A program made the translations under genes and the position numbers. A DNA stretch of 64,000 bases from Flavisolibacter ginsengisoli DSM 18119 (GTDB lineage: Bacteria > Bacteroidota > Bacteroidia > Chitinophagales > Chitinophagaceae). Every line of letters starts with the position of its first letter. The first letter of the stretch is position 1. Under the pieces are notes generated by a model. That model ran no database searches. It was given only the letters and a program-made list of their open reading frames with translations, and had not been told where the DNA came from. The DNA is taken from NCBI RefSeq assembly GCF_900129295.1, contig NZ_FQUU01000015.1:1-64000 (forward strand). Direction: 5' to 3'. This document shows, in pieces, positions 1 through 64,000 of this stretch.

Positions 1-283
1 CGTTATCCAATGACCTTTGTAGCTCAGTGATGTGATCAGATAATGAAAGATCCACAGCACCAGTTGGGGAGGACTGAGTAACCATGTCGATAGCATTTGA
101 ACCTGCAAGTTCCTTACGAAACTGCTTAACCCATTCACCAACAGTTTTTACCCGCTTAATATTAAATAGCTCTGCTGCCTCCAGGTAAGATAAACCCTTA
201 TCCAGAACAGTCCTTGCTACATGCATCTTAAAAGTTGGACTCCATACCCACCGCTTGCCGTGTTTTTTAATGAACCTTTCCAT
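1..283 (-). CDS. IS3-like transposase OrfA, helix-turn-helix domain (partial, runs off the left edge)
   Basis: The minus strand is open from an ATG at 283 to the window edge, giving at least 94 residues. The protein is basic at the start (MERFIKKHGKRW) and then has an HTH-like stretch (LEAAELFNIKRVKTVGEWVKQF), the layout of IS3-family OrfA proteins that bind the element ends. The C-terminal part and any OrfB lie outside the window. A short dyad, TGTCT at 297-301 and AGACA at 321-325, lies just upstream of the start and may belong to the element end. The family call is inference from the HTH pattern. It could also be a stand-alone HTH remnant. Confidence 0.55.
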   Translation of the reverse strand, partial: MERFIKKHGKRWVWSPTFKMHVARTVLDKGLSYLEAAELFNIKRVKTVGEWVKQFRKELAGSNAIDMVTQSSPTGAVDLSLSDHITELQRSLDN

Positions 284-611
284 AAAATTGACAGTTTGTC
301 TGTAAACTTTTTCTGGAACGAGACAATAAGAAATCCAGGGCTTAGTAGGTTGTATTTGGGAAATAAGTCGAAATCTTTGATTTTACAATGCATCCCTCCC
401 GAATTCCCCACCAGGCATAATAGTCAGTGAATGATAATACTTACACTTTTCTGGACATTTTAAATGACTATTTACAACAAGCTGGTAAAAACGAAGTTGG
501 AACCCTAACCATAATTTGAAAGTTTTTGCCGTATCTTTTGATTGGAATGAGTACCTCATTAATGATTACAATTAACTGATTTCTTTATTAAAATAAATCA
601 ACCACCAAACC
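284..611. other. Intergenic stretch without a recognisable gene
   Basis: This stretch separates the transposase fragment from the oxidoreductase gene at 612. Short open frames exist on both strands between about 217 and 430, but they overlap each other and the transposase and show no family motifs. The part next to 283 may be the terminal region of the insertion element. No terminator or convincing promoter was found. Confidence 0.4.
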
Positions 612-1274
612 ATGAAAATAGGTGTCTTAGGAACAGGAGCTGTTGGAGAAGCAATAGCATCAGCTTTAGTAGAAAGAGGTTATGACGTGATGATGGGCAG
701 CCGTACACAAAACAATAAAAAGGCTGCAGAATGGGTAGAAAATTCAAATGAACATGCCTCCCAGGGTAATTTTAATGACGCTGCTGCATTTGGGGAATTG
801 CTTTTCCTTTGCCTCAATGGTACAAATGCATTACAGGCAATAAGTACCGTAAATAAAGAAAATGTTGATGGTAAGATCATAGTTGATATCACCAATCCTT
901 TAGACTTTACAAAAGGGTTACCCCCACAGATCGTTGAAGGGCTGGGAAATTCCAACTCATTGGGCGAGGAAATTCAAAAAGCCATGCCTGGTTCATTTGT
1001 AGTGAAAACATTAAATACAGTAAACTATAAATTAATGGTCGATGCCAGGGAAGTAAATAAGGCAGACCATAATCTTTTCATGTGTGGGAATGATATGGAA
1101 GCAAAGAATAAGGTCAGGAAGTTTCTTGCAGACAATTTTTACTGGAAAGCTGACAAGATCATTGACCTTGGAGGAATAGAATCAGCCAGGGCTGTTGAGG
1201 CTATCGTTCCCTTTTGGGTTTTGGTATACAGGTCGTTGGGAACGCCGCTGTTCAACTTCAAAATAGTAAAATAA
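612..1274 (+). CDS. NADP oxidoreductase, coenzyme F420-dependent-like family
   Basis: This is a 220-residue soluble protein. It opens with a Rossmann dinucleotide-binding strand-turn-helix (MKIGVLGTGAVGEAIASAL, GxGxxG at residues 7-12), followed by MMGSRTQNNKKAAEW, where the SR pair is typical of NADP-binding members. A mid-domain VDITNPLDF stretch and KTLNTVNY match the F420-dependent NADP reductase fold (COG2085-like). Family members move hydride between NADP(H) and a flavin-like or unknown partner. F420 itself is not expected in Bacteroidota, so the true substrate is unknown. The gene stands alone, with the convergent M23 gene downstream. Confidence 0.75.
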   Translation: MKIGVLGTGAVGEAIASALVERGYDVMMGSRTQNNKKAAEWVENSNEHASQGNFNDAAAFGELLFLCLNGTNALQAISTVNKENVDGKIIVDITNPLDFTKGLPPQIVEGLGNSNSLGEEIQKAMPGSFVVKTLNTVNYKLMVDAREVNKADHNLFMCGNDMEAKNKVRKFLADNFYWKADKIIDLGGIESARAVEAIVPFWVLVYRSLGTPLFNFKIVK

Positions 1275-1349
1275 ACAGGCTTTCTGCTATAATACCTGCT
1301 TACTATCACATGCTACATTAACCAATTATGGGTAGATAATATTTAAAGA

Positions 1350-2084
1350 CTACTGTTTATTTAAGTTTAGCAACAATTCGGGGTCAGGACAATTATTCAA
1401 ATACTTTTCTTTTTCCGATGGGGCACATACCCCAGGATAGTCGCCCTTTCTGCCTTCCATATCTATGATCACCTGGAAATGTAAATGTGGGGGCCATTGT
1501 CCATTTTCAAAGGGAATCCCAAACTCAGCGAATACGTCGCCTGCTTTTACCCTGTCTCCCTCCTGGATGTTTTTGATGGAGTTCAGGCTAAGGTGTCCAT
1601 ACAATGTATGAAAGGTATTTCCTTCCATATTATGGGTGAGGATGATAGTGGCGCCATAATCACCAAAACCATTATTAAAAGCAAAACTATGCACGATACC
1701 ATCCAATGGTGCTATTACCTTGGTATAGGGCTTCCCCCAAATATCTACCCCGAGGTGTATGCACCTCGGTTCTTCTTTTGTATCCACAACCTGGTGCTGC
1801 AATTCATTTACGACAGGTCGGCTTTTATCAAATAAATCACTTCTGGAATAAATGGTCCTGCACTCATTATAGCCACCAATACCATAGCGGGCACCTGCCG
1901 CACTCAAAAGATTATTAATATACTTTGTAAATCGTTCTGTGTCTTTGACCATTTCCTCATTCAATTCCTTATTCTCCGCGGTAAAATCCATCAATAATAA
2001 CTTATCACTCTTCTCATAAGGCACAATGGGGGAAAACTGTGTCCTGTATGCTTTTAACCGTTCTTCCCAAATCATGGAATTCAT
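1350..2084 (-). CDS. M23 family (LytM-type) zinc metallopeptidase
   Basis: A 244-residue protein whose C-terminal half is an M23 domain. The zinc ligands are visible as H110 and D114 (HLGVD) and the HLH pair H200/H202 (PPHLHF), with a further His in LYGHL (H164). Family members cleave peptide cross-links in peptidoglycan or related peptides. No signal peptide is evident, which is unusual for a wall hydrolase. The ending CPDPELLL resembles the M23 module found inside large phosphotransferase/M23/aminotransferase fusion proteins, so a non-wall role is possible. An alternative start three residues in (MIWEE) exists. It is divergent from the Tricorn-like gene with about 50 bp between them. Confidence 0.75.
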   Translation of the reverse strand: MNSMIWEERLKAYRTQFSPIVPYEKSDKLLLMDFTAENKELNEEMVKDTERFTKYINNLLSAAGARYGIGGYNECRTIYSRSDLFDKSRPVVNELQHQVVDTKEEPRCIHLGVDIWGKPYTKVIAPLDGIVHSFAFNNGFGDYGATIILTHNMEGNTFHTLYGHLSLNSIKNIQEGDRVKAGDVFAEFGIPFENGQWPPHLHFQVIIDMEGRKGDYPGVCAPSEKEKYLNNCPDPELLLNLNKQ

Positions 2085-2135
2085 ATACTGTTAAGTTGAT
2101 AATTTAGTATTCTTACAATAAAATTAAACAACTGT

Positions 2136-5100
2136 ATGATGAAAAGATGGATTGCGTTGGCTGCCATGGTCTTCAGCCTGGCCGGTTATGCCCAAAACAC
2201 GCCCCTGTGGATGAGGTATCCTTCCCTTTCGCCTGATGGGAAAACGATTGTATTTAGTTATAAAGGTGATCTTTATAAGGTCCCTGCCACAGGTGGAGAA
2301 GCCTACCCCCTGACCATTCATGAAGCATATGATTATATGCCTGTATGGAGTCATGATGGCAAATGGATTGCGTTTGCTTCTGACCGCTATGGAAACTTTG
2401 ATGTGTATATAATGCCGGCAACCGGGGGAGAAGCAAAACGCCTCACGTACAATTCAGCAAATGATTATCCATATGATTTTACGGTAGATAATAAATCGGT
2501 ATTGTTTGGCACCAACAGGAATGATATCTATACGTCTGCACGCTTTCCGCAGCGGAACCTTTTCCTGAAACTTTATGAAGTGCCCGTAACAGGTGGCCGT
2601 TCAGTATTATTCAATTCTGCAGGTGCAGAATTTGCCCGCTTCAACAACAGTGGTGATAAACTGATTTTCCAGGACCGCAAGGGCTATGAAGATGCCTATC
2701 GCAAACACCATACTTCTTCAGTGACGAGGGATGTTTGGGTATATGATACAAAGAAGGATGAATATATACAGGTATCCAGTTTTGAAGGAGAAGACCGCAA
2801 TCCTGTTTGGGGTAATGATGATAACAGCTTTTATTTTCTAAGTGAAAAAGAAGGCAGCACACAAAATATTTATAAAGCCAGCGTAGCTGGTGGAAGCACC
2901 ATGACACAGCTTTCGCATTTTAAAGAACACCCTGTACGATTTTTAAGCAGGTCGGCTGATGGCCTTCTTTGCTTTACTTACAATGGTGAAATATATACTT
3001 TGAAAGAAGGCTCAGAACCACAAAAAGTATCCATTACTATCAACAATGATACAAGGGGCAATGATGATAAGATATTACCCGTCAATTCAAATGTCACCCA
3101 AACAGTCTTATCGCCAAATGGCAAGGAAGTAGCCTTTGTTGTAAGAGGAGAAGTGTTTGTAACTTCTGTAGAAGGAGGCATTACCAAGCGAATCACGAAC
3201 ACCCCTGCACAGGAAAGAACAGTTGAATTCAGCCCTGACGGACGTTCACTGTATTACGCTTCAGAAAGAGGCAATAGCTGGGACATTTATAAAGCTTCTA
3301 TTGAAAGAAAAGAAGAACCTTATTTCTATACCTCCACTGTTATCAAAGAGGAACCTGTCATTGCCACTGAAGCAGAAGAATTTCAACCAGAGGTTTCGCC
3401 TGATGGAAAAGAGATCGCCTACCTGGAAGAAAGAAATATTTTAAAGATCTACAACCTGGCTACTAAAAAGAGCAGGACCATTGTCCCTAAAGGAGTCAAT
3501 TTTTCCTATGCAGATGGTGATCAGTATTATACCTGGTCGCCTGATGGCAAATGGATCGCTTTTAACTCAGCGGAAGGTCGCTGGCCTTCATCGGAAGTGG
3601 CGTTAATGAAAGCTGATGGCTCAGGAGAAAGAATAAACCTTACTCAAAGCGGCTTTTCAGATGCTCAGGCCAAGTGGGCATTCGGAGGCAAGGCTTTATT
3701 ATGGATGACAGACCGCAATGGGAAAAAACCACTGGCTATGCAAGGTGAGCGTGAAGTGGATGTATACGCCATGTTCTTTGACCAGGAAGCTTATGATAAA
3801 TTCAAATTAAACAAAGATGAATTCAGCCTGTTAAAAGAAAAAGAAGATAAGGATAAGGAAGCGCTTAAAAAGGATAGCAATCTTAAGATCAATCCTCCCG
3901 GTAAAAGCTTGCAGCCCCTCATTGAAGGGCTGGACCATCGCAAACTGAGGCTTACTATTAACTCTGGCAACATATCCGACTATATTCTTAGTAATGATGG
4001 GGAGAAACTTTTCTTCATGGCGCGCATGGAAAAAGGTTATGATCTATGGATGACAAATCCCCGGACAAAAGAAACAAAGCTGGTTGCCAAATTAGACGGA
4101 GGACCTGCTGGCATGAGCCTGACTGCAGATGGTAAAAATCTATTTGTGGTAAGTGATGGAAAGATCATGAAGGTGGACGCTGAAAGTGGCAAGGTATCTC
4201 CTGTAACAGTAAATGGAGAAATGGTATTAAAAGCAACAGAAGAAAGGGCTTATATATTTGACCATACCTGGAGACAGGTAACGAAGAAGTTTTATGATCC
4301 AAATCTTGGCGGTGTTAAATGGAACGATTATCATTCAGCTTATGCCAAATTCCTGCCGTACATAAATAACAATTATGATTTCCAGGAATTATTAAGCGAG
4401 TTTCTTGGCGAACTAAATGCTTCGCATACTGGAGGTCGTTATTCTCCACAAGTTCAGAATGGCGATGCCACTGCCAGCCTGGGAATGCTGTATGACGACA
4501 CGTATGAAGGCAATGGACTCAAGGTGATGGAAGTATTGGAAGGTGGGCCATTTATCAATGCCAAAACCAAGATTAGAAAAGGCGTGATCATTGAAAAGAT
4601 AGATGATGAAGCCATCAACAATAGCTTTGACTGGGCCCGTTTGCTCAACCGTAAAACAGGTAAGAATATTCTACTAAGTCTTTATGATCCTGAAACCAAA
4701 CAGCGCTGGGATGAAACAACCAAGCCCATATCACAGGGCGAGGAACAAAACCTGCTCTATGACAGATGGGTAAGCAATAACCGCAAAAAAGTGGAACAGT
4801 TATCCGGGGGTAAAGTTGGTTATGTGCATGTACAGGGAATGAACGATGCCAGTTACCGATCTACTTATGAAGATGTGTTGGGCAAAGAAGGTAATAAAGA
4901 AGCGCTCATTGTAGATACCCGTTTTAACGGAGGTGGTTGGCTGCACGATGACCTGGTAACTTTCCTGAGTGGCAAAAAATACCTGGGAATGGCACCACAG
5001 GGAACGCAGATCAAATCATCAGAACCATTCAACAAATGGACGGCACCTTCAACAGTGTTGATGAGTGAGAGCAATTATTCAGATGCCTTTATATTTCCTT

Positions 5101-5384
5101 ATGCCTATAAAAGTTTGGGCATTGGAAAAACCATTGGCATGCCTGTGCCTGGTACAGGAACGGCGGTTTGGTGGGAAACACAAATAGATCCAACATTAGT
5201 ATTTGGGATACCAATGGTAGCAACCATTGGAAAGGAAAAAAGACCTACCGAAAATCTACAGTTGGAGCCTGACATTAAAGTGGTCAATGATTACAAATCT
5301 ATTTTAAGCGGCAAAGACCCTCAATTGGAAAGAGCTGTTAAAGAAATGCTCGAAGAGATCAAGAATAAAAAGAAGGATTTTTAA
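2136..5384 (+). CDS. Tricorn-like S41 family peptidase with TolB-type beta-propeller
   Basis: A 1082-residue secreted protein with a signal peptide (MMKRWIALAAMVFSLAGYAQ). Residues about 25-560 contain repeated WD40/TolB-like blades (SPDGK, SHDGKWIAFASDR), and a second propeller follows to about 700. A PDZ-like section comes next, then the C-terminal S41 core. The Tricorn-type catalytic residues can be placed: S763-H764 in NASHTGG, the nucleophile S982 with D983 in SNYSDAF, and a late Glu in the ENLQLEPD segment. Homologues degrade peptides, and in Bacteroidota they are usually periplasmic. A strong terminator follows immediately, so the gene is probably monocistronic. Confidence 0.9.
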   Translation: MMKRWIALAAMVFSLAGYAQNTPLWMRYPSLSPDGKTIVFSYKGDLYKVPATGGEAYPLTIHEAYDYMPVWSHDGKWIAFASDRYGNFDVYIMPATGGEAKRLTYNSANDYPYDFTVDNKSVLFGTNRNDIYTSARFPQRNLFLKLYEVPVTGGRSVLFNSAGAEFARFNNSGDKLIFQDRKGYEDAYRKHHTSSVTRDVWVYDTKKDEYIQVSSFEGEDRNPVWGNDDNSFYFLSEKEGSTQNIYKASVAGGSTMTQLSHFKEHPVRFLSRSADGLLCFTYNGEIYTLKEGSEPQKVSITINNDTRGNDDKILPVNSNVTQTVLSPNGKEVAFVVRGEVFVTSVEGGITKRITNTPAQERTVEFSPDGRSLYYASERGNSWDIYKASIERKEEPYFYTSTVIKEEPVIATEAEEFQPEVSPDGKEIAYLEERNILKIYNLATKKSRTIVPKGVNFSYADGDQYYTWSPDGKWIAFNSAEGRWPSSEVALMKADGSGERINLTQSGFSDAQAKWAFGGKALLWMTDRNGKKPLAMQGEREVDVYAMFFDQEAYDKFKLNKDEFSLLKEKEDKDKEALKKDSNLKINPPGKSLQPLIEGLDHRKLRLTINSGNISDYILSNDGEKLFFMARMEKGYDLWMTNPRTKETKLVAKLDGGPAGMSLTADGKNLFVVSDGKIMKVDAESGKVSPVTVNGEMVLKATEERAYIFDHTWRQVTKKFYDPNLGGVKWNDYHSAYAKFLPYINNNYDFQELLSEFLGELNASHTGGRYSPQVQNGDATASLGMLYDDTYEGNGLKVMEVLEGGPFINAKTKIRKGVIIEKIDDEAINNSFDWARLLNRKTGKNILLSLYDPETKQRWDETTKPISQGEEQNLLYDRWVSNNRKKVEQLSGGKVGYVHVQGMNDASYRSTYEDVLGKEGNKEALIVDTRFNGGGWLHDDLVTFLSGKKYLGMAPQGTQIKSSEPFNKWTAPSTVLMSESNYSDAFIFPYAYKSLGIGKTIGMPVPGTGTAVWWETQIDPTLVFGIPMVATIGKEKRPTENLQLEPDIKVVNDYKSILSGKDPQLERAVKEMLEEIKNKKKDF

Positions 5385-5390
5385 AAGAAA

Positions 5391-5418
5391 AAAGCCCCGG
5401 TTAAAACCGGGGCTTTTT
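5391..5418 (+). terminator. Intrinsic terminator of the Tricorn-like peptidase gene
   Basis: A perfect 12-bp stem (AAAGCCCCGGTT with its complement at 5405-5416) has a 2-base gap at its tip, which would open to a small loop. It is followed by a T-run and starts 6 bp after the stop codon at 5384. Confidence 0.9.
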
Positions 5419-5577
5419 ATTAGGTCAGTTATTTCACAGCCAATGATATGACTTAGTAAAACCACTATTTTTATGCTATAGGTAATAACCACTACAGACC
5501 ATAGAAAAGCAGTTGTAACCAGGCAATTATTATTATCTTTTTCCGTTAATACATCCATACACCTTGAAAACACCTTT

Positions 5578-6588
5578 ATGAATCGCATAGTCTCACTTTT
5601 TACACTAATGCTTATTGTCTTTTCTGGCAGCGCACAGCAGGTAACTGGTGTATGGAAAGGAAAGATTGACAGGAAAAATGTAGAGGTAAAGATCATTCAA
5701 AAAGGAGATAGCCTCACCGGCACCTCGTATTATTACGAGTCTTCCAAAAATTACAGGCGGTATAGCATCAAGGGATATTTCGATCCTAATAATAACAGTG
5801 TTATATGGTGGGACGACCAATTGATAGATGACAAAGGAAGTAAACCGTTAGGTGGTTCTTCCAGAACTCCACTGATTTCAGAAGCTGATTTTAATTGTCC
5901 CGGCGGTGGAGAAATGTTCCTGGATGGTAAGTCATCTCCCAAAATAAAGCCTGAATTAAAGAACGGCATTGTAGCCTTAAGTAAAGTAAACGATCCACTG
6001 TTTCCGGATGAATGGGATTATGTAGTGGATAATTACACCATAGGAGCTAATGACCCGGACATCATTGACAGCGTTTTCCTGATAGCGTTTACACCTTACA
6101 TCAGACCTCATGAGGAACCTGTGGTGATAGAAAATAAAAAAGAAGAAGTGCTGCCTGTGCTTATGCCTGGTATGACTTCTGTACCAACTAAGCCTACACC
6201 CGTCATCGCCCCAGAGATAAAACCACTAACCATAGAAGAAAAATATATTTCCAGGGACAAGGTGTTTACTGCGGACATTCCTGTGGAAGGCGATTCTGTG
6301 GAATTAAGGTTTTATGATAATGCGGAAGTGGATGGTGATTCTATTTCCTTATTCCTGAATGCTAAATTACTTTTCACTCATATCCGGTTAACCGACAAGG
6401 CATATTCTATTAAGCTGCCCGTGAAGGAATTGTCTGACACTAATGAGCTGACAATGGTAGCGGAGAATTTAGGATCCATACCCCCTAATACATCTTATAT
6501 GGTTGCTATTGTTGGCGACAAAAGGTATGAGGCTAAATTGGCCAGCACAGAAAATAGCAGTGCCATGATACGGTTGGTGAAACAATAA
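5578..6588 (+). CDS. Secreted protein of unknown function
   Basis: A 336-residue protein with a clear signal peptide (MNRIVSLFTLMLIVFSGSAQ). The first ~100 residues after cleavage (VTGVWKGKIDRKNVEVKI, then GDSLTGTSYYYE) look like a small beta-sandwich or lipocalin-like domain seen in many secreted Bacteroidota proteins. A Pro-rich linker (about 195-215) leads to a second beta-rich domain (VEGDSVELRFYDNAEVDGD and NELTMVAENLGSIPPN) with Asp-rich turns. No catalytic motif is recognised and no T9SS tail is present. It is probably periplasmic or surface-associated. It stands alone between the Tricorn terminator and a convergent gene. Confidence 0.7.
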   Translation: MNRIVSLFTLMLIVFSGSAQQVTGVWKGKIDRKNVEVKIIQKGDSLTGTSYYYESSKNYRRYSIKGYFDPNNNSVIWWDDQLIDDKGSKPLGGSSRTPLISEADFNCPGGGEMFLDGKSSPKIKPELKNGIVALSKVNDPLFPDEWDYVVDNYTIGANDPDIIDSVFLIAFTPYIRPHEEPVVIENKKEEVLPVLMPGMTSVPTKPTPVIAPEIKPLTIEEKYISRDKVFTADIPVEGDSVELRFYDNAEVDGDSISLFLNAKLLFTHIRLTDKAYSIKLPVKELSDTNELTMVAENLGSIPPNTSYMVAIVGDKRYEAKLASTENSSAMIRLVKQ

Positions 6589-6618
6589 ATAAGTAAGCTG
6601 ATTTTTGTTGATGAAGGG

Positions 6619-7092
6619 TTAGGTATTTTCCAACTGGAGTGTACTATGGTCCAGCTTTGGGATTTGTATACTGCAGATCAACATTTCTTCCAGAACATTG
6701 GCCATGGTTTCGAAGTATAAGACCACATCTGCCCTTTTATTTTTTTGTAACCAACGCATTCCCCCGGGAAGTTTTTCCAATATTTTTCTATCCTGCAGGT
6801 ATTCGAGGTTATGAATATCCGTTGCCGTTAGTCCCATGGCTTCAAGCCTGGAAATAAGCATATCTACAGGTAAGCTTGTTGTTTCACACCATCCACTGGC
6901 TATCTCAGTCCACTCCCCAATGCCAGTTTGAGCATATTCCAATATCTCTTCCTTACTTAAATGAGTAACCACCTGCAATATATGTCCGCAATTGCATGCC
7001 CCATGATGGCCCCAGGCATAAGGCATATTGTTCCTAAGATTAACAGAGGCCTGGCGTAAAGCCTGTATCAACGCAAGGTTCGGATGAGCCAT
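6619..7092 (-). CDS. Conserved protein of unknown function with a His/Cys cluster
   Basis: A 157-residue soluble protein without signal peptide. Near residue 28 it has WGHHGACNCGHILQ, a dense His/Cys cluster that could bind a metal. A second Cys lies in ASGWCET. The remainder is helical (LISRLEAMGLTATDIHNLEYL, then KNKRADVVLYFETMANVLEE). No family is recognised. It lies downstream of the phosphatase-fold gene on the same strand, but a terminator separates them, so it probably has its own promoter. Metal binding is inference from residue spacing only. Confidence 0.65.
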   Translation of the reverse strand: MAHPNLALIQALRQASVNLRNNMPYAWGHHGACNCGHILQVVTHLSKEEILEYAQTGIGEWTEIASGWCETTSLPVDMLISRLEAMGLTATDIHNLEYLQDRKILEKLPGGMRWLQKNKRADVVLYFETMANVLEEMLICSIQIPKLDHSTLQLENT

Positions 7093-7136
7093 AGATCATA
7101 ATTTAATTATAATGCACAACTATCATTCCTATAACA

Positions 7137-7165
7137 AAAGATCCACACCAGGAGTGTGGATCTTT
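7137..7165 (-). terminator. Intrinsic terminator of the EEP-family gene
   Basis: A perfect 12-bp stem (AAAGATCCACAC with its complement) and a 5-base loop lie just after the stop codon of the minus-strand gene at 7187. The T-run on the minus strand is short (CTTTTG), so termination may be moderate. Confidence 0.7.
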
Positions 7166-7186
7166 ATGATGAAAGCCATAAGCTCA

Positions 7187-8032
7187 TCAAAAACTTATTC
7201 TTGCAAATACAGGAAAGTGGTCGGAAGAAAAACGGCCTTCCCAGCTTTGAGAAAGTGTTGCATGCTTTAATACCCTTCCACCATTTTTAAGAAATATATA
7301 GTCAATGGGTTCATCGTCTGTTTCCCTTGATTTAAAGCCATTGAAAGTCCCTGTGGGTCCATAATGTTCAGTAGCGCTAATGAACTTTGAGTTTACCAGG
7401 TGGTCAGCATTATTCGGATCAGTAATTACCTGTATCGGTTCATCGGAAGGTTTTGAATTAAAATCACCTGTGACCACCACTGGATAAAAGCCAGCTATTT
7501 CCTTCACTTTTTTTAATAAGAGCTTTGCGCTTTCCCGGCGTGCAATTTTACCCATGTGATCAAAGTGGGTATTGAATGCATAGAACTGTTTTTTCGTCTT
7601 CCGGTCTTTAAATTTTGCCCAGGTAACTATCCTTGTGATGGCAGCATCCCACCCTTTGCTACCCGGAACAGTAGGTTGCTCAGAAAGCCAGAAGGTCTGT
7701 GATTGTAATAATTGAAGGCGGGCAGTGTCGTAAAAAATTGCAGAGAACTCTCCTTTTTCTTTGCCATCTTCCCTGCCAACACCTACATATTTATATCTGT
7801 AAAGCCTTGCCTGCAGATCCATCATCTGGTCATACAGGGCTTCCTGCACACCAACAATATTGGCATCATGGAACAGTATCTGGGAAGCAACCTTATCTTT
7901 TCTGTAGGGCCAGGCATTCAAACTATCTGAGGCAACATTCAGCCTGATATTGAAGGTCATTAGATTTAGTGATTGTGCCTGCGTGGATAGGATACAACAA
8001 ATAGAAATTACAAAAGCGATTGATCTTTTCAT
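7187..8032 (-). CDS. Secreted endonuclease/exonuclease/phosphatase family protein
   Basis: A 281-residue protein with a signal peptide (MKRSIAFVISICCILSTQAQ). The metal-dependent phosphodiesterase fold is supported by its motifs in order: MTFNIR (Asn), VGVQEA (metal-binding Glu), NTHFDHMG (His/Asp), VTGDFNSKP (Asp/Asn), DEPIDYIF and the terminal FSSDHFPV (Asp-His pair). All active-site positions are present. Family members hydrolyse phosphodiester bonds in nucleic acids, sphingomyelin or phosphoinositides. The substrate cannot be read from sequence, and an exported phosphodiesterase is the safest description. It sits downstream of leuS on the same strand with 108 bp between. Confidence 0.85.
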   Translation of the reverse strand: MKRSIAFVISICCILSTQAQSLNLMTFNIRLNVASDSLNAWPYRKDKVASQILFHDANIVGVQEALYDQMMDLQARLYRYKYVGVGREDGKEKGEFSAIFYDTARLQLLQSQTFWLSEQPTVPGSKGWDAAITRIVTWAKFKDRKTKKQFYAFNTHFDHMGKIARRESAKLLLKKVKEIAGFYPVVVTGDFNSKPSDEPIQVITDPNNADHLVNSKFISATEHYGPTGTFNGFKSRETDDEPIDYIFLKNGGRVLKHATLSQSWEGRFSSDHFPVFARISF

Positions 8033-8140
8033 AGCAATTAAATTCAGATTATAACAATATGGCAGAGATTAAAAATAAAACTTAACAACTAGTACATTCA
8101 GCGGCTTTCATTCGATAAGCATATACACTTCCACTCACAG

Positions 8141-10915
8141 TTATATGACCACATTCACCATTTTCCCTTTTACAAAAATGAATTTCTTCAGCACCTTGCC
8201 CTCCATCCATTTTTGAATAACAGGGTTATCCAGTACTATTTGCTGCACTTCTTCCTGCGTAGCATTGAGATCAAGTACTATCTGGGTACGCATTTTACCA
8301 TTGATAGAAACAGGATACTCTTTCGTGGTTTCCATTACATATTTAGGTTCAAATTTCGGAAACGCAGCATCCAATATGGTGGTGCTATGCCCAACCTGGT
8401 GCCACAACTCTTCACTGATATGAGGCGCATAAGGCGTCAATAAGACCAGCAGTGGTTCAAGAATTTCCTGCTTATGACATTTCAAATCTGTTAACTCATT
8501 TACACAAACCATGAACGCACTGACTGCGGTATTATAAGAAAAGCGCTCTGTATCTTCTTCTATTTTTCGAATGGTACGATGAAGGACCTTTAATTCTTCA
8601 GCTGTAGCTTTACCTGTTGTTACAAGGTTGCCCTTTTGCTCATCAAAAAACAGGCGCCACAGTTTTTTAAGAAAACGGTGCACCCCTTCTATTCCTTTCA
8701 TATCCCAGGGCTTACTCATTTCCACAGGGCCCAGGAACATTTCATACATACGGAATGTATCTGCACCATAACGTTCAACAATATGATCCGGGTTGACGGT
8801 ATTCACCTTGCTCTTACTCATCTTCTCCACTTCTGAACCGCAGATATATTTTCCATTCTCCAGGATAAATGTGGCTTCGGCATACTCCGGCTTTAATGAT
8901 TTAAAAGCTTCCATATCCAGTTCCACACCATCTACAATGGTAACATCCACATGAAGATCATCAGTTTCATATTGATCTTTAAGACCGGCTGATACAAACT
9001 GGTTGGTACCATGCACACGGTAAACAAAACGGGATGAACCCTGTATCATGCCCTGGTTTAATAACTTCTTGAAAGGTTCATCAAAGCTGAGATAACCCAG
9101 GTCATAAAGTGCCTTGGTCCACATGCGGCTATACAGCAGGTGTCCCACAGCATGCTCTGTTCCTCCTACATACAGGTCCACCTGGCGCCAGTAATCGCTC
9201 CATTTTTTATCACAAAACGTTTGCTCATTGTGCGGGTCCATATACCTGAGGAAATACCAGGAGGAACCTGCATAGCCAGGCATGGTATTGGTTTCCAGGT
9301 GCCTGTTCGTCCATTCGGGTATGTTGGCCAATGGACCCTCGCCCTCAGGCCCTGGCTTGTAAGATTCAACAAAAGGAAGCTCCAGGGGCAATTCATTTTC
9401 TTCAAGTGGATAGGCAATACCATCGATCCATTTTATTGGAAATGGTTCGCCCCAATAACGCTGGCGGCTAAACGCAGCATCCCTCATTTTATAGTTTACA
9501 TGACGTTTACCTATTCCCATTTCCTCCAGCTTATTGATCACCACGTCAATAGCATCACGCATAACCATTCCATCAAGGAAACCGCTGTTGCTTAACTTTA
9601 CATCCTTGGTAGGATTGGCTTCTTCACCATTGTAAGCATCGCCAATGATGTTGGTGATGGGAAGGTTGAAATACCGGGCAAACTTATGATCCCGTTCATC
9701 TCCGCTGGGAACTGCCATGATGGCCCCGGTGCCATAACCGGCTAAAACATATTCAGATATCCATACTGGTATCTGCTTGCCATCAAATGGATTGACTGCA
9801 TATGCCCCGGTAAATACACCACTTATCTTTTTCTCTGCCATGCGTTCTCTCTCGCTTCGGCTTTTGACATAAGCAATATATTCTTCTACCTGCTTCTTTT
9901 GTTCTGTAGTTGTAATGCGTTCGACCAATTCATGTTCCGGAGCAATTACCATAAAGTCTACTCCAAAAATGGTATCAGGCCTTGTTGTATAAACGCGCAA
10001 AACATCATCCTGGTGTCCTGCAATAGCAAAGTCCATTTCCGCGCCACTACTCTTGCCGATCCAGTTGCTTTGCATTTCTTTCATGGCATCACTGAAATCA
10101 ACAGTTTCCAGTCCTTTCAGTAAACGATCGGCATATTCTGTAATGCGCAGGTACCATTGGCGGAGCTTCTTTTTAACAACTGGATATCCTCCCCGCTCAC
10201 TTACACCATTCACCACTTCATCATTAGCCAATACAGTACCCAGGGCTTCACACCAGTTCACCTCTCCAACACCACAATATGCCAACCTGTATTCCATAAG
10301 TATGGCTTGCTTTGTCTTTTCCGGAAAACTATTCCAGGCTTCAGCAGTAAAAGTTACGTGTGGATAATCCGGTATCTGGAAGTTATTATCAGGAATGGGA
10401 TGGTCCCTGTTACCATTGTCCTCAAAAATGGCTACCAGTTGGTCTATGGGTTCAGCTTTATCATTAAGGCGGTTATACCAGCTTTTAAATAACTGCAGAA
10501 AGATCCACTGGGTCCATTTATAATATCCTGGTTGAGAAGTGTTGACTTCCCGGCTCCAGTCAAAGCAAAAGCCTATCTTATCGAGTTGGCTCCTAAAGGT
10601 TTTAATATTCTTTGCAGTACTTACGGCAGGGTGCACCCCATGTTCAATGGCATATTGTTCTGCAGGCAAACCAAAAGCGTCATAGCCCATGGGATGCAGC
10701 ACATTGAATCCTTTCAATCTCTTATAGCGGGCAAAAATATCAGAGGCAATATATCCTAATGGATGTCCAACGTGCAAGCCTGCGCCACTTGGATAGGGAA
10801 ACATATCCAATACATAATATTTTGGCTTCGTGGTGTCATTCGGAACTTTATATACTTCCTGTTCCGTCCATGTCTTCTGCCATTTCTGCTCAATATCTCT
10901 GAATTTATACTCCAT
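8141..10915 (-). CDS. leuS: Leucine--tRNA ligase
   Basis: A 924-residue class I aminoacyl-tRNA synthetase that charges tRNA-Leu in the cytoplasm. It has the HIGH-type signature at about residues 38-54 (FPYPSGAGLHVGHPLG) and the KMSKS loop (EVEKMSKSKVNTVNP). The editing domain lies in the middle (TTRPDTIFGVDF), and the anticodon-binding helices and C-terminal domain follow. It is longer than the ~860 residues of E. coli LeuRS. An extra segment around residues 165-205 (NGNRDHPIPDNNFQIPDY) and another near 620-690 account for much of the difference. The upstream 245 bp hold several hairpins that could form a regulatory leader. Confidence 0.97.
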   Translation of the reverse strand: MEYKFRDIEQKWQKTWTEQEVYKVPNDTTKPKYYVLDMFPYPSGAGLHVGHPLGYIASDIFARYKRLKGFNVLHPMGYDAFGLPAEQYAIEHGVHPAVSTAKNIKTFRSQLDKIGFCFDWSREVNTSQPGYYKWTQWIFLQLFKSWYNRLNDKAEPIDQLVAIFEDNGNRDHPIPDNNFQIPDYPHVTFTAEAWNSFPEKTKQAILMEYRLAYCGVGEVNWCEALGTVLANDEVVNGVSERGGYPVVKKKLRQWYLRITEYADRLLKGLETVDFSDAMKEMQSNWIGKSSGAEMDFAIAGHQDDVLRVYTTRPDTIFGVDFMVIAPEHELVERITTTEQKKQVEEYIAYVKSRSERERMAEKKISGVFTGAYAVNPFDGKQIPVWISEYVLAGYGTGAIMAVPSGDERDHKFARYFNLPITNIIGDAYNGEEANPTKDVKLSNSGFLDGMVMRDAIDVVINKLEEMGIGKRHVNYKMRDAAFSRQRYWGEPFPIKWIDGIAYPLEENELPLELPFVESYKPGPEGEGPLANIPEWTNRHLETNTMPGYAGSSWYFLRYMDPHNEQTFCDKKWSDYWRQVDLYVGGTEHAVGHLLYSRMWTKALYDLGYLSFDEPFKKLLNQGMIQGSSRFVYRVHGTNQFVSAGLKDQYETDDLHVDVTIVDGVELDMEAFKSLKPEYAEATFILENGKYICGSEVEKMSKSKVNTVNPDHIVERYGADTFRMYEMFLGPVEMSKPWDMKGIEGVHRFLKKLWRLFFDEQKGNLVTTGKATAEELKVLHRTIRKIEEDTERFSYNTAVSAFMVCVNELTDLKCHKQEILEPLLVLLTPYAPHISEELWHQVGHSTTILDAAFPKFEPKYVMETTKEYPVSINGKMRTQIVLDLNATQEEVQQIVLDNPVIQKWMEGKVLKKFIFVKGKMVNVVI

Positions 10916-10963
10916 TGATCATTTACTTTTTGTCTATAGTTGCTCAGGGATTTAAAAAAAGAA

Positions 10964-10986
10964 CCTTATAGGTCCACAGGTTCATT
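10964..10986 (-). promoter_or_regulatory. Terminator-like hairpin in the leuS leader (candidate attenuator)
   Basis: On the leuS strand, GAACCT and AGGTTC form a 6-bp stem with an 11-base loop, immediately followed by seven T residues. No minus-strand gene lies upstream (ftsX is divergent), so a terminator here would act on leuS itself. Other dyads lie further upstream: TTGTTA/TAACAA around 11000-11030, and AACCCTTT at 11062-11069 with AAAGGGTT at 11095-11102. The attenuator role is inference. No T-box consensus was seen. Confidence 0.4.
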
Positions 10987-11161
10987 TATCAAAACTTTGT
11001 TATTTACGCTTAAAGACGTAACAATATTAAATAGCAGGCAACCGTTAGGGAGTGCAAAAATAACCCTTTCAGGGGTTTAAAACTTTGCAAAACCAAAGGG
11101 TTGACCTCATTGCTAAGCACCAAACCTTTATTTTTGTTCACTTCTTAAACAAAGAGATAGC

Positions 11162-12040
11162 ATGGCTCAATCAAGCAAAGCAGCAGCAAGACGTGGAAAA
11201 CCATCCTATGTAATGTCCATTATCGGGGTTACCCTGGTTCTTTTTTTACTGGGCCTCGTGGGCTGGCTGGTTATCAATGCCGCCAAACTGGGAGATTATT
11301 TCAGGGAAAATGTTGAAGTAAAAGTTCATTTACGTGGCGATGTACCTGCTAAGGACAGCATTGCTTTAATGCAATATTTTGCCGCTCAGCCCTATATTAA
11401 GAATTACAGCTTTGTCAATAAGGAAATGGCCAGGCAGAAATACCTTTCAGATGGAAATGAGGACTGGAATAAGATTCTTGACTATAATCCTCTACCTAAC
11501 AGCATTTATTTCAATGTAAAGAAGGAATATGTGCAGGTAGATACACTTGAGGCTATTCGCAAGAATATCGAGCAGACCCAAAGTGCTTACGTAACTGATG
11601 TTCAATACCCAAAGGAACTGGTAACCAACCTGAATAAGAACCTGCGCAACATCAGCCTGATTTTATTGGTGATTGCCATTATCCTGGCTATTGTGGTCAT
11701 TGTACTTATAGATAATACCATCAGGCTTGCCATGTTCAGCAATCGATTCCTGATCAAGACCATGCAAATGGTGGGTGCAACCCGTGGGTTCATTGCACGA
11801 CCACTAAACGTCAGGGCTATTATCAATGGGGCTATCAGCGCTGTTATTGCCGTAACCCTGATCTATATCCTGATCACCATAGCGGGCAACCTGGTGCCAG
11901 AGATCAAGGTGGTACATTCCACTTCAACTATGCTTTTATTATTCTTTTTATTAATCATTATAGGTATCACCATTACTTTATTCAGCACTTACCGCAGCGT
12001 ACTCAAATACCTGCGCATGAAGCTGGATGAATTATATTAA
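11162..12040 (+). CDS. ftsX: Cell division protein FtsX (permease-like)
   Basis: A 292-residue membrane protein with the FtsX topology. It has a short cytoplasmic start, TM1 (about 18-42), and an extracytoplasmic domain (about 45-160, with FRENVEVKVHLRGDVPAKD). Three more TM helices follow in the C-terminal FtsX domain (170-290), which contains NRFLIKTMQMVGATRGFI, the conserved coupling segment. FtsX pairs with the ATPase FtsE and controls septal peptidoglycan hydrolases. ftsE is not in this window. A TAnnTTTG-like element at 11129-11136 may be the -7 box. A DUF3098 gene and uppP follow on the same strand. Confidence 0.9.
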   Translation: MAQSSKAAARRGKPSYVMSIIGVTLVLFLLGLVGWLVINAAKLGDYFRENVEVKVHLRGDVPAKDSIALMQYFAAQPYIKNYSFVNKEMARQKYLSDGNEDWNKILDYNPLPNSIYFNVKKEYVQVDTLEAIRKNIEQTQSAYVTDVQYPKELVTNLNKNLRNISLILLVIAIILAIVVIVLIDNTIRLAMFSNRFLIKTMQMVGATRGFIARPLNVRAIINGAISAVIAVTLIYILITIAGNLVPEIKVVHSTSTMLLLFFLLIIIGITITLFSTYRSVLKYLRMKLDELY

Positions 12041-12041
12041 T

Positions 12042-12174
12042 GTTTCTGGTTTATTGTTTTTTGTTTTTGGTTGCCTCGAAAGCTTACCTCTCTGAGAATA
12101 GCTGGCAATTCCAAAAATGCAAAGGTTTTAAGACCTTAGGACTAACAAAAAACAAGAAACTATAAACAATAAAC
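12042..12174. repeat. MITE-like unit with 31-bp terminal inverted repeats
   Basis: The left arm (12042-12072, starting GTTTCTGGTTTATTG) and the right arm (12144-12174, ending CTATAAACAATAAAC) match as inverted repeats at about 26 of 31 positions. They enclose about 71 bp of non-coding sequence. The tetranucleotide TAAT directly flanks both ends (12038-12041 and 12175-12178), as a target duplication would. The left copy overlaps the ftsX stop codon. The unit encodes nothing. A small non-autonomous element or a dispersed intergenic hairpin repeat is inferred. The AT-richness means part of the match could be chance. Confidence 0.5.
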
Positions 12175-12190
12175 TAATTATGTTTGTCCG

Positions 12191-12469
12191 ATGAAAGAAA
12201 AAAGAACTACCACCACAACGACCGTTAAGAAGGAAAGGTCGGGCATTGGTTCGCTTTTTGAAAAGACCAATTTTACCTGGATGCTGATAGGTGCCGGGGT
12301 GATGATAATTGGTTTCTTACTGATGGCAGGTGGTCGTAGCGATGATCCCAATGTCTTCAATGTGAATGAAGTATATGGTACACGCCGTATAACCATTGCA
12401 CCTATAATTATTTTAGCAGGACTTGTCATAGAGATCGTTGCCATCTTCAGGCAGCCCAAAAACAGCTAG
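12191..12469 (+). CDS. DUF3098 family small membrane protein
   Basis: A 92-residue protein with a basic, Thr-rich N-terminus ([18 protein letters not shown]) and two hydrophobic helices (about residues 29-47 and 70-87) joined by a short polar loop ([20 protein letters not shown]). Length, topology and position between ftsX and uppP match the DUF3098 family of Bacteroidota. No biochemical role is known to me. The position suggests an envelope or division function. It lies 14 bp before uppP, so the two are probably co-transcribed. Confidence 0.8.
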
Positions 12470-12483
12470 TTCAATATACCCTG

Positions 12484-13320
12484 ATGAATATTTTTGAAGC
12501 TATTATCATAGCCGTAGTAGAAGGGCTTACCGAATTTTTGCCTATCTCCTCCACAGGGCATATGATCATTGCCAGTTCCTTATTAGGCATTGGTGAAAGT
12601 GATTTTACCAAATTATTTGAAGTGGCCATCCAGTTAGGAGCCATCATGGCCGTTGTAGTATTGTACTGGAAGAGATTCATATCTCCCCTGTCTAAAGGTG
12701 CAGAAGGATGGAAATTCTACGCTAAACTAATTGTAGGTGTTTTACCAGCTCTTGTCCTGGGATTTCTGTTTAATGACCAGATAGACAAACTGCTGGAAAG
12801 CCCTACTACAGTAGCCATATCCATGTTATTAGGGGGTATTGTTTTGTTGTTCATTGATAACTTTTTTAAGGCCCACACCATAGAAAAAGAAGAAAACATC
12901 AGTTATCCTAATGCTTTTATCATAGGCTGTTGGCAGGTGCTGGCCATGGTACCAGGCGTCAGCCGCAGTGCAGCTTCCATTATTGGAGGAATGCAACAAA
13001 AGCTTACCCGCAACCTGGCTGCAGAATTCTCTTTTTTCCTTGCCGTTCCAACGATGTTTGCCGCCACTGCTTATTCATTATTTTTAAAGAAATGGCATGG
13101 CAGCGCTATCCCAAAACGTGGCTATGAATTGATCATGGAAAGCCAACAAAACATGGTAGCATTTGCCATTGGAAATATTGTGGCATTCGTTGTGGCCCTG
13201 CTGGCTATACGTTTTTTTATCAATTATTTGAAAGCCTATGGTTTCAGACTATTTGGTATATACCGGATCATTGTAGGCATACTGCTTCTTATCCTGATTT
13301 TTACTGGTTACCTTGGTTAA
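12484..13320 (+). CDS. uppP: Undecaprenyl-diphosphatase (BacA/UppP)
   Basis: A 278-residue polytopic membrane enzyme that dephosphorylates undecaprenyl pyrophosphate to recycle the lipid carrier of peptidoglycan synthesis. Both family signatures are present: [15 protein letters not shown] near residues 14-28 (catalytic Glu and Ser-rich loop) and the second motif [10 protein letters not shown] near 157-166. About eight hydrophobic helices are visible. It starts 14 bp after the DUF3098 gene and ends at a strong terminator, closing the ftsX-DUF3098-uppP unit. Overexpression of this family is linked to bacitracin resistance. Confidence 0.95.
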
Positions 13321-13340
13321 AGGTTTCCAACAAAATATTT

Positions 13341-13373
13341 GAAAGACATCATTCGTGATGTCTTTCTTATTTT
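13341..13373 (+). terminator. Intrinsic terminator after uppP
   Basis: A perfect 11-bp stem (GAAAGACATCA with its complement) has a TTCG tetraloop and is followed by CTTATTTTT. It lies 20 bp after the uppP stop codon. Confidence 0.85.
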
Positions 13374-13418
13374 TACCAATACCTCTTTTATTATAGAAAA
13401 GGAATAATTGAAGCCATT

Positions 13419-14714
13419 ATGCAAACTGCTCCCAAGAAAGTGATCAACGCCTGGGCCATGTATGACTGGGCCAACAGCGCTTATTCACTTGTAGTTGTAT
13501 CTGCCCTCTATCCCTCTTATTTCATAGCTATAGCACCTGAGAGGGTTCATTTATTAGGCCGGTCATTCGACAGGTCCGCACTGGCATCTTATATGATCTC
13601 CTTTTCCTTTTTTGTTATAGCCATTATATCACCTATTCTTTCCTCCATCGCGGATTATAAAGGCAATAAGAAATCATTCATGAAGTTCTTCTGCTACCTG
13701 GGTGCAGCAGCCTGTGTCAGCCTGACTTTCATGACCAAAGAAACGATCACTTTTGGTATTGTAAGCGCTATTTTGGGTGCCATAGGATTTGCGGGAAGCA
13801 TTGTATTTTACAATTCTTATTTACCCGATATAGCTGCTGAAGAAGACCAGGACCGAATCAGCGCCAAAGGGTTTGTGCTGGGTTACATTGGAAGTGTATT
13901 ATTAATGGTGTTCTGTCTTACCGCCATCATACTGAATGACAATATGCACCTGGGTTGGGGAGCATGGCCGGTTAGACTTTCCTTTCTTGCCGTCGGACTC
14001 TGGTGGGCAGGCTTTGCGCAGATCACTTTTAACCGACTACCCCCATCAAAAGCTTCACAACAAAACCCACAGCATAGCATATTCATCAATGGCTTTTATG
14101 AATTGAAAAAAGTGTGGTACCAGTTTCGCCACCATCCCATTATCAAACGCTTTCTTGTCAGCTTCTTCTTTTATAATATGGGGGTACAAACCGTTATGTA
14201 CCTCGCACCATATTTCGCATCGGACGAATTGAAAATGGAGTCCTCCCAATTGATCATCACTATAGTCATTATCCAGCTGGTAGCGATATTAGGCGCTGTG
14301 ATCTTCTCGCGGCTGTCTAAGATCACAAGTAATCTGTTTACCCTGGGTGTCATCATCATCATTTGGATCGGCATATGCCTCTCTGCTTATTTTATTCAAA
14401 CAGCCATGCAATTTTATGCGCTGGCCTTTTGTGTAGGAATGGTAATGGGTGGCATACAATCCATGTCCAGGTCAACCTATTCCAAATTATTGCCTCCCAC
14501 GAAAGATACAGCTTCCTATTTCAGCTTTTATGATGTATGTGATAAGATAGGCCTTGTCCTTGGGACGCTTACCTTTGGGTATGTAGGTGAATTCCTGGGG
14601 GGCATGCGAAACTCAGTAATGGCACTGATGGTATTTTTTATAATAGGGGGAATTTTATTGTTATTTGTGAACCGTTTACAAACAAGGGTAAGAAAACCAG
14701 GTATTGCTATATGA
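13419..14714 (+). CDS. MFS transporter, UMF1/Atg22-like
   Basis: A 431-residue protein with about twelve hydrophobic segments. The opening VINAWAMYDWANSAYSLVV is the hallmark of the UMF1/Atg22-like branch of the major facilitator superfamily. Later features include SSIADYKGNKKSFM (the loop 2-3 motif) and GMVMGGIQSMSRSTYSKLLP in the second half. The yeast relatives export amino acids from the vacuole. The substrate here is unknown. Its stop codon overlaps the start of the MBL hydrolase by 4 bp, so the two are translationally coupled. Confidence 0.85.
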   Translation: MQTAPKKVINAWAMYDWANSAYSLVVVSALYPSYFIAIAPERVHLLGRSFDRSALASYMISFSFFVIAIISPILSSIADYKGNKKSFMKFFCYLGAAACVSLTFMTKETITFGIVSAILGAIGFAGSIVFYNSYLPDIAAEEDQDRISAKGFVLGYIGSVLLMVFCLTAIILNDNMHLGWGAWPVRLSFLAVGLWWAGFAQITFNRLPPSKASQQNPQHSIFINGFYELKKVWYQFRHHPIIKRFLVSFFFYNMGVQTVMYLAPYFASDELKMESSQLIITIVIIQLVAILGAVIFSRLSKITSNLFTLGVIIIIWIGICLSAYFIQTAMQFYALAFCVGMVMGGIQSMSRSTYSKLLPPTKDTASYFSFYDVCDKIGLVLGTLTFGYVGEFLGGMRNSVMALMVFFIIGGILLLFVNRLQTRVRKPGIAI

Positions 14715-15595
14715 ATCTTTATACTATTAATACAGGGAACTTTAAACTAGATGGCGGGGCAATGTTTGGAGTAGTGCCCAAATCCATCTGGAATAAGATC
14801 AATCCGGCAGATGAAAATAATCTCTGCGATTGGGCTATGCGCTGTCTTTTGATAGAAGATGGAAACAGGCTGATTTTGGTTGACAATGGTATTGGTGACA
14901 AGCAGGACCAGAAGTTCTTCAGTCATTACTATTTACATGGAGATGCTACCCTTGATTCTTCCCTTGGATTGCATGGTTTTCACAGGGATGATATTACAGA
15001 TGTTTTTCTGACCCATCTACATTTTGATCATTGTGGTGGTTCCATTTCACGGGTAGGTGACAAACTGGTTCCGGCATTCAAAAACGCAACCTATTGGAGT
15101 AATCAAAAACACTGGGAATGGGCAGTTTACCCAAACGATAGAGAAAAGGCATCGTTCTTAAAAGAAAACATCCTGCCCATACAAGAAAGCGGGCAATTGC
15201 AATTTATTAATTATCCATCTATAAATAAGTCTGCTTCACCTGACCAGGAAATCGGCAGGCTGCCTTCAGAATTATTTACTGAAAATATTTCTATTCGATT
15301 TGTTGATGGTCATACAGAAGCAATGATGCTTCCTCAATTTCAATATAAGGGAAGGACCATTGTTTACATGGCTGATCTTTTGCCTTCAGCCGGTCATATT
15401 CCTATGCCCTACATAATGGCTTACGATATGTTTCCACTAACCACACTGAAAGAGAAAAAGTCCTTTTTAACCGAAGCTGCCAGTAACAATTACATACTGT
15501 TCTTTGAACATGATCCTCTTATTGAATGTTGTGAACTAACGCAAACAGAAAAAGGGATCAGGCCAGGCAGAACTTTCAAACTGGAAGAACTGTAA
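14711..15595 (+). CDS. MBL-fold metallo-hydrolase
   Basis: A 294-residue metallo-beta-lactamase-fold protein. The zinc signature THLHFDHCGG lies near residues 107-116, followed by FVDGHTEAMM (third metal His) and YMADLLPSAGH, where the bridging Asp lies. All core ligands appear intact. No signal peptide is present, so a cytoplasmic hydrolase is expected. It is like the small-molecule or lactone hydrolases of the family rather than a beta-lactamase. It overlaps the MFS gene by 4 bp, which suggests the hydrolase and transporter act on related compounds. The substrate is unknown. Confidence 0.85.
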   Translation: MNLYTINTGNFKLDGGAMFGVVPKSIWNKINPADENNLCDWAMRCLLIEDGNRLILVDNGIGDKQDQKFFSHYYLHGDATLDSSLGLHGFHRDDITDVFLTHLHFDHCGGSISRVGDKLVPAFKNATYWSNQKHWEWAVYPNDREKASFLKENILPIQESGQLQFINYPSINKSASPDQEIGRLPSELFTENISIRFVDGHTEAMMLPQFQYKGRTIVYMADLLPSAGHIPMPYIMAYDMFPLTTLKEKKSFLTEAASNNYILFFEHDPLIECCELTQTEKGIRPGRTFKLEEL

Positions 15596-15637
15596 GCAAA
15601 GGCGCCCTTGACAGTACAACTTTATTTGAAAAAGAAA

Positions 15638-16633
15638 TTAAATGGTATTGCCTTTCCTGGTAAATACCTTAATGTTCATCAATAACAGGCTTCCAATAAT
15701 CGCCGGAATAACCAGGTTAACCAACCATACACTTATGGAAGTCAGGCCTATTCCCAGGCTATTTGCCGAGTACATACCCATTAACTTCAGGCTTATTTCG
15801 CCCCTCACTCCAATTTCTACCAAAGCAATTGACGGCACAATGGCCATAGCGAGAAATACCACACTCATGACCCATCCTATAATAAACGCCGAAACATTGA
15901 CCTCGAAAAGATAAAATACGAGGATGTACTGCACTATAAAGACAAAATACCGAAGTATAGAAAGCAGCAGGATCTTCATTAATAGCCTTGAGTGAAAGCT
16001 GTTTAAAGCTTCCACAAGGAAAAGGTATTTTTGATTCCTGATCCATTTGTTGAAAATGCCCACCGTAGCGGATACATTGAAATAGATCAGAATAAGTACA
16101 AGAACTATTGCTGTTAAACTATATAAAGCAATCTGGTACCATATCACCAGGTTGGGATAGGTATATAGCAAAGTCTTTTTTAATACCACCAGCCCGATGA
16201 CACCTGCAAAAAGAGTTGTAAGTAATTGAGCAAAGCTACCTACCAGTGTTACTGAAATTGTCTTCAACCTTGAACCTTCCGGAAGATAGAGCACCCTGCC
16301 AAGGTATTCTCCTACCCTATTCGGCATGGTCACAGAAAAGGTAACTCCAGAGAGAACAGCCTTGAAAGCCTGCCAAAAGCCAATGGGTTGTATCATGGCT
16401 ACTGAGGCTCTCCATTTCAATGCTTCTATTGCCCAATTCACAAACACAAGTAACAGTGTGGCAAGTAGCAGAAAAAACTTAGCAGAGTGAAAAGAATCCT
16501 GTATCTGCTGCCATGAAACTGCTAATTGAGGCTGGTGTTTGATATTATTGTAGATGGAAAAAGCCAACCAGGCGAACAGTATAGGACCAAAAAAGTAATT
16601 GATAAAGATTTTAATACTTTTGTTCAACTGCAT
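15638..16633 (-). CDS. Lysylphosphatidylglycerol synthase-type transmembrane (flippase-like) protein
   Basis: A 331-residue integral membrane protein from the ATG at 16633 (MQLNKSIKIFINYFFGPILF). About eight hydrophobic helices are visible. The segments VLSGVTFSVTMPNRVGEYLGR and PSIALVEIGVRGEISLKL match the UPF0104/LPG synthase membrane domain (AglD/MprF-type). The cytoplasmic acyl- or lysyl-transferase domain of full MprF is absent, so lipid flipping or glycolipid transfer is more likely than aminoacylation. The open frame continues upstream to 16744, but that would run through ruvC and is unlikely. It is divergent from ruvC with only about 22 bp between the chosen starts. Confidence 0.8.
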   Translation of the reverse strand: MQLNKSIKIFINYFFGPILFAWLAFSIYNNIKHQPQLAVSWQQIQDSFHSAKFFLLLATLLLVFVNWAIEALKWRASVAMIQPIGFWQAFKAVLSGVTFSVTMPNRVGEYLGRVLYLPEGSRLKTISVTLVGSFAQLLTTLFAGVIGLVVLKKTLLYTYPNLVIWYQIALYSLTAIVLVLILIYFNVSATVGIFNKWIRNQKYLFLVEALNSFHSRLLMKILLLSILRYFVFIVQYILVFYLFEVNVSAFIIGWVMSVVFLAMAIVPSIALVEIGVRGEISLKLMGMYSANSLGIGLTSISVWLVNLVIPAIIGSLLLMNIKVFTRKGNTI

Positions 16634-16655
16634 CGCAGTAAAAATAACCACCTCC

Positions 16656-17228
16656 TTGCAAAAGCCAGTAATAATATTAGGAATAGATCCGGGAACCCTT
16701 GTCATGGGATACAGTGTCATTGAAGCCCGCAACAATACTTTCACTGTAATGGAGATAGATGTTTTAAAGCTGGCATCTACATTAGACCACTACAAACGAC
16801 TTCAAAAGATTCACCGTCGTATTACGGAGCTGGTAGAAAAATTCAATCCCAATGAATGTGCTATAGAAGCGCCGTTCTTTGGTAAGAATGTACAGAGTAT
16901 GCTGAAACTTGGCCGAGCCCAGGGTGTTGCCATTGCAGCAGCAATGGATCGGAATATACCAGTAACAGAGTACTCTCCCCGTAAGATCAAACAATCCATT
17001 ACAGGCAATGGTAACGCAGATAAGGAACAGGTTTGGAATATGCTGCAGCGTATCACCTTATTACCTGATAAACCAAAATACTTTGATGCAACAGACGCCC
17101 TTGCAGTTGCTATCTGTCATCATTTTGGCAGCAAGGTACCTGTGCCGAAATCCACTACTACAGTGAAGAAGACAAAAAAGGCCAGCTGGGAGGCCTTTGC
17201 CAGGGAAAATCCAAAAAGAATCCAGTAA
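16656..17228 (+). CDS. ruvC: Crossover junction endodeoxyribonuclease RuvC
   Basis: RuvC resolves Holliday junctions left by RuvAB branch migration. The active-site acidic residues are present: D11 in ILGIDPGT, Glu in CAIEAPFFG, and the Asp pair in KYFDATDALAVA. With the chosen TTG start at 16656 the protein is 190 residues, near the family norm. No ATG exists upstream of the first catalytic Asp in this frame. Other in-frame TTG codons lie at 16599 and 16626 and would overlap the divergent membrane gene. A Lys-rich C-terminal tail (TTTVKKTKKASWEAFARENP) is present. It is convergent with the HIT gene, 7 bp away. Confidence 0.9.
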   Translation: MQKPVIILGIDPGTLVMGYSVIEARNNTFTVMEIDVLKLASTLDHYKRLQKIHRRITELVEKFNPNECAIEAPFFGKNVQSMLKLGRAQGVAIAAAMDRNIPVTEYSPRKIKQSITGNGNADKEQVWNMLQRITLLPDKPKYFDATDALAVAICHHFGSKVPVPKSTTTVKKTKKASWEAFARENPKRIQ

Positions 17229-17235
17229 GTGTTTA

Positions 17236-17628
17236 CTACTTCAATACCTGCAGTATCTTATTTTGTACTTTTTGCAGATCTGCATCTGATGCTCTGCCCT
17301 TATGCTGGGTAAAGTTGAGATCATTGGAAGAATTAATGGGGATCAAATGCATATGGGCATGTGGTATTTCCAGGCCTATTACACTAATACCACAGCGGTT
17401 GCATTTAAATGACTGCTCAATAGCTTTTGCAATTGGTTGAGCAAATACCAACATTTCTGCCAGGTATGCTGAAGGAAGATCAAACAGGTTATCTACTTCC
17501 GTTTTTGGAATTACAAGAGTATGTCCTTCCCTTAGGGGAAACACATCCAGGAAAGCATAAAAGCGATCGTTCTCTGCTATTTTATAAGATGGGATCTCTC
17601 CGGCAATGATCTTGGAAAAAACTGTCAT
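17236..17628 (-). CDS. HIT family protein (histidine triad nucleotide hydrolase)
   Basis: A 130-residue cytoplasmic protein with the histidine triad HAHMHLIPI near residues 91-99. It also has the upstream FYAFLDVFPLREGHTLVIPK segment that builds the nucleotide pocket. Family members hydrolyse nucleotide phosphoramidates or dinucleotide polyphosphates. The substrate is not readable. It is downstream of greA on the same strand. A hairpin between them suggests separate or attenuated transcription. Confidence 0.9.
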   Translation of the reverse strand: MTVFSKIIAGEIPSYKIAENDRFYAFLDVFPLREGHTLVIPKTEVDNLFDLPSAYLAEMLVFAQPIAKAIEQSFKCNRCGISVIGLEIPHAHMHLIPINSSNDLNFTQHKGRASDADLQKVQNKILQVLK

Positions 17629-17646
17629 AACGAGTGTAAATTAAAA

Positions 17647-17685
17647 CAGGGAATGTAAAAAGCAATTGCTCCTTCACATTCCCTG
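17647..17685 (-). terminator. Probable terminator of greA
   Basis: Perfect 10-bp arms (CAGGGAATGT and ACATTCCCTG) are separated by 19 bases. On the minus strand the structure is followed by TTTTAATTT. It sits 20 bp after the greA stop, just before the HIT start. The loop is long, so termination may be partial. Confidence 0.6.
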
Positions 17686-17704
17686 GTCCACAAAATTTGC
17701 TTTA

Positions 17705-18178
17705 TCAGATACTGATATCTTCTACTTTAAACTTTATCACCCCTGCAGGAGCCGTCACTTCAGCCACATCACCAATTTGCTTTCCCAACAATCCTTTACC
17801 AATCGGGGAGGTATAGGAGATTTTCCCGGCTTTAAGATCTGCCTCTTTCTCACTAACAATCTGGTAGGTTACCTGCTTTTTTGTATTGAGATTAGTTACT
17901 TTAACCTTAGTCAATACAGATACTTTACTTGTATCAATAGAAGATTCATCAACTATCCTGGCAGTAGCTACCTGGCCTTCAAGGGCAGCAATTTTAGCCT
18001 CCAGCATACCCTGGGCCTCTTTGGCTGCATCATATTCAGCATTTTCTTTAAGGTCACCTTTTTCTCTTGCCTCGGCAATGGCACGGGAAGCTGCGGGGCG
18101 CTCCACTCCCTTCATATGCTGAAGCTCAGCTTTCATCTGTTCAAGGGTCTCTTTTGTCACGTATTGAATTCCGCTCAT
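17705..18178 (-). CDS. greA: Transcription elongation factor GreA
   Basis: A 157-residue factor that rescues backtracked RNA polymerase by stimulating transcript cleavage. The start MSGIQYVTKETLEQM at 18178 is chosen over an upstream in-frame extension, because the extension runs through a terminator hairpin and lacks family similarity. The N-terminal coiled coil carries the acidic tip KGDLKENAEYDAAKE, which delivers the catalytic metal ligands. The C-terminal globular domain includes SPIGKGLLGKQIGDVAEV. Length and layout match GreA. Confidence 0.95.
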   Translation of the reverse strand: MSGIQYVTKETLEQMKAELQHMKGVERPAASRAIAEAREKGDLKENAEYDAAKEAQGMLEAKIAALEGQVATARIVDESSIDTSKVSVLTKVKVTNLNTKKQVTYQIVSEKEADLKAGKISYTSPIGKGLLGKQIGDVAEVTAPAGVIKFKVEDISI

Positions 18179-18200
18179 GGTAATTAGGTTTACATCAAAA

Positions 18201-18239
18201 TGAAAAAAATAGCAACGCCTCGTTTTACCGAAGCGTTGC
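18201..18239 (-). terminator. Intrinsic terminator after the 652-residue T9SS gene
   Basis: An 11-bp stem with one mismatch (outer arms GCAACGC and GCGTTGC at 18212-18239) has a 6-base loop and is followed on the minus strand by TATTTTTTTC. It stops transcription before greA. Confidence 0.8.
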
Positions 18240-18290
18240 ATACATAATGTAAAGATAAATAGAAATAAATAACTATAAAAACGACAGTCT

Positions 18291-20249
18291 TTATTTATTG
18301 AACAGGGTACTATTCACAACAAATTTTTTCCATACGATAGCATCACCCATTTTAATGTTTACCATATAAGTACCTGCTTTCCAGGATGCCGCATCCATTT
18401 GCAGGATGTTGACACCATTATTCAGTGTAAAATGCTCAGTTTTCAATAAAGAACCTGAAATATCGAAAACGGATACTTTAGCCTCCTGTCTTATAGAGGA
18501 AGGAACAGAAAGTTGTAGCACATCATTTACGGGATTAGGGAATAGATTGATATCTTTTTGATCGTGCCTCATGCCCAGCATAATGATGCCGGAATAATTG
18601 GCCTGGCCCACATGCATCACTGCTCTTAACCTGTAATACACTGAAGCTGATCCGATCGTTGCCAAATTATCATCAAAACTATAATCCGCGTCTCCGTTGG
18701 GTGAGTCTGCCATAACACGGCCTACCTTTTCAAAGTCCCGGCCATTTATGCTTCGCTCTACTTCAAAGTATATAGTTTCCTTATTGGCTTTAGTAGTCCA
18801 ATTGAGGTGTGCAGTATTATATTTTATAGTACCACGCAGGCCAGTGATCCTGTTGGCCATAGGAATACAGCTTGCGTCATACAAAATGGTTAGTGTGTCG
18901 TATGCATAGGGGTTACAACCTGCTGCCAGTTGCTGCTTAACAATATAGGTACCAGGTGAATCCACAGTAACATTAGGGCCGGTAGTAGTATTATAAAAAT
19001 GCCCGTCTGTGGTTGACCATGTGTACACAGAACTTGCTGATGGATTGATTACCGAAAGATTACTAACGCCTACTGCACCGCAGTAAAACGGAACGTCAGC
19101 AATGGCCTGGGCTCTTGGAGCCAGGAAAAGATCTGTAGGAGCCACAAAATCTTTTAATTCTGCGGTAAATGAAGCAGATGACCTCGTCTTAACTACAATA
19201 CGGTTAAAAGGTGTTCCACATATATCGGAACCAAATGTGGTCACAGGGTCAAGACCCAGTTTGGTTAAATTCACTGAAAACTCCATGAACTGGTCACGGG
19301 TATAATTTGTTGCAAGGCTGTTATCAACCAAAACCAGTTGAAAAGGGCCTGCCCATGTATTGTTACCACTTCCCAACCCAGTATAAAATGCCCCGGCAGT
19401 TTTAGGCAATATGCTCGCATATCCATACTGAGCTCCTGAACTGGCACCATCAAATTGCCCTGACCAACTAAATCCTGCTGGCGTTATTGATAGTAGTGCC
19501 CTGTCTATCCATATCCTGGCTTCGATCTTTGTTAAGGTAGAACTCTGGTATTCAGCAGAGAAAATAATATCGCCTGGCCTGGTCACATTACCTGCAGCAT
19601 CAAATTGCCAGCTTGTATGGCCTGCATCTGGTCCATAACCAAACCATTTACCTGTAGGACGGTCATAGTAAATATCAGTCTGGTACATCTCAAAGTCGAA
19701 ATAACGTTGACCTGTAGTATTGTCAAGTGACAAACCTCCAAACATCCAGAGTGAGTCAGTACGGTTAGGGCCTGCTCTTCTCACATGCATGAACATGTCG
19801 AGAATATCATTCTTATCAGGAATCCCCTGGATACCACCCATCCAACTGGCAGGTGAATCACCATTTTTGTTAGAACCACTTACAAAAACAGTTGTATCCG
19901 TGCCGTGATAATCTCTTACAAACAAAGCATCCAGCCAGAGTTTGTTGTTGACAATAGAAAATTGTGGTACGCTCATCGGGCGATAAAAGCTGCTCATTCT
20001 TTTTTTATAGGGAGAAACATCGGATAAATAACCAGCAACAATAGCAGCAGCACCTGTAGTGTCGATGACATTCCTGCCTATTCCGGTATTATTTAAAAAC
20101 CAGTCATCATTACCATTTTGAAGTGCACCATTATAAAAGTTAGCTCTTAATTCACCATCAACACCAAAACCTGCTTTTATAATCGGGGTAGTGATCTGGG
20201 AAGAAGCAGTTAAGGTTAGAAGAAGGAAAAAGGGTAAAAGTGTTTTCAT
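18291..20249 (-). CDS. Secreted protein with T9SS type A sorting domain
   Basis: A 652-residue exported protein with a signal peptide (MKTLLPFFLLLTLTASSQ). The C-terminal T9SS sorting tail (from about residue 567) shows LFPNPVNDVLQLSV, VSVFDISGSLL and KAGTYMVNI. An FN3-like domain precedes it (LNWTTKANKETIYFEVERS). The long N-terminal part (about 20-370, with GPNRTDSLWMFGG and YYDRPTGKWFGYGPD) is beta-rich, and no enzyme motif is recognised. It is expected to cross the outer membrane through PorU/V-type machinery and stay on the surface or be released. A terminator separates it from the small secreted gene upstream. Confidence 0.85.
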   Translation of the reverse strand: MKTLLPFFLLLTLTASSQITTPIIKAGFGVDGELRANFYNGALQNGNDDWFLNNTGIGRNVIDTTGAAAIVAGYLSDVSPYKKRMSSFYRPMSVPQFSIVNNKLWLDALFVRDYHGTDTTVFVSGSNKNGDSPASWMGGIQGIPDKNDILDMFMHVRRAGPNRTDSLWMFGGLSLDNTTGQRYFDFEMYQTDIYYDRPTGKWFGYGPDAGHTSWQFDAAGNVTRPGDIIFSAEYQSSTLTKIEARIWIDRALLSITPAGFSWSGQFDGASSGAQYGYASILPKTAGAFYTGLGSGNNTWAGPFQLVLVDNSLATNYTRDQFMEFSVNLTKLGLDPVTTFGSDICGTPFNRIVVKTRSSASFTAELKDFVAPTDLFLAPRAQAIADVPFYCGAVGVSNLSVINPSASSVYTWSTTDGHFYNTTTGPNVTVDSPGTYIVKQQLAAGCNPYAYDTLTILYDASCIPMANRITGLRGTIKYNTAHLNWTTKANKETIYFEVERSINGRDFEKVGRVMADSPNGDADYSFDDNLATIGSASVYYRLRAVMHVGQANYSGIIMLGMRHDQKDINLFPNPVNDVLQLSVPSSIRQEAKVSVFDISGSLLKTEHFTLNNGVNILQMDAASWKAGTYMVNIKMGDAIVWKKFVVNSTLFNK

Positions 20250-20273
20250 AGAACCAGATTTAATTGAACGAAA

Positions 20274-20303
20274 AAAGGGGCGGAAATAAATTCCGCACCT
20301 TTT
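20274..20303 (-). terminator. Intrinsic terminator after the 130-residue secreted protein gene
   Basis: On the minus strand, AAGGTGCGGAA pairs with TTCCGCCCCTT (11 bp, one mismatch) around a TTTA loop. T residues follow (CCTTTTTTCG). It directly follows the stop codon. Confidence 0.75.
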
Positions 20304-20695
20304 TATTTACGTTGCATAATCTTCACCTGTTCAAGCGGCGAACATTCAAAGGTTCCATCAGCTCTTACAGCTGTAACTCGATAGGTCATGTTACCTGGAA
20401 AAACATCAGTAAGAAGTACTTTATAGGGAGCAGTTCCATTGAACTTTACAGGCTCACCTACCTCAACAGGAGTGTCTTCCATACCTTCATACAATACTTC
20501 AATTTGAAAATGATCAATAGTGGGATCATTAACAGACCATGTCAAACTTACACCTGATTTGCCCTGGCGGTGGCCACGGAGATAATTAAAGCAATTGTAA
20601 GTAGATTGGTGATTAAGGTTTTGTTGAACATCTATCGTAAACGAAGATGCAATAACAAAGATGGCAACTGCTACATAGGAGATTAGCGTTTTCAT
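20303..20695 (-). CDS. Small secreted FN3-like protein of unknown function
   Basis: A 130-residue protein with an N-terminal signal segment (MKTLISYVAVAIFVIASSFT). The mature part resembles a single fibronectin type III-like fold: VSLTWSVNDPTIDHFQIEV in the middle and MTYRVTAVRADG near the end. No T9SS tail or lipobox is present. The neighbouring T9SS gene is on the same strand, but a terminator lies between. It may bind or stabilise a secreted partner. That is speculation. Confidence 0.65.
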   Translation of the reverse strand: MKTLISYVAVAIFVIASSFTIDVQQNLNHQSTYNCFNYLRGHRQGKSGVSLTWSVNDPTIDHFQIEVLYEGMEDTPVEVGEPVKFNGTAPYKVLLTDVFPGNMTYRVTAVRADGTFECSPLEQVKIMQRK

Positions 20696-20819
20696 AAGGG
20701 TTTGATTTAATACCCTAAAAGTAGACTACTCTTTGAAGAAATAAAAGAGTAAAATAGCCTGATTTCTGTCAGTACAATAATTGATGGAAACTACCTGTAA
20801 GTGTATAGGTATTTACCTA

Positions 20820-21761
20820 TTACAGTAAGTGTTGCATACGTAGTTTTTCTATCAAAACATCGGACATTTTCCTGTAGGCTTCATTGCTGTAGCCTGCAAT
20901 GTGAGGTGTAACAAGCACATTGGGTTGATCGCATAAAAACCGCAACTCCTCCTTTTGTTCTGTTGTCAGCGTAGAAAGCTTCTCATTTTCCAGCACATCT
21001 AACGCTGCTCCTGCTATTTTATTGGCCCGCAATGCATTTATTAATGAACTAGTTTTGGTAACCCCTCCCCTGCAGGTGGTCATAAAAAATGGTTTTCTCT
21101 CCAATTGGTCAAAGAATTCATCATCAGCCAAATGGCGGGTTTCTTCAGTAAGAGGTAAGTGCAGGCTGATCACATCTGCCTTTGCACTGATCTCCTCAAT
21201 CGAAGACTCTTTCACATAACCAGAAGCAAATCCCTGTTTGTATTTATCACAGGCCAGCACATGCACCCCAAATGGTTGCAACAGGCGGGTAAATGCCTGT
21301 CCTGTATTTCCATACCCAATAATGCCTATAGTCTTCCCGGAAAGCTCAATGCCACGATTCTCATTTCTAAGCCACTTCCCTTGCTTAACTTCTTCAAATG
21401 ACCTGCTTATGTTATTCATCAGGTTCAACAGCATGCCCAGGGCGTGTTCTGCCACTGCATTGCGGTTGCCTTCAGGCGTACTGATACAGGTAATGCCCTT
21501 TTTATTGGCATAGGCTTCATCTATCAACTCCATACCACTACCAAGCCTGCCAATCCATTTAAGACCAGCAGCCATATCTAAAATAGATTTGTCGATCCTT
21601 ATCCTTGTAGTAACTACAAGGCCTGTTGCATTACTTATCAATTCTTTTAATTGCTCATAGCTGATAGCAGGTTCATATGTAACAGCATAACCAGCGGATC
21701 TTAATTCATCAATCAAACATGGGTGAACAGGTGCGGTAATAATAACTTGCTTGCTTTCCAT
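20820..21761 (-). CDS. D-isomer-specific 2-hydroxyacid dehydrogenase
   Basis: A 313-residue NAD-dependent dehydrogenase. The Rossmann GxGxxG lies at residues 149-154 ([12 protein letters not shown]). The catalytic set of the family is visible: Arg in TCRGG, Glu in DVLENEKLS and His in VTPHIAGYS. It resembles phosphoglycerate dehydrogenase without the ACT regulatory domain, so serine biosynthesis or reduction of another 2-oxoacid are both possible. Its ATG overlaps the rsmA stop codon by one base (TAATG), implying translational coupling. Confidence 0.85.
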
Positions 21762-22513
21762 TATTGCATCAAAAAACTTAATTGTGCAAAGTCCTGTACA
21801 CTCAGTTGTTCTGCACGTTTATTAAAAATATCATCTTGTAATACTTCCGGTGTAAATAATGATTTACACGCATTTCTTAGCGTCTTCCTTCTCTGTCCAA
21901 AGGCTGTCTTGACCAATTTGGTAAATGCCTCCCTGCTTTTCATATGCAAAGGCTGCTTTACCGGAGTCAACCTTATAACACCACTTTTTACCTTTGGAGG
22001 TGGAGTAAAACTATGCTCGTCCACATCAAATAAATAGCTCACATCAAAATATGCCTGTATCAATACACTGGTTACCCCATACACCTTACTGCCTTCTTTG
22101 GCAGCTATCCTGAGCGCCACTTCTTTTTGAAACATTCCAACCACACAATCCACCGATCCGATCCAATCCAGCACTTTAAATAGTATCTCAGTGGAAATAT
22201 TATAAGGGAAGTTGCCAACTATCGAAAAGGACTCTTCGAAAGGTTTATCAATATCCAAAAAGCTTTGATGAATGATCTTGCCCTTTAATGCCGGATAGGT
22301 CTTCTCCAGGTAAACCACTTTTTCATCATCCACTTCCACAGCTTTAAAATCAATACCGGGTATCTGAACCAGGTATTTGGTCAATGCACCGCCACCGGGA
22401 CCTACCTCCAGGAGCCGTGAAAAAGCACATTGCTGCAGTTCGGCCACGATCTTCCTGCATATGTCCTCATCTTTCAAAAAGTGCTGCCCCAGTGATTTCT
22501 TCAATGTGTACAT
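21761..22513 (-). CDS. rsmA: 16S rRNA (adenine1518/1519-N6)-dimethyltransferase RsmA (KsgA)
   Basis: A 250-residue SAM-dependent methyltransferase that dimethylates two adjacent adenines in the 3' hairpin of 16S rRNA during small-subunit maturation. The opening [14 protein letters not shown] is a KsgA hallmark. SAM motif I is [15 protein letters not shown] (about residues 35-49), and the N6-adenine motif is VGNFPYNIS. The C-terminal domain contains [16 protein letters not shown], the conserved rRNA-contact region. It is followed with a one-base overlap by the hydroxyacid dehydrogenase. Confidence 0.96.
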
Positions 22514-22523
22514 CCCTGCAAAA

Positions 22524-22551
22524 ATAAACCCCCTCCATGAAAGAGGGGGTT
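22524..22551 (-). terminator. Intrinsic terminator of the 1432-residue T9SS gene
   Basis: Perfect 9-bp arms (AACCCCCTC and GAGGGGGTT) are followed on the minus strand by TATTTTTG. It lies between the stop of the large T9SS gene and the rsmA start. Confidence 0.85.
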
Positions 22552-22578
22552 GTAGTTGTAAAATGAACGGGTGAACCC

Positions 22579-25500
22579 TTATAATTTGACGATATTTTTT
22601 GTAACCAATACTTTATTGTTACTGTCTGTGATCTTGATAGAATAAACCTGCGAGGTCCATTTCCTTGTATCTATTTGCAATTCCGAAACTCCGGCACCCA
22701 GGTATTTTGTAGCCATATAAACTGCCTGGCCTTTCATATCTGTTACCTGGATATTCAGGTTGTCAGCTTTTTTCAGGGATACCTTAGCCATGATCACGGA
22801 ATGTACAGGGTTTGGATAGATGTTAACTACCAATGCCGCTGGATCTACATTAATCGTTACAATATTGCTGTAGCTAAATGTACCATTCAGGTCATACATT
22901 TTTAAGCGGTAGTACAAGATTGCTGCATTGAGCATACCTGCATCCTTATCAGTATAGCTGTATTTCTGCCCGTTGGTATTTCCTGCAGCTTCTGTTTTTC
23001 CAATTGCTGTGAAATTCCTTGCATCCGTACTTCTTTCAATAACGAAATGAGAAGTATTGACCTCGTTAGACGTCTCCCACTGCAACAATGTATTGTTGTC
23101 CTGCCATTGCCCTTTGAACGTTAAAAGGTTTAATGGAAGTGTAATAGCATTGGTATTTGCAAAATAGAAGGATGAAAAAGAACTGATATCTGCCTGCAAC
23201 ACATATCCACCACCAAAAGCCTCAGCATACTGTGGTGTAATGACGGTTGGCGAAGTTACATTCACCCATGTTGGTCCGCATGCATCACTGTTCTTGAAGA
23301 TACTCAGGTTAGAGATTGAATTCACAAGGCTTGACGCTCCCTGCGAATTAGATGCAGCCTTAATGGCATTCAATTCGCTGGTTTTAATATATAAACGAAT
23401 GCTAACCGGAGTGGCAGGGTTAGGCTGCACCTGTGGTGTAATAGTCATATTACGATCCAGGTAAAGACGCTTCTTTGCATTTTCCCTAACAGGGCCACTA
23501 TTGGTATAAAAAGAAGAAGTCACTGTACCCAGGTTATTACCATTGGCCTTGATCTCGGCCAGGATATTCCCGTCAGGTCCTGTAATTGGCACCCACAGAT
23601 TGTTATTGAAATTATCAATTGTTATGGTTGTTCCTGAAACACAGGCATTGTCTGTACCGGTTGTTACATCAACTGATGTAGGCAACAAACTTCTCCCTGT
23701 TGCATCAGGATTGTAACCAAGGAAGGTGTATTTCTGAACACAACCAGCACAAGTAGGGACAACCGGATTCGCAGCTCCGGGGCCTGAAGTGGTGGAATTA
23801 TTGTCCATGATCACATAGATATCCTTTCCATTAGGTGCAAATGCAAGATCCCTGAACCGGTTCTGACTTCCAAAATAACTAATGGTATCACTGGCAGAAT
23901 TGGTAGGTAAAGTACCATTTCCTGTGCCATCCATTTTAAGCCTTATAAGTCTTCCCCATTTTAATGAGGCTGCGATCAATGACTTCTTCCATCCCGGAAT
24001 CACTGTATTAGTATATAGATCTAACCCCGACCAGGCTTCTGTAGGCCAGTTGGCATTTCCTGAATTAGTTTGCCAAATGTTTAATACGGTAGCCTTAGGT
24101 GCTGCATAAGCGGAGAAAATAGGATCCTTGTAAAGTCCATTTCCACTGGCATCAATAGCAGCCTTATTCGCAGCTTCATCACCAATTGGAGGACAGGCTG
24201 AATTTCCGGAATTATCTGTAAAAGGTGCACCAGCAGATAAACTGGTATTGGTACTTGCTGTTGTCGTTCCATTATAGTTTCCATCCACGAAACCCTGTAT
24301 CAATGGATGTCCATAGTTTTTAAAGCCCTGGATGACATTTATTTCATCATCACTATATGGACCATGGGAAGCGCCATATAGAATATTGAGCGAAGAATCA
24401 TAAGCAAACCCCTGGTTATTGCGGATACCAGTACTATATACAGCACTTTGGACCCCCAATAATGTATTATAGGGATTATCATTAGGAATCCATCCATTGG
24501 CGCCTGCTTCACCATCCGAAACCAGGTTGAACCTTAAAATTTTTCCTTCGTAAGAATTAATTTTTTGCGCATTCTCAGGGCGGTCCCTGTTTTCAAACTG
24601 GCCCGCACCCATATCTCCCTGGGCATAGAATAAATAATAGGTGCCACCTTTGGTAACCGGCGCAATGATGATCCTTTGTGAATTATGGTCACTGCTTCCA
24701 GGAAGCGTATCACACAATACCACCGGTGATTCTAATTTATTAGTGGCACTGTTATAGGTAAACCGCACCAGTTTATTTCTGAAAAATATGCCAGTCTTTA
24801 CGGCTGTAGAACCACTAAGATATCTATGTACATAAGAAACATATACGTAGTCATTCAATCCCGTTCCATCCATGAATTTAGGATGAAGGGCAAGACCTGC
24901 CAGTCCACCCTGTGGCCATTTGATACTATTCCAGCTTGACATGTTTACTGCATTCAGGCTATCTGCAGGGGAAGGCAGAAAAGTGCTTCCTGTGGACAGG
25001 TCAAGTACTGTAGATTTAGCACCAGTATTTGGATCCATCCGGTATACTTTGTATCCACGTGATTCTGTTATCCATAATTTATCATCCTGTCCATAAGTAA
25101 TTTCCCAGGGATAACTAAGCACACCACTCCCCGACAGAATATTTTGTTTAAAGACTTCATTCATGCGTCCAGAACCAACAGTACTTGCACTAACAGCAGC
25201 CGGGCCGGTAACAGTGATAGTGAATGCTGAACCTGTTGAAGTACCGCCAATTGATCCGGCAGCTGATGAATATACTCTTATATAATAGGTGCTTCCCGGT
25301 GTTAATCCCAATGCTGTCATGCCGGAACTTCCACATGCTATTGACGTTAAAGATCCACAGCTACCAGAGAAAACCTGTATCATGGCACCTGAAGTAGTAA
25401 GATTGGAACCTACTGCACTTAAGGTGACAGTAGCACTGGTAGCTGTTGGTGTGAATGTAAACCATACATCATCATCCGGAGTACCTGAGCAAACAGTTGG

Positions 25501-26877
25501 TACACCACTGTCTGTAGCACCCCATACCGAAGATGGAGTTGCTGTACCTATTGAAAGAGCAGTAGCCAGGTTGCAATTATCATTTGCGGGAGGTGGTGTA
25601 GTGTGAGTTAGGCAAATATTAAAATTCGCCGTTCCGGATCCTGATGGATCGGTACTTACATTGGAAACCCTAACATAATATGTATTATTTATAGTTAATC
25701 CCGTTGCAATGGCAGTTGTAGATCCGCAAGCAATCGATACCAGGCTTCCACAAGTTCCATTATATATTTGAACCTCAGGATTGGTAATGGTAGATCCCAA
25801 AGCACTTAACGACACCGTTTCAGTAGTGTTCTGGGCAATAAATTTATACCATACGTCATAATGTGTTCCCGCTGATTCACAACCTGCTGGCAAACCACTC
25901 GTTGCAGTTGCACGGTCTAGCGTACTAGTAGTTGTAGTACAAGTTATATTTGAGGTCAATGATACAGCACCGGAACAATCATCATTGGCAGGCGGGGGTA
26001 TATGTGTTACACATATATCAAAAGTACCTGTACCGGATGCATAGCCATAGGGAGTTGCCAATACACTCGACACTCTAATATAATAGTTGGCGCCAACTGT
26101 TAAACCAGAAGCAGTGATCGCAGAGCTTCCACATTGCAGGGAATTTAGTGAGCCACATACCCCACTAAATAATTGTACTTCGGAAGTTGTGATTGCCGTA
26201 CCCAGGTTACTTATAGTTACTGTTTCTGTAGTTGCGGCAGCTACAAACTTGTACCAAACATCATAATGCGTATTTGCTGTGCATCCTGCCGGAACACTGC
26301 TACTCGGTGTTGCACCTGCTAACGTAGTAGAAGTTACAGTGCAGGAAGTATTTGAGCTTAGGGTAGTAGCCCCGCTGCAATCATCATTGGATAAAACAGA
26401 TGTATTATGTGTCAGGCAAATGGAAAATGACCACTTGCTTGTATTGCCTGTTGAAGGATTAGTAGTTGTATAAACCCTGATATAATAAGTCTTAGTGGTA
26501 TTTAAACCATATAAGGTAAGATCGGTTCCTGTATTTGCATAACCCAACGACGTACCATTACATGAACCATCAAATACTTCAATATAAGAGTTGGAGGTTG
26601 AAAGGTTCGTGGGATTCGAGTAAGAAACGGCAATAGTTTGGACCGTGGAGGCAGGGATAAATTGGAACCAAACATCATAAGCAGTGCCATTGGCACTGGC
26701 AACACCACTATTAGTTGCCTGGTATAAGGTACTAGTAGTATTACAAGCCCCATTTGATATTAAAGCAGGTGATGTTGCACTACAATCATCATTTCCTGGA
26801 GCCGCATGTAAGTAGGTTGAAAATGTACATAGTAATAAGATCAGGGAGATTTGTCGGACAGCAGTTAGACAGAACAT
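22579..26877 (-). CDS. Large T9SS protein: four N-terminal repeats plus a PQQ-type sugar dehydrogenase-like propeller
   Basis: A 1432-residue exported protein. After the signal segment (ISLILLLCTFSTYLHA) there are four ~130-residue repeats, at about 28-160, 164-292, 297-425 and 430-560. Three open with NDDCS-type sequence and the fourth with NDNCN. Each contains (Y/D)DVWxxF and ends in YYIRV-type strands, like pre-peptidase C-terminal-type beta domains. Residues about 575-1010 form a glucose/sorbosone dehydrogenase-like propeller (YPWEITYGQDDKLWITESRG, GLAGLALHPKF, DHNSQR). An FN3-like domain and a T9SS tail (NIYPNPVHSVIMAKV to NIVKL) close it. Surface sugar oxidation is inferred. No PQQ-binding residues were verified. 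Confidence 0.88.
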   Translation of the reverse strand: MFCLTAVRQISLILLLCTFSTYLHAAPGNDDCSATSPALISNGACNTTSTLYQATNSGVASANGTAYDVWFQFIPASTVQTIAVSYSNPTNLSTSNSYIEVFDGSCNGTSLGYANTGTDLTLYGLNTTKTYYIRVYTTTNPSTGNTSKWSFSICLTHNTSVLSNDDCSGATTLSSNTSCTVTSTTLAGATPSSSVPAGCTANTHYDVWYKFVAAATTETVTISNLGTAITTSEVQLFSGVCGSLNSLQCGSSAITASGLTVGANYYIRVSSVLATPYGYASGTGTFDICVTHIPPPANDDCSGAVSLTSNITCTTTTSTLDRATATSGLPAGCESAGTHYDVWYKFIAQNTTETVSLSALGSTITNPEVQIYNGTCGSLVSIACGSTTAIATGLTINNTYYVRVSNVSTDPSGSGTANFNICLTHTTPPPANDNCNLATALSIGTATPSSVWGATDSGVPTVCSGTPDDDVWFTFTPTATSATVTLSAVGSNLTTSGAMIQVFSGSCGSLTSIACGSSGMTALGLTPGSTYYIRVYSSAAGSIGGTSTGSAFTITVTGPAAVSASTVGSGRMNEVFKQNILSGSGVLSYPWEITYGQDDKLWITESRGYKVYRMDPNTGAKSTVLDLSTGSTFLPSPADSLNAVNMSSWNSIKWPQGGLAGLALHPKFMDGTGLNDYVYVSYVHRYLSGSTAVKTGIFFRNKLVRFTYNSATNKLESPVVLCDTLPGSSDHNSQRIIIAPVTKGGTYYLFYAQGDMGAGQFENRDRPENAQKINSYEGKILRFNLVSDGEAGANGWIPNDNPYNTLLGVQSAVYSTGIRNNQGFAYDSSLNILYGASHGPYSDDEINVIQGFKNYGHPLIQGFVDGNYNGTTTASTNTSLSAGAPFTDNSGNSACPPIGDEAANKAAIDASGNGLYKDPIFSAYAAPKATVLNIWQTNSGNANWPTEAWSGLDLYTNTVIPGWKKSLIAASLKWGRLIRLKMDGTGNGTLPTNSASDTISYFGSQNRFRDLAFAPNGKDIYVIMDNNSTTSGPGAANPVVPTCAGCVQKYTFLGYNPDATGRSLLPTSVDVTTGTDNACVSGTTITIDNFNNNLWVPITGPDGNILAEIKANGNNLGTVTSSFYTNSGPVRENAKKRLYLDRNMTITPQVQPNPATPVSIRLYIKTSELNAIKAASNSQGASSLVNSISNLSIFKNSDACGPTWVNVTSPTVITPQYAEAFGGGYVLQADISSFSSFYFANTNAITLPLNLLTFKGQWQDNNTLLQWETSNEVNTSHFVIERSTDARNFTAIGKTEAAGNTNGQKYSYTDKDAGMLNAAILYYRLKMYDLNGTFSYSNIVTINVDPAALVVNIYPNPVHSVIMAKVSLKKADNLNIQVTDMKGQAVYMATKYLGAGVSELQIDTRKWTSQVYSIKITDSNNKVLVTKNIVKL

Positions 26878-27109
26878 GGTCTTTAAGGATTTGGTTGGAT
26901 TTAAAGCGGTAAAATTAGGAGCTCTTACTGCTCATTCAAATAGCAATATTGCTTTATTTAATGATAGAATTACGTATAATCACTTATGGTAGTTTTCCTA
27001 TTGCTATAAATGTTTATACTTAATAACTTCGCTGCTTTACTTGCCGCCTTGTTTTAAATCAAGGCTGCTGTAATTTAGCCAAATCCTTTGAATGCCTAAA
27101 TCCTGCTAA

Positions 27110-30100
27110 ATGAGAACGAACCCGACACTACGAACCCTTGTAATTTGTTTCCTGTTTTCTTTGCCTAAACTAGTTTTTTCACAGCCGACAAATGATTTAT
27201 GCGATAATGCAACTCCGCTATACTCATCTGTTACTTGCTCTACTATTACCGGAGATTTACAGGATGCAACAAGCACGGGATCACCCAATGGGGCCTGTGC
27301 TGCTTCAAGTCCCACAAACGACGTATGGTATGTTTTCACTGCTACTTCATCAAATGCAACTATAACAGTAAGCGGTATAGGAAGTAACCTTAAAAATAAT
27401 ACTACATTTATTGAATTATTCAGTGGGACATGCACCAGCTTAACATCAATAATTTGTCAGGATATTACAAGCCCCTTAATAAGGACAACACTTTCTCCAG
27501 GTTCCATTTATTATGTCCGTCTTTATGTTACCGGATCTACATCAGGTACTCCCGCTAATAAAAGAGGATTCAACATATGTTTACAAAGTTCTCCTAACGA
27601 TGAATCTATTTCAGCCATAAGTTTAACACCAAATATTTCTTGTACAAACACAGGGGGGTCACTATTACTTTCTACTATGAGCACTTCATTGCCAGCAGGG
27701 TGCCAGTCAGCAGGCAATCACTGGGATGTATGGTACAAATTTACTGCTGCTAATACAACAAGTACAGTTACCATTAGTAGTCAAGGGACAAATTTCACTT
27801 CTCCTGAAATTCAACTTTTCAGTGGGAGCCCAGGGTCTTTAACTTCTTTGCAATGTGGCACAACAACGCTAACTTCATCTTCATTAACCATAGGGACATC
27901 CTATTACATAAGAGTTTCTAATGTTGGCGCCTCAGCACCTTCTGCTACTGCTACTTTCAATATTTGCGTAACACACCCGCTCCCTCCGCCTTCCAATGAT
28001 AATTGCACGGGTGCAGTATCACTGATATCAAATACTACATGTTCCAATACTGTTACAAACCTGGACCGGGCAACTGCTTCATCTGGCTTACCTGTTGGCT
28101 GCGAATCAGCAGGCACACATTATGATGTCTGGTATAGTTTTGTAGCTAATAATAATTCTCATACCATCAGCTTATCTGGTTTATCAAACATTGCAACCCC
28201 CGAAATTCAATTGTATAGTGGCACCTGCGGAGCATTAACATCACTTCAATGTGGGACTACCTCCATAACCAATAATTCATTAACATCTGGTAATACATAT
28301 TATGTAAGGGTATCCAGCGTTGGCTCGCTGGCTGCAACTACTGGATTCAGTATTTGCGTAACTAATCCAGTTCCTCCTCCCGGCAATGATGATTGTAGCG
28401 GCGCAATAACATTAAATTCTAATACAACCTGTTCAAACACTTCAGGCACTTTGATTAGTGCTACAGCAAGTTCCGGTATTCCAATTGGTTGTGCATCTGC
28501 AGGAAGCCTTTATGATGTATGGTACAAATTTGTGGCAACCGGAACTGTTCAAAATGTTTCAGTAACTGGTTTGGGAGCGGGTATCACAAACCCAGAATTA
28601 CAAATCTTTAGTGGAACATGTGGCTCTTTAACCTCTCTTGCCTGTGGCACTACAAGTCTTGCCGTTCCAAATATCATTATAGGTGCTACCTATTATGTTC
28701 GTGTTTCCAATATTGGCAGTAGTCCATCTAGCGGAGGCAACTTTTCCATTTGCGTTACAGCTCCTGTTCAAGCCACCTATGACATCAGCCGGACTTATAT
28801 TAATGTAACAAAGGGTGCTACAGGAGGAACTGTAAACCCCGGTGATACGCTGGAAATGCGGGCCATCCTTTCTATAAGTTCTAAAACTTTAGACAGTTTA
28901 TCTTTTATTGATACCTTATATAACACTAAAGGCTTACGACTTGTTCCGGGCAGCCTTGCCTGGCGTACCAATGAAGGTAAGATCTACGGAAATGGGGCAT
29001 CTGCCTTTACGGATGCGCTGGATGCTGACCAGGGAACTGTTTACACCAACGGACTGGATACCATCATCAGGATCAATATTGGCGCTGGATCAAATGGCAC
29101 CACCAGGGGGCAATTGACGAGCACTTCCTATCCCCGTGTATTTGGAAGCCCATGCCTAATCATGGCTACCTACAGGGTTGTGGTATATGCCGGTTACAAT
29201 ACAAAGATCAACTTTAAAACAGGTGCCTTAACCTATAAAGACCAGGCAACAGGCATACTAACCAATGCCAGGTTCCCTGTAAATAACTTAATAGTTTACA
29301 ATAGCCCTGGTCTTTGTCCCAATGCAGTATCCGCAACTAATGCCCTTGGTGCCGAATCGAATGGTACCTTTGGAATCCCCAGTGGTGGAACACCTTTAGC
29401 CAGGAACAGGGGAACAACTCCATATATTGGTACAGGTTATACCTATAAACCATTTACTACCACCGGTGGACCAAATGACTACTTCTATGGTATAGCCAAT
29501 AATACAAGTTCTGCATTTACAACAATTAATACTTGGGGTAAGCCAGATGCCACGTATAGGGTCTTTAATTTGTGGGATATTACAGGTGACCATACAGGTG
29601 CCAGCAATCCAACAAGAGGTAACCCTGCGTGCGACACTACAAAACCTGTTAGCCCCACCAATCCTTGCGGCTACATGCTGATAATTAACTCGGCTTACAG
29701 AGCGGATACCGCGTTTACTTATACCGTAAACAACCTATGTCCTAATACCTACTACGAATTATCTGCCTGGTTCAAGAATATTTGTTACAAATGTGGTGCA
29801 GACTCACTTGGCCGATCTTCAACAACAGCGCTCTATATTCCTACTGCCCCTGGCGATTCATCAGGCGTAAGGCCTAACATTGCCTTTGACGTTAACGGTA
29901 GTGATTATTATACTACGGGTGATATTCGATATTCAGGCGTAACACCAACTGGCTCTGACTCTACCAACCAGTGGGTAAAACGCGGTTTTGTGTATTTAAC
30001 AGGGCCTACAGAAACATCTTTCCTTTTAACACTAAGAAACAATGCCCCTGGTGGTGGTGGTAATGACTGGGCTTTGGATGATATTGCTGTGAATACATGT

Positions 30101-31030
30101 CTACCCAATATGCGCTATTCACCATCATTGAATCCATCTGTCTGCCAGAATAATGCCATTGCTATTAATGATACTATCCGTTCCTACTTTAATACCTACC
30201 AGAATTATAAATGGCAAAGAAGTACAGATGCAGGTAATTCCTGGTCTGATATCAGCGGTGCCACAGGTACTTCCACTCCTTCATGGAATGGATCTGCATG
30301 GGAATATATTACCAGCTACACGGTTCCTGTATCGGCAACAACACTTTCCAATGCAGGTGATAAATACAGGGTGGTGGTTTCCACTACTGCAGGCAACCTT
30401 TCCAATGCAAGTTGCCAGGTAACAGATGGAGTGAGCCAGATAGCATTGAATGTAATGGATTGTGGCGTGGTATTAAATACAGACCTGCTATCTTTCAATG
30501 GAAAGCTTGCAAATAACCGTTCTAATCTTTTCTGGACCACTACACGTGAACATGAACCACTGCGCTACCACGTAGAGAAGAGTCTTGACGGTACCAACTT
30601 TACAAGAATAGGATCAATAAATGGCCGTAACAATACCAGTGCAGAAAATAACCATTATTCATTTACAGATTCCTCCATACTTGCAGGCAAAACTTATTAC
30701 AGGATCGTATTGAGTAACCCTGCCGGGAAGATGAAATATTCAAGGATCATTCAGTTGAACACATCTTCCCAGGAGGATTTCAAAGTAGGTGTCATGACCA
30801 ATCCTTTCCAAAAGGACCTTCAATTTGATGTAACATTAAATGAAGATGCCAGGATCAAGGTGTTCTTATTGAATGCATCTGGAGCACCAGTAAGACAAAA
30901 AGATCTTACAGCTTACAATGGAGTCAATTATTTTTCCTTCCAGGATCTTCAATCTTTGTCGCAAGGGATCTACATCCTGCAGGTACAGAACAAGGACCAG
31001 ACGATCACAAGAAAATTGATCAAGAAATAA
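27110..31030 (+). CDS. Large T9SS protein with four N-terminal repeats and adhesin-like middle
   Basis: A 1306-residue exported protein (signal MRTNPTLRTLVICFLFSLPKLVFSQ). Four repeats of about 125 residues (25-157, 163-290, 295-412, 420-545) are homologous to those of the divergent 1432-residue protein. The third repeats share LDRATASSGLP and CESAGTHYDVWY almost exactly. Next come a DUF11-like segment (about 550-700, NVTKGATGGTVNPGDTLEM), a carbohydrate-binding-like domain ending in NDWALDDIAVNTC (about 985-1000), and a T9SS tail ending in QTITRKLIKK. No catalytic site is recognised. It is probably a surface adhesin or binding protein partnering the divergent propeller protein. Confidence 0.85.
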   Translation: MRTNPTLRTLVICFLFSLPKLVFSQPTNDLCDNATPLYSSVTCSTITGDLQDATSTGSPNGACAASSPTNDVWYVFTATSSNATITVSGIGSNLKNNTTFIELFSGTCTSLTSIICQDITSPLIRTTLSPGSIYYVRLYVTGSTSGTPANKRGFNICLQSSPNDESISAISLTPNISCTNTGGSLLLSTMSTSLPAGCQSAGNHWDVWYKFTAANTTSTVTISSQGTNFTSPEIQLFSGSPGSLTSLQCGTTTLTSSSLTIGTSYYIRVSNVGASAPSATATFNICVTHPLPPPSNDNCTGAVSLISNTTCSNTVTNLDRATASSGLPVGCESAGTHYDVWYSFVANNNSHTISLSGLSNIATPEIQLYSGTCGALTSLQCGTTSITNNSLTSGNTYYVRVSSVGSLAATTGFSICVTNPVPPPGNDDCSGAITLNSNTTCSNTSGTLISATASSGIPIGCASAGSLYDVWYKFVATGTVQNVSVTGLGAGITNPELQIFSGTCGSLTSLACGTTSLAVPNIIIGATYYVRVSNIGSSPSSGGNFSICVTAPVQATYDISRTYINVTKGATGGTVNPGDTLEMRAILSISSKTLDSLSFIDTLYNTKGLRLVPGSLAWRTNEGKIYGNGASAFTDALDADQGTVYTNGLDTIIRINIGAGSNGTTRGQLTSTSYPRVFGSPCLIMATYRVVVYAGYNTKINFKTGALTYKDQATGILTNARFPVNNLIVYNSPGLCPNAVSATNALGAESNGTFGIPSGGTPLARNRGTTPYIGTGYTYKPFTTTGGPNDYFYGIANNTSSAFTTINTWGKPDATYRVFNLWDITGDHTGASNPTRGNPACDTTKPVSPTNPCGYMLIINSAYRADTAFTYTVNNLCPNTYYELSAWFKNICYKCGADSLGRSSTTALYIPTAPGDSSGVRPNIAFDVNGSDYYTTGDIRYSGVTPTGSDSTNQWVKRGFVYLTGPTETSFLLTLRNNAPGGGGNDWALDDIAVNTCLPNMRYSPSLNPSVCQNNAIAINDTIRSYFNTYQNYKWQRSTDAGNSWSDISGATGTSTPSWNGSAWEYITSYTVPVSATTLSNAGDKYRVVVSTTAGNLSNASCQVTDGVSQIALNVMDCGVVLNTDLLSFNGKLANNRSNLFWTTTREHEPLRYHVEKSLDGTNFTRIGSINGRNNTSAENNHYSFTDSSILAGKTYYRIVLSNPAGKMKYSRIIQLNTSSQEDFKVGVMTNPFQKDLQFDVTLNEDARIKVFLLNASGAPVRQKDLTAYNGVNYFSFQDLQSLSQGIYILQVQNKDQTITRKLIKK

Positions 31031-31050
31031 AATAAATAAACAGACATTTA

Positions 31051-31080
31051 AAAGCGGTATCAATTGATGCCGCTTTTTTT
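31051..31080 (+). terminator. Intrinsic terminator of the 1306-residue T9SS gene
   Basis: An 11-bp stem with one wobble (AAAGCGGTATC with GATGCCGCTTT) around an AATT loop is followed by a T-run. It lies 20 bp after the stop. Confidence 0.9.
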
Positions 31081-31481
31081 ATGAGTATTAAGTTCCTGAA
31101 GTATAAAATAAAAGTGATAAAACTTTAATAATAGTACTGCCTGCAATTGACCACCTTCTGACTTGCCTGTCCCGACGAATGGCGGGATCATTCTGAGGAA
31201 CGAAGAATCTGTTGTAACCACATAGGCGACCATTGTACTATTGAAGCCTCTTCAACCTAATTAAAAAAGAGTAAACTGTCCTATTTTAAGATGGCTCAAT
31301 AGTCTTACAGGTATGATATCCTTTTCTAATGCAGTTCAAAGATCCCGCTACAGCGGGATGACAGAGCATCAGGGTTTATACTGTGCAACCATACCTGGTG
31401 GTAAAAGCATAAGCGGCCATCAAAACAATAAATCCTCTTCAACTTAAACAAGAAATGAATTATTGTGGTTAACCAGGAGCC

Positions 31482-31574
31482 CTTTGCGAATTCTTTGCGT
31501 GGGTTCTCTCTTTGCAAACTTTGCGATACTCAGTAACGCAAAGAGTGCAAAGATGTTCGCAAAGGATCGCAAAG
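31482..31574. repeat. Symmetric inverted array of CTTTGCG heptamers
   Basis: CTTTGCG or CTTTGCA starts at 31482, 31493, 31510 and 31519. CGCAAAG or TGCAAAG starts at 31537, 31546, 31558 and 31568. The four-plus-four arrangement is symmetric around about 31530 and could extrude as a cruciform or an RNA hairpin with interrupted stems. Function is unknown. Confidence 0.8.
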
Positions 31575-31625
31575 ATGAATACCAATAAAACATGTCTGCA
31601 CTCAGTAGTACCTTTCAGTCCTAAG

Positions 31626-31659
31626 AAACTACAAACTACACACTACAAACTACAAACTT
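31626..31659. repeat. Tandem AAACTAC heptamer repeat
   Basis: Four consecutive 7-bp units (AAACTAC, AAACTAC, ACACTAC, AAACTAC) plus a partial fifth lie just beyond the stop codon of the minus-strand gene at 31662. Confidence 0.75.
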
Positions 31660-31661
31660 CC

Positions 31662-32264
31662 TTAAACAGCATGTTTAAGGAGAAATATTGGAATTTGGTA
31701 ATCCGCTGGAAAGTTTCCTTCGAACTTTATCTTCCATTCATAATCCTCCATATATAGTTGAAAGTACTCTGTGTCTTCAGCAGTAAGTGGTGCAGTTACT
31801 TTGACCAGGAGTTTATTCTTCATCTTCTTTACCTTTTCTTTCTTTGGCTCTTGCAGCCTTGCCTCCAGTTCCTGTTCAAAGGAAGAAAGAAGTAGGGTAA
31901 ACTGCTCCTGGGTTAAAGAGATACGCTTTTGCTCTGAAAGGAAATTGTATAGAGCAGTAAATACACCCCCTTTTTCCATTCCCTGCTTTAAACCAACAAT
32001 AGCTATGGTCCTTACCTGTTTAAACAAATGCCTGTATCTTCTTTTGGTGGGAACAAAGCGGTAGATGATGGAAGACATAATATTGCCTGTTCCAAACCTC
32101 TGAGCGCTTCTCCTGCTTCCTTCAAACGCAGGGTCCTTCCAGAAGCGCCTGGAGTCCACTCCCGGAAGCATTCTTACCAGGTAGCCCCACAACTGATCAT
32201 AATAAAAGTTGGTGTCACCATCCACTGTACCTGTAGCCTTAATGTATCCTGTTTGCTTAGCCAT
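31662..32264 (-). CDS. Orphan 200-residue protein of a paralogous Bacteroidota family, function unknown
   Basis: A 200-residue basic soluble protein with no signal peptide. The opening MAKQTGYIKATGTVDGDTNF is followed by LWGYLVRMLPGVDSRRFWKD, then DPAFEGSRRSAQRFG and SSIIYRFVPTKRRYRHLF. From memory, proteins with this G-x-I-K start and DPAF-x(3)-R-x(3)-FG core recur in several copies per genome in Chitinophagaceae and are annotated only as hypothetical. The C-terminal half (about 120-200) has an acidic/basic helical linker (EARLQEPKKEKVKKMKNK) and a beta-rich end. It is isolated on both sides by short repeats. No function is known, and an association with mobile or repeat DNA is inference. 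Confidence 0.7.
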   Translation of the reverse strand: MAKQTGYIKATGTVDGDTNFYYDQLWGYLVRMLPGVDSRRFWKDPAFEGSRRSAQRFGTGNIMSSIIYRFVPTKRRYRHLFKQVRTIAIVGLKQGMEKGGVFTALYNFLSEQKRISLTQEQFTLLLSSFEQELEARLQEPKKEKVKKMKNKLLVKVTAPLTAEDTEYFQLYMEDYEWKIKFEGNFPADYQIPIFLLKHAV

Positions 32265-32329
32265 ATTATATTAGATTTTATAACTGCAAGATTTTGAAAA
32301 TCCATGTCAGTTCAAAACCACCATGTCCG

Positions 32330-32381
32330 TTTTGGCCGCTTTTGGCCGATATGGCCGGAAATGACCGCTTTTGGCCGCTGG
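32330..32381. repeat. Decamer-spaced TTTGGCCG-type repeats
   Basis: Five related units (TTTGGCCGCT, TTTGGCCGAT, ATGGCCGGAA, ATGACCGCTT, TTGGCCGCTG) follow each other at about one helical turn of DNA. The regular 10-bp spacing would put every unit on the same helix face. Confidence 0.7.
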
Positions 32382-32389
32382 AAAAGAGA

Positions 32390-32464
32390 GTTGAAAAGTT
32401 GAAAGGTTAACAGGTTAGAAAGTTGAGTGGGAGTTGACAGGTTAACAGGTTGAAAAGTTGATAA
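32390..32464. repeat. Tandem octamer array, GTTGAAAA type
   Basis: About nine units of 8 bp starting GTTRA (GTTGAAAA, GTTGAAAG, GTTAACAG, GTTAGAAA and so on) are interrupted once by GGA. GTTAACAG and GTTGAAAA recur exactly. The units are too short, and lack spacers, for a CRISPR. Confidence 0.75.
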
Positions 32465-32608
32465 GGAATAGTCCTAACTTCAACTCCTCAATAATCCTTT
32501 AAATCCTGCTAATCATAGTTCTTTCCTTCATCATTCGATATTCCTTGTTCATCTGTTCGATATTCCCCTTCTTCTTCCTACCTAAGGCATGGGAAAGCCC
32601 TACTAACA

Positions 32609-32645
32609 GTATAGATACTGCATGATGATCACGCAGTATCTATAC
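32609..32645. repeat. Long perfect hairpin, 13-bp stem
   Basis: GTATAGATACTGC at 32609-32621 and its exact complement GCAGTATCTATAC at 32633-32645 enclose an 11-base loop. No T-run follows on either strand, so it is not a classical terminator. It could be a protein-binding dyad, an RNA structure or an element end. Confidence 0.8.
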
Positions 32646-32936
32646 CGTAGCTATATAGTTGATTGGGAGTAGGCCGGGAGTTGATATTAGCCAGGCCAAC
32701 AGCAGGGTCCAGGTAAAACCAAGTATCTACTATGGAAGACTTAAATACTGGCTGCATTATTAAAGAAGTGTATTCCTTTACAACATCAAAATGAGCAATT
32801 GGGTTGCTATGCTTTCAACTTGTTAATGGGTCCTTTTCTCAATCTCTGCCATTTTAGTTATTTACTTTTAAGTTTCACTTTACCGTTCTTCCAGTTAAGT
32901 TTCTTACTATTTTCATTTATTTGCTGAAATTTGGAT

Positions 32937-34025
32937 ATGAATAAACCGGTAATTGGCATTTCCTGCGGTGATTTAAATGGCATTGGTACAGAGCTGATCA
33001 TAAAGACATTTTCCGATCACCGGATATTAGAGCATTGTACACCTGTGATATTTGGATCGAATAAACTGATCAACTTTTATAAGAAATCAGTACCTGATGC
33101 TCATTTCAACTACCAGAGCATCAAGGACTTCAGCAAGGTGAATCCAAAACAGATCAATGTCTATAACTGCTGGGAGGAAGAACTGGCTATCACGCCCGGC
33201 CAGTTATCTGATATGGGCGGCAAGTATGCTGTCAAGTCTTTGCTGGCAGCTGCCGATGCACTGCACCAGGGACATATCCAGGGCCTGGTAACTGCTCCTA
33301 TTCATAAAAAGAATGTACAATCAGAAGAATTCAGGTTTACCGGGCATACCCCTTTTCTTCAGGCAGTGGCAGGGGCTAAAGATGTATTGATGCTGTTATA
33401 TGCTACAGACATAAGGGTAGCCTTGGTAACAGAACATATTCCTGTGAAAGAAATTGCCAATCAAATTACTAAACCAGCGATTTTATCTAAAATAAACCTG
33501 TTGCATGCCAGCCTGCGAAAGGATTTTGGCATTGACAAGCCCAAAATAGCGGTGCTTGGCCTGAACCCACATGCGGGAGATGAGGGATTGATTGGTAACG
33601 AGGAAGAACAGATCATCAAACCGGCCATCAAGGAAGCAAAGCAGGACAAACTGGTTTTTGGACCTTATAGTGCTGATGCGTTCTTCGCCCGGAGAAGCTA
33701 TTTGCAATTTGATGCGGTGCTGGCCATGTACCACGACCAGGGGCTGATACCTTTTAAGACCATTGCAGTAGGAGAAGGTGTGAATTACACCGCCGGCCTG
33801 CCATTTGTGCGCACCTCACCTGATCATGGGACAGCTTTTGATATTGCAGGAAAGAATTTGGCAGATGCAGGATCTTTCACAACCGCTGTTTTTGAATGCC
33901 TGGATATTATTAACCGCCGTAATGAATATGAAGAGCGCAATCGCAACCCGCTGCGAAAAATTACTGCCGAAGTATTAAAGAATGTGGAAGATGAGCGCAT
34001 TGATGATACAATTGATAAGCGATGA
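32937..34025 (+). CDS. pdxA: 4-hydroxythreonine-4-phosphate dehydrogenase PdxA
   Basis: A 362-residue NAD-dependent enzyme of pyridoxal-phosphate synthesis (DXP-dependent route). It oxidises 4-phosphohydroxy-L-threonine. The start is the ATG at 32937 (MNKPVIGISCGDLNGIGTEL), not the upstream TTG. The metal-binding His residues are visible in FTGHTPFL, GLNPHAGDEG and MYHDQGLIPFK. The conserved VRTSPDHGTAFDIAG segment is present near the C-terminus. Length is a little over the ~330 typical because of a charged tail (NRRNEYEERNRNPLRK). It is monocistronic, with its own terminator. Confidence 0.95.
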   Translation: MNKPVIGISCGDLNGIGTELIIKTFSDHRILEHCTPVIFGSNKLINFYKKSVPDAHFNYQSIKDFSKVNPKQINVYNCWEEELAITPGQLSDMGGKYAVKSLLAAADALHQGHIQGLVTAPIHKKNVQSEEFRFTGHTPFLQAVAGAKDVLMLLYATDIRVALVTEHIPVKEIANQITKPAILSKINLLHASLRKDFGIDKPKIAVLGLNPHAGDEGLIGNEEEQIIKPAIKEAKQDKLVFGPYSADAFFARRSYLQFDAVLAMYHDQGLIPFKTIAVGEGVNYTAGLPFVRTSPDHGTAFDIAGKNLADAGSFTTAVFECLDIINRRNEYEERNRNPLRKITAEVLKNVEDERIDDTIDKR

Positions 34026-34055
34026 CCAACTAACTTAAATATTTACTATAGAAAC

Positions 34056-34082
34056 AAGCCTTCCGCGGAGAAGGCTTTTTTA
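34056..34082 (+). terminator. Intrinsic terminator after pdxA
   Basis: An 8-bp stem (AAGCCTTC with GAAGGCTT) around a 6-base loop is followed by TTTTTT. It lies 30 bp past the pdxA stop. Confidence 0.85.
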
Positions 34083-34223
34083 TTAAATGCAATGAAAATG
34101 ACACCTATTTTTAAAATTTTTTTACCTAGTTCATTCCTAGTAAAAACCATTAGTTTTCAATGGATAAGGGTAATATTATTGCGGGAAATACGGTAATACC
34201 CAGGTTTTTTTTAGTAGAAACAC

Positions 34224-34254
34224 TTGCATTAATGAAATACACCTATTATGTTTG
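34224..34254 (+). promoter_or_regulatory. Bacteroidota-type promoter for the 365-residue T9SS gene
   Basis: TTG at 34224-34226 is followed after exactly 20 bases by TATGTTTG at 34247-34254, matching the Bacteroidota -33 TTG and -7 TAnnTTTG consensus. The implied transcript would start near 34260, leaving a leader of about 275 bases before the ATG. Confidence 0.55.
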
Positions 34255-34535
34255 TAATACCAATCCTTTGAAAAGAACAACAACAATAATCTGTACCTGG
34301 TCCTTTCACTTTAATACTACACACCTGTAAGTATTATTTCCCCCACGTACAATTATTGACAAAAGCCCAAGACCAAAAATTTATCCTTCGAAATCCGCTT
34401 TTAAGTCCACCTATCTTTTTGAAGCCTCTATCCGATCCTCTGTAATTACCCTGACTAAGCCAAATCTCCTGAGAACAACCTTCCCAATTTCCTTAGAGAA
34501 TTCAAAATCTATAATCAAACTTAAAACGTACCGTC

Positions 34536-35633
34536 ATGAGAAGGATCTCTACTCTATTTGCATCACTATGCCTAATTCTTACTAACCTTTCTGCCCAAAC
34601 TGGCCCTACAGGAACAATTAGTACTGTTGACCCAAATCCAACACCCGGATGGGGCGCACCGTTAACCGTTAACGATATCCCCAATGGCTTTTCTAGTACA
34701 AACTCCACAACACTAAATGCATTTCCAAAAAACAAGACCACTGAATTAACTTCGCCTGAATATTATTATAATGGTTCTCAAACAGCCATTTACTTTCAAT
34801 ATCTTTTCTCAAATGCTGCGAGTCAACCTACAACAGCTACACCAATCATTAGCATTGTATACGGTTCGCCGCAACAAATACTTTCCTATGCAGTATCACC
34901 TTTTACATTCAACAGTGGAGGAGGAAATTACTATTTTACTTTTGTACCTGCCTCTGCCTTTCCTGCAAATACTAATTTCAAAATAAGGTTATCTCTTAGT
35001 GTAGGAAATGATAAAACAATCACGGCCTTAACACTGACTACCAATGCAAGGTTGGCTGCCAGTAATGCTCCTCTTCCCTTACCTGTAAAACTGGTAAACT
35101 TCAGTGGTTCCGTAAACAAGAACAGGACACAATTACAGTGGATGGTAGCTGAGAATGAGACTGCGAGAAACTTTGAAATTCAAAGAAGTACCAATGGTAT
35201 TGACTTCGCAACTGCAGGTAATATTACAGCCAGCACGAAAACAGGCGACGCCCAATACTCATTTTCAGAAAATATTTCTGCAGAAAGAGTTATGTATCGT
35301 TTGAAGATGTATGATAATAATTACAAAGCAGAATATTCTAAGATATTAGTATTCAACAGCTCCTTATCAACTCAAAAAAGCCTGCAGGTTATCACTAATC
35401 CCATAAAAGAGAAACTGATCATCAGCTTTAACAATGATGTGAACGAAGCAGCCCAGGTAACGATATATGATCACACTGGCCGCACAATTCAAAAGCAAAC
35501 AATGAATGTTGCTGCAGGTGTAAATACCACTACAGTAGCATTGAACGGAAATTATACCAACGGGATGTATATCGTTGAACTGGCAACCAAAACAACAAGA
35601 CTTTCACAAAAAGTCATGTACAGCAATCAATAA
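34536..35633 (+). CDS. Secreted T9SS protein of unknown function
   Basis: A 365-residue exported protein with a signal peptide (MRRISTLFASLCLILTNLSAQ). The N-terminal ~165 mature residues (DPNPTPGWGAPLTVNDIPNG and NGSQTAIYFQYLFSN) form an unrecognised beta-rich domain. An FN3-like domain (LPVKLVNFSGSVNKNRTQLQW) and a T9SS type A tail (from about 285, ITNPIKEKLIISF, TIYDHTGRTIQ, NGMYIVEL) follow. The tail closely resembles that of the next gene, so the pair may be duplicated cargo. A terminator between them suggests separate control. Confidence 0.8.
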   Translation: MRRISTLFASLCLILTNLSAQTGPTGTISTVDPNPTPGWGAPLTVNDIPNGFSSTNSTTLNAFPKNKTTELTSPEYYYNGSQTAIYFQYLFSNAASQPTTATPIISIVYGSPQQILSYAVSPFTFNSGGGNYYFTFVPASAFPANTNFKIRLSLSVGNDKTITALTLTTNARLAASNAPLPLPVKLVNFSGSVNKNRTQLQWMVAENETARNFEIQRSTNGIDFATAGNITASTKTGDAQYSFSENISAERVMYRLKMYDNNYKAEYSKILVFNSSLSTQKSLQVITNPIKEKLIISFNNDVNEAAQVTIYDHTGRTIQKQTMNVAAGVNTTTVALNGNYTNGMYIVELATKTTRLSQKVMYSNQ

Positions 35634-35644
35634 GCACAGCAGTC

Positions 35645-35672
35645 AAACAGCCCTGGCAAAGGGCTGTTTTTA
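35645..35672 (+). terminator. Intrinsic terminator of the 365-residue T9SS gene
   Basis: A 10-bp stem (AAACAGCCCT with AGGGCTGTTT) around a 5-base loop is followed by a T-run. It lies 12 bp after the stop. Confidence 0.85.
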
Positions 35673-35760
35673 CCACCATCCGGATCCTTTGACCGGCCAC
35701 CCACCATCCAATATTTCTGATGATATGAATTTGAGATTATTCAATTCAAAAACAGAAGAA

Positions 35761-37410
35761 ATGAAACGAATCTTTACCCTTTTGATCACTGTCTCTGCCA
35801 GTTTGCATATGCAGGCACAGGCCATCCTTAACGAGGTATATGCTATACCCGGTAGTGCCAGGCAGGAGTTCTTTGAATTTTATAACAGCGGTACAACACC
35901 GGTTTCAATGGATAACTATACCATAGTTACCTATTTTGAAGCTGGGGGTAACAAAGGATTTTATGTGCTTGACCTGCCTGCATTAACGCTTGCTCCTTTG
36001 GGTTTCTTTGTAGGATCCTCGAGTGTACCTTTTAATTACCAGGGAGTGTCCAACAGCAATAATTCCCAGTATAGCTGGAATGACCTGACCTTTATGGCTA
36101 ACAATAATGCTTACCTGAAGAAATGGATCATAAGCAACAATGTGAGTGCAGCAATTGATGGTAATGCCAATTATGACCTGGCGCCGGTACCTGCCAATTT
36201 CAACGACTTCTTTAATAAAATAGGCGGAAGCGGAGCCACGTATAATGTATTCGTATTTAAGAACGGAATACTGCAAAATGTTTTCCTGGGTGGAACAGGG
36301 GGAGCTACATTTCTTCCTTCCTACATTGTTGGATTACCAAGCCTTTATGTAGACATGAGCAGCACAGCACCTGATTTCACCATTAACTTTTCAAGTTATG
36401 CTAATACACATCCTGAATATGTTACCCAGGATGTAGGATCTGATAATGGATATATACGGTTGAAAGATGGTTACTGCAGGACCTGGACCAAGTCAAGTGC
36501 ACAGGTCAATCATTCACCAGGAGTAACCAATGGTGGAGATGCTAAAGTCATTGTACCAGATATCAGCGTTGCCGCAGCCGTTGTAAGAGGAACAGCGCTG
36601 GGAGGATCTACCTTGAACTTTGATGCAGTGGCTGGCCCTGTGACAGATTTCCCGGTAACGATGAACGTGTTTGTTGACAATGGCTCTGTGCCCGGAGAAC
36701 TGGATGCTTCTGACACTTACCTGGTAAGTAAAACAGAAAACGCGGTAACAGATGGGCCCTTTTCGGCGGTATTCTTTCCCTATACTGCCAATATTATTAT
36801 ACAAACCATAACAAGTGCAGGTTGCATAGATAATTATCGCTTTATACCAAACGTGAATGTACTTCCTGTAAAGCTTATCTCTTTTTCAGGAACTAAAGAA
36901 CAGGATAAAAATAAATTGAGATGGACTGTGGAAGAAAATGAATCGGGTCAGCAGTTCCAGGTGGAAAGAAGCATGGATGCCAACAATTTTGCAGCTATCA
37001 GCGTAGTAAAGGTATCGGATAAAAAAGGTGCTGAAAGCTATATATTTTCTGATGATGCTGCCATATCAAATTACTACTACAGGCTGAAACTGGTGGACCG
37101 TTCCGGCAAATCCTTTTATTCAAATGTGGTATTTATTGAAAACAATAGATCAGAAAAAGGAACCATACAATTGTCACAAAACCCAGTAGACGCTTATGTC
37201 AGTTTTCATTACAATTCAGATATCAGCGGTATGACAACCGTAAACATATACAATGTGGCTGGGTCAAGAGTGATGAGTCAAAAAACAAACCTGTCTAAAG
37301 GAAATAATACAATTACACTTGCCCTTGACGGTAAATTGTACACCGGGGCTTATATACTTGAACTATCTAACCAAATGAACAACAACCGTTTAAAATTCAT
37401 AAAGCGATAG
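35761..37410 (+). CDS. Secreted T9SS protein with a lamin-tail-like N-terminal domain
   Basis: A 549-residue exported protein. The start at 35761 gives a signal peptide (MKRIFTLLITVSASLHMQAQ). The longer open frame reaching back to 35575 crosses the preceding terminator and is rejected. The first mature ~130 residues (ILNEVYAIPGSARQEFFEFY, then NYTIVTYF) match the lamin-tail-like fold common in T9SS and extracellular nuclease proteins. A middle domain of unknown type leads to an FN3-like part (LPVKLISFSGTKEQDKNKLRW) and a T9SS tail (LSQNPVDAYVSFHYN, VNIYNVAGSRVM, TGAYILEL). Substrate or partner is unknown. Confidence 0.8.
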   Translation: MKRIFTLLITVSASLHMQAQAILNEVYAIPGSARQEFFEFYNSGTTPVSMDNYTIVTYFEAGGNKGFYVLDLPALTLAPLGFFVGSSSVPFNYQGVSNSNNSQYSWNDLTFMANNNAYLKKWIISNNVSAAIDGNANYDLAPVPANFNDFFNKIGGSGATYNVFVFKNGILQNVFLGGTGGATFLPSYIVGLPSLYVDMSSTAPDFTINFSSYANTHPEYVTQDVGSDNGYIRLKDGYCRTWTKSSAQVNHSPGVTNGGDAKVIVPDISVAAAVVRGTALGGSTLNFDAVAGPVTDFPVTMNVFVDNGSVPGELDASDTYLVSKTENAVTDGPFSAVFFPYTANIIIQTITSAGCIDNYRFIPNVNVLPVKLISFSGTKEQDKNKLRWTVEENESGQQFQVERSMDANNFAAISVVKVSDKKGAESYIFSDDAAISNYYYRLKLVDRSGKSFYSNVVFIENNRSEKGTIQLSQNPVDAYVSFHYNSDISGMTTVNIYNVAGSRVMSQKTNLSKGNNTITLALDGKLYTGAYILELSNQMNNNRLKFIKR

Positions 37411-37443
37411 TTTATCTTTTTTCGGTACGGATTATAGATTCGA

Positions 37444-37472
37444 GGGCTCCTTTCCAGGAGCCTTCCTTATTT
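37444..37472 (+). terminator. Probable terminator after the 549-residue T9SS gene
   Basis: A 7-bp GC-rich stem (GGGCTCC with GGAGCC-type complement) with a 5-base loop is followed by CTTATTTTTT on the plus strand. It sits between two convergent genes, and its end overlaps the tail of the regulator gene at 37467. Confidence 0.6.
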
Positions 37473-37751
37473 TTTGATGTACTCCTGGAGTGCCTGTACG
37501 TATACTTCAAATGCCTTAATGCCGGCAGATGTAACCCTGCATAAAGTTTGGGGGTAATTGTCCTTGAATTGCTTGGTTACATCTATGTACCCGACATCTT
37601 TTAGCTTTTGCACCTGAACACTCAGGTTGCCTGCCGTAGCGCCAGTTTTCTCTTTTATATAAGTGAACTCAGCTTCCTTCACGCCAATAAGTAAAGACAT
37701 AACAGCAAGCCGTAGTTGAGAATGTAATATGGGATCCAGGTCTTTAAACAC
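37467..37751 (-). CDS. Winged-helix transcriptional regulator (last gene of the TonB operon)
   Basis: A 94-residue DNA-binding protein. The wHTH can be read as HSQLRLAVMSLLI, FTYIKEKTGATAGNLSVQVQK (recognition helix region) and VGYIDVTKQF (wing). This is the pattern of the small ArsR/MarR-like HTH_34 proteins of Bacteroidota. No metal-binding Cys/His cluster is seen, so sensing may be by ligand or by partner contact. It overlaps the upstream membrane gene by 8 bp and is the last of five co-directional genes. It is a natural candidate to bind the palindrome in the operon promoter at 41985-41999. That link is inference. Confidence 0.8.
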   Translation of the reverse strand: MFKDLDPILHSQLRLAVMSLLIGVKEAEFTYIKEKTGATAGNLSVQVQKLKDVGYIDVTKQFKDNYPQTLCRVTSAGIKAFEVYVQALQEYIKK

Positions 37752-38367
37752 TTTCTACTACTTTATTCCGCTGGTGAAGTTTCCTGAATTCATTGTTGGC
37801 AATATGCCCGGGAATGATATAACCAACAAGTACAGCTGCAGCATGCAATAACATCACTTGCTCGAATCCCTTCATAAATAAAGAAACAAAACCAATGCCC
37901 CAGGTTAAGTAAGCAGCAATGATGGAGGGACGAAAATTAAGAGCACTTCCGTAAATCAGTATCCAGAATGCATACAGGCTTATTAATAATGAAAACCCTA
38001 TAGTGGGAGAAATATTGACATTGATGGCTACAATAATAAACATCAGGCTGATAAAAAAGCCGGTATTCAATCTTTGAAAAAGATCTTTTGTATAGGTACG
38101 TACCTTTTCAGTTTTCCTGATAAATAAATAGCTTACCGTTTGATAAGCCAATGCTACCAGGGTTATCACCCCAAAAAAATTCCAGAAGAAAAAGGTCTGG
38201 AACCATTTAAAGTTGATGTTCATTACAGTGAGAATCGATGCCAGGAATAACATCCATCCCCAAATGATCCAGCCTTTACCGTCATCTTTTTGTTCCTTCT
38301 TTGCGGTTTGAATCATTTGCTGAATAAGCAACAAGCCTTCATGTTCTGATATTTGCTTCTCTTCCAT
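37744..38367 (-). CDS. Multi-spanning membrane protein, paralogue of the adjacent gene
   Basis: A 207-residue protein. A short cytoplasmic helix (GLLLIQQMIQTAKKEQ) precedes about five to six TM segments (WIIWGWMLFLASIL, TFFFWNFFGVITLVAL, FFISLMFIIVAIN, FSLLISLYAFWILIY, IIAAYLTWGIGFVSLF, LLHAAAVLVGYIIPGH). It shares LIQ-x-MI, the W-G-W start of TM1, LNFRPS-I and YIIPGH with the next gene upstream, so the two are clear paralogues. No family function is known to me. Its end overlaps the regulator gene by 8 bp, implying tight coupling. Confidence 0.75.
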   Translation of the reverse strand: MEEKQISEHEGLLLIQQMIQTAKKEQKDDGKGWIIWGWMLFLASILTVMNINFKWFQTFFFWNFFGVITLVALAYQTVSYLFIRKTEKVRTYTKDLFQRLNTGFFISLMFIIVAINVNISPTIGFSLLISLYAFWILIYGSALNFRPSIIAAYLTWGIGFVSLFMKGFEQVMLLHAAAVLVGYIIPGHIANNEFRKLHQRNKVVESV

Positions 38368-38372
38368 AGAAT

Positions 38373-38948
38373 TTACTTGTTATTAGAGCGTAATAGATGA
38401 CCGGGAATAATATAACTTGATAATATTGCTGCTGCAGCCAGTAATAGCTGGTAATCAAAAGCTACAAATACACTTACCAGGCTTAACACCCAGCTAATGA
38501 CACCACCGATCACCAGTGGCCTGAACTTCAGGATCATTCCTGATACAAATGTTCCCAGTCCATACATCAAAATAAAGAATGGCCATGCATTTGCCCATCC
38601 TCCACTGGAATTGGAAATGATCATGCTGAGAATAAAAAAACTGATGCCTATTCCCGTCCATAGATAACTCATGCTTTCGCCTATATAGGTTTTCACCTTA
38701 TGCTTATTGTGCCTGCGGGCAGAGTAAATGATTGTTATTATGGCTGTTGGAATGGTCAATAACCAAACAAGATAGTGGTGCTCATTCCCGAGCACCACTT
38801 TTAAAAAGAATTGTCCAATAATGGCAAGGAAGGTGACCCATCCCCAAAGCAAAAAGTAAATACTGTTCTCACCTAGGTTTGCCTTCGTTTTACTGATCAT
38901 CTCCTGTATCAGGTCCAGGCTTTGCTGGGGAGAAAAATTATTTTCCAT
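38373..38948 (-). CDS. Multi-spanning membrane protein, paralogue of the adjacent gene
   Basis: A 191-residue protein with the same plan as its neighbour. The N-terminal helix LDLIQEMISKTKANLG is followed by TM segments beginning YFLLWGWVTFLAIIG, with KVKTYIG in the loop, LKFRPLVIGGVISW and YIIPGHLLR. Only 5 bp separate it from its paralogue. A hetero-oligomer of the two is plausible. No pore or catalytic motif is seen. These proteins could sense or transmit a signal to the co-encoded winged-helix regulator. That is inference from the operon only. Confidence 0.75.
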   Translation of the reverse strand: MENNFSPQQSLDLIQEMISKTKANLGENSIYFLLWGWVTFLAIIGQFFLKVVLGNEHHYLVWLLTIPTAIITIIYSARRHNKHKVKTYIGESMSYLWTGIGISFFILSMIISNSSGGWANAWPFFILMYGLGTFVSGMILKFRPLVIGGVISWVLSLVSVFVAFDYQLLLAAAAILSSYIIPGHLLRSNNK

Positions 38949-38991
38949 TTGAATAATTTAATGCTACTTAAAAAAGGCTCCTGGGGAATGG

Positions 38992-39648
38992 TTACTTCAT
39001 CTGGCTCATTAGATATTGTATCATTGCCCTACCCCAGTTAGGATCAATATCAGAAGCAGGCTTGAAAGCATCATATTTAGCAGTAGCCAGTTCCAACAAC
39101 TTCCTGGCTTCCTCTTTACTTCCGCCATATTGTTCGGGTGTATAAAATTTATCCTCTCCTTCGAGCAAATATACCCTTGGATTTTCCGGGTTTAATTTTT
39201 TGGCTGTTTCCAAAGCTTGCTGTGCCTGTGGCCCGTAAGTCATATAGCGATTCATAGGATCTCCCATCATACGCAGCGTAGCGATCATTTTCTTAATTAT
39301 ATATATTTCAGAATTGTCCTTGCTCAATGCCTCTGCTTTTGAAATCATCGCATCTGCCTTGTCGGCAATGGGGTCTAGCTGGTCTGCCAGGCCGCCCATC
39401 TTTCCCATTGATAACATATAGCCAGTACTGACATTTGCAAGAGCTGAATAATAATAAGGCAGCCATTGTGTTTTCTCAGCATCTCCAATACGTTCAAATG
39501 CACCTGCCAGATCTTTGATCATGTCTATGTTATGAGTAGTATCCATGGCTGCAACTTTTGGCAGCATCGCATTGTGGTACTTATCTGATTGAGCAAAGCT
39601 GGATAATAGTAATAAAGAAGCTAAGAAAGTGAAGAAGACTTTTTTCAT
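38992..39648 (-). CDS. Exported helical (TPR-like) protein
   Basis: A 218-residue protein with a signal peptide (MKKVFFTFLASLLLLSSFAQ). The mature part is mostly helical with TPR-like periodicity (LAGAFERIGDAEKTQWLPYYYSAL, SKAEALSKDNSEIYIIKKMI, AKKLNPENPRVYLLEGEDKF). It probably acts in the periplasm as a protein-binding partner. It lies between the TonB receptor and the membrane pair, with gaps of 56 and 43 bp, so it belongs to the same operon. Confidence 0.7.
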   Translation of the reverse strand: MKKVFFTFLASLLLLSSFAQSDKYHNAMLPKVAAMDTTHNIDMIKDLAGAFERIGDAEKTQWLPYYYSALANVSTGYMLSMGKMGGLADQLDPIADKADAMISKAEALSKDNSEIYIIKKMIATLRMMGDPMNRYMTYGPQAQQALETAKKLNPENPRVYLLEGEDKFYTPEQYGGSKEEARKLLELATAKYDAFKPASDIDPNWGRAMIQYLMSQMK

Positions 39649-39704
39649 ATTGATTGTTTTAAAGTTATTGGTTATCGTTTTAATAAATTGCCGGAATGAA
39701 ATAT

Positions 39705-41954
39705 TTATAGATTACTGTTGATCACTTCCTGGGTTCTATCCACGCCAAAGCTTAAGAACACTCCTAAGTAAACAAATGTTTTTGTAGGCGGAATGATAGC
39801 TTGCTTGCGTAGGCCATTGTAGGAATAATTGTATCCATATACCTGGTTGCTACCCAGCACATTTGTAATAGAAAATACAAATACTGTAAACTGGTTGGCA
39901 CCTTTCTTAAATATATTAGGCAGGTAATTCACACTCAGGCTTACACTGTTAAAATCTTTTGTCCTGCCCTTGTCATAGATACTGTACTTATCATTTGAAT
40001 TGTTGTAGCGTATATTGTAATAAGGCCTGCCTGAGGCATATTGGTAATTGGCATTGAACTGGGTGCGCAGGCCACTAATAAACTTTTTCAACACCAGGTT
40101 AGCAGTATGCTTTGCAGCAAAGTTGGGTTCCATTTCTCCAGGGAAGTTTAAGAAATCCCTTTTGGTATCAAGGAAGGAATAGGATATCCAGTAATCGAAG
40201 TTCTTTACAGTCTTTTTATCACGCCAGAAAAACTCCAGCCCTTTGGCATAACCATAGCCCTGGTTGGAGGAGGCTGTTTCCTGGTTATTGGTTACTGATG
40301 TTTTGATAAGGTCATTGTATTTCTTATAAAACGCTTCTACCCTGAATGTAGTAAGAGTTGAAACTTTTTGATATTGCGCTATATAGTGTGTGGCCTTTGA
40401 GAAGGTAAGGTCATTGGTGGAAGGCAGGTATTTTCTTTCCGGGTTTTGGTAAAATATACCATAGGCAAGAGATGCCTGAGCTTCTTTTCCCACTTTATAT
40501 GCCAGTGAAGCGCGGGGAGCAAGATTGTATTTATTCAACAGTGAAGAATGCTCGAGCCGACTACCCAATTTTGCAGCCAGGTCATTGGTAAGGTATATAT
40601 CTGCTTCAGCAAAACCAGCTACCAGGTTTTCTTTTATATTATTCGGGTATTTATTCCCGTTATACAAAGTATAGTCAGCCTTGTCATTGCTATAATTATA
40701 TTCAGATCCGAATCTAACAGCACTCAGACCTCTGAGTCTTCTTTCAAAAACGGCCTTGGCATTAAAATAATTTCCATATGCATCCAAATGAAAGTTCTTG
40801 TATTCCAGACCTTCTAATATGACTTGTGAATTTTTTGAATCCTGTGTGCTTCCATTTATGTTGTCCTTGTTGTTGGTAAAAGATACACCCCCGTTAAACT
40901 TCCAATAGGATCCAATATTTTCCCTCCAGGCCAGGTTGTGATACATATTAAAGTTCTTTAACCGGAAGGCATCTTTGTATCCCAGTGTATCCAGGCTAGG
41001 ATTTCTGACTGCTAATTGGTTCTGACTGAAATAACCATAGTATTTCAAAATACCTGTGGTTGAAGTTTTGATACGGAAATTAGCATCACCTGTGTGAAAT
41101 TCCGGCATATGATAATAGTCCACTCTTGGATTTAAAACCTTGTAGGCTAATACAATATTCGTGTACCCATAATTAACACCCCAGGAGGACCTTTTATCTT
41201 TAGCCAGCTTTTGAATACCTACAGCACCACCAATTGGGGAAATGCTTATGTTAGCGCTGCTCCTTTCCGGCAGATCAATAGACTCAAGTATTAATGCTGA
41301 AGAAAGTGCCTGGCCGTATAATGCAGAATACCCACCTGCGCTAAATACAGTGCCTTTGAAAATGAACGGTGAGAAGCGCCCTCTCTGGGCAATATTAGGT
41401 ACACTGGTATAAAAGAAATTGTTGACCAGGGTGCCATCTATATAGGTTTTGGTTTCAGAAGCGGTTCCCCCTCTTACAAAAAGGCCTTCGCTTTCGCCTA
41501 CCTGTTGTGCACCAGGTAAGGTTTTAATGGCTCCTGTAATATCCGCATTGGCGCTTGCCGTAGTCACAATATCAATTGAATTCAATACTGTAGTCCTTTT
41601 CTTATCACTTGCCTCAAATGAACCCGCGGTTATCACTACTGCTTTCATTTCATTGATCTCTTCTTTCAGGTTAATAGAGAACCCCAGGGTGGAATCTTTG
41701 ACAGCTATCTTTTGCTCCCAGCCTTTATAACCAATGGCTGTAACCACCAGTGTTTGTTCACCTTTCTCATACGTTTTAAATGAAAAATTACCGGCAGAAT
41801 CCGAAGTGCCTCCATCATAGCTGTCCTTTATGGCTATAGTAGCTCCCGGTAAGGGATGATCTTTAATATCTTTTACGGTTCCCTTTAAAAGGGTTTGCGC
41901 AGTAAGGGTATTTATTGTGACAAGTAAAATACCTAAGGCTAAGAACTTTCTCAT
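39705..41954 (-). CDS. TonB-dependent outer-membrane receptor with carboxypeptidase-like leader domain
   Basis: A 749-residue receptor. After the signal peptide (MRKFLALGILLVTINTLTAQ) comes the CarboxypepD_reg-like domain (LKGTVKDIKDHPLPGATIAI, about 22-100). The plug follows (SADITGAIKTLPGAQQVGESEG, LFVRGGTASETKTYIDG), then a ~550-residue beta-barrel. It imports an unknown ligand with TonB energy, and no SusD partner is adjacent. It is first in a five-gene operon and has a well-matched promoter with an internal palindrome. The barrel residues do not identify the substrate. Confidence 0.85.
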   Translation of the reverse strand: MRKFLALGILLVTINTLTAQTLLKGTVKDIKDHPLPGATIAIKDSYDGGTSDSAGNFSFKTYEKGEQTLVVTAIGYKGWEQKIAVKDSTLGFSINLKEEINEMKAVVITAGSFEASDKKRTTVLNSIDIVTTASANADITGAIKTLPGAQQVGESEGLFVRGGTASETKTYIDGTLVNNFFYTSVPNIAQRGRFSPFIFKGTVFSAGGYSALYGQALSSALILESIDLPERSSANISISPIGGAVGIQKLAKDKRSSWGVNYGYTNIVLAYKVLNPRVDYYHMPEFHTGDANFRIKTSTTGILKYYGYFSQNQLAVRNPSLDTLGYKDAFRLKNFNMYHNLAWRENIGSYWKFNGGVSFTNNKDNINGSTQDSKNSQVILEGLEYKNFHLDAYGNYFNAKAVFERRLRGLSAVRFGSEYNYSNDKADYTLYNGNKYPNNIKENLVAGFAEADIYLTNDLAAKLGSRLEHSSLLNKYNLAPRASLAYKVGKEAQASLAYGIFYQNPERKYLPSTNDLTFSKATHYIAQYQKVSTLTTFRVEAFYKKYNDLIKTSVTNNQETASSNQGYGYAKGLEFFWRDKKTVKNFDYWISYSFLDTKRDFLNFPGEMEPNFAAKHTANLVLKKFISGLRTQFNANYQYASGRPYYNIRYNNSNDKYSIYDKGRTKDFNSVSLSVNYLPNIFKKGANQFTVFVFSITNVLGSNQVYGYNYSYNGLRKQAIIPPTKTFVYLGVFLSFGVDRTQEVINSNL

Positions 41955-41971
41955 AATAGTCGATTACACTA

Positions 41972-42003
41972 CAAACGTAAAGTAGTTTATAATATAAACC
42001 AAA
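41972..42003 (-). promoter_or_regulatory. Promoter of the TonB operon
   Basis: On the minus strand TTTG (42000-42003) and TACGTTTG (41972-41979) are separated by exactly 20 bases, a full match to TTTG-N20-TAnnTTTG. The -7 box ends 17 bp before the receptor ATG, leaving a very short leader. Confidence 0.7.
41985..41999. promoter_or_regulatory. Candidate operator palindrome inside the TonB operon promoter
   Basis: GTTTAT-AAT-ATAAAC is a perfect 6-bp inverted repeat with a 3-base spacer lying wholly between the -33 and -7 boxes. A protein bound here would block RNA polymerase. The operon's own winged-helix protein is the obvious candidate, but no binding evidence exists in sequence. Confidence 0.5.
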
Positions 42004-42060
42004 TTATTTCCAAGGGTTCACGCCTAAAATAATTCCATCCTCATTAGGTACAGGCATAAA

Positions 42061-42084
42061 AAAAGCGGCTTAAAAGCCGCTTTT
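42061..42084 (-). terminator. Intrinsic terminator after atpA
   Basis: Perfect 10-bp arms (AAAAGCGGCT and AGCCGCTTTT) with a 4-base loop give a T-run on the minus strand. It ends the atp operon 19 bp past atpA, so no gamma-subunit gene follows. Confidence 0.9.
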
Positions 42085-42102
42085 ATATTGATAATGAAAT
42101 AC

Positions 42103-43680
42103 TTATTTGTATTGAGGAATCAGTCCATTAGCTAACTCTACCATTTTTTGAACTCCATCTTCGGGTAAAGTTCCTTTCTTAAATGCTGCCAATACTTCAG
42201 GAAGCTTGTTTTCCATTTCCATTAAAAAATGGTCCTGGAACTCGGTAACTTTCCTTACTGCCACATTACGCAACAATCCTTGTGTACCCAGGTAGATAAT
42301 GGCTACCTGTTTTTCAACTGGCATTGGAGAGTATTGGGGTTGCTTCAGGATCTCCACGTTACGGGCACCTTTGTCCAATACCACCTTAGTAGCAGCATCA
42401 AGGTCACCACCAAACTTAGAGAAAGCTTCCATTTCACGGTATAAAGCCTGGTCAAGCTTTAAGGTACCAGCTACTTTCTTCATTGATTTGGTCTGAGCGT
42501 TACCACCCACACGGCTAACCGAGATACCTACGTTGATCGCCGGGCGTATACCTGCGTTGAATAGGTTGGACTCCAGGAATATCTGGCCATCAGTAATGGA
42601 GATCACATTGGTTGGGATATATGCTGATACGTCACCTGCCTGTGTTTCAATAATTGGTAAGGCTGTAAGAGATCCACCACCTTTCACCAATGGACGGATT
42701 GACTCAGGAAGATCATTCATTTGTCTTGCTACTGAATCATTCGCGATGATCTTGGCAGCTCTTTCCAGCAAACGGCTATGCAAATAGAATACATCTCCAG
42801 GATAAGCTTCACGGCCTGGAGGACGACGTAATAAAAGAGATACTTCGCGGTAAGCTACGGCCTGCTTAGACAGATCATCATAAATGATCAATGCCGGGCG
42901 ACCGGTATCACGGAAGAATTCACCAATAGCTGCACCAGCAAAAGGAGCATAGAACTGTAAAGGAGCCGGATCAGAAGCGGAAGCCGCTACGATTGTTGTA
43001 TAAGCCATGGCACCAGCGTCCTGCAAAGTCTTCATCACACCTGCAATAGTTGATGCTTTTTGCCCAATGGCTACATATATACAATAAACAGGTTGCCCTG
43101 CATCAAAAAACTCTTTCTGGTTGATGATAGTATCGATACAAATGGCTGTTTTACCAGTTTGACGATCACCAATAACCAACTCACGCTGACCACGGCCAAT
43201 CGGGATCATAGCGTCAATAGCTTTGATTCCTGTCTGAAGTGGTTCTTTTACTGGTTCGCGATAAATAACTCCAGGTGCTTTACGCTCCAGTGGCATTTCA
43301 TAACGCTGGCCTTCAATAGGACCCTTACCATCTATAGGTTCTCCAAGCGTGTTCACTACACGTCCTGCCATACCTTCACCTACTTTAATAGAGGCGATCT
43401 GGCCAGTACGTTTTACCTGGGATCCTTCATTCAGTGAACCTGTGTCACCCATCAATACCACACCCACATTATCTTCTTCAAGGTTCAGAGCAATTCCTTC
43501 AACTCCGTTCTCAAATTTCACCAGTTCACCTGCGCGAACATTACCTAAACCATAAACACGGGCAATACCATCTCCGATCTGTAATACGGTGCCTACTTCC
43601 TCCAGGTTAGCTCCGGCTGTGAAGCCGCTTAGCTGCTGGCGTAATATGGCACTTATTTCATCTGGTTTTATTTCTGGCAT
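42103..43680 (-). CDS. atpA: ATP synthase F1 alpha subunit
   Basis: A 525-residue subunit of the F1 head. The Walker A loop GDRQTGKT lies at residues 171-178. The regulatory nucleotide site sequence [19 protein letters not shown] and the conserved arginine region [16 protein letters not shown] are present. It folds with three beta subunits to form the catalytic hexamer. Length and motifs are normal. It is last in the atpB-E-F-H-A order. The usual neighbour atpG is missing and a terminator follows, so gamma, beta and epsilon must lie elsewhere in the genome. Confidence 0.97.
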
Positions 43681-43752
43681 ATTATCAGTTTAAATTTTTC
43701 TTTAAGTTTCTTATGTTTTTATAGCTCACTGACCCATAGAGGTCATGATCTA

Positions 43753-44316
43753 TTATCTTACTTTATATATAAAATCATTGTTCTCAAAGTCACGCGAGAT
43801 CTCTTTAAGGTCTGATGAAATACTTGCATCAACCAACTTGTCACCGGCCTGAAGGATAAACCCCCCGATAAGGTTTGGATCAACCTTTGTTTCCAACTCG
43901 ATATTCTCCATGTTACTTGTTTTTCTTACCTGCGCAACTATGGAATTTTTAATTTCCTCACTTACTGGCGTTGCAGTGGTCAACTTCACTGTATGAATAC
44001 CCTTGTACTCTTTATATTGAGTAATAAAAGCAGTAATGATTTCTGGCAATTCTGCCTCTCTCCCCTTTGTGATTAATAAGCGGGTAAAGGAATTGGTTAT
44101 CACACTGATCTTTCCTGCAGTAACAGCATCCACTGCATTTTGCTTTTTATCTGAAGCAACAATCGGGCTGCGAAGCAGGTTCAAGAACTCACGGCTGCTG
44201 TTGTTCAACAACTGCAGGTATTGCATATCAGCATAAACCTCTTCCAGCTGGCCTTTTTCAATGGCCAGGTCCAGAATTGACTTTGCGTATCTTGTTGCTA
44301 AGCGTGGATTAGGCAT
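43753..44316 (-). CDS. atpH: ATP synthase F1 delta subunit
   Basis: A 187-residue subunit linking F1 to the b-dimer stator. The N-terminal helical domain (LATRYAKSILDLAIEKGQLEEVYADM) matches the family, and the C-terminal part contains the signature VDPNLIGGFILQAGDKLVD. Length is normal (about 180). It lies between atpF and atpA, with gaps of 91 and 72 bp. Confidence 0.93.
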   Translation of the reverse strand: MPNPRLATRYAKSILDLAIEKGQLEEVYADMQYLQLLNNSSREFLNLLRSPIVASDKKQNAVDAVTAGKISVITNSFTRLLITKGREAELPEIITAFITQYKEYKGIHTVKLTTATPVSEEIKNSIVAQVRKTSNMENIELETKVDPNLIGGFILQAGDKLVDASISSDLKEISRDFENNDFIYKVR

Positions 44317-44407
44317 TTATTCTGTTTATCAATTTGCTAATGTTCTGATCTACTATTCCTAATCTGTTTTGCCGTTATTGGTATATTAACAGATTATGGA
44401 ATCATAA

Positions 44408-44902
44408 CTAACTCAAGTTCACTTCGTTCACCAGGTCTTTGATATGCGCTTCTTGCGCTGCAGGTGAACTTAATTCCTTACGCAACACTTTTTCCGCCAC
44501 TTCTACTACCATTTTACCAACCTGGTTTTTAACTTCAGTCAGTGCTGCCATTTTCTGTGCATTGATCTGAACCTGGGCTTCGGCAATGATCTTGTTAGCT
44601 TCAATTTTAGCCTGCTCTTTTGCTTCGCTGATCAACTTGTCTTTAGTTTCTCTTGCTTCTTTCAACATCATTCCTCTTTCTTCACGGGCTTTGGCCATCA
44701 TTTCCTCATTCTCGTTCTTCAACTGGGCCATTTCTCTTTTTACTCTCTCTGCAGTTTCCAGTGAATCTGCTATAGTTTTCTCCCTGTCATTAAGAGAAGA
44801 AAGAATGGGTTTCCAGGCAAATTTTTTCAGGATAAGAAACACTACCACAAAGGCAATCAAGGTCCAAAAGATCAATCCGATACCTGGTAATAACAGTTGC
44901 AT
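44408..44902 (-). CDS. atpF: ATP synthase Fo b subunit
   Basis: A 164-residue stator subunit. One N-terminal TM helix (about residues 5-27, GIGLIFWTLIAFVVVFLILK) is followed by FAWKPILSSLNDREKTI and a long charged coiled coil rich in Glu, Lys and Ala (residues 35-150). It homodimerises and holds F1 alpha/beta against rotation. Only one b-type gene is present, so a b2 dimer is expected. Confidence 0.93.
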   Translation of the reverse strand: MQLLLPGIGLIFWTLIAFVVVFLILKKFAWKPILSSLNDREKTIADSLETAERVKREMAQLKNENEEMMAKAREERGMMLKEARETKDKLISEAKEQAKIEANKIIAEAQVQINAQKMAALTEVKNQVGKMVVEVAEKVLRKELSSPAAQEAHIKDLVNEVNLS

Positions 44903-44978
44903 ATACTAATTTGAAAATTTGATATTTAAGTCATTTTTTACCAGCAGCAAGTTATCAATTCTAGCTGCCTGAAATTGA

Positions 44979-45017
44979 ATTACTGCATCCGCCGCCCTGT
45001 GCTTAAGATGCAGTAAT
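44979..45017 (-). promoter_or_regulatory. Intercistronic hairpin between atpE and atpF
   Basis: Perfect 11-bp arms (ATTACTGCATC at 44979-44989 and GATGCAGTAAT at 45007-45017) enclose 17 bases. It lies 16 bp beyond the atpE stop within a 130-bp gap, and no T-run follows. A 3' stabiliser or partial terminator that raises c-subunit output over the downstream genes is inferred. Confidence 0.55.
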
Positions 45018-45032
45018 CATTTTGTGCCTGTA

Positions 45033-45326
<294 letters not shown>

Positions 45327-45341
45327 TTATTATAAAAAAAA

Positions 45342-46472
45342 TTATAAGGCAAATTCTTTCTCATCCCTGTTATGCGTAGGATGAGGGTCATGAGGGTGGG
45401 CTTTATCATGGCCTGTTTCAAAAGCCTGGCCGATGAATACAGCAGTCAGGTTTGCAAAAATGAAGGCCTGGATAAATGCTACCAGTATCTCAATCAAATA
45501 AATGAAAACGGTAAAAGCAAGGGAAACGGGAGAAAAACCTACACCAGCCACTGTATTCATTGCACCAAATATGAAGATCAGGGATATGAAACAGATGATT
45601 ACGATATGACCTGCCACCATATTGGCGAAAAGACGTATCATAAGTGCCATAGGCTTAATGAAGACCCCGGCAAATTCCACAGGTATGAGAATGAGCTTTA
45701 CCAGGAAAGGTACTCCCGGAGGCCAGAAAATATGACCCCAGAAATGGCTGTTGGTGCTTAATAAGATGACAACCATAGAAATAAAGGCCAGTACCATGGT
45801 AAAGGATATATTACCTGTTACATTAGCTGATCCAGGGATAAGACCCAATAAATTATTAATAAGGATAAAAAAGAAAACCGTGAGCAGGTAAGGCATGTAT
45901 TTCTGGTACTTATGTCCCAGGTTAGGTTTGCCCACTTCATCCCGGATGAAAGTGATCACAGGCTCAATGCCATTCTGGAAGCCTGTTGGTGCTTTATTCC
46001 CTCTTTTCTGATAAGTTTTTGCCACATTAGTCATGATGATAATCAAGATGAGGGCTGACAGGAATAGTTGAACTACAAAACGGGTCAAAGAAAAATCATA
46101 CACTTTTACACCCTGGTCAATAGTTCCATTAGCATTTACCGGAACAATTTTCCCTTCTTCCAGTTTGTAACCATTATATATCGTGTGACCATGTTCCAGC
46201 TTTGAAGACATAAATGCATCCATGCCTCGCTGAGGTGAATAGAGGATTACAGGCAAAGGAATGCTAATAGCATGGCCATTTAAATCAGCAAAATGATATT
46301 CATGGTTATCCATTATGTGCTCCATGATCACCTTAGCAGCATCTAACTTTTCCACATGTTCTGTTTGGCCATGAGTAGCATGACCTTCCTGGGCTAATAC
46401 AGAGGTGGAAAAACTGAGGGCTAAAACGCTGAAAGCCGCCACCAATAAGCATTTGACACGTCCAATGAACAT
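45342..46472 (-). CDS. atpB: ATP synthase Fo a subunit, with N-terminal extension
   Basis: A 376-residue stator-channel subunit, about 100 residues longer than E. coli AtpB. The extra N-terminus begins with a signal peptide-like stretch (LLVAAFSVLALSFSTSVLAQ) and a His-rich mature start (EGHATHGQTEHVEK). The essential channel Arg lies in FIKPMALMIRLFANMVAGH. The C-terminal helices end with a His-rich tail (GHDKAHPHDPHPTHN). Extended AtpB with a cleavable leader is common in Bacteroidota. First gene of the operon. Confidence 0.95.
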   Translation of the reverse strand: MFIGRVKCLLVAAFSVLALSFSTSVLAQEGHATHGQTEHVEKLDAAKVIMEHIMDNHEYHFADLNGHAISIPLPVILYSPQRGMDAFMSSKLEHGHTIYNGYKLEEGKIVPVNANGTIDQGVKVYDFSLTRFVVQLFLSALILIIIMTNVAKTYQKRGNKAPTGFQNGIEPVITFIRDEVGKPNLGHKYQKYMPYLLTVFFFILINNLLGLIPGSANVTGNISFTMVLAFISMVVILLSTNSHFWGHIFWPPGVPFLVKLILIPVEFAGVFIKPMALMIRLFANMVAGHIVIICFISLIFIFGAMNTVAGVGFSPVSLAFTVFIYLIEILVAFIQAFIFANLTAVFIGQAFETGHDKAHPHDPHPTHNRDEKEFAL

Positions 46473-46492
46473 AGTATACCCGAAATTTTGCG

Positions 46493-46500
46493 CAAAGATA
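46493..46500 (-). promoter_or_regulatory. -7 element of the atp operon promoter
   Basis: TATCTTTG on the minus strand matches TAnnTTTG, 20 bp before the atpB ATG. No good -33 TTG lies at the expected distance. A perfect AT-rich dyad (CTTATTTA-AGA-TAAATAAG, 46525-46543) sits where the upstream element would be and may be a regulator site or the end of the lipoprotein transcript. Confidence 0.45.
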
Positions 46501-46581
46501 AGGGAGCAGCGCCAAAAATGAAGTCTTATTTAAGATAAATAAGGACCTTATAGCTGTTAAAAAAGCGCGGAAATGTCTGCC

Positions 46582-47574
46582 CTAAAAAACCTGGAAATAG
46601 CGGATAGGCAACTCAAATGCCTGTGTGCCATCATCATATTTCTGGTAGATCCATCCAACCCCCGGAGCGTAGTAATTGATCCAGGTTACATCATCTGCAT
46701 AGGCGGCACCATTTTCACTTTTTTGGGATTTCATACTTACCTGGTACACATTGGTGTAGGTACGGCCATTATACGTAACCGTGGCATTAGCATTAATTAC
46801 GTTAAAGAGATATTTTAGCTTTGTATCAACCCCGCCCACTGTTCCGGTATACTCCCTGGAGGTCCAGGCATCACCAGTGACCAGGCCTTCCTTTAAAAAC
46901 AAAAGGCTGTCAAGAACTGGTGTATCAAAATAAAAACTGCTGTAATAGTCTGAATAATTCAATTCATAATAATTATTCCCGCTTTTACGAACATAAAGGG
47001 AATCATCGTATACGTTAGTGGTATTCTTTTCTTTTAATATTTTATAAGTAAACCCATTATCGTTTACCGTGCCAACAATTGTCCTTTTCAACGTATCTCC
47101 CTGAACTGGCGAGGCATAGCTCCACCAGCTATTATCTGTAAGGATAAAATGGTCCCCAGTTGAAGGTAGTGTCCCTGCAGGAACCACTGGTACCTGGATG
47201 GAACAAAAACTACTATCATAATAGATGGTGAAGAGATCATTCCCCTCTGATAGAGGTTTTCCTGTTCCTCTTAAACGAATAGTATTAGTTCCCGGAACTG
47301 AAAAACTGCCGGCACCGGAAAAGTAATATCCATTTACTGTATCGCTATAAATGCGGTACGTACCCGCCAATGACACAGCCACAGTTACATCAATATAATT
47401 ACTATCAGTCAGCGTTTTATTGGCTTCAAATGTACCCCCGATAAGCTTGGGCAAACAATCGCCTCCATTGTCCTGCAAAGCACCGGATGAGGGCTTTCCG
47501 GCTTCAAGGCTAATTTCTTTCTGACAGGAAAATAAAAACAGTAGGGATACAAGGGTGATGACAATACGCTGCAT
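46582..47574 (-). CDS. Lipoprotein of unknown function
   Basis: A 330-residue lipoprotein. The signal peptide ends in a lipobox (LVSLLFLFSC), giving a lipidated Cys17 followed by QKEISLE. The mature part is beta-rich and Tyr-rich (GTYRIYSDTVNGYYFSGAGSF, then YYELNYSDYYSSFYF) and ends with GVGWIYQKYDDGTQAFELPI. No family is recognised. It sits upstream of the atp operon on the same strand, but co-regulation is doubtful. Confidence 0.7.
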   Translation of the reverse strand: MQRIVITLVSLLFLFSCQKEISLEAGKPSSGALQDNGGDCLPKLIGGTFEANKTLTDSNYIDVTVAVSLAGTYRIYSDTVNGYYFSGAGSFSVPGTNTIRLRGTGKPLSEGNDLFTIYYDSSFCSIQVPVVPAGTLPSTGDHFILTDNSWWSYASPVQGDTLKRTIVGTVNDNGFTYKILKEKNTTNVYDDSLYVRKSGNNYYELNYSDYYSSFYFDTPVLDSLLFLKEGLVTGDAWTSREYTGTVGGVDTKLKYLFNVINANATVTYNGRTYTNVYQVSMKSQKSENGAAYADDVTWINYYAPGVGWIYQKYDDGTQAFELPIRYFQVF

Positions 47575-47744
47575 ATTCAGTTAGCAATTTTATCTAAACT
47601 ACAATTAATTTTAATATAGCCCCTCAAAGCATGGACCTCAACATGTTATAAACAGCAATAACATAATAATATTGTGTACCTGTAGGGAAGCTTTACCCGG
47701 CCAATTAGTCAATATTGACAGTAACAGATATTGAGACCTGTCAG

Positions 47745-49514
47745 TTACGCGGAAATGGCATTGGTTTCAAATTGCATCTGGTAAAGTTTGGAATAAAACC
47801 CACCCTTTTCCAGCAATTCATTGTGGTTCCCTATTTCCTTTATTTCCCCTTTATCCAAAACAATGATCTTATCTGCCCTTTGAATAGTCGATAACCTGTG
47901 TGCAATCACAATAGAGGTCCTGTCGGCAATAAGCGTATCTATTGCGTGTTCTATCATCTGCTCACTCTCTGTATCTACAGAAGATGTGGCTTCATCAAGA
48001 ATCAAGACAGTGGGATTGTATAATAAGGCCCGTATGAATGATAATAATTGCCGTTGACCAACTGATAGAGTAGCTCCCCGTTCCATCACATTATAATCGT
48101 AACCTCCGGGTAGTTGCATAATAAAATCATGCATGCCAATCAATTTGGCAGCTTCTATGACCTTGTCCCTGGTAATTCCAGGATTCATTAAGGTGATATT
48201 ATCCATTACAGAACCTGAAAAAAGAAATACATCCTGCAGCACCACCCCGATACTTTTACGTAGCACGTCAAGTTGGTAACCATCCACACGAACATCATCT
48301 ATGCGGATTTCTCCTCTATTCACTTCATACAACCTGTTTAGCAGGCTGATAATGGTGGTTTTCCCGCTTCCTGTATGTCCCACAATGGCAATAGTCTGAC
48401 CCGGAAGCGCAGTAAATGTAACATCCTTTAATACCGGGTGGGTTTCATCGTAACCAAACCATACATGATCAAATTCAACTTTTCCTTTATTGGGTACATT
48501 AGCTATGGCATTCACCGGCGAAGGGGGCAGGAAATCTTCATTATCAAGCACTTTAAATACTCTTTCACTGGCAATCATTCCCATTTGCAGCACATTGAAC
48601 TTATCGGCAATCACACGGAGAGGCCGGAAGATCAGGTTCAGGTACAGAATAAAGGCCATGACCTTACCGTATTGGCTCACCTGAAGAGAAAGAGCTTCCC
48701 GGGCTGTGAACCAGACAATAAGCCCCATGGAAAGTGCCAATACTATCTCCACTATTGGAAAAAATACAGAATAGGCAAAAATGGCTTTGATGTTGGCATC
48801 CCTGTGCTCCTTATTAATGTTTCTGAACTTATCCGCTTCCCTTTTTTCAGCGGCAAAGGATTGTACGATGTACATCCCCGTAATATGTTCCTGTACAAAA
48901 GCATTGAGGTGAGAGACAGCATTTCTTACCCGGTGAAAAGACCTGTTCACGCTTTCCTTGAAATAGTAAGTAGCTAATATGATAATGGGAAAAGGTATAA
49001 GGCATACCAGTGTAAGTTTCCAATCGGTCCAGAACATAATACCAAGCACGCATAATATAGAGAGGAGATCCGCTATCATGGGGATCAGGCCATCAGCGAA
49101 TATATCATTGATACGTTCAATATCATCTACGGTACGTGTGGTCAATGTGCCGATAGGTGTCCGGTCAAACTGTCGCAGGTTGAGATTGACAACTTTTTTA
49201 AACACCTTGGTTCTCATATCTTTTACTACTGCCTGGCCCAGCCAGGTAGTGGTATAGGAAAAATAAAACCTGAAGGCCGTTTCTACTAAAAGAAAAACGA
49301 TCTGGATAATGGTTATGTATATGACCCAGTCAAGGTTTTTACCTCCAATGAATTTGTCAACTGTATATTGAATCAGGAAAGGCCGAACAGGTGTAAAAGC
49401 AGCTAAGAGAATAGCCATTGCTATAGAACCAATAAAAACTTTCCTGTATGGCCTGGTAAATTGCAATACCCTTTTCAGCAGCGCAATATCAAACGTCTTT
49501 TTAGCTGTGCTCAA
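47745..49514 (-). CDS. ABC transporter, fused permease and ATPase (exporter type)
   Basis: A 589-residue half-transporter. Six TM helices (about 25-310) precede the ATPase domain. Walker A is GHTGSGKTT (about residue 377), followed by the Q-loop (GVVLQDVFLFSG), the signature TLSVGQRQ, Walker B VLILDEATSSVD and the H-loop IVIAHRLST. All are intact, so the homodimer should be active. Members export lipids, peptides or drugs. The substrate is unknown. It resembles MsbA/LmrA-type lipid or multidrug exporters. The gene is monocistronic as far as can be seen. Confidence 0.9.
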   Translation of the reverse strand: MSTAKKTFDIALLKRVLQFTRPYRKVFIGSIAMAILLAAFTPVRPFLIQYTVDKFIGGKNLDWVIYITIIQIVFLLVETAFRFYFSYTTTWLGQAVVKDMRTKVFKKVVNLNLRQFDRTPIGTLTTRTVDDIERINDIFADGLIPMIADLLSILCVLGIMFWTDWKLTLVCLIPFPIIILATYYFKESVNRSFHRVRNAVSHLNAFVQEHITGMYIVQSFAAEKREADKFRNINKEHRDANIKAIFAYSVFFPIVEIVLALSMGLIVWFTAREALSLQVSQYGKVMAFILYLNLIFRPLRVIADKFNVLQMGMIASERVFKVLDNEDFLPPSPVNAIANVPNKGKVEFDHVWFGYDETHPVLKDVTFTALPGQTIAIVGHTGSGKTTIISLLNRLYEVNRGEIRIDDVRVDGYQLDVLRKSIGVVLQDVFLFSGSVMDNITLMNPGITRDKVIEAAKLIGMHDFIMQLPGGYDYNVMERGATLSVGQRQLLSFIRALLYNPTVLILDEATSSVDTESEQMIEHAIDTLIADRTSIVIAHRLSTIQRADKIIVLDKGEIKEIGNHNELLEKGGFYSKLYQMQFETNAISA

Positions 49515-49648
49515 GTGTCAATCTTTACGGTAAAGTTAGAAGGAAAGAAAAAACCAACAGTAAATCAGCTTCTCCTGTCAAAAACTCTATTTCTCACTTA
49601 ACTAATTTTACCAGTTATGTATACTTCTTATTCTATAGCCATTGCTGA

Positions 49649-51847
49649 TCAATCATCACTCTCATCTCCCATGGCGATCTTATAAGCTTTAATGAATATA
49701 GCGCCCAGGTTTTTGTAGGGGGGTATATAATCATCAAACCCGTCCACTTTCCCTGCCTTGGCTCTAAACTCATTCCAGAAAGGCATCCAGTCAACATTTG
49801 ACCCTACACGCAGCTTCTCATTAAGCAAATCCATAAAAGGCTGGTTGATCACTTGTTTTCCTATTTGCTTGGATGCAATAATATGAGCTTCCGGCGCATG
49901 AGACAGCACATCATGTATCAGGTGATAGCCTCCGCATGATCCAAGAAAAACGATCTTAGCCGCGGGCTGAATTTGCTGAATAGTATAAGGTGCATAATAA
50001 CTATGTCCCCTGTGTACCACAATGGTAGGCTCAATGCTTTTTGATGCCAGGTAATTATTTAGACTTTCCTGTGCCTTATCCAGTTCTCCTGATAGTTCAT
50101 CCAGTGGCTTATTGGCGTAGATCACAATGGGCTTTCCTTTGGTGGAGGCAAAGGCGATCCAATATTTATTATCCTGGATCTTTTTCCAGTTACCATTGGA
50201 AAATTGTGGCGTGAAACGTGAATAGTTCATCCGGCCATCTTCATCCCCATAAAAGAAAACCTGTGTTACCACTTCATGCGCTGAGTCAGTGACCAATGAT
50301 TCATAACTTACCGAATACACCGGCGGAATACCAAACTCCTGCGAAAGGTTTACCGTACTATCTGAAGATGACCGGAATAATTTGTCAAGCAGGTTATAGA
50401 TGACCATTCCTCTTTTATTACCTGCCGCAACATTCCGATCATAATTAAGTTTTACGTTATTCAACATTTGCTCAGCTACCGGCTTAATGCTCTCCTGGAT
50501 GCTGGCATAGGAATCCGCCACATCAACTCCATCTTCCAGTCCTTCAGATTTCTCAAGGTTATTTACAAAGGCAGTCATCAGTACCTGTGCCTGCTTTTTA
50601 TCGGGGAATGTGTTTAAAAAATCAGACAGCGTATTGTAGCCTGCTGCCATTTTAATAAATTTCTTGAACCTGTCAAACCCAACGCTCATCAGCAGAGAAT
50701 CGCCCTTATTGCCGATCTTTTGCATCATGATAGGGTAAATACCTTTAACATAGCTGGAAGTATATAATTCTGTTTCCCCGGCAATGACCAGGTAATACAA
50801 TTCCTGGGGTGTTAAAGTGTAAAGTATTTTAAAGCGTACTGCATCGGGCGACTCATGCAGGCCATTGATCTCCTTAGTGTATACTTCATTCCCTTTCTTC
50901 TCCATCATTCTTGACAGCGATTCCATTTCAAGAATCTTCTCGCCTTCCAAAGTGCGCTGTACATAATCCATTCTTGTTTTCACCAAAAGCTTGTAATATT
51001 TGGCATCATCTGCCTTTACAGCGTCTATATCGCTCAGCTTCATCTTCCCCTTTATCAGGTTGTCAAGAAACGGAAAATATAATTGACCACTTCCGCCGCT
51101 TGTAGCCATTTTTGATACCGTCTGAATGAATGGATCATCTATTTTTCTTATGGCATAGCCCAAACGGTTATTAGCCGCTGCAAAATCATAGAGATACCTG
51201 GGATTTCGATATCCAGCCAGTTTGATAAGGCTATCACGGAACGGGACATCGGGATTATCTTTCAGTGTAAGAAACACCTTGTCGGGGTGAAGGATACAAT
51301 ATTTCAGAAGCAGGATGTTCTGTGCATTTTTAATCCCTGGGTTGCGGTCAAAAGCCTGGCAGGCCACTAATACCTTGCTCACTTCGTAGGCGTTTTCCTG
51401 GATCAAAGGTTCAATGGACTCGCCTTTTTTGTCTTTCTCCATGGCTTGTTCAAAGGCATCCAACAAAGTTGGCAGGCGGGAAGGGGTAAATTGCCGGTTT
51501 CTATAACCTGCTGTAAAGCTCTTTAAAATTCTTTCCACCCCCAGCAGGTACCCTTTCTTTTTTTGGTCACCCAGCAAACTGTCGCTTTCTATTTTGCATT
51601 GTATGCCATCTATCCTGCGCACCAATGCCTGGGTAACATAATAATTGATATCCTCATTAGGCCCTGTATAGAACACCTGGTCAGCTTTACCGTCAGCCTT
51701 TAGTGCATTTCTTTGTTCCCTATCTATTCGGTCATGCCATAAGGCCCGGCCAATGGGTGGCTTACAGATTTTATCGGATTGTGAAAAGGAAATCAAGCTT
51801 GCCATAACCGGAAAGCTTGTCAATAGTATTCGTAAGGTTTGAACCAT
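49649..51847 (-). CDS. Large secreted protein with a caspase-like (clan CD-type) C-terminal region, function unknown
   Basis: A 732-residue protein from the ATG at 51847 (MVQTLRILLTSFPVMASLISF, a signal peptide). An in-frame ATG at 51856 is nearer a TAAATTTG -7 box (51861-51868) and would be leaderless. The first ~470 residues are mostly helical without a known domain. The C-terminal ~120 residues contain VVHRGHSYYAP and, about 30 residues on, KIVFLGSCGGYHLI. This is the spacing of the His and Cys dyad in caspase-like CHAT, gingipain or separase folds. The fold call is inference and unverified. The N-terminal helical part has no CHAT-type TPR pattern that I could read. Confidence 0.65.
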   Translation of the reverse strand: MVQTLRILLTSFPVMASLISFSQSDKICKPPIGRALWHDRIDREQRNALKADGKADQVFYTGPNEDINYYVTQALVRRIDGIQCKIESDSLLGDQKKKGYLLGVERILKSFTAGYRNRQFTPSRLPTLLDAFEQAMEKDKKGESIEPLIQENAYEVSKVLVACQAFDRNPGIKNAQNILLLKYCILHPDKVFLTLKDNPDVPFRDSLIKLAGYRNPRYLYDFAAANNRLGYAIRKIDDPFIQTVSKMATSGGSGQLYFPFLDNLIKGKMKLSDIDAVKADDAKYYKLLVKTRMDYVQRTLEGEKILEMESLSRMMEKKGNEVYTKEINGLHESPDAVRFKILYTLTPQELYYLVIAGETELYTSSYVKGIYPIMMQKIGNKGDSLLMSVGFDRFKKFIKMAAGYNTLSDFLNTFPDKKQAQVLMTAFVNNLEKSEGLEDGVDVADSYASIQESIKPVAEQMLNNVKLNYDRNVAAGNKRGMVIYNLLDKLFRSSSDSTVNLSQEFGIPPVYSVSYESLVTDSAHEVVTQVFFYGDEDGRMNYSRFTPQFSNGNWKKIQDNKYWIAFASTKGKPIVIYANKPLDELSGELDKAQESLNNYLASKSIEPTIVVHRGHSYYAPYTIQQIQPAAKIVFLGSCGGYHLIHDVLSHAPEAHIIASKQIGKQVINQPFMDLLNEKLRVGSNVDWMPFWNEFRAKAGKVDGFDDYIPPYKNLGAIFIKAYKIAMGDESDD

Positions 51848-52000
51848 GCGCCTCATAATACAAATTTAGTACCCGAACATTTAAAGCCTGGTTAAGGATT
51901 TACAATCCCTAAAAGTCAGAAAATAAAGCTTTTACGTTGATCAGGGTCTATTTTAAAGGTACTTGATCATTATTTTATCATTAAGTATTTGTTACCAAAA

Positions 52001-52044
52001 CCTTTATATAAAGGCAAATGTTGCCAATTCCTGTAGGTTTGCCT
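52001..52044 (+). promoter_or_regulatory. Overlapping dyads and -7 box upstream of the response regulator
   Basis: A perfect 14-bp palindrome CCTTTATATAAAGG (52001-52014) abuts GGCAA-ATG-TTGCC (52013-52025). Wider arms AGGCAAA (52012-52018) and TTTGCCT (52038-52044) also pair. TAGGTTTG at 52034-52041 fits a -7 box. No -33 TTG was seen at the right spacing. Confidence 0.45.
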
Positions 52045-52058
52045 AAACATATAAACCC

Positions 52059-52739
52059 ATGGATGGTAAGGGTAGAAAAGTATTAATAGCTGATGACGAA
52101 CCGGATATTATTGAGATCTTAAAATACAACCTGGAAAAGGAAGGCTATGTAGTAATAACTGCTAAAGACGGTGATGAGGCGCTGGTCAAAGCAAAATTGA
52201 CCCAGCCTGAACTCATAGTACTGGATATGATGATGCCCAAGAAGAGTGGTATGGAGGTCTGTGATATTTTAAGGGCCCAAGCCATTTATAAAGACACACT
52301 TATCATGTTCCTTACAGCCTTGAGCGATGAGGCCACCCAGTTAAAAGGATTCAGCACGGGTGCTGATGATTATGTAACCAAGCCCGTCAGTCCAAATGTA
52401 TTTGTAAGCAAGGTCAATGCGCTATTCAGACGCATCAAAAAACCTGAACATAGTATCATAACCATTGATAACCTGATCATAGATCCGGAAAAGTTCATGG
52501 TAGAATATGAAGGAAAGGATATAGTTCTGGCTAAAAAGGAATTTGAACTGTTATACCTGCTGGCTACAAAACCCGGCCGGGTATTTCTGCGCAACGAGAT
52601 ACTAAGCCAGGTGTGGGGCAATGATGTCATCGTGGGCGACAGGACCATTGACGTCCATATACGCAAGATCAGGCAAAAGCTTGGAGTCGATTGTATCACC
52701 ACTGTAAAAGGCGTTGGCTATAAGTTTGAATTATTGTGA
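52059..52739 (+). CDS. Two-component response regulator, OmpR/PhoB family
   Basis: A 226-residue regulator. The receiver domain has the acidic pair D12/D13 (IADDEPD), phospho-acceptor D56 (IVLDMMMP), and the conserved K108 (VTKPVSPN). The C-terminal winged-helix includes NEILSQVWGNDVIVGDRTIDVHIRKIR, typical of OmpR-type effectors. It is followed 27 bp later by its histidine kinase, so the pair forms one transcript. The upstream dyads suggest autoregulation. The signal cannot be read from sequence. A phosphate or envelope role is possible. Confidence 0.92.
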   Translation: MDGKGRKVLIADDEPDIIEILKYNLEKEGYVVITAKDGDEALVKAKLTQPELIVLDMMMPKKSGMEVCDILRAQAIYKDTLIMFLTALSDEATQLKGFSTGADDYVTKPVSPNVFVSKVNALFRRIKKPEHSIITIDNLIIDPEKFMVEYEGKDIVLAKKEFELLYLLATKPGRVFLRNEILSQVWGNDVIVGDRTIDVHIRKIRQKLGVDCITTVKGVGYKFELL

Positions 52740-52766
52740 TAGCCTTGCCAGTTTTTATTTTTGATC

Positions 52767-53816
52767 ATGTTTGATAAAAAGAACCTTTCTCCCCAGCAGC
52801 TATCTGCTTTAACAGCCTTGATACTTTCCATACCCATCAGTATTGGAATATATGTGCTGCAGCAGGATTGGAAGGATGGGCTGGTAGCTTTTGTTATCAT
52901 CTTTACAGGAAGCTATTTTCTGGTGTTCTCCATCATACAGAATTTCATATTCCGCAAGATCAAGCTGATTTATAAATTCATCAATCAAACAAAGGCCACA
53001 AAGAAGGAAGAGATGTATTATAAGTATATCCTTCCGAAAAAGAGTATAGATGAAGTTCGGGAAGATGTTGAGAACTGGGCAGAACAAAGAAGCAGGGAAA
53101 TCGAAATTTTAAAGAACAACGAGGTCTTTCGAAAGGAGTTTCTGCAAAACCTTTCGCATGAATTTAAAACACCTGTATTTGCCATACAAGGTTATGTAGA
53201 TACACTGTTACAAGGTGCCAGTGAAAATCCTGAGATCAATAAACGCTTTCTTGAAAAAGCCGCGAAGAATGTGGAAAGATTGGTGGTGCTTATCAGGGAC
53301 CTTGATGAGATATCAAAGCTGGAAACCGGGGAGATCAAATTATTAAAACAATCTTTTGTTATCCAGGACTTGGTGAAAGAGGTGTTTGAAAATCTTTCCT
53401 GGAAAGCAGAACAGAAGAATATATCTTTTTCTTTTAAGAAAGGTTGTGAAAAACCACTGGTTGTGTTTGCAGACAGGGAAAAGCTGCGTCATGTTATTCT
53501 GAACCTTGTGGACAATGGCATAAAATATGGCAAAGCTGATGGCTCTGTCATAGCAAGCATGTACGATACTGATGGGAAAAATGTATTGGTAGAGATCAGT
53601 GATGATGGCATAGGCATTCCTGAAAAGTACCTGGACCGGATTTTTGAACGATTTTATCGAACCACAGAGGGCCGCAATAAAGATGCTACCGGCACAGGCC
53701 TTGGATTGGCCATCTGCAAGCATATCATCGAAGCCCATGGTCATACCCTGCATGTCAGGAGCAAAGAAGGAGTAGGAACGACCATAGGTTTTACTATCAA
53801 TGCCAGGAAGGAATAA
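52767..53816 (+). CDS. Membrane sensor histidine kinase
   Basis: A 349-residue kinase from the ATG at 52767, rather than the upstream TTG. Two TM helices (about 13-31 and 38-62) are joined by a tiny loop, so almost no extracytoplasmic sensor is present. The DHp box FLQNLSHEFKTP carries H131. The N box is HVILNLVDNGIKYG, and the G boxes are ISDDGIGIP and GTGLGLAICKHI. All catalytic motifs are intact. The partner is the adjacent regulator. With so small a periplasmic loop, it probably senses membrane state or a partner protein. Confidence 0.92.
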   Translation: MFDKKNLSPQQLSALTALILSIPISIGIYVLQQDWKDGLVAFVIIFTGSYFLVFSIIQNFIFRKIKLIYKFINQTKATKKEEMYYKYILPKKSIDEVREDVENWAEQRSREIEILKNNEVFRKEFLQNLSHEFKTPVFAIQGYVDTLLQGASENPEINKRFLEKAAKNVERLVVLIRDLDEISKLETGEIKLLKQSFVIQDLVKEVFENLSWKAEQKNISFSFKKGCEKPLVVFADREKLRHVILNLVDNGIKYGKADGSVIASMYDTDGKNVLVEISDDGIGIPEKYLDRIFERFYRTTEGRNKDATGTGLGLAICKHIIEAHGHTLHVRSKEGVGTTIGFTINARKE

Positions 53817-53887
53817 AGGGCAAAACCAGCAACAAACCTTCAGAATGATTAAATTGATGCTTTTGCCCTTTCTGATTTCCTGTAATA

Positions 53888-54544
53888 TCAGAATCGATAA
53901 CCCACATATAATTGAACCATCCCGTTCTTGAAATCTGTTTTCTCAGGGTCAAATGGAAGCGGAAAAGGTGAAGGTGAGCTATACATTTTCTTATAAAGTT
54001 TTCCTAATCCCAGGTTATACCTGCCACCGACCAGTAAGCCTTTGAATGGAAATATTTCCACCCCACCCACAAACCCGTAATCAAAGCGATTCATCAGGTC
54101 TGTAACAGTACTGTCTTTTGAATTTGTGGTAGTTCTTGATTTCAATAAATAACCAATCTGGGCTCCAGCCTGTAATTGAAAAACTTTGGCAATAGTAAAA
54201 GTTGTCAACTGGGGCAGGTAGATGTAGTCATTTTGAACATCTGTATTCTTTCCTCCATTATCAAAAGTGTAACCTTGCCTGGAGAAAATTATCTCAGACC
54301 TGTAACCCATTCCCTTTGATGCAGGCGCATAGAATGCACCGATCATAAACCCGGTATTATTGTCTTTTTTTAAACCTTCAGCATTGCCTGTAATGTATGA
54401 CCAGTTATACCCAACTTTCAAACCCAGCTTTGGCTTGTATTCATCCATTTGCTTTTTCATTTCAGCGGAAGAAGGTAAAGATTGCGCAGCTATATAACTG
54501 GCTGAAGCTGCAACCATGAATAGTGTAAATAATATCTTTCTCAT
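53888..54544 (-). CDS. Outer-membrane beta-barrel protein (porin-like)
   Basis: A 218-residue protein with a signal peptide (MRKILFTLFMVAASASYIAAQ). The mature sequence shows alternating aromatic strands typical of an 8-strand barrel (PKLGLKVGYNWSYITGN, YRSEIIFSRQGYTF, LQAGAQIGYLLKS, LLVGGRYNLGLG) and ends with VQLYVGYRF, an aromatic C-terminus used for barrel assembly. It belongs to the broad PorT/outer-membrane beta-barrel group. The function is not readable. It converges with the kinase. Confidence 0.8.
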   Translation of the reverse strand: MRKILFTLFMVAASASYIAAQSLPSSAEMKKQMDEYKPKLGLKVGYNWSYITGNAEGLKKDNNTGFMIGAFYAPASKGMGYRSEIIFSRQGYTFDNGGKNTDVQNDYIYLPQLTTFTIAKVFQLQAGAQIGYLLKSRTTTNSKDSTVTDLMNRFDYGFVGGVEIFPFKGLLVGGRYNLGLGKLYKKMYSSPSPFPLPFDPEKTDFKNGMVQLYVGYRF

Positions 54545-54712
54545 AACGTTTTAATTTTAGCAGCAAGAAAATACATCGGATGAAATTTGAAAAGAAGCAA
54601 AGAGATGAAGTGTTAAAAACAGGGATTGAATTGCATGTTAAGTACCTGCCATCTCAGCAATGGCATGATTATTAACAATACTATCCGGGCAGGCGTTTAA
54701 AGCACCGTTATC

Positions 54713-55363
54713 ATGAAGATTGCAACAACAAGGGTAGAAACCTTCAGCGATGGCGTCATAGCCATTATTCTTACTATTATGGTGCTGGCTTTGAAACTTC
54801 CTGACTATAACCATGGTGACAGCAAATGGGGCATGCGACATTACCTGTTACAGATCCTTCCCTATTTTGTTTCGTATGCCTTTAGTTTTATGATGATTGG
54901 GATCTTTTGGATCCATCACCACCATATGTTTCATCTCTTGAAAAGAACTGATGAAAAGCTGCTATGGCTAAACCTCATTTTTCTTTTCTGGATGAGTCTA
55001 ATTCCAATTACCACTGCTGTAGTAGGTGCCAATCCCAGGCTTTCAGAATCCTTAGCTGTTTACGGCTTTGTAATGTTGATGACAACAGTATCCTTTGCAT
55101 ATATGCGTTCGTATACTATTAAAAAAGATTTGGTGCACCAGGCAGAAGACCGGGCCATGAACAAAAAGATCAGGATTGTATCCATTAAAGCAAAAACGAA
55201 ATCCTATATAGTAGCATTAGTGTACCTGGTTTCCATTCCTCTCGCTTATATAAGCATTTACCTTGCTTATGCCTGTTTTATTATTAGCGCCATTGTATTT
55301 TTTATTCCAGATGGCATTGATGATGAAAGACTTGCAGAAAAGATTATAGAAAATAATCAATAA
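54713..55363 (+). CDS. TMEM175-like potassium channel family protein
   Basis: A 216-residue membrane protein. TM1 begins with the family hallmark VETFSDGVIAIILTIMVLAL (FSDG-x(1-2)-AI), which lines the pore in bacterial and lysosomal TMEM175 channels. Five more hydrophobic segments follow, with the cluster WIHHHHMF after TM3. Bacterial members are tetramers with one 6-TM unit per subunit and conduct K+. It is divergent from the barrel gene and sits alone. Confidence 0.85.
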   Translation: MKIATTRVETFSDGVIAIILTIMVLALKLPDYNHGDSKWGMRHYLLQILPYFVSYAFSFMMIGIFWIHHHHMFHLLKRTDEKLLWLNLIFLFWMSLIPITTAVVGANPRLSESLAVYGFVMLMTTVSFAYMRSYTIKKDLVHQAEDRAMNKKIRIVSIKAKTKSYIVALVYLVSIPLAYISIYLAYACFIISAIVFFIPDGIDDERLAEKIIENNQ

Positions 55364-55517
55364 CAGGCACCGGGTTCGATATGAACATGCAGCTTTACAT
55401 TATCAAGCCAGGTCAACATACCTGTCAACAATGATTTTGACCTTACATGGATTTGGCTGGAAATTAATATCCATATCTGCTTTACTGTACTTAACTTTCC
55501 TATATAAAAACTTTGCT

Positions 55518-56048
55518 ATGAAAAGTATTTTCTCACTTGCCTTGTTGAGTACTGCATTATTTATTTCGGCTACTGTAAAAGCACAGGAAGATAAATCCAA
55601 ACGCCCCAGTCCACCTGCCAAGGTCAGCCAGAAATTAAAATCTGGTGCTACTATCAGTATTGATTATAGCCAACCATCACTTAAGGGAAGAACTATTGGA
55701 AAAGATGTAGAACCTAAACAAGGTGAATTATGGCGTGCCGGTGCTAATGAAGCCACGGTTTTCGAAACAAATAAAGATGTAAAAGTGGAAGGCCAGCCAT
55801 TACCTGCCGGTAAGTATGCTTTATTTATGATGGACAATGGAGATGACTATACAGTGATCTTTAATAAGGTATGGAAAACATGGGGTGCTTTTGACCATGA
55901 AAAAAATAAGGACAAAGATGCACTGCAGGTAAAAGTAAAACCAACAACTTCTTCCACTGTGCAGGAAAAACTGACATATACCATCGATCCTTCAGGTAAG
56001 GTTTCTTTGCTTTGGGGTGACAGGGTCATTAGTTTTAATGTGAAATAA
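55518..56048 (+). CDS. DUF2911 family exported protein
   Basis: A 176-residue protein from the ATG at 55518, which opens a signal peptide (MKSIFSLALLSTALFISATV). The longer open frame starting at 55431 would put residues before this and is rejected. The mature part has ISIDYSQPSLKGRTIGKDVE, GELWRAGANEATVFETNKDV and LPAGKYALFMM, the pattern of DUF2911. No function is known to me. It is followed by a strong terminator. Confidence 0.85.
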   Translation: MKSIFSLALLSTALFISATVKAQEDKSKRPSPPAKVSQKLKSGATISIDYSQPSLKGRTIGKDVEPKQGELWRAGANEATVFETNKDVKVEGQPLPAGKYALFMMDNGDDYTVIFNKVWKTWGAFDHEKNKDKDALQVKVKPTTSSTVQEKLTYTIDPSGKVSLLWGDRVISFNVK

Positions 56049-56062
56049 CTCAATATCTATTC

Positions 56063-56097
56063 AAAGCCTTCTGCAATTGCAGAAGGCTTTTTTTTTA
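56063..56097 (+). terminator. Intrinsic terminator after the DUF2911 gene
   Basis: A perfect 12-bp stem (AAAGCCTTCTGC and complement) around an AATT loop is followed by eight or more T residues. It lies 15 bp after the stop. Confidence 0.92.
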
Positions 56098-56240
56098 TTT
56101 ATATCTTTCCTTTAGCAATAGACGCATTTCATTTATAAATTCTTAAAAACAGATACCTAACGCAATAATTTGCCAAGATGTCGAAAATCATGCTATATAT
56201 CAAACAATTTCTTTATCTTACTATTGCTTAACGCATCAAA

Positions 56241-56597
56241 ATGCAAACAACCAACCAAAATGAACTCATTATTGAGGTCATTCAAATCAAAAAAGCTGCT
56301 TTAATATTCCGGGCTGTCAATCACCCCCTCAGGCGGCAAATTCTCCAGTTATTACACCAGAATGGTAGAATGACTGTTACAGAAGTATTTATTAAGCTAA
56401 GGCTTGAACAATCTGTTGCTTCCCAGCACCTTGCCATTCTTCGGAAGGCGGGCTTTGTATTAACAGAGAGACAAGGAAAGTTCATTTTCTACTCAGTAAA
56501 CTACCAACGCCTGAAACAGATTCACCAGGTAGCTGAAGACATCATTCATGTAGCCAAAGAAAAGGCTAGTGATACTGAACTTTCAACTGAAAGCTGA
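56241..56597 (+). CDS. ArsR family winged-helix regulator
   Basis: A 118-residue DNA-binding protein. The wHTH is clear: ALIFRAVNHPLRRQILQLLH, then VTEVFIKLRLEQSVASQHLAI (recognition helix) and AGFVLTERQGKFIFYSVN (wing). The metal-binding CVC motif of classical ArsR/SmtB is absent, so the ligand is unknown. A short charged tail follows. The gene stands alone, and the partner operon is not evident. Confidence 0.85.
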   Translation: MQTTNQNELIIEVIQIKKAALIFRAVNHPLRRQILQLLHQNGRMTVTEVFIKLRLEQSVASQHLAILRKAGFVLTERQGKFIFYSVNYQRLKQIHQVAEDIIHVAKEKASDTELSTES

Positions 56598-56671
56598 GCT
56601 CTTTGCAAGTTGGCGGAAATGAAATGATCTCAAAGGGTATAAAGCTTACCCTAAAGGGCCTTGTTTACTAT

Positions 56672-57025
56672 TTATTCCACAATACCCAATATTTCCCTGA
56701 TCTTCTTATCAAAAAAGTTGATGTCAGCAGGCATAGTCACTACCTGCAAACGATAGGAACTGAATGGTACCGGTTCTTCAGCATTTTTCACTAATATGAT
56801 GTTTTTCCTGCACTGCTCCAGGTAGGAATAAATCCCCGCGGTAAGATTCCTGGTTTGCGCATGGATGATCATTATTGAAGGCTTAAACCTTTCTATACGT
56901 GGAATGATCTCCTGTCCATCTTCAGACGCTTCCACCTTATACCCTTTATGAATAAGAGATAAATAAATACGGGAAAGATTGTGCAGGTCACTGTCCACAA
57001 TAAGGACACGTGTTCTTTTAAACAT
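56672..57025 (-). CDS. Degenerate receiver-domain protein (pseudo-receiver)
   Basis: A 117-residue single-domain protein with the receiver fold: RVLIVDSDLHNLSRIYLSLI (acidic pair D11/D13 retained), the helix GYKVEASEDGQEIIPRIERF, then IMIIHAQTRNLTAG. The phospho-acceptor Asp is replaced by H55, and the conserved Lys by M98 in VVTMPADI, so phosphorylation is not expected. The Thr/Ser switch residue is also unclear. It is more likely a phosphorylation-independent signalling adaptor. The start is the ATG at 57025. It converges with the ArsR gene. Confidence 0.8.
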   Translation of the reverse strand: MFKRTRVLIVDSDLHNLSRIYLSLIHKGYKVEASEDGQEIIPRIERFKPSIMIIHAQTRNLTAGIYSYLEQCRKNIILVKNAEEPVPFSSYRLQVVTMPADINFFDKKIREILGIVE

Positions 57026-57221
57026 AGTTAAGGATTGAGTAAAGCTTTGTAAAAGGATAAAGGAAGGACCTGCAAGATACCTTGCTTGTTAAAGCCAGAC
57101 AATGGGAATTATACCTGTATAATTTACGTGGCGGAGTCAGCTATAAAAACAATGGTAATAGGCAATAAAATACCTGTAAGCATGATACTGCTACATACAT
57201 ATACACTTCTTAATAAATATT

Positions 57222-59648
57222 TTAATCATCTTCCTCACTCTGCAATGGCTGCACAAATGCAGCATGTCGTGGTCCCGGAAAAGGGACTGCATCACCTTTT
57301 ACAGCATGCCATAACACTTCATTGAATTCAAGGTCGGGAATAGCATCCTCCTTTGTTACATTGAAAGTTTCAGAGCGTTGCTGCCATTTATTTCTAACAA
57401 GATTTTTCTGCAACAGATCAATAGTGGCAGGTATCATAGTAAATCCTGATGTATCAGCTGTTGTATTAAATGAACGCCACATGGGAGTGGCCGCGGCATC
57501 ATATTGTGTCATCGGGGGCATGCCTAGTATCAGTTCTATGGTCCTTAATACAGATGTGGTGGTATAAGGGGTGTGGTCAATAAAATTCCTTTTTACAAAC
57601 CCTCCTGCTATATACGCGGTGCTTCTGTGGGCATCCACATGATCGGCGCCATTTTGTGCGTCATCTTCTAAAATGAAGACAGCAGTTTCCTTCCAGATGG
57701 AAGATTTGCTCAGGTAGTCAATGAACATACCAACAGCAAGGTCATTATCCGCCACCATGGCAAACGGTGATTTGGCACCCAGTTTTAGACCACTTGTGTG
57801 ATCATTACCAAAACGAACTGTATTGAATTGGGGAACTGCATGTATAGCCATTAATGAATCGAAATCTCTCTTCCACTGGTAAAAGCGCGTTGTGTCCATC
57901 ACTGAAGTGTTGAACCCTGTATAATACGGACAATAGTGCCCGGTCAATGATTTTATATTAGGATTATAATCATCTGCAAACTCACCATACGTCCTATAAC
58001 TGATCCCGTATTTTTTACAATGATCCCAAATAAACCCTGCTTTATTATTAGCTATGGCACGATTCCCTTCAGCATCATAGTTCCCTCCCCTTTTTCCATA
58101 GCTGGTAGGCCATGTTTTCTCCAGGTAATCTGTAGCATATGCACCCATGCTCCAGTTATGCCCATCAGCACTTACTTCCGCGTCTACATAAAAATTATCC
58201 AGCAATACAAACTTACTGGCAAGAGCATGCAAATTGGGTGTTATATGCTGTCCAAATAACACCAGGGAAGTATCACCATTTCCTCCAGGCATATCTCCCA
58301 ATACCTGGTCATAGGTACGATTCTCCTTTATCACGTAGAAGACATATTTTATGGGTGATCCTTGATGCAGGGATGTTGGCACCGGGTTGTGCACATCACC
58401 CTCCGCCATGGTTTCTTTTTTATTGTTATAAGGTGTGTTACCATAAACAGCTTTTGTATATTCCCCCAACTGCCAGGCACTAGGAGCGGGAAGAATAGTC
58501 AGCCCGCCTTTAAATAGCCCGGCAATATATTGAACACCTTTTTGCTGTGCAGTATCTCCTTCATGACGCCACACTTTTTCTTTTGATGAAACGGGATTCG
58601 GCCCATGCGGATTAGCCATAGAAGAGAAACCTTTTCCATTTGCAATCCATATTTTATCACCCACCATTTTTATACTCGTAGGATACCATCCTGATGGAAT
58701 ATAACCTTTGGACATACTACGGCCAGGAGTGCTTACATCAAAGACAGCTATACAATTATTGTCTGCATTAGCCACATACAATGTTTTTCCTTTTTGACTT
58801 AATGCCACTGCATTGGTAGTGGAGCCACTTGGGGCACCAGGATATAAGGCAGCATTCAGGGTTTCTATAACCTTATCCAGTTTTGTATCTATAACAGACA
58901 CGGAATTGTCATTGGCATTACATACAAACAAATAATGTCCATCAGCGGAAAGCACCATTTCATTGGGGTTATCGCCTACAGGTATAGAAGCTGTAAATTT
59001 CCCTTTCTCCGTATCAAAGACCAGCACCTTATCACATCCCCAGCAACTAATGAACAATTGTTGCCGAGTGGAAGACAGGAGGCAGCAATACCCCTCACCT
59101 CCTAAAGGAAATACATTCTGCACTTTCCTTGTTTTCAGATCTACCACATACAGGCTGTTATTTTCCTTGGTTATTACATACAATTGTTGTTTTGCATCAT
59201 CAATGGCAATGCCTGCAGGAGATAGTTTATTTGGCCAGCGCTTTCCCAGTTGAATGGAATCTTTTAATTCCAGTTTATTATTTACTATATGATAACGCAG
59301 AATACAATTATCGTTGCCTCCTGAGGCATACAGGTATTTGTTATCCCCACTAAAAGCCAATCCATACCAGGCCTTGCCAACCTCAACCCAATCTAATTGC
59401 TTTTCCTTCCTGGCATCAAATAATTGCAAGGTCTGCACACTTTGACCGTTATTGGTAACAGCTACAAGTCTTTTGTCCGGGCTTACCACCATGTTCAATG
59501 GCAGGTCTCCTAAGGGCAACCTTTTTCCTACAGGCGTAATACTCCATCCATTTGGTAATCGTAGCCTAATCTTATTGAGACTGTCAGATGTTTGAGCAAA
59601 ACAATTGAAGTATAGAAAAAGTGCTATAATAATGGAGAAGTTTTTCAT
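57222..59648 (-). CDS. YncE-type beta-propeller fused to a phosphoesterase domain
   Basis: An 808-residue exported protein with a signal peptide (MKNFSIIIALFLYFNCFAQ). Residues about 30-390 contain repeated propeller blades (LFVCNANDNSVSVIDTKLD, LYVANADNNCIAVFDV). Residues about 430-780 are a PF04185-type phosphoesterase (VFYVIKENRTYDQVLGDMPG, DNFYVDAEVSADGHNW, FILEDDAQNGADHVDAHRS). Asp/His metal ligands of the alkaline-phosphatase fold are visible. It would hydrolyse a phosphoester outside the inner membrane. The fusion is known in Bacteroidota. It lies next to the TonB/lipoprotein operon but behind its terminator. Confidence 0.85.
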   Translation of the reverse strand: MKNFSIIIALFLYFNCFAQTSDSLNKIRLRLPNGWSITPVGKRLPLGDLPLNMVVSPDKRLVAVTNNGQSVQTLQLFDARKEKQLDWVEVGKAWYGLAFSGDNKYLYASGGNDNCILRYHIVNNKLELKDSIQLGKRWPNKLSPAGIAIDDAKQQLYVITKENNSLYVVDLKTRKVQNVFPLGGEGYCCLLSSTRQQLFISCWGCDKVLVFDTEKGKFTASIPVGDNPNEMVLSADGHYLFVCNANDNSVSVIDTKLDKVIETLNAALYPGAPSGSTTNAVALSQKGKTLYVANADNNCIAVFDVSTPGRSMSKGYIPSGWYPTSIKMVGDKIWIANGKGFSSMANPHGPNPVSSKEKVWRHEGDTAQQKGVQYIAGLFKGGLTILPAPSAWQLGEYTKAVYGNTPYNNKKETMAEGDVHNPVPTSLHQGSPIKYVFYVIKENRTYDQVLGDMPGGNGDTSLVLFGQHITPNLHALASKFVLLDNFYVDAEVSADGHNWSMGAYATDYLEKTWPTSYGKRGGNYDAEGNRAIANNKAGFIWDHCKKYGISYRTYGEFADDYNPNIKSLTGHYCPYYTGFNTSVMDTTRFYQWKRDFDSLMAIHAVPQFNTVRFGNDHTSGLKLGAKSPFAMVADNDLAVGMFIDYLSKSSIWKETAVFILEDDAQNGADHVDAHRSTAYIAGGFVKRNFIDHTPYTTTSVLRTIELILGMPPMTQYDAAATPMWRSFNTTADTSGFTMIPATIDLLQKNLVRNKWQQRSETFNVTKEDAIPDLEFNEVLWHAVKGDAVPFPGPRHAAFVQPLQSEEDD

Positions 59649-59813
59649 ATGTGCGGTTTTAACCAGGTTCCTGAGGGAGCAAAGTTGTATAAAAAGTTCA
59701 TAGGTTTAGCCATGAAGACCAATTCTATAAAATTGCAGCGATCCGGGCCATACCTGATATCTGATGATTGTTATGCCAGGATGGTCCTCCAGGGTGGTGT
59801 GCCTATATAAAAA

Positions 59814-59840
59814 AACCATCCTACTGTGTGCAGGATGGTT
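59814..59840 (-). terminator. Intrinsic terminator of the lipoprotein/TonB receptor operon
   Basis: Perfect 9-bp arms (AACCATCCT and AGGATGGTT) are followed by seven T residues on the minus strand. It separates the operon from the phosphoesterase gene. Confidence 0.88.
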
Positions 59841-59861
59841 TTAGCATTATAAATATTGCAA

Positions 59862-61241
59862 TTACATGAATTTGGTCCAGTTCTTCCACCATGTATCACC
59901 AACCGCGCAGGCTCCCTTGTAATTTACATTGGTCAACCCATTAAGTTTGGCGTGTGTAAATATGCCGCCTGCTGCTGCAGGAGAACCTGCAGCCGGATTA
60001 AAATCAGGGGCAGTATAATTAAATGGAGCAGTCAAACCAACATCTGAATTATTGGTAAGTACGCTGCTTCCATAGGCAGCTGTATTAAACCATGTATTGA
60101 TGCTGGCAGTGGTGGCGCCTGTAGGTGAAGTAGTGCTGGCACCATAAAGCACTGCTGTTGGAGAACCCGCAATAATGGTATTTTGTACAAACAAGCTACC
60201 TGGTATATTATTATCGGTAGGTGTACCTTTTGTGGCGTCAATATACAAGCCAGTTGGCCATCCCATGATCAGTGAGTTGAAGATAGAGATGCTTGAATTT
60301 CTCCTGATCTGCGCTCCCCATACAAACAGGTTATTACCAGTATTGGCTAAAGTAGCCTTAGGACCAAGAGCAGTTATATTGGAGAACACAGCAGACGTTT
60401 GAGGCGTTAATGAACTACCGTTGGCATCATTGTCGCTTTCAAATGCTTCACTCTTCGAGATATCAGCTACCGAAGAATCTCTCAGCACAATACCAAACTG
60501 CACCTTGCCGGAAAAGCCATTGTCAGTATCAAAGTCATCATCCAATGTTCTGAATGATATTAGGTGTTTGCAATTTACTGTACCTCCAAACCACTCAAAA
60601 GAATCGTCGTTGGCGTAGGAAACCTGCACATAATCCACAACTGTTTGATTACCTACACCACCAAAGGTCAGACCATTGATCTCTTTATCTGGCAGGAAAG
60701 CGTAACCAGCATATTCAATTCTTACATAACGTAAAATACCACTGTTATCAGCAGGGTTGGTACCACCATATAAACCAAGACCATCACTGTTATTGATGCC
60801 ACCTTCTATTTCTCCTACACCTTGCACACCATTGAATGAAGCATTAACAGGAGCATTGCCTAATATTACCACACCAGCCCAGTCACCTCTTTGAGGCGAA
60901 GCTGATTCAGACGTAAATACTATCGGCTTGTCTATAGTGCCGTCTGCAGATATTTTGGCATTCCTTGTAATGATCAAACCTCCCCGCTGGCCTGTTTCAC
61001 CAACTATCTTTGTCCCAGGCTCAATGGTTAAAACTGCTCCATTGGTCACGTATACCAGGCCTCTCAACTTGTAGGTATTGCCTGCCTTTAATGTCCTGTT
61101 TTCTGTAATGCGTCCTTCAAGGATGGTATTTTCCGTACCCGTAGTTGGGGTCACTACAGTGGTTCCACCATCCATTTCAATTTTGCGGCAACCGCTGCTT
61201 AGCAAACCAATAATTGCGGTTAGTGTCAATAGCTTTTTCAT
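59862..61241 (-). CDS. Surface lipoprotein, beta-helix-like, paired with a TonB receptor
   Basis: A 459-residue lipoprotein with a lipobox (LSSGC) after MKKLLTLTAIIG. The mature part is beta-rich with many short Gly/Asp turns: GLVYVTNGAVLTIEPGTKIV, GGLIITRNAKISADGTIDKP, RYVRIEYAGYAFLPDKEING, the look of a parallel beta-helix. It ends with VGDTWWKNWTKFM. It is 22 bp after the TonB receptor, and together they probably form an outer-membrane uptake pair as in SusC/SusD, although it is not SusD-like. Such pairs occur in several Bacteroidota. The substrate is unknown. Confidence 0.75.
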   Translation of the reverse strand: MKKLLTLTAIIGLLSSGCRKIEMDGGTTVVTPTTGTENTILEGRITENRTLKAGNTYKLRGLVYVTNGAVLTIEPGTKIVGETGQRGGLIITRNAKISADGTIDKPIVFTSESASPQRGDWAGVVILGNAPVNASFNGVQGVGEIEGGINNSDGLGLYGGTNPADNSGILRYVRIEYAGYAFLPDKEINGLTFGGVGNQTVVDYVQVSYANDDSFEWFGGTVNCKHLISFRTLDDDFDTDNGFSGKVQFGIVLRDSSVADISKSEAFESDNDANGSSLTPQTSAVFSNITALGPKATLANTGNNLFVWGAQIRRNSSISIFNSLIMGWPTGLYIDATKGTPTDNNIPGSLFVQNTIIAGSPTAVLYGASTTSPTGATTASINTWFNTAAYGSSVLTNNSDVGLTAPFNYTAPDFNPAAGSPAAAGGIFTHAKLNGLTNVNYKGACAVGDTWWKNWTKFM

Positions 61242-61263
61242 GTTTTATTCTTAAAGATTTTAT

Positions 61264-64000
61264 CTATTTAATGTTATAGGAAAAACTGAGGCTGTAGTTA
61301 GTTCCATATTTACGATCGATGGCAAGAGCATCTGCATTGCTACCTGAATATTTACCATCGTCCTGCAAGTCATGATAATAAACAGCTCGCTGGTTTAGCA
61401 GATCTGAAATATTCAGTTTGAGCTCTCCCTTTTTATTCAGCACCTTTTTAGCAATTTGAAAATCAAGCAATGCCCTTGGGGCTTCCCATACCGGTGGAAT
61501 GTCATTTCCACCCACATACAGTATCCTTCTGCCTATCTGGTTAAAGAGTAAGGTGGTACTCAGGCCTGAAGGGTTCAGGTCATATTGCAGTGAAGCATTG
61601 ATCACATAGGGCGACTGACCCTGCATAGGCCTGTCCAACCTTGCACTTTCCCATTTCACCCTGTTATAGATGTAGGATATATTACTTTGGAAAGTGAAAT
61701 TGCGCAACGCCTGGCTGAAGTCAAGTTTCTTTCGCATTTCCAGTTCTGCTCCAAAGCTGTTGGCATTATCAGCATTGATATAATTAAATGTGCTGGAGCT
61801 TCCCGTACCCGACTGGTTAAAATATAATTCGATAGGGTTTTTAAAATATTTATAGAATAAACCAGCAGTAAATAACTCGCCTGCCCTGGGATACACCTCA
61901 TAACGCAGATCAGCATTCGTAACTTTTGTGCGCTGCAAGGATTTGATCCCCGTGACAGTAGCTCCCAACTCGAAATCAAAAAAAGCAAAATCACTCAGTT
62001 CCCTGAACTCAGGCCGGATCACTGTTTGAGATCCGGATAAGCGCAGGTTGGTCGTATTGCTTAATTTATAGGTAAGGTTAAGGGCGGGCAAATAATCTGT
62101 AACGCGTGTATGTACATGGCGTGGGTCTTTAGCATTCATACTACCTATCACCTGGTCAAAATCTTCCACCCTTAGTCCCCATACAGCTCTTAGACCGGAA
62201 GAAAACTGGTTATCTAACTGCAGGAATCCTGCGTTAAGAATGGAATTGGCCACGTACCTGTATTGCGATCCTGTCAGTTCGTTAAAGGCAAACTGGTTAC
62301 TTGTGGCGCTGCCATCGCCAAAGTTTGACGGATCAAAAATTTTATCAGCAGGTAACTGTCGAAGCGCCTTGTTATCACCTCCAGGAATATATACTGCAAA
62401 TGGCTTGGCGTCAAAAAGCCTGTCCTTCACCTGCACCATGTACCCACCTTTTATGGTTTGACTGTTGCCACCCCAATTAAATGTTTTGCTGGCATCGCCA
62501 CCACCAGTGTATATATATTCATTCAGGAACCCAAAATAACGGCTACCGGAAACCTGGGAAGTTTGAGAAGATGAAACATCCAATAAATACGGACCGGTTG
62601 GATCATTACCGTTTTGTGTATACCTGATCCTTCTTTGATCGGGCACATATTGATCAAGGATACCAAAGCTTCCATACCAATGCAGTTTGGTTTTCAACAT
62701 TGGAATATTATGGTCTCCTGTTAATTGGGTATTAAAGAAAGTATTGGATCTGAAAGCAAGTTCTGTTGCCCTTACATTGTCACCTATGTTACCAGCTGCG
62801 CCCTCATAATCTTTTCCAACCCGGTCAATAGCATAGTCAGTTGCATTTACATTAACCAGTGTTTTAGATGAAATCTTGCTGTTATTACCCAGTTGCAATG
62901 TCAGGTTGCCCAGGGCTCCCCATAATACATCCTGGCTGTATTTATGATTGGAATAAGAAAAGCTTGACACCGCATCATACTTTCTGTTATTCTGGTCCAC
63001 CTCGTTGATTACAAAAATGCTATTGTTGTATTGAAGGTTGCGCATGCTCCTGTTATAGGTCAGTGCAACAACACCACCTAATTTGTTTTTACCAATATGT
63101 GTATTGATACCTCCACTTAATTGAAAAGAAGTGTTCAGTAAAGGCAATACTTTAGAAGATACCGGCTGTGTGCTCCAGGTGTTTTCCAGCTTTTTTGCAT
63201 AATCAATTTGTTCCTGCCGGGAGAGGGCTGTGAATTGCCTCGAAGTAGGAAAACCTGCAGGCAATCCCCGGGTACCATCATCAAATCCCAACCAATCATT
63301 TTTGTCACCCTTATAAGTATAAAAATCCTTACCGATAGTCTGGCTGTTAAAACCTGTACCAACCTGTATGCTTAAAAAGTTAGCTGCAGGAACATCTTTG
63401 GTATTTACCTGTACCAGTCCCCCGGCCCACTCTCCCGGGGATTCGGGGACAAAGGCTTTATTGATAATGATATTATCAATAATGGAAGCAGGAAATATGT
63501 CGAATGAGAAACTTTTACGATCTGGTTCCGTGGTACCTAATAATACACCATTCAATAAAGCCTGGTTATACCTGTCCGCCAATCCTCTTACTACCAGGTA
63601 TTTACCTTCCTGGATAGAAGTACCCGGTACTCTTTTTAATACTTCACCTGTATTCTTATCAGGAGAACGGCGTATAGCTTCAGCCGATACCACCTGCGCT
63701 ATAGTATTTGTATTCTTCTGATAAGTGATCAGTGAGTTCACAGTTTCCTTCCTGGAATTACTGCTAGCCGTGATCACTATATTATTCAGGTCCTTGCTTT
63801 CTGTTTCAAGTACAAGATTCAATTCATTAACCTGCCCGGGGAGTACTTCCACATCACCCACCAATTTTGCCTTATATCCTACAGCAGTAAAACGAACTTC
63901 GTATTTTTTACCTGGGGCAAGATTTAATTCAAACTGTCCATCTACATTGGTGGATGTTCCTGCACCCCCGGTGACTTTTACAGAAACTCCCGGTATTGGC
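61264..64000 (-). CDS. TonB-dependent outer-membrane receptor (partial, runs off the right edge)
   Basis: The minus frame is open from the stop at 61264 to the window edge, at least 911 residues. The apparent TTG start near 63864 is not the true start, since coding continues upstream as PIPGVSVKVTGGAGTSTNVD, part of a CarboxypepD_reg-like domain. The plug is LITYQKNTNTIAQVVSAEAI to RVPGTSIQEGKYLVVRGLAD, followed by a large barrel. It imports an unknown ligand. The paired lipoprotein follows 22 bp later in the same operon. Confidence 0.85.
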   Translation of the reverse strand, partial: PIPGVSVKVTGGAGTSTNVDGQFELNLAPGKKYEVRFTAVGYKAKLVGDVEVLPGQVNELNLVLETESKDLNNIVITASSNSRKETVNSLITYQKNTNTIAQVVSAEAIRRSPDKNTGEVLKRVPGTSIQEGKYLVVRGLADRYNQALLNGVLLGTTEPDRKSFSFDIFPASIIDNIIINKAFVPESPGEWAGGLVQVNTKDVPAANFLSIQVGTGFNSQTIGKDFYTYKGDKNDWLGFDDGTRGLPAGFPTSRQFTALSRQEQIDYAKKLENTWSTQPVSSKVLPLLNTSFQLSGGINTHIGKNKLGGVVALTYNRSMRNLQYNNSIFVINEVDQNNRKYDAVSSFSYSNHKYSQDVLWGALGNLTLQLGNNSKISSKTLVNVNATDYAIDRVGKDYEGAAGNIGDNVRATELAFRSNTFFNTQLTGDHNIPMLKTKLHWYGSFGILDQYVPDQRRIRYTQNGNDPTGPYLLDVSSSQTSQVSGSRYFGFLNEYIYTGGGDASKTFNWGGNSQTIKGGYMVQVKDRLFDAKPFAVYIPGGDNKALRQLPADKIFDPSNFGDGSATSNQFAFNELTGSQYRYVANSILNAGFLQLDNQFSSGLRAVWGLRVEDFDQVIGSMNAKDPRHVHTRVTDYLPALNLTYKLSNTTNLRLSGSQTVIRPEFRELSDFAFFDFELGATVTGIKSLQRTKVTNADLRYEVYPRAGELFTAGLFYKYFKNPIELYFNQSGTGSSSTFNYINADNANSFGAELEMRKKLDFSQALRNFTFQSNISYIYNRVKWESARLDRPMQGQSPYVINASLQYDLNPSGLSTTLLFNQIGRRILYVGGNDIPPVWEAPRALLDFQIAKKVLNKKGELKLNISDLLNQRAVYYHDLQDDGKYSGSNADALAIDRKYGTNYSLSFSYNIK

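Follow-up and report, generated by a model that had tools for sequence, protein, structure and literature searches.

A putative co-spreading unit of a small orphan gene and an array of 11-bp words in Bacteroidota

In the genome of Flavisolibacter ginsengisoli DSM 18119 the gene for a small orphan protein and an upstream array of 11-bp words look, judging by the sequences compared here, like one unit whose parts spread together. Our main reading, which we hold at a probability of about 40%, is that they form an array-gene unit resembling the REP/RAYT systems but with an unrelated protein, in which the array is a putative binding site that would also be the recognition end for spread.

The window, a stretch of 64,000 nucleotides from this genome, contains a 1909-bp intergenic island between a large ORF (27110-31030, plus strand) and pdxA (32940-34025, plus strand), the product of which is PdxA (Pfam E 1.6e-108). 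According to the ORF list, the sole family gene of the unit lies on the minus strand (32264 to 31662) and encodes a short-form protein of 200 aa without a known domain. The initial annotation had described a 200-residue ORF at 31662-32264, enclosed by several classes of short repeats. The ORF is there, on the minus strand, and the repeat clusters were found at the positions given for them. The stem-loop upstream of the gene (32606-32648, TATAGATACTGCRTG / CACGCAGTATCTATA) had been described as 13 bp in length, whereas its arms are in fact 21 bp long and 90% complementary. It forms the hairpin core of an 11-bp-periodic stretch at 32535-32684 (z 6.9 vs 4.24 for the 99th percentile of the null, which was obtained from 1000 random 500-bp pieces of the window). 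Octamer filler of the GTTGAAAA type (32389-32466), which is not universal, separates the array from a decamer block with a Tandem Repeats Finder period of 10 (32330-32380; TTTTGGCCGC, gene-forward GGCCAAAAGCGG). The AT-rich segment next to the gene start (32265-32329, minus strand) lies inside an alignment block conserved among copies and is the presumed promoter and leader. Two further non-universal arrays, each found in 7 of the 22 copies, follow the gene: AAACTAC heptamers directly 3' of it (31626-31658, detected by Tandem Repeats Finder) and a cluster of inverted CTTTGCG heptamers (31482-31577). A downstream segment with the GGGATGACAG hairpin (31188-31363) lies outside the common unit and is shared with some sister units (83.7% identity over 178 bp to E07 and 82.3% over 96 bp to E02).

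The periodicity scores and motif counts were obtained with our own scripts. CTTTGCG occurs 11 times in the window (5.66 expected; 7 of 100 shuffles reach 11), and 6 of these copies fall within 31482-31574. Three of the 10 AAACTAC copies are at 31626-31653 and the total is not above chance (8.74 expected); it is the tandem placement, not the total count, that is the notable feature. All three exact window copies of the decamer TTTTGGCCG lie at 32330-32377, while at one mismatch 13 copies were counted vs 16.7 expected, and for this word the clustering alone is notable. The GTTGAAAA-type repeats with one mismatch numbered 14 vs 7.2 expected (2 of 100 shuffles reach 14), and GGGATGACAG has a single copy, at 31355. 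An exact 18-mer of the AAACTAC array was located at eight places in the genome, seven of them behind family copies, and relaxed matches to the heptamer were also found elsewhere in the genome. The statement that the rest of the window is free of such arrays was nearly correct: Tandem Repeats Finder placed three arrays within 31081-32936, and the statement fails at 12144-12176 and 45186-45233, where two further short tandem arrays were reported. The two neighbouring large ORFs 22579-26877 and 27110-31030 contain repeated segments that resemble each other.

The window protein matched 24 places in its own genome (G000), which correspond to 23 family loci. The short-form loci, designated E01-E22 and oriented gene-forward for tabulation, comprise 21 short forms and one remnant, and the remaining locus is a 251-aa long form on contig C53. 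Fifteen loci (E01-E15) are 68-100% identical to the window protein, E15 matching from residue 17 only, and six (E16-E21) are 35-42% identical, E21 being split into two matches; the remnant E22 has a large internal deletion. E01-E15 and E22 are hereafter group 1 (16 copies) and the six further copies group 2. The expectation of a multicopy family with a G-x-I-K start and a DPAF-x(3)-R core was borne out. Of 294 genomes from the taxonomic family, 104 contained the protein family according to a profile search in which up to 9 candidates were scored per genome; they represent 50 of 101 genera. Long forms of 251 aa, examined as the best 80 of 468 confirmed, occur in Chitinophaga, Lacibacter, Flavobacterium, Cytophagales, Saprospiraceae and others.

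No Pfam or NCBIfam family was assigned to the window protein at cut-off, PHROGs gave nothing below E 0.1, and 12 other members tested were likewise without a Pfam family at cut-off. Domain searches recognised no transposase, nuclease, Rep, ribbon-helix-helix or DNA-binding domain in the family protein. In every group, the first 100 aa have a median pI of 9.4-10.5. Among 14 intact 200-aa copies (91 pairs, calculated with our own Nei-Gojobori script) the median dN/dS was 0.19 (range 0.09-0.26), indicating purifying selection, and the proteins are maintained; the smallest dS was 0.23, and group 1 is therefore old and was not copied very recently. The AlphaFold model of the window protein was poor (pLDDT 42), and that of the long form (pLDDT 75) has a C-terminal beta-sandwich. 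A C2-like fold for the long form was considered and not used as evidence (Foldseek best E 1.4e-3, highest listed TM 0.44). The PDB sequence search returned no match for the long-form profile and a best E of 0.03 for the short-form profile. We found no phage match for the family, no viral contig for the long form and one plasmid record, and a phage or plasmid origin was rejected on these grounds. A role in defence was also dismissed, the PADLOC matches being weak (best E 0.007). Searches of one open-access library returned no paper on the family or its arrays.

The flanks of the family copies were then compared, as the initial annotation had proposed, and the hairpin repeat was present upstream of all 22 short-form loci, with the arm starting 175-429 bp before the ATG. 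The idea of a single wall of six repeat classes did not survive this comparison, since only the stem-loop is universal and the others occur at 4 to 14 of the 22 loci: the decamer block at 14 (14 of the 16 group-1 copies), GTAGTTTGTAG, the T/G-rich array and the CTTTGCG cluster at 7 each, and the octamer and the GGGAT-type hairpin at 4 each, two loci in this census having less than 350 bp of downstream DNA (E02 309, E12 115). The proposal that gene and repeats form a unit is accordingly supported for the hairpin and not supported for the octamer, the heptamer, CTTTGCG and GGGATGACAG (4-7 of 22). In pairwise alignments the copies share the hairpin block and a second block, which starts at roughly -25 to -125 and includes the gene. 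The filler between these blocks is often unlike, and in some pairs both blocks are joined. Similarity ceases close to the stop codon or as much as some 300 bp beyond it, and the DNA outside the aligned units is unrelated apart from scattered repeats. These alignments and the repeat census indicate that the common unit consists of array, variable filler, promoter region and gene, and that the downstream walls are optional. The pair E17/E21 is 95.6% identical from -255 to just beyond the stop codon, with unrelated flanks; inspection by eye revealed no terminal repeats or target duplications at the ends of E17/E21 or of the long units. A related decamer pattern was present in 6 of 78 long forms elsewhere vs 2 of 78 downstream controls. 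As a separate observation, an IS110-family element (Transposase_20, E 1e-18 in the E08 piece) lies downstream of the gene in E08 (L030), E22 (L022) and E11 (L035), where it starts immediately behind CTTTGCG or CTTAGCG. At its end the element has AAGGTATAGATACTGCC, which is identical to a hairpin arm over 16 nt.

Around the stem-loop, which occupies the centre, extends an array of 11-bp words. The stem-loop pattern TATRGATACTSCGTG, searched with one mismatch, gave 44 + 40 matches in the genome vs 1 + 0 for the reversed control. We grouped the matches into 46 sites, of which 22 accompany family genes and the other 24 are solo, beside unrelated genes. Equal occurrence beside unrelated genes had been named in advance as evidence against a unit, and the hairpin goes halfway towards it, with 24 of 46 hairpins being solo there. 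The upstream periodicity exceeded the 99th percentile of the null at all 22 short-form loci of G000, and direct autocorrelation of the 24 solo arrays gave a mean z of 4.8, 3.7 and 2.4 at lags of 11, 22 and 33. Arm position 10 was G-C in 23 and C-G in 20 of the 43 hairpins analysed, three of the 46 (E17, E21 and L064, two of them group-2) having been left out as too degraded. By group, it was G in 16 of 16 group-1 hairpins and C in 4 of 4 analysed group-2 hairpins, although related copies are not independent and the paired change may therefore be a single lineage-wide double event. Across 17 other genomes of the genus the pattern gave only four single matches. Over 125 bp, L064, one of the solo arrays, shares 86% identity with those of units E17 and E21, and this resemblance suggests that arrays also spread alone. 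The possibility that solo arrays are decayed gene units was not supported, since tblastn gave one marginal match (L074, E 0.007) in the 24 solos of G000 and none in 40 of G015. Rfam reported nothing at the gathering threshold in ten array loci; the below-threshold matches in the window were weak and taken as chance, and an RNA family was discarded. The window genome also contains, at L091 (C10:48190), a RAYT-like Y1 transposase gene that has palindromes of its own, gtccctacgggacat and gtacctacggcacg, on its flanks, and this locus resembles an insert behind unit E11. A RAYT as maker of the hairpins was not supported, four tested array words (up to 2 mismatches) being absent from the five Y1 loci of G000 and the RAYT locus having other palindromes.

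Occupied and empty sites could be compared, as had been suggested, because the same-genus genome G007 shows an empty site. This genome has no family match. Its pdxA is preceded, at a distance of about 350 bp, by the end of an ORF resembling the left neighbour of the window unit (211 of 384 aligned columns identical), and neither family gene nor array is present at this site. At 13 other pdxA loci the upstream ORFs are different, as judged by their first residues, and there is no array (highest z 3.5). Gain of the unit in the window lineage is likely and falls short of proof, because the intergenic sequence of G007 has diverged too far for the junctions to be located.

Arrays were also present in other genomes. 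Upstream periodicity above the 99th percentile of the null was detected for 24 of 33 short forms of five other genomes vs 1 of 78 downstream controls; L152 and L160 (start not located) were left out of the short-form sets, as were L145-L147, L154 and L157, which are long forms from G094 and G061. G015, a genome of the same genus in one contig, has 21 family matches, and the 20 that were fetched fall into three subfamilies, with periodicity above the null in 6 of 6 copies of subfamily A, 0 of 3 of B and 10 of 11 of C. The corresponding values were 6 of 8 for G061, G105 and G154 together, 2 of 5 for G094 and 14 of 78 for the long forms. The six subfamily A copies have TTACTCCGTAT upstream, repeated at 22 bp, and this word gave 61 + 63 matches genome-wide in G015 vs 14 + 16 in the control. 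Its exact matches form 48 clusters, 6 at family genes and 42 elsewhere. At least two words, all spaced 22 or 44 bp, were present in 37 of 40 fetched gene-free clusters, and one single-word cluster, L179, lies inside a coding ORF. The 40 stretches without a family gene had a mean autocorrelation z of 4.1, 7.0 and 3.2 at lags of 11, 22 and 33. The word TACTCCGT is common to G015 and the hairpin core of G000. In subfamily C (L134-L144) the array precedes the same gene and promoter in either orientation, with 4 copies one way round and 6 the other, and in L139 it is farther out from the gene. Dispersed words of the GCTTGATCYAT type with 11-bp spacing gave, with as many as 3 mismatches allowed, 67 matches in G061 (1 in the control) and 34 in G154 (0 in the control), some of them upstream of family genes; in G094 such words gave 2 matches, and dispersal there is not supported. 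We also considered a role of the arrays as chromosome organisers and rejected it: for 47 array positions in G015 the comparison with a uniform distribution gave a KS p of 0.29, and the CV of the gaps was 0.82 vs 0.97 for random placement (p 0.12).

The long forms belong to a larger module, which was analysed in 78 loci (two of the best 80 of the 468 confirmed were dropped for short flanks). A divergent ORF of 59-71 aa lies upstream in 61 of these 78 loci; in the controls of the motif test its motif was found in none of the 78 when the opposite strand was read, and in 0 of 78 and 1 of 78 downstream. This mini-ORF was present in 0 of 55 short-form loci and 0 of 5 long forms of G094 and G061. Three examples gave weak helix-turn-helix matches below the Pfam cut-offs and PHROGs matches to a Cox-like excisionase (E 0.002-0.07). 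An 11-bp word pair occurs upstream in 39 of 78 long forms and downstream in none of the 78. In Paraflavisolibacter caeni a 2.4-kb long-form unit common to two loci starts at an 11-bp array of this kind, and a long-form protein of this species is identical to one in G005. Long-form genes were also noticed in within-genome duplications of about 1.7-2.6 kb (L235, L254, L252, L266, L284, L255 and L267), some of which reach the end of the fetched DNA. The long form of the window genome (L023, contig C53; features at 121-514 and 1101-1769) encodes 251 aa, is followed by two small hydrophobic ORFs and has an upstream decamer block of the kind seen in the window unit; neither 11-bp periodicity (z 2.0) nor a match to the mini-ORF was detected there. 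We infer that the window unit is a reduced derivative of the long-form module. The motifs of the two small hydrophobic ORFs were each seen downstream in 12 of 80 long-form loci. Two further features of long-form upstream regions were recorded: GTTGCAA or TTGCAAC in 39 of 78, and a self-complementary GTTGCAAC between short inverted repeats, often at -52 to -66 before the ATG and mostly in Flavobacterium (for example L225, L230 and L247). This conserved GTTGCAAC element is possibly a leader hairpin or operator.

If the gene and the array indeed form a REP/RAYT-like unit, the array could act as a cooperative protein-binding array with one site per helical turn, an arrangement suggesting that a protein polymer, or subunits in a row, would occupy one face of the DNA. 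The reader of the array would be a factor co-evolving with it, most probably the conserved and very basic N-terminal part of the family protein; an alternative reader, for the long-form module, could be the helix-turn-helix-like mini-protein encoded divergently there. The array would double as operator and recognition end, the latter being suggested by the fact that duplicated units have it at their 5' end. Both units and bare arrays of about 125 bp would be copied to new intergenic sites, as are REP sequences with their cognate protein. Because no recombinase was recognised in the unit, an enzyme acting in trans or recombination between arrays would be needed. Several observations count against this reading: no DNA-binding domain was recognised in the family protein, the model of which is poor; the mini-ORF was found at 0 of 60 loci when the 55 short forms and the five long forms of G094 and G061 are taken together; the 24 solo arrays slightly outnumber the 22 gene-linked ones; and some copies have no array above the null (3 of 3 in G015 subfamily B, 3 of 5 in G094, 2 of 8 in G061, G105 and G154, and 64 of 78 long forms). 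The possibly single origin of the paired arm change, the age of the group-1 copies and the failure to see terminal repeats or target duplications by eye also weigh against it. A broader proposal, which is tentative and which we would not yet call probable, is that Bacteroidota harbour a transposase-less dispersed element in which a small basic protein and an array of 11-bp turns co-spread and co-drift with lineage-specific words, and that it derives from a module of mini-HTH gene, array and 251-aa gene, in some cases with two small membrane proteins.

The arrays might instead be regulatory sites of a host-wide DNA-binding protein (a nucleoid organiser or global regulator), those at family genes serving as operators and the solo ones as further targets, with no mobility beyond gene duplication. 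We consider this rather unlikely. Such regulation would fit the location of the arrays upstream of a promoter-like region beside the ATG, the long-form arrays in or near the gap between the gene and the divergent mini-HTH-like gene, and the purifying selection on the copies. The distance to the ATG, however, varies from 175 to 429 bp, the arrays of G015 subfamily C stand upstream in both orientations, and the words differ among genomes of one genus. The surroundings of the 40 fetched G015 arrays, classified with mechanical ORF calls, point both ways: 19 lie between like-oriented genes and 6 between divergent ones, as a regulator would allow, whereas 15 lie between convergent genes, unlike operators.

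Dispersal could also have been passive, an explanation that we regard as unlikely. In this case an unrelated transposase, a RAYT or another enzyme, would move REP-like palindromes, and the orphan gene would hitch-hike through array recombination. A 125-bp module is common to solo and gene-linked arrays, and Y1_Tnp matches exist in both genomes, 5 in G000 (4 over cut-off) and 3 in G015. A passage of PMC6006769 describes the structures flanking Bacteroidetes tnpA_REP genes of subclass 2.6 as atypical and as having further copies at other genomic places, and we counted these flanks in favour of passive dispersal. None of the five G000 Y1_Tnp loci, however, carries any of four tested array words (up to 2 mismatches), two of the three G015 Y1 loci have one 2-mismatch 12-mer match and the third none, and the strong RAYT locus bears other palindromes. 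Hitch-hiking does not predict the 5'-side array found at every G000 short-form gene. It is far less probable that the units are relics of small iteron-type replicons that integrated repeatedly, in which the array would represent the iterons and be followed by a DnaA box, an AT-rich stretch and a rep-like gene. This idea draws on the exact 22-bp spacing in G015 and on TTATNCACA, the DnaA box, which was found upstream in 19 of 20 G015 copies (0.24 expected) and in 3 of 6 group-2 copies of G000 (0.08 expected), and in 0 of 40 G015 solos and 2 of 23 G000 solos. The same box was absent from all 16 group-1 copies and all 78 long forms and was present in 2 of the 13 remaining short forms, and the family has no Rep domain, no phage match and one plasmid record.

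The putative co-spreading unit ties a specific DNA element to a widespread Bacteroidota family without a model in the searched family libraries, and REP-like dispersed palindromes gain a possible cognate gene unrelated to RAYT transposases. In addition, many natural array-protein pairs, differing in words and subfamilies, are available for the question of array binding.

Among known systems, the IS110 elements, other insertion sequences and MITEs are also dispersed, as are the family units, including the internally deleted E22. They differ in that the family unit contains no transposase, that inspection of its ends by eye showed neither terminal repeats nor target duplications, and that the 14 copies compared are under strong purifying selection. 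Iteron origins resemble the G015 copies in their 22-bp repeats, DnaA box, AT-rich stretch and gene, whereas the family lacks a Rep domain, is not on plasmids apart from one record, and lacks the box in most other copies. In plasmid R1 each parC repeat measures 11 bp. In ParR-parC and other centromere-like plasmid arrays, as in our units, repeats spaced by about one turn of the helix precede the gene of a small protein. In contrast to these, the family unit is chromosomal, has tens of copies and is without a ParM/ParA partner, a filament NTPase or a second gene; unlike in ParMRC and TubZRC, no ribbon-helix-helix or winged-helix domain was detected in the family protein. CGTC-tagged palindromes occur in Bacteroidetes among other phyla, according to a passage of PMC3733652. 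Compared with REP/RAYT, the family protein has no Y1/HUH domain, its gene is multicopy (21 short forms and a remnant), its palindrome is a stack of 11-bp words, and the array stands on one side of the gene only. Both kinds of system consist of dispersed intergenic palindromes of which a subset lies next to a cognate gene; palindrome and gene of the window unit vary together, and solo copies (24 of 46) exist. The REP/RAYT systems are thus nearest to the unit in logic, not in protein.
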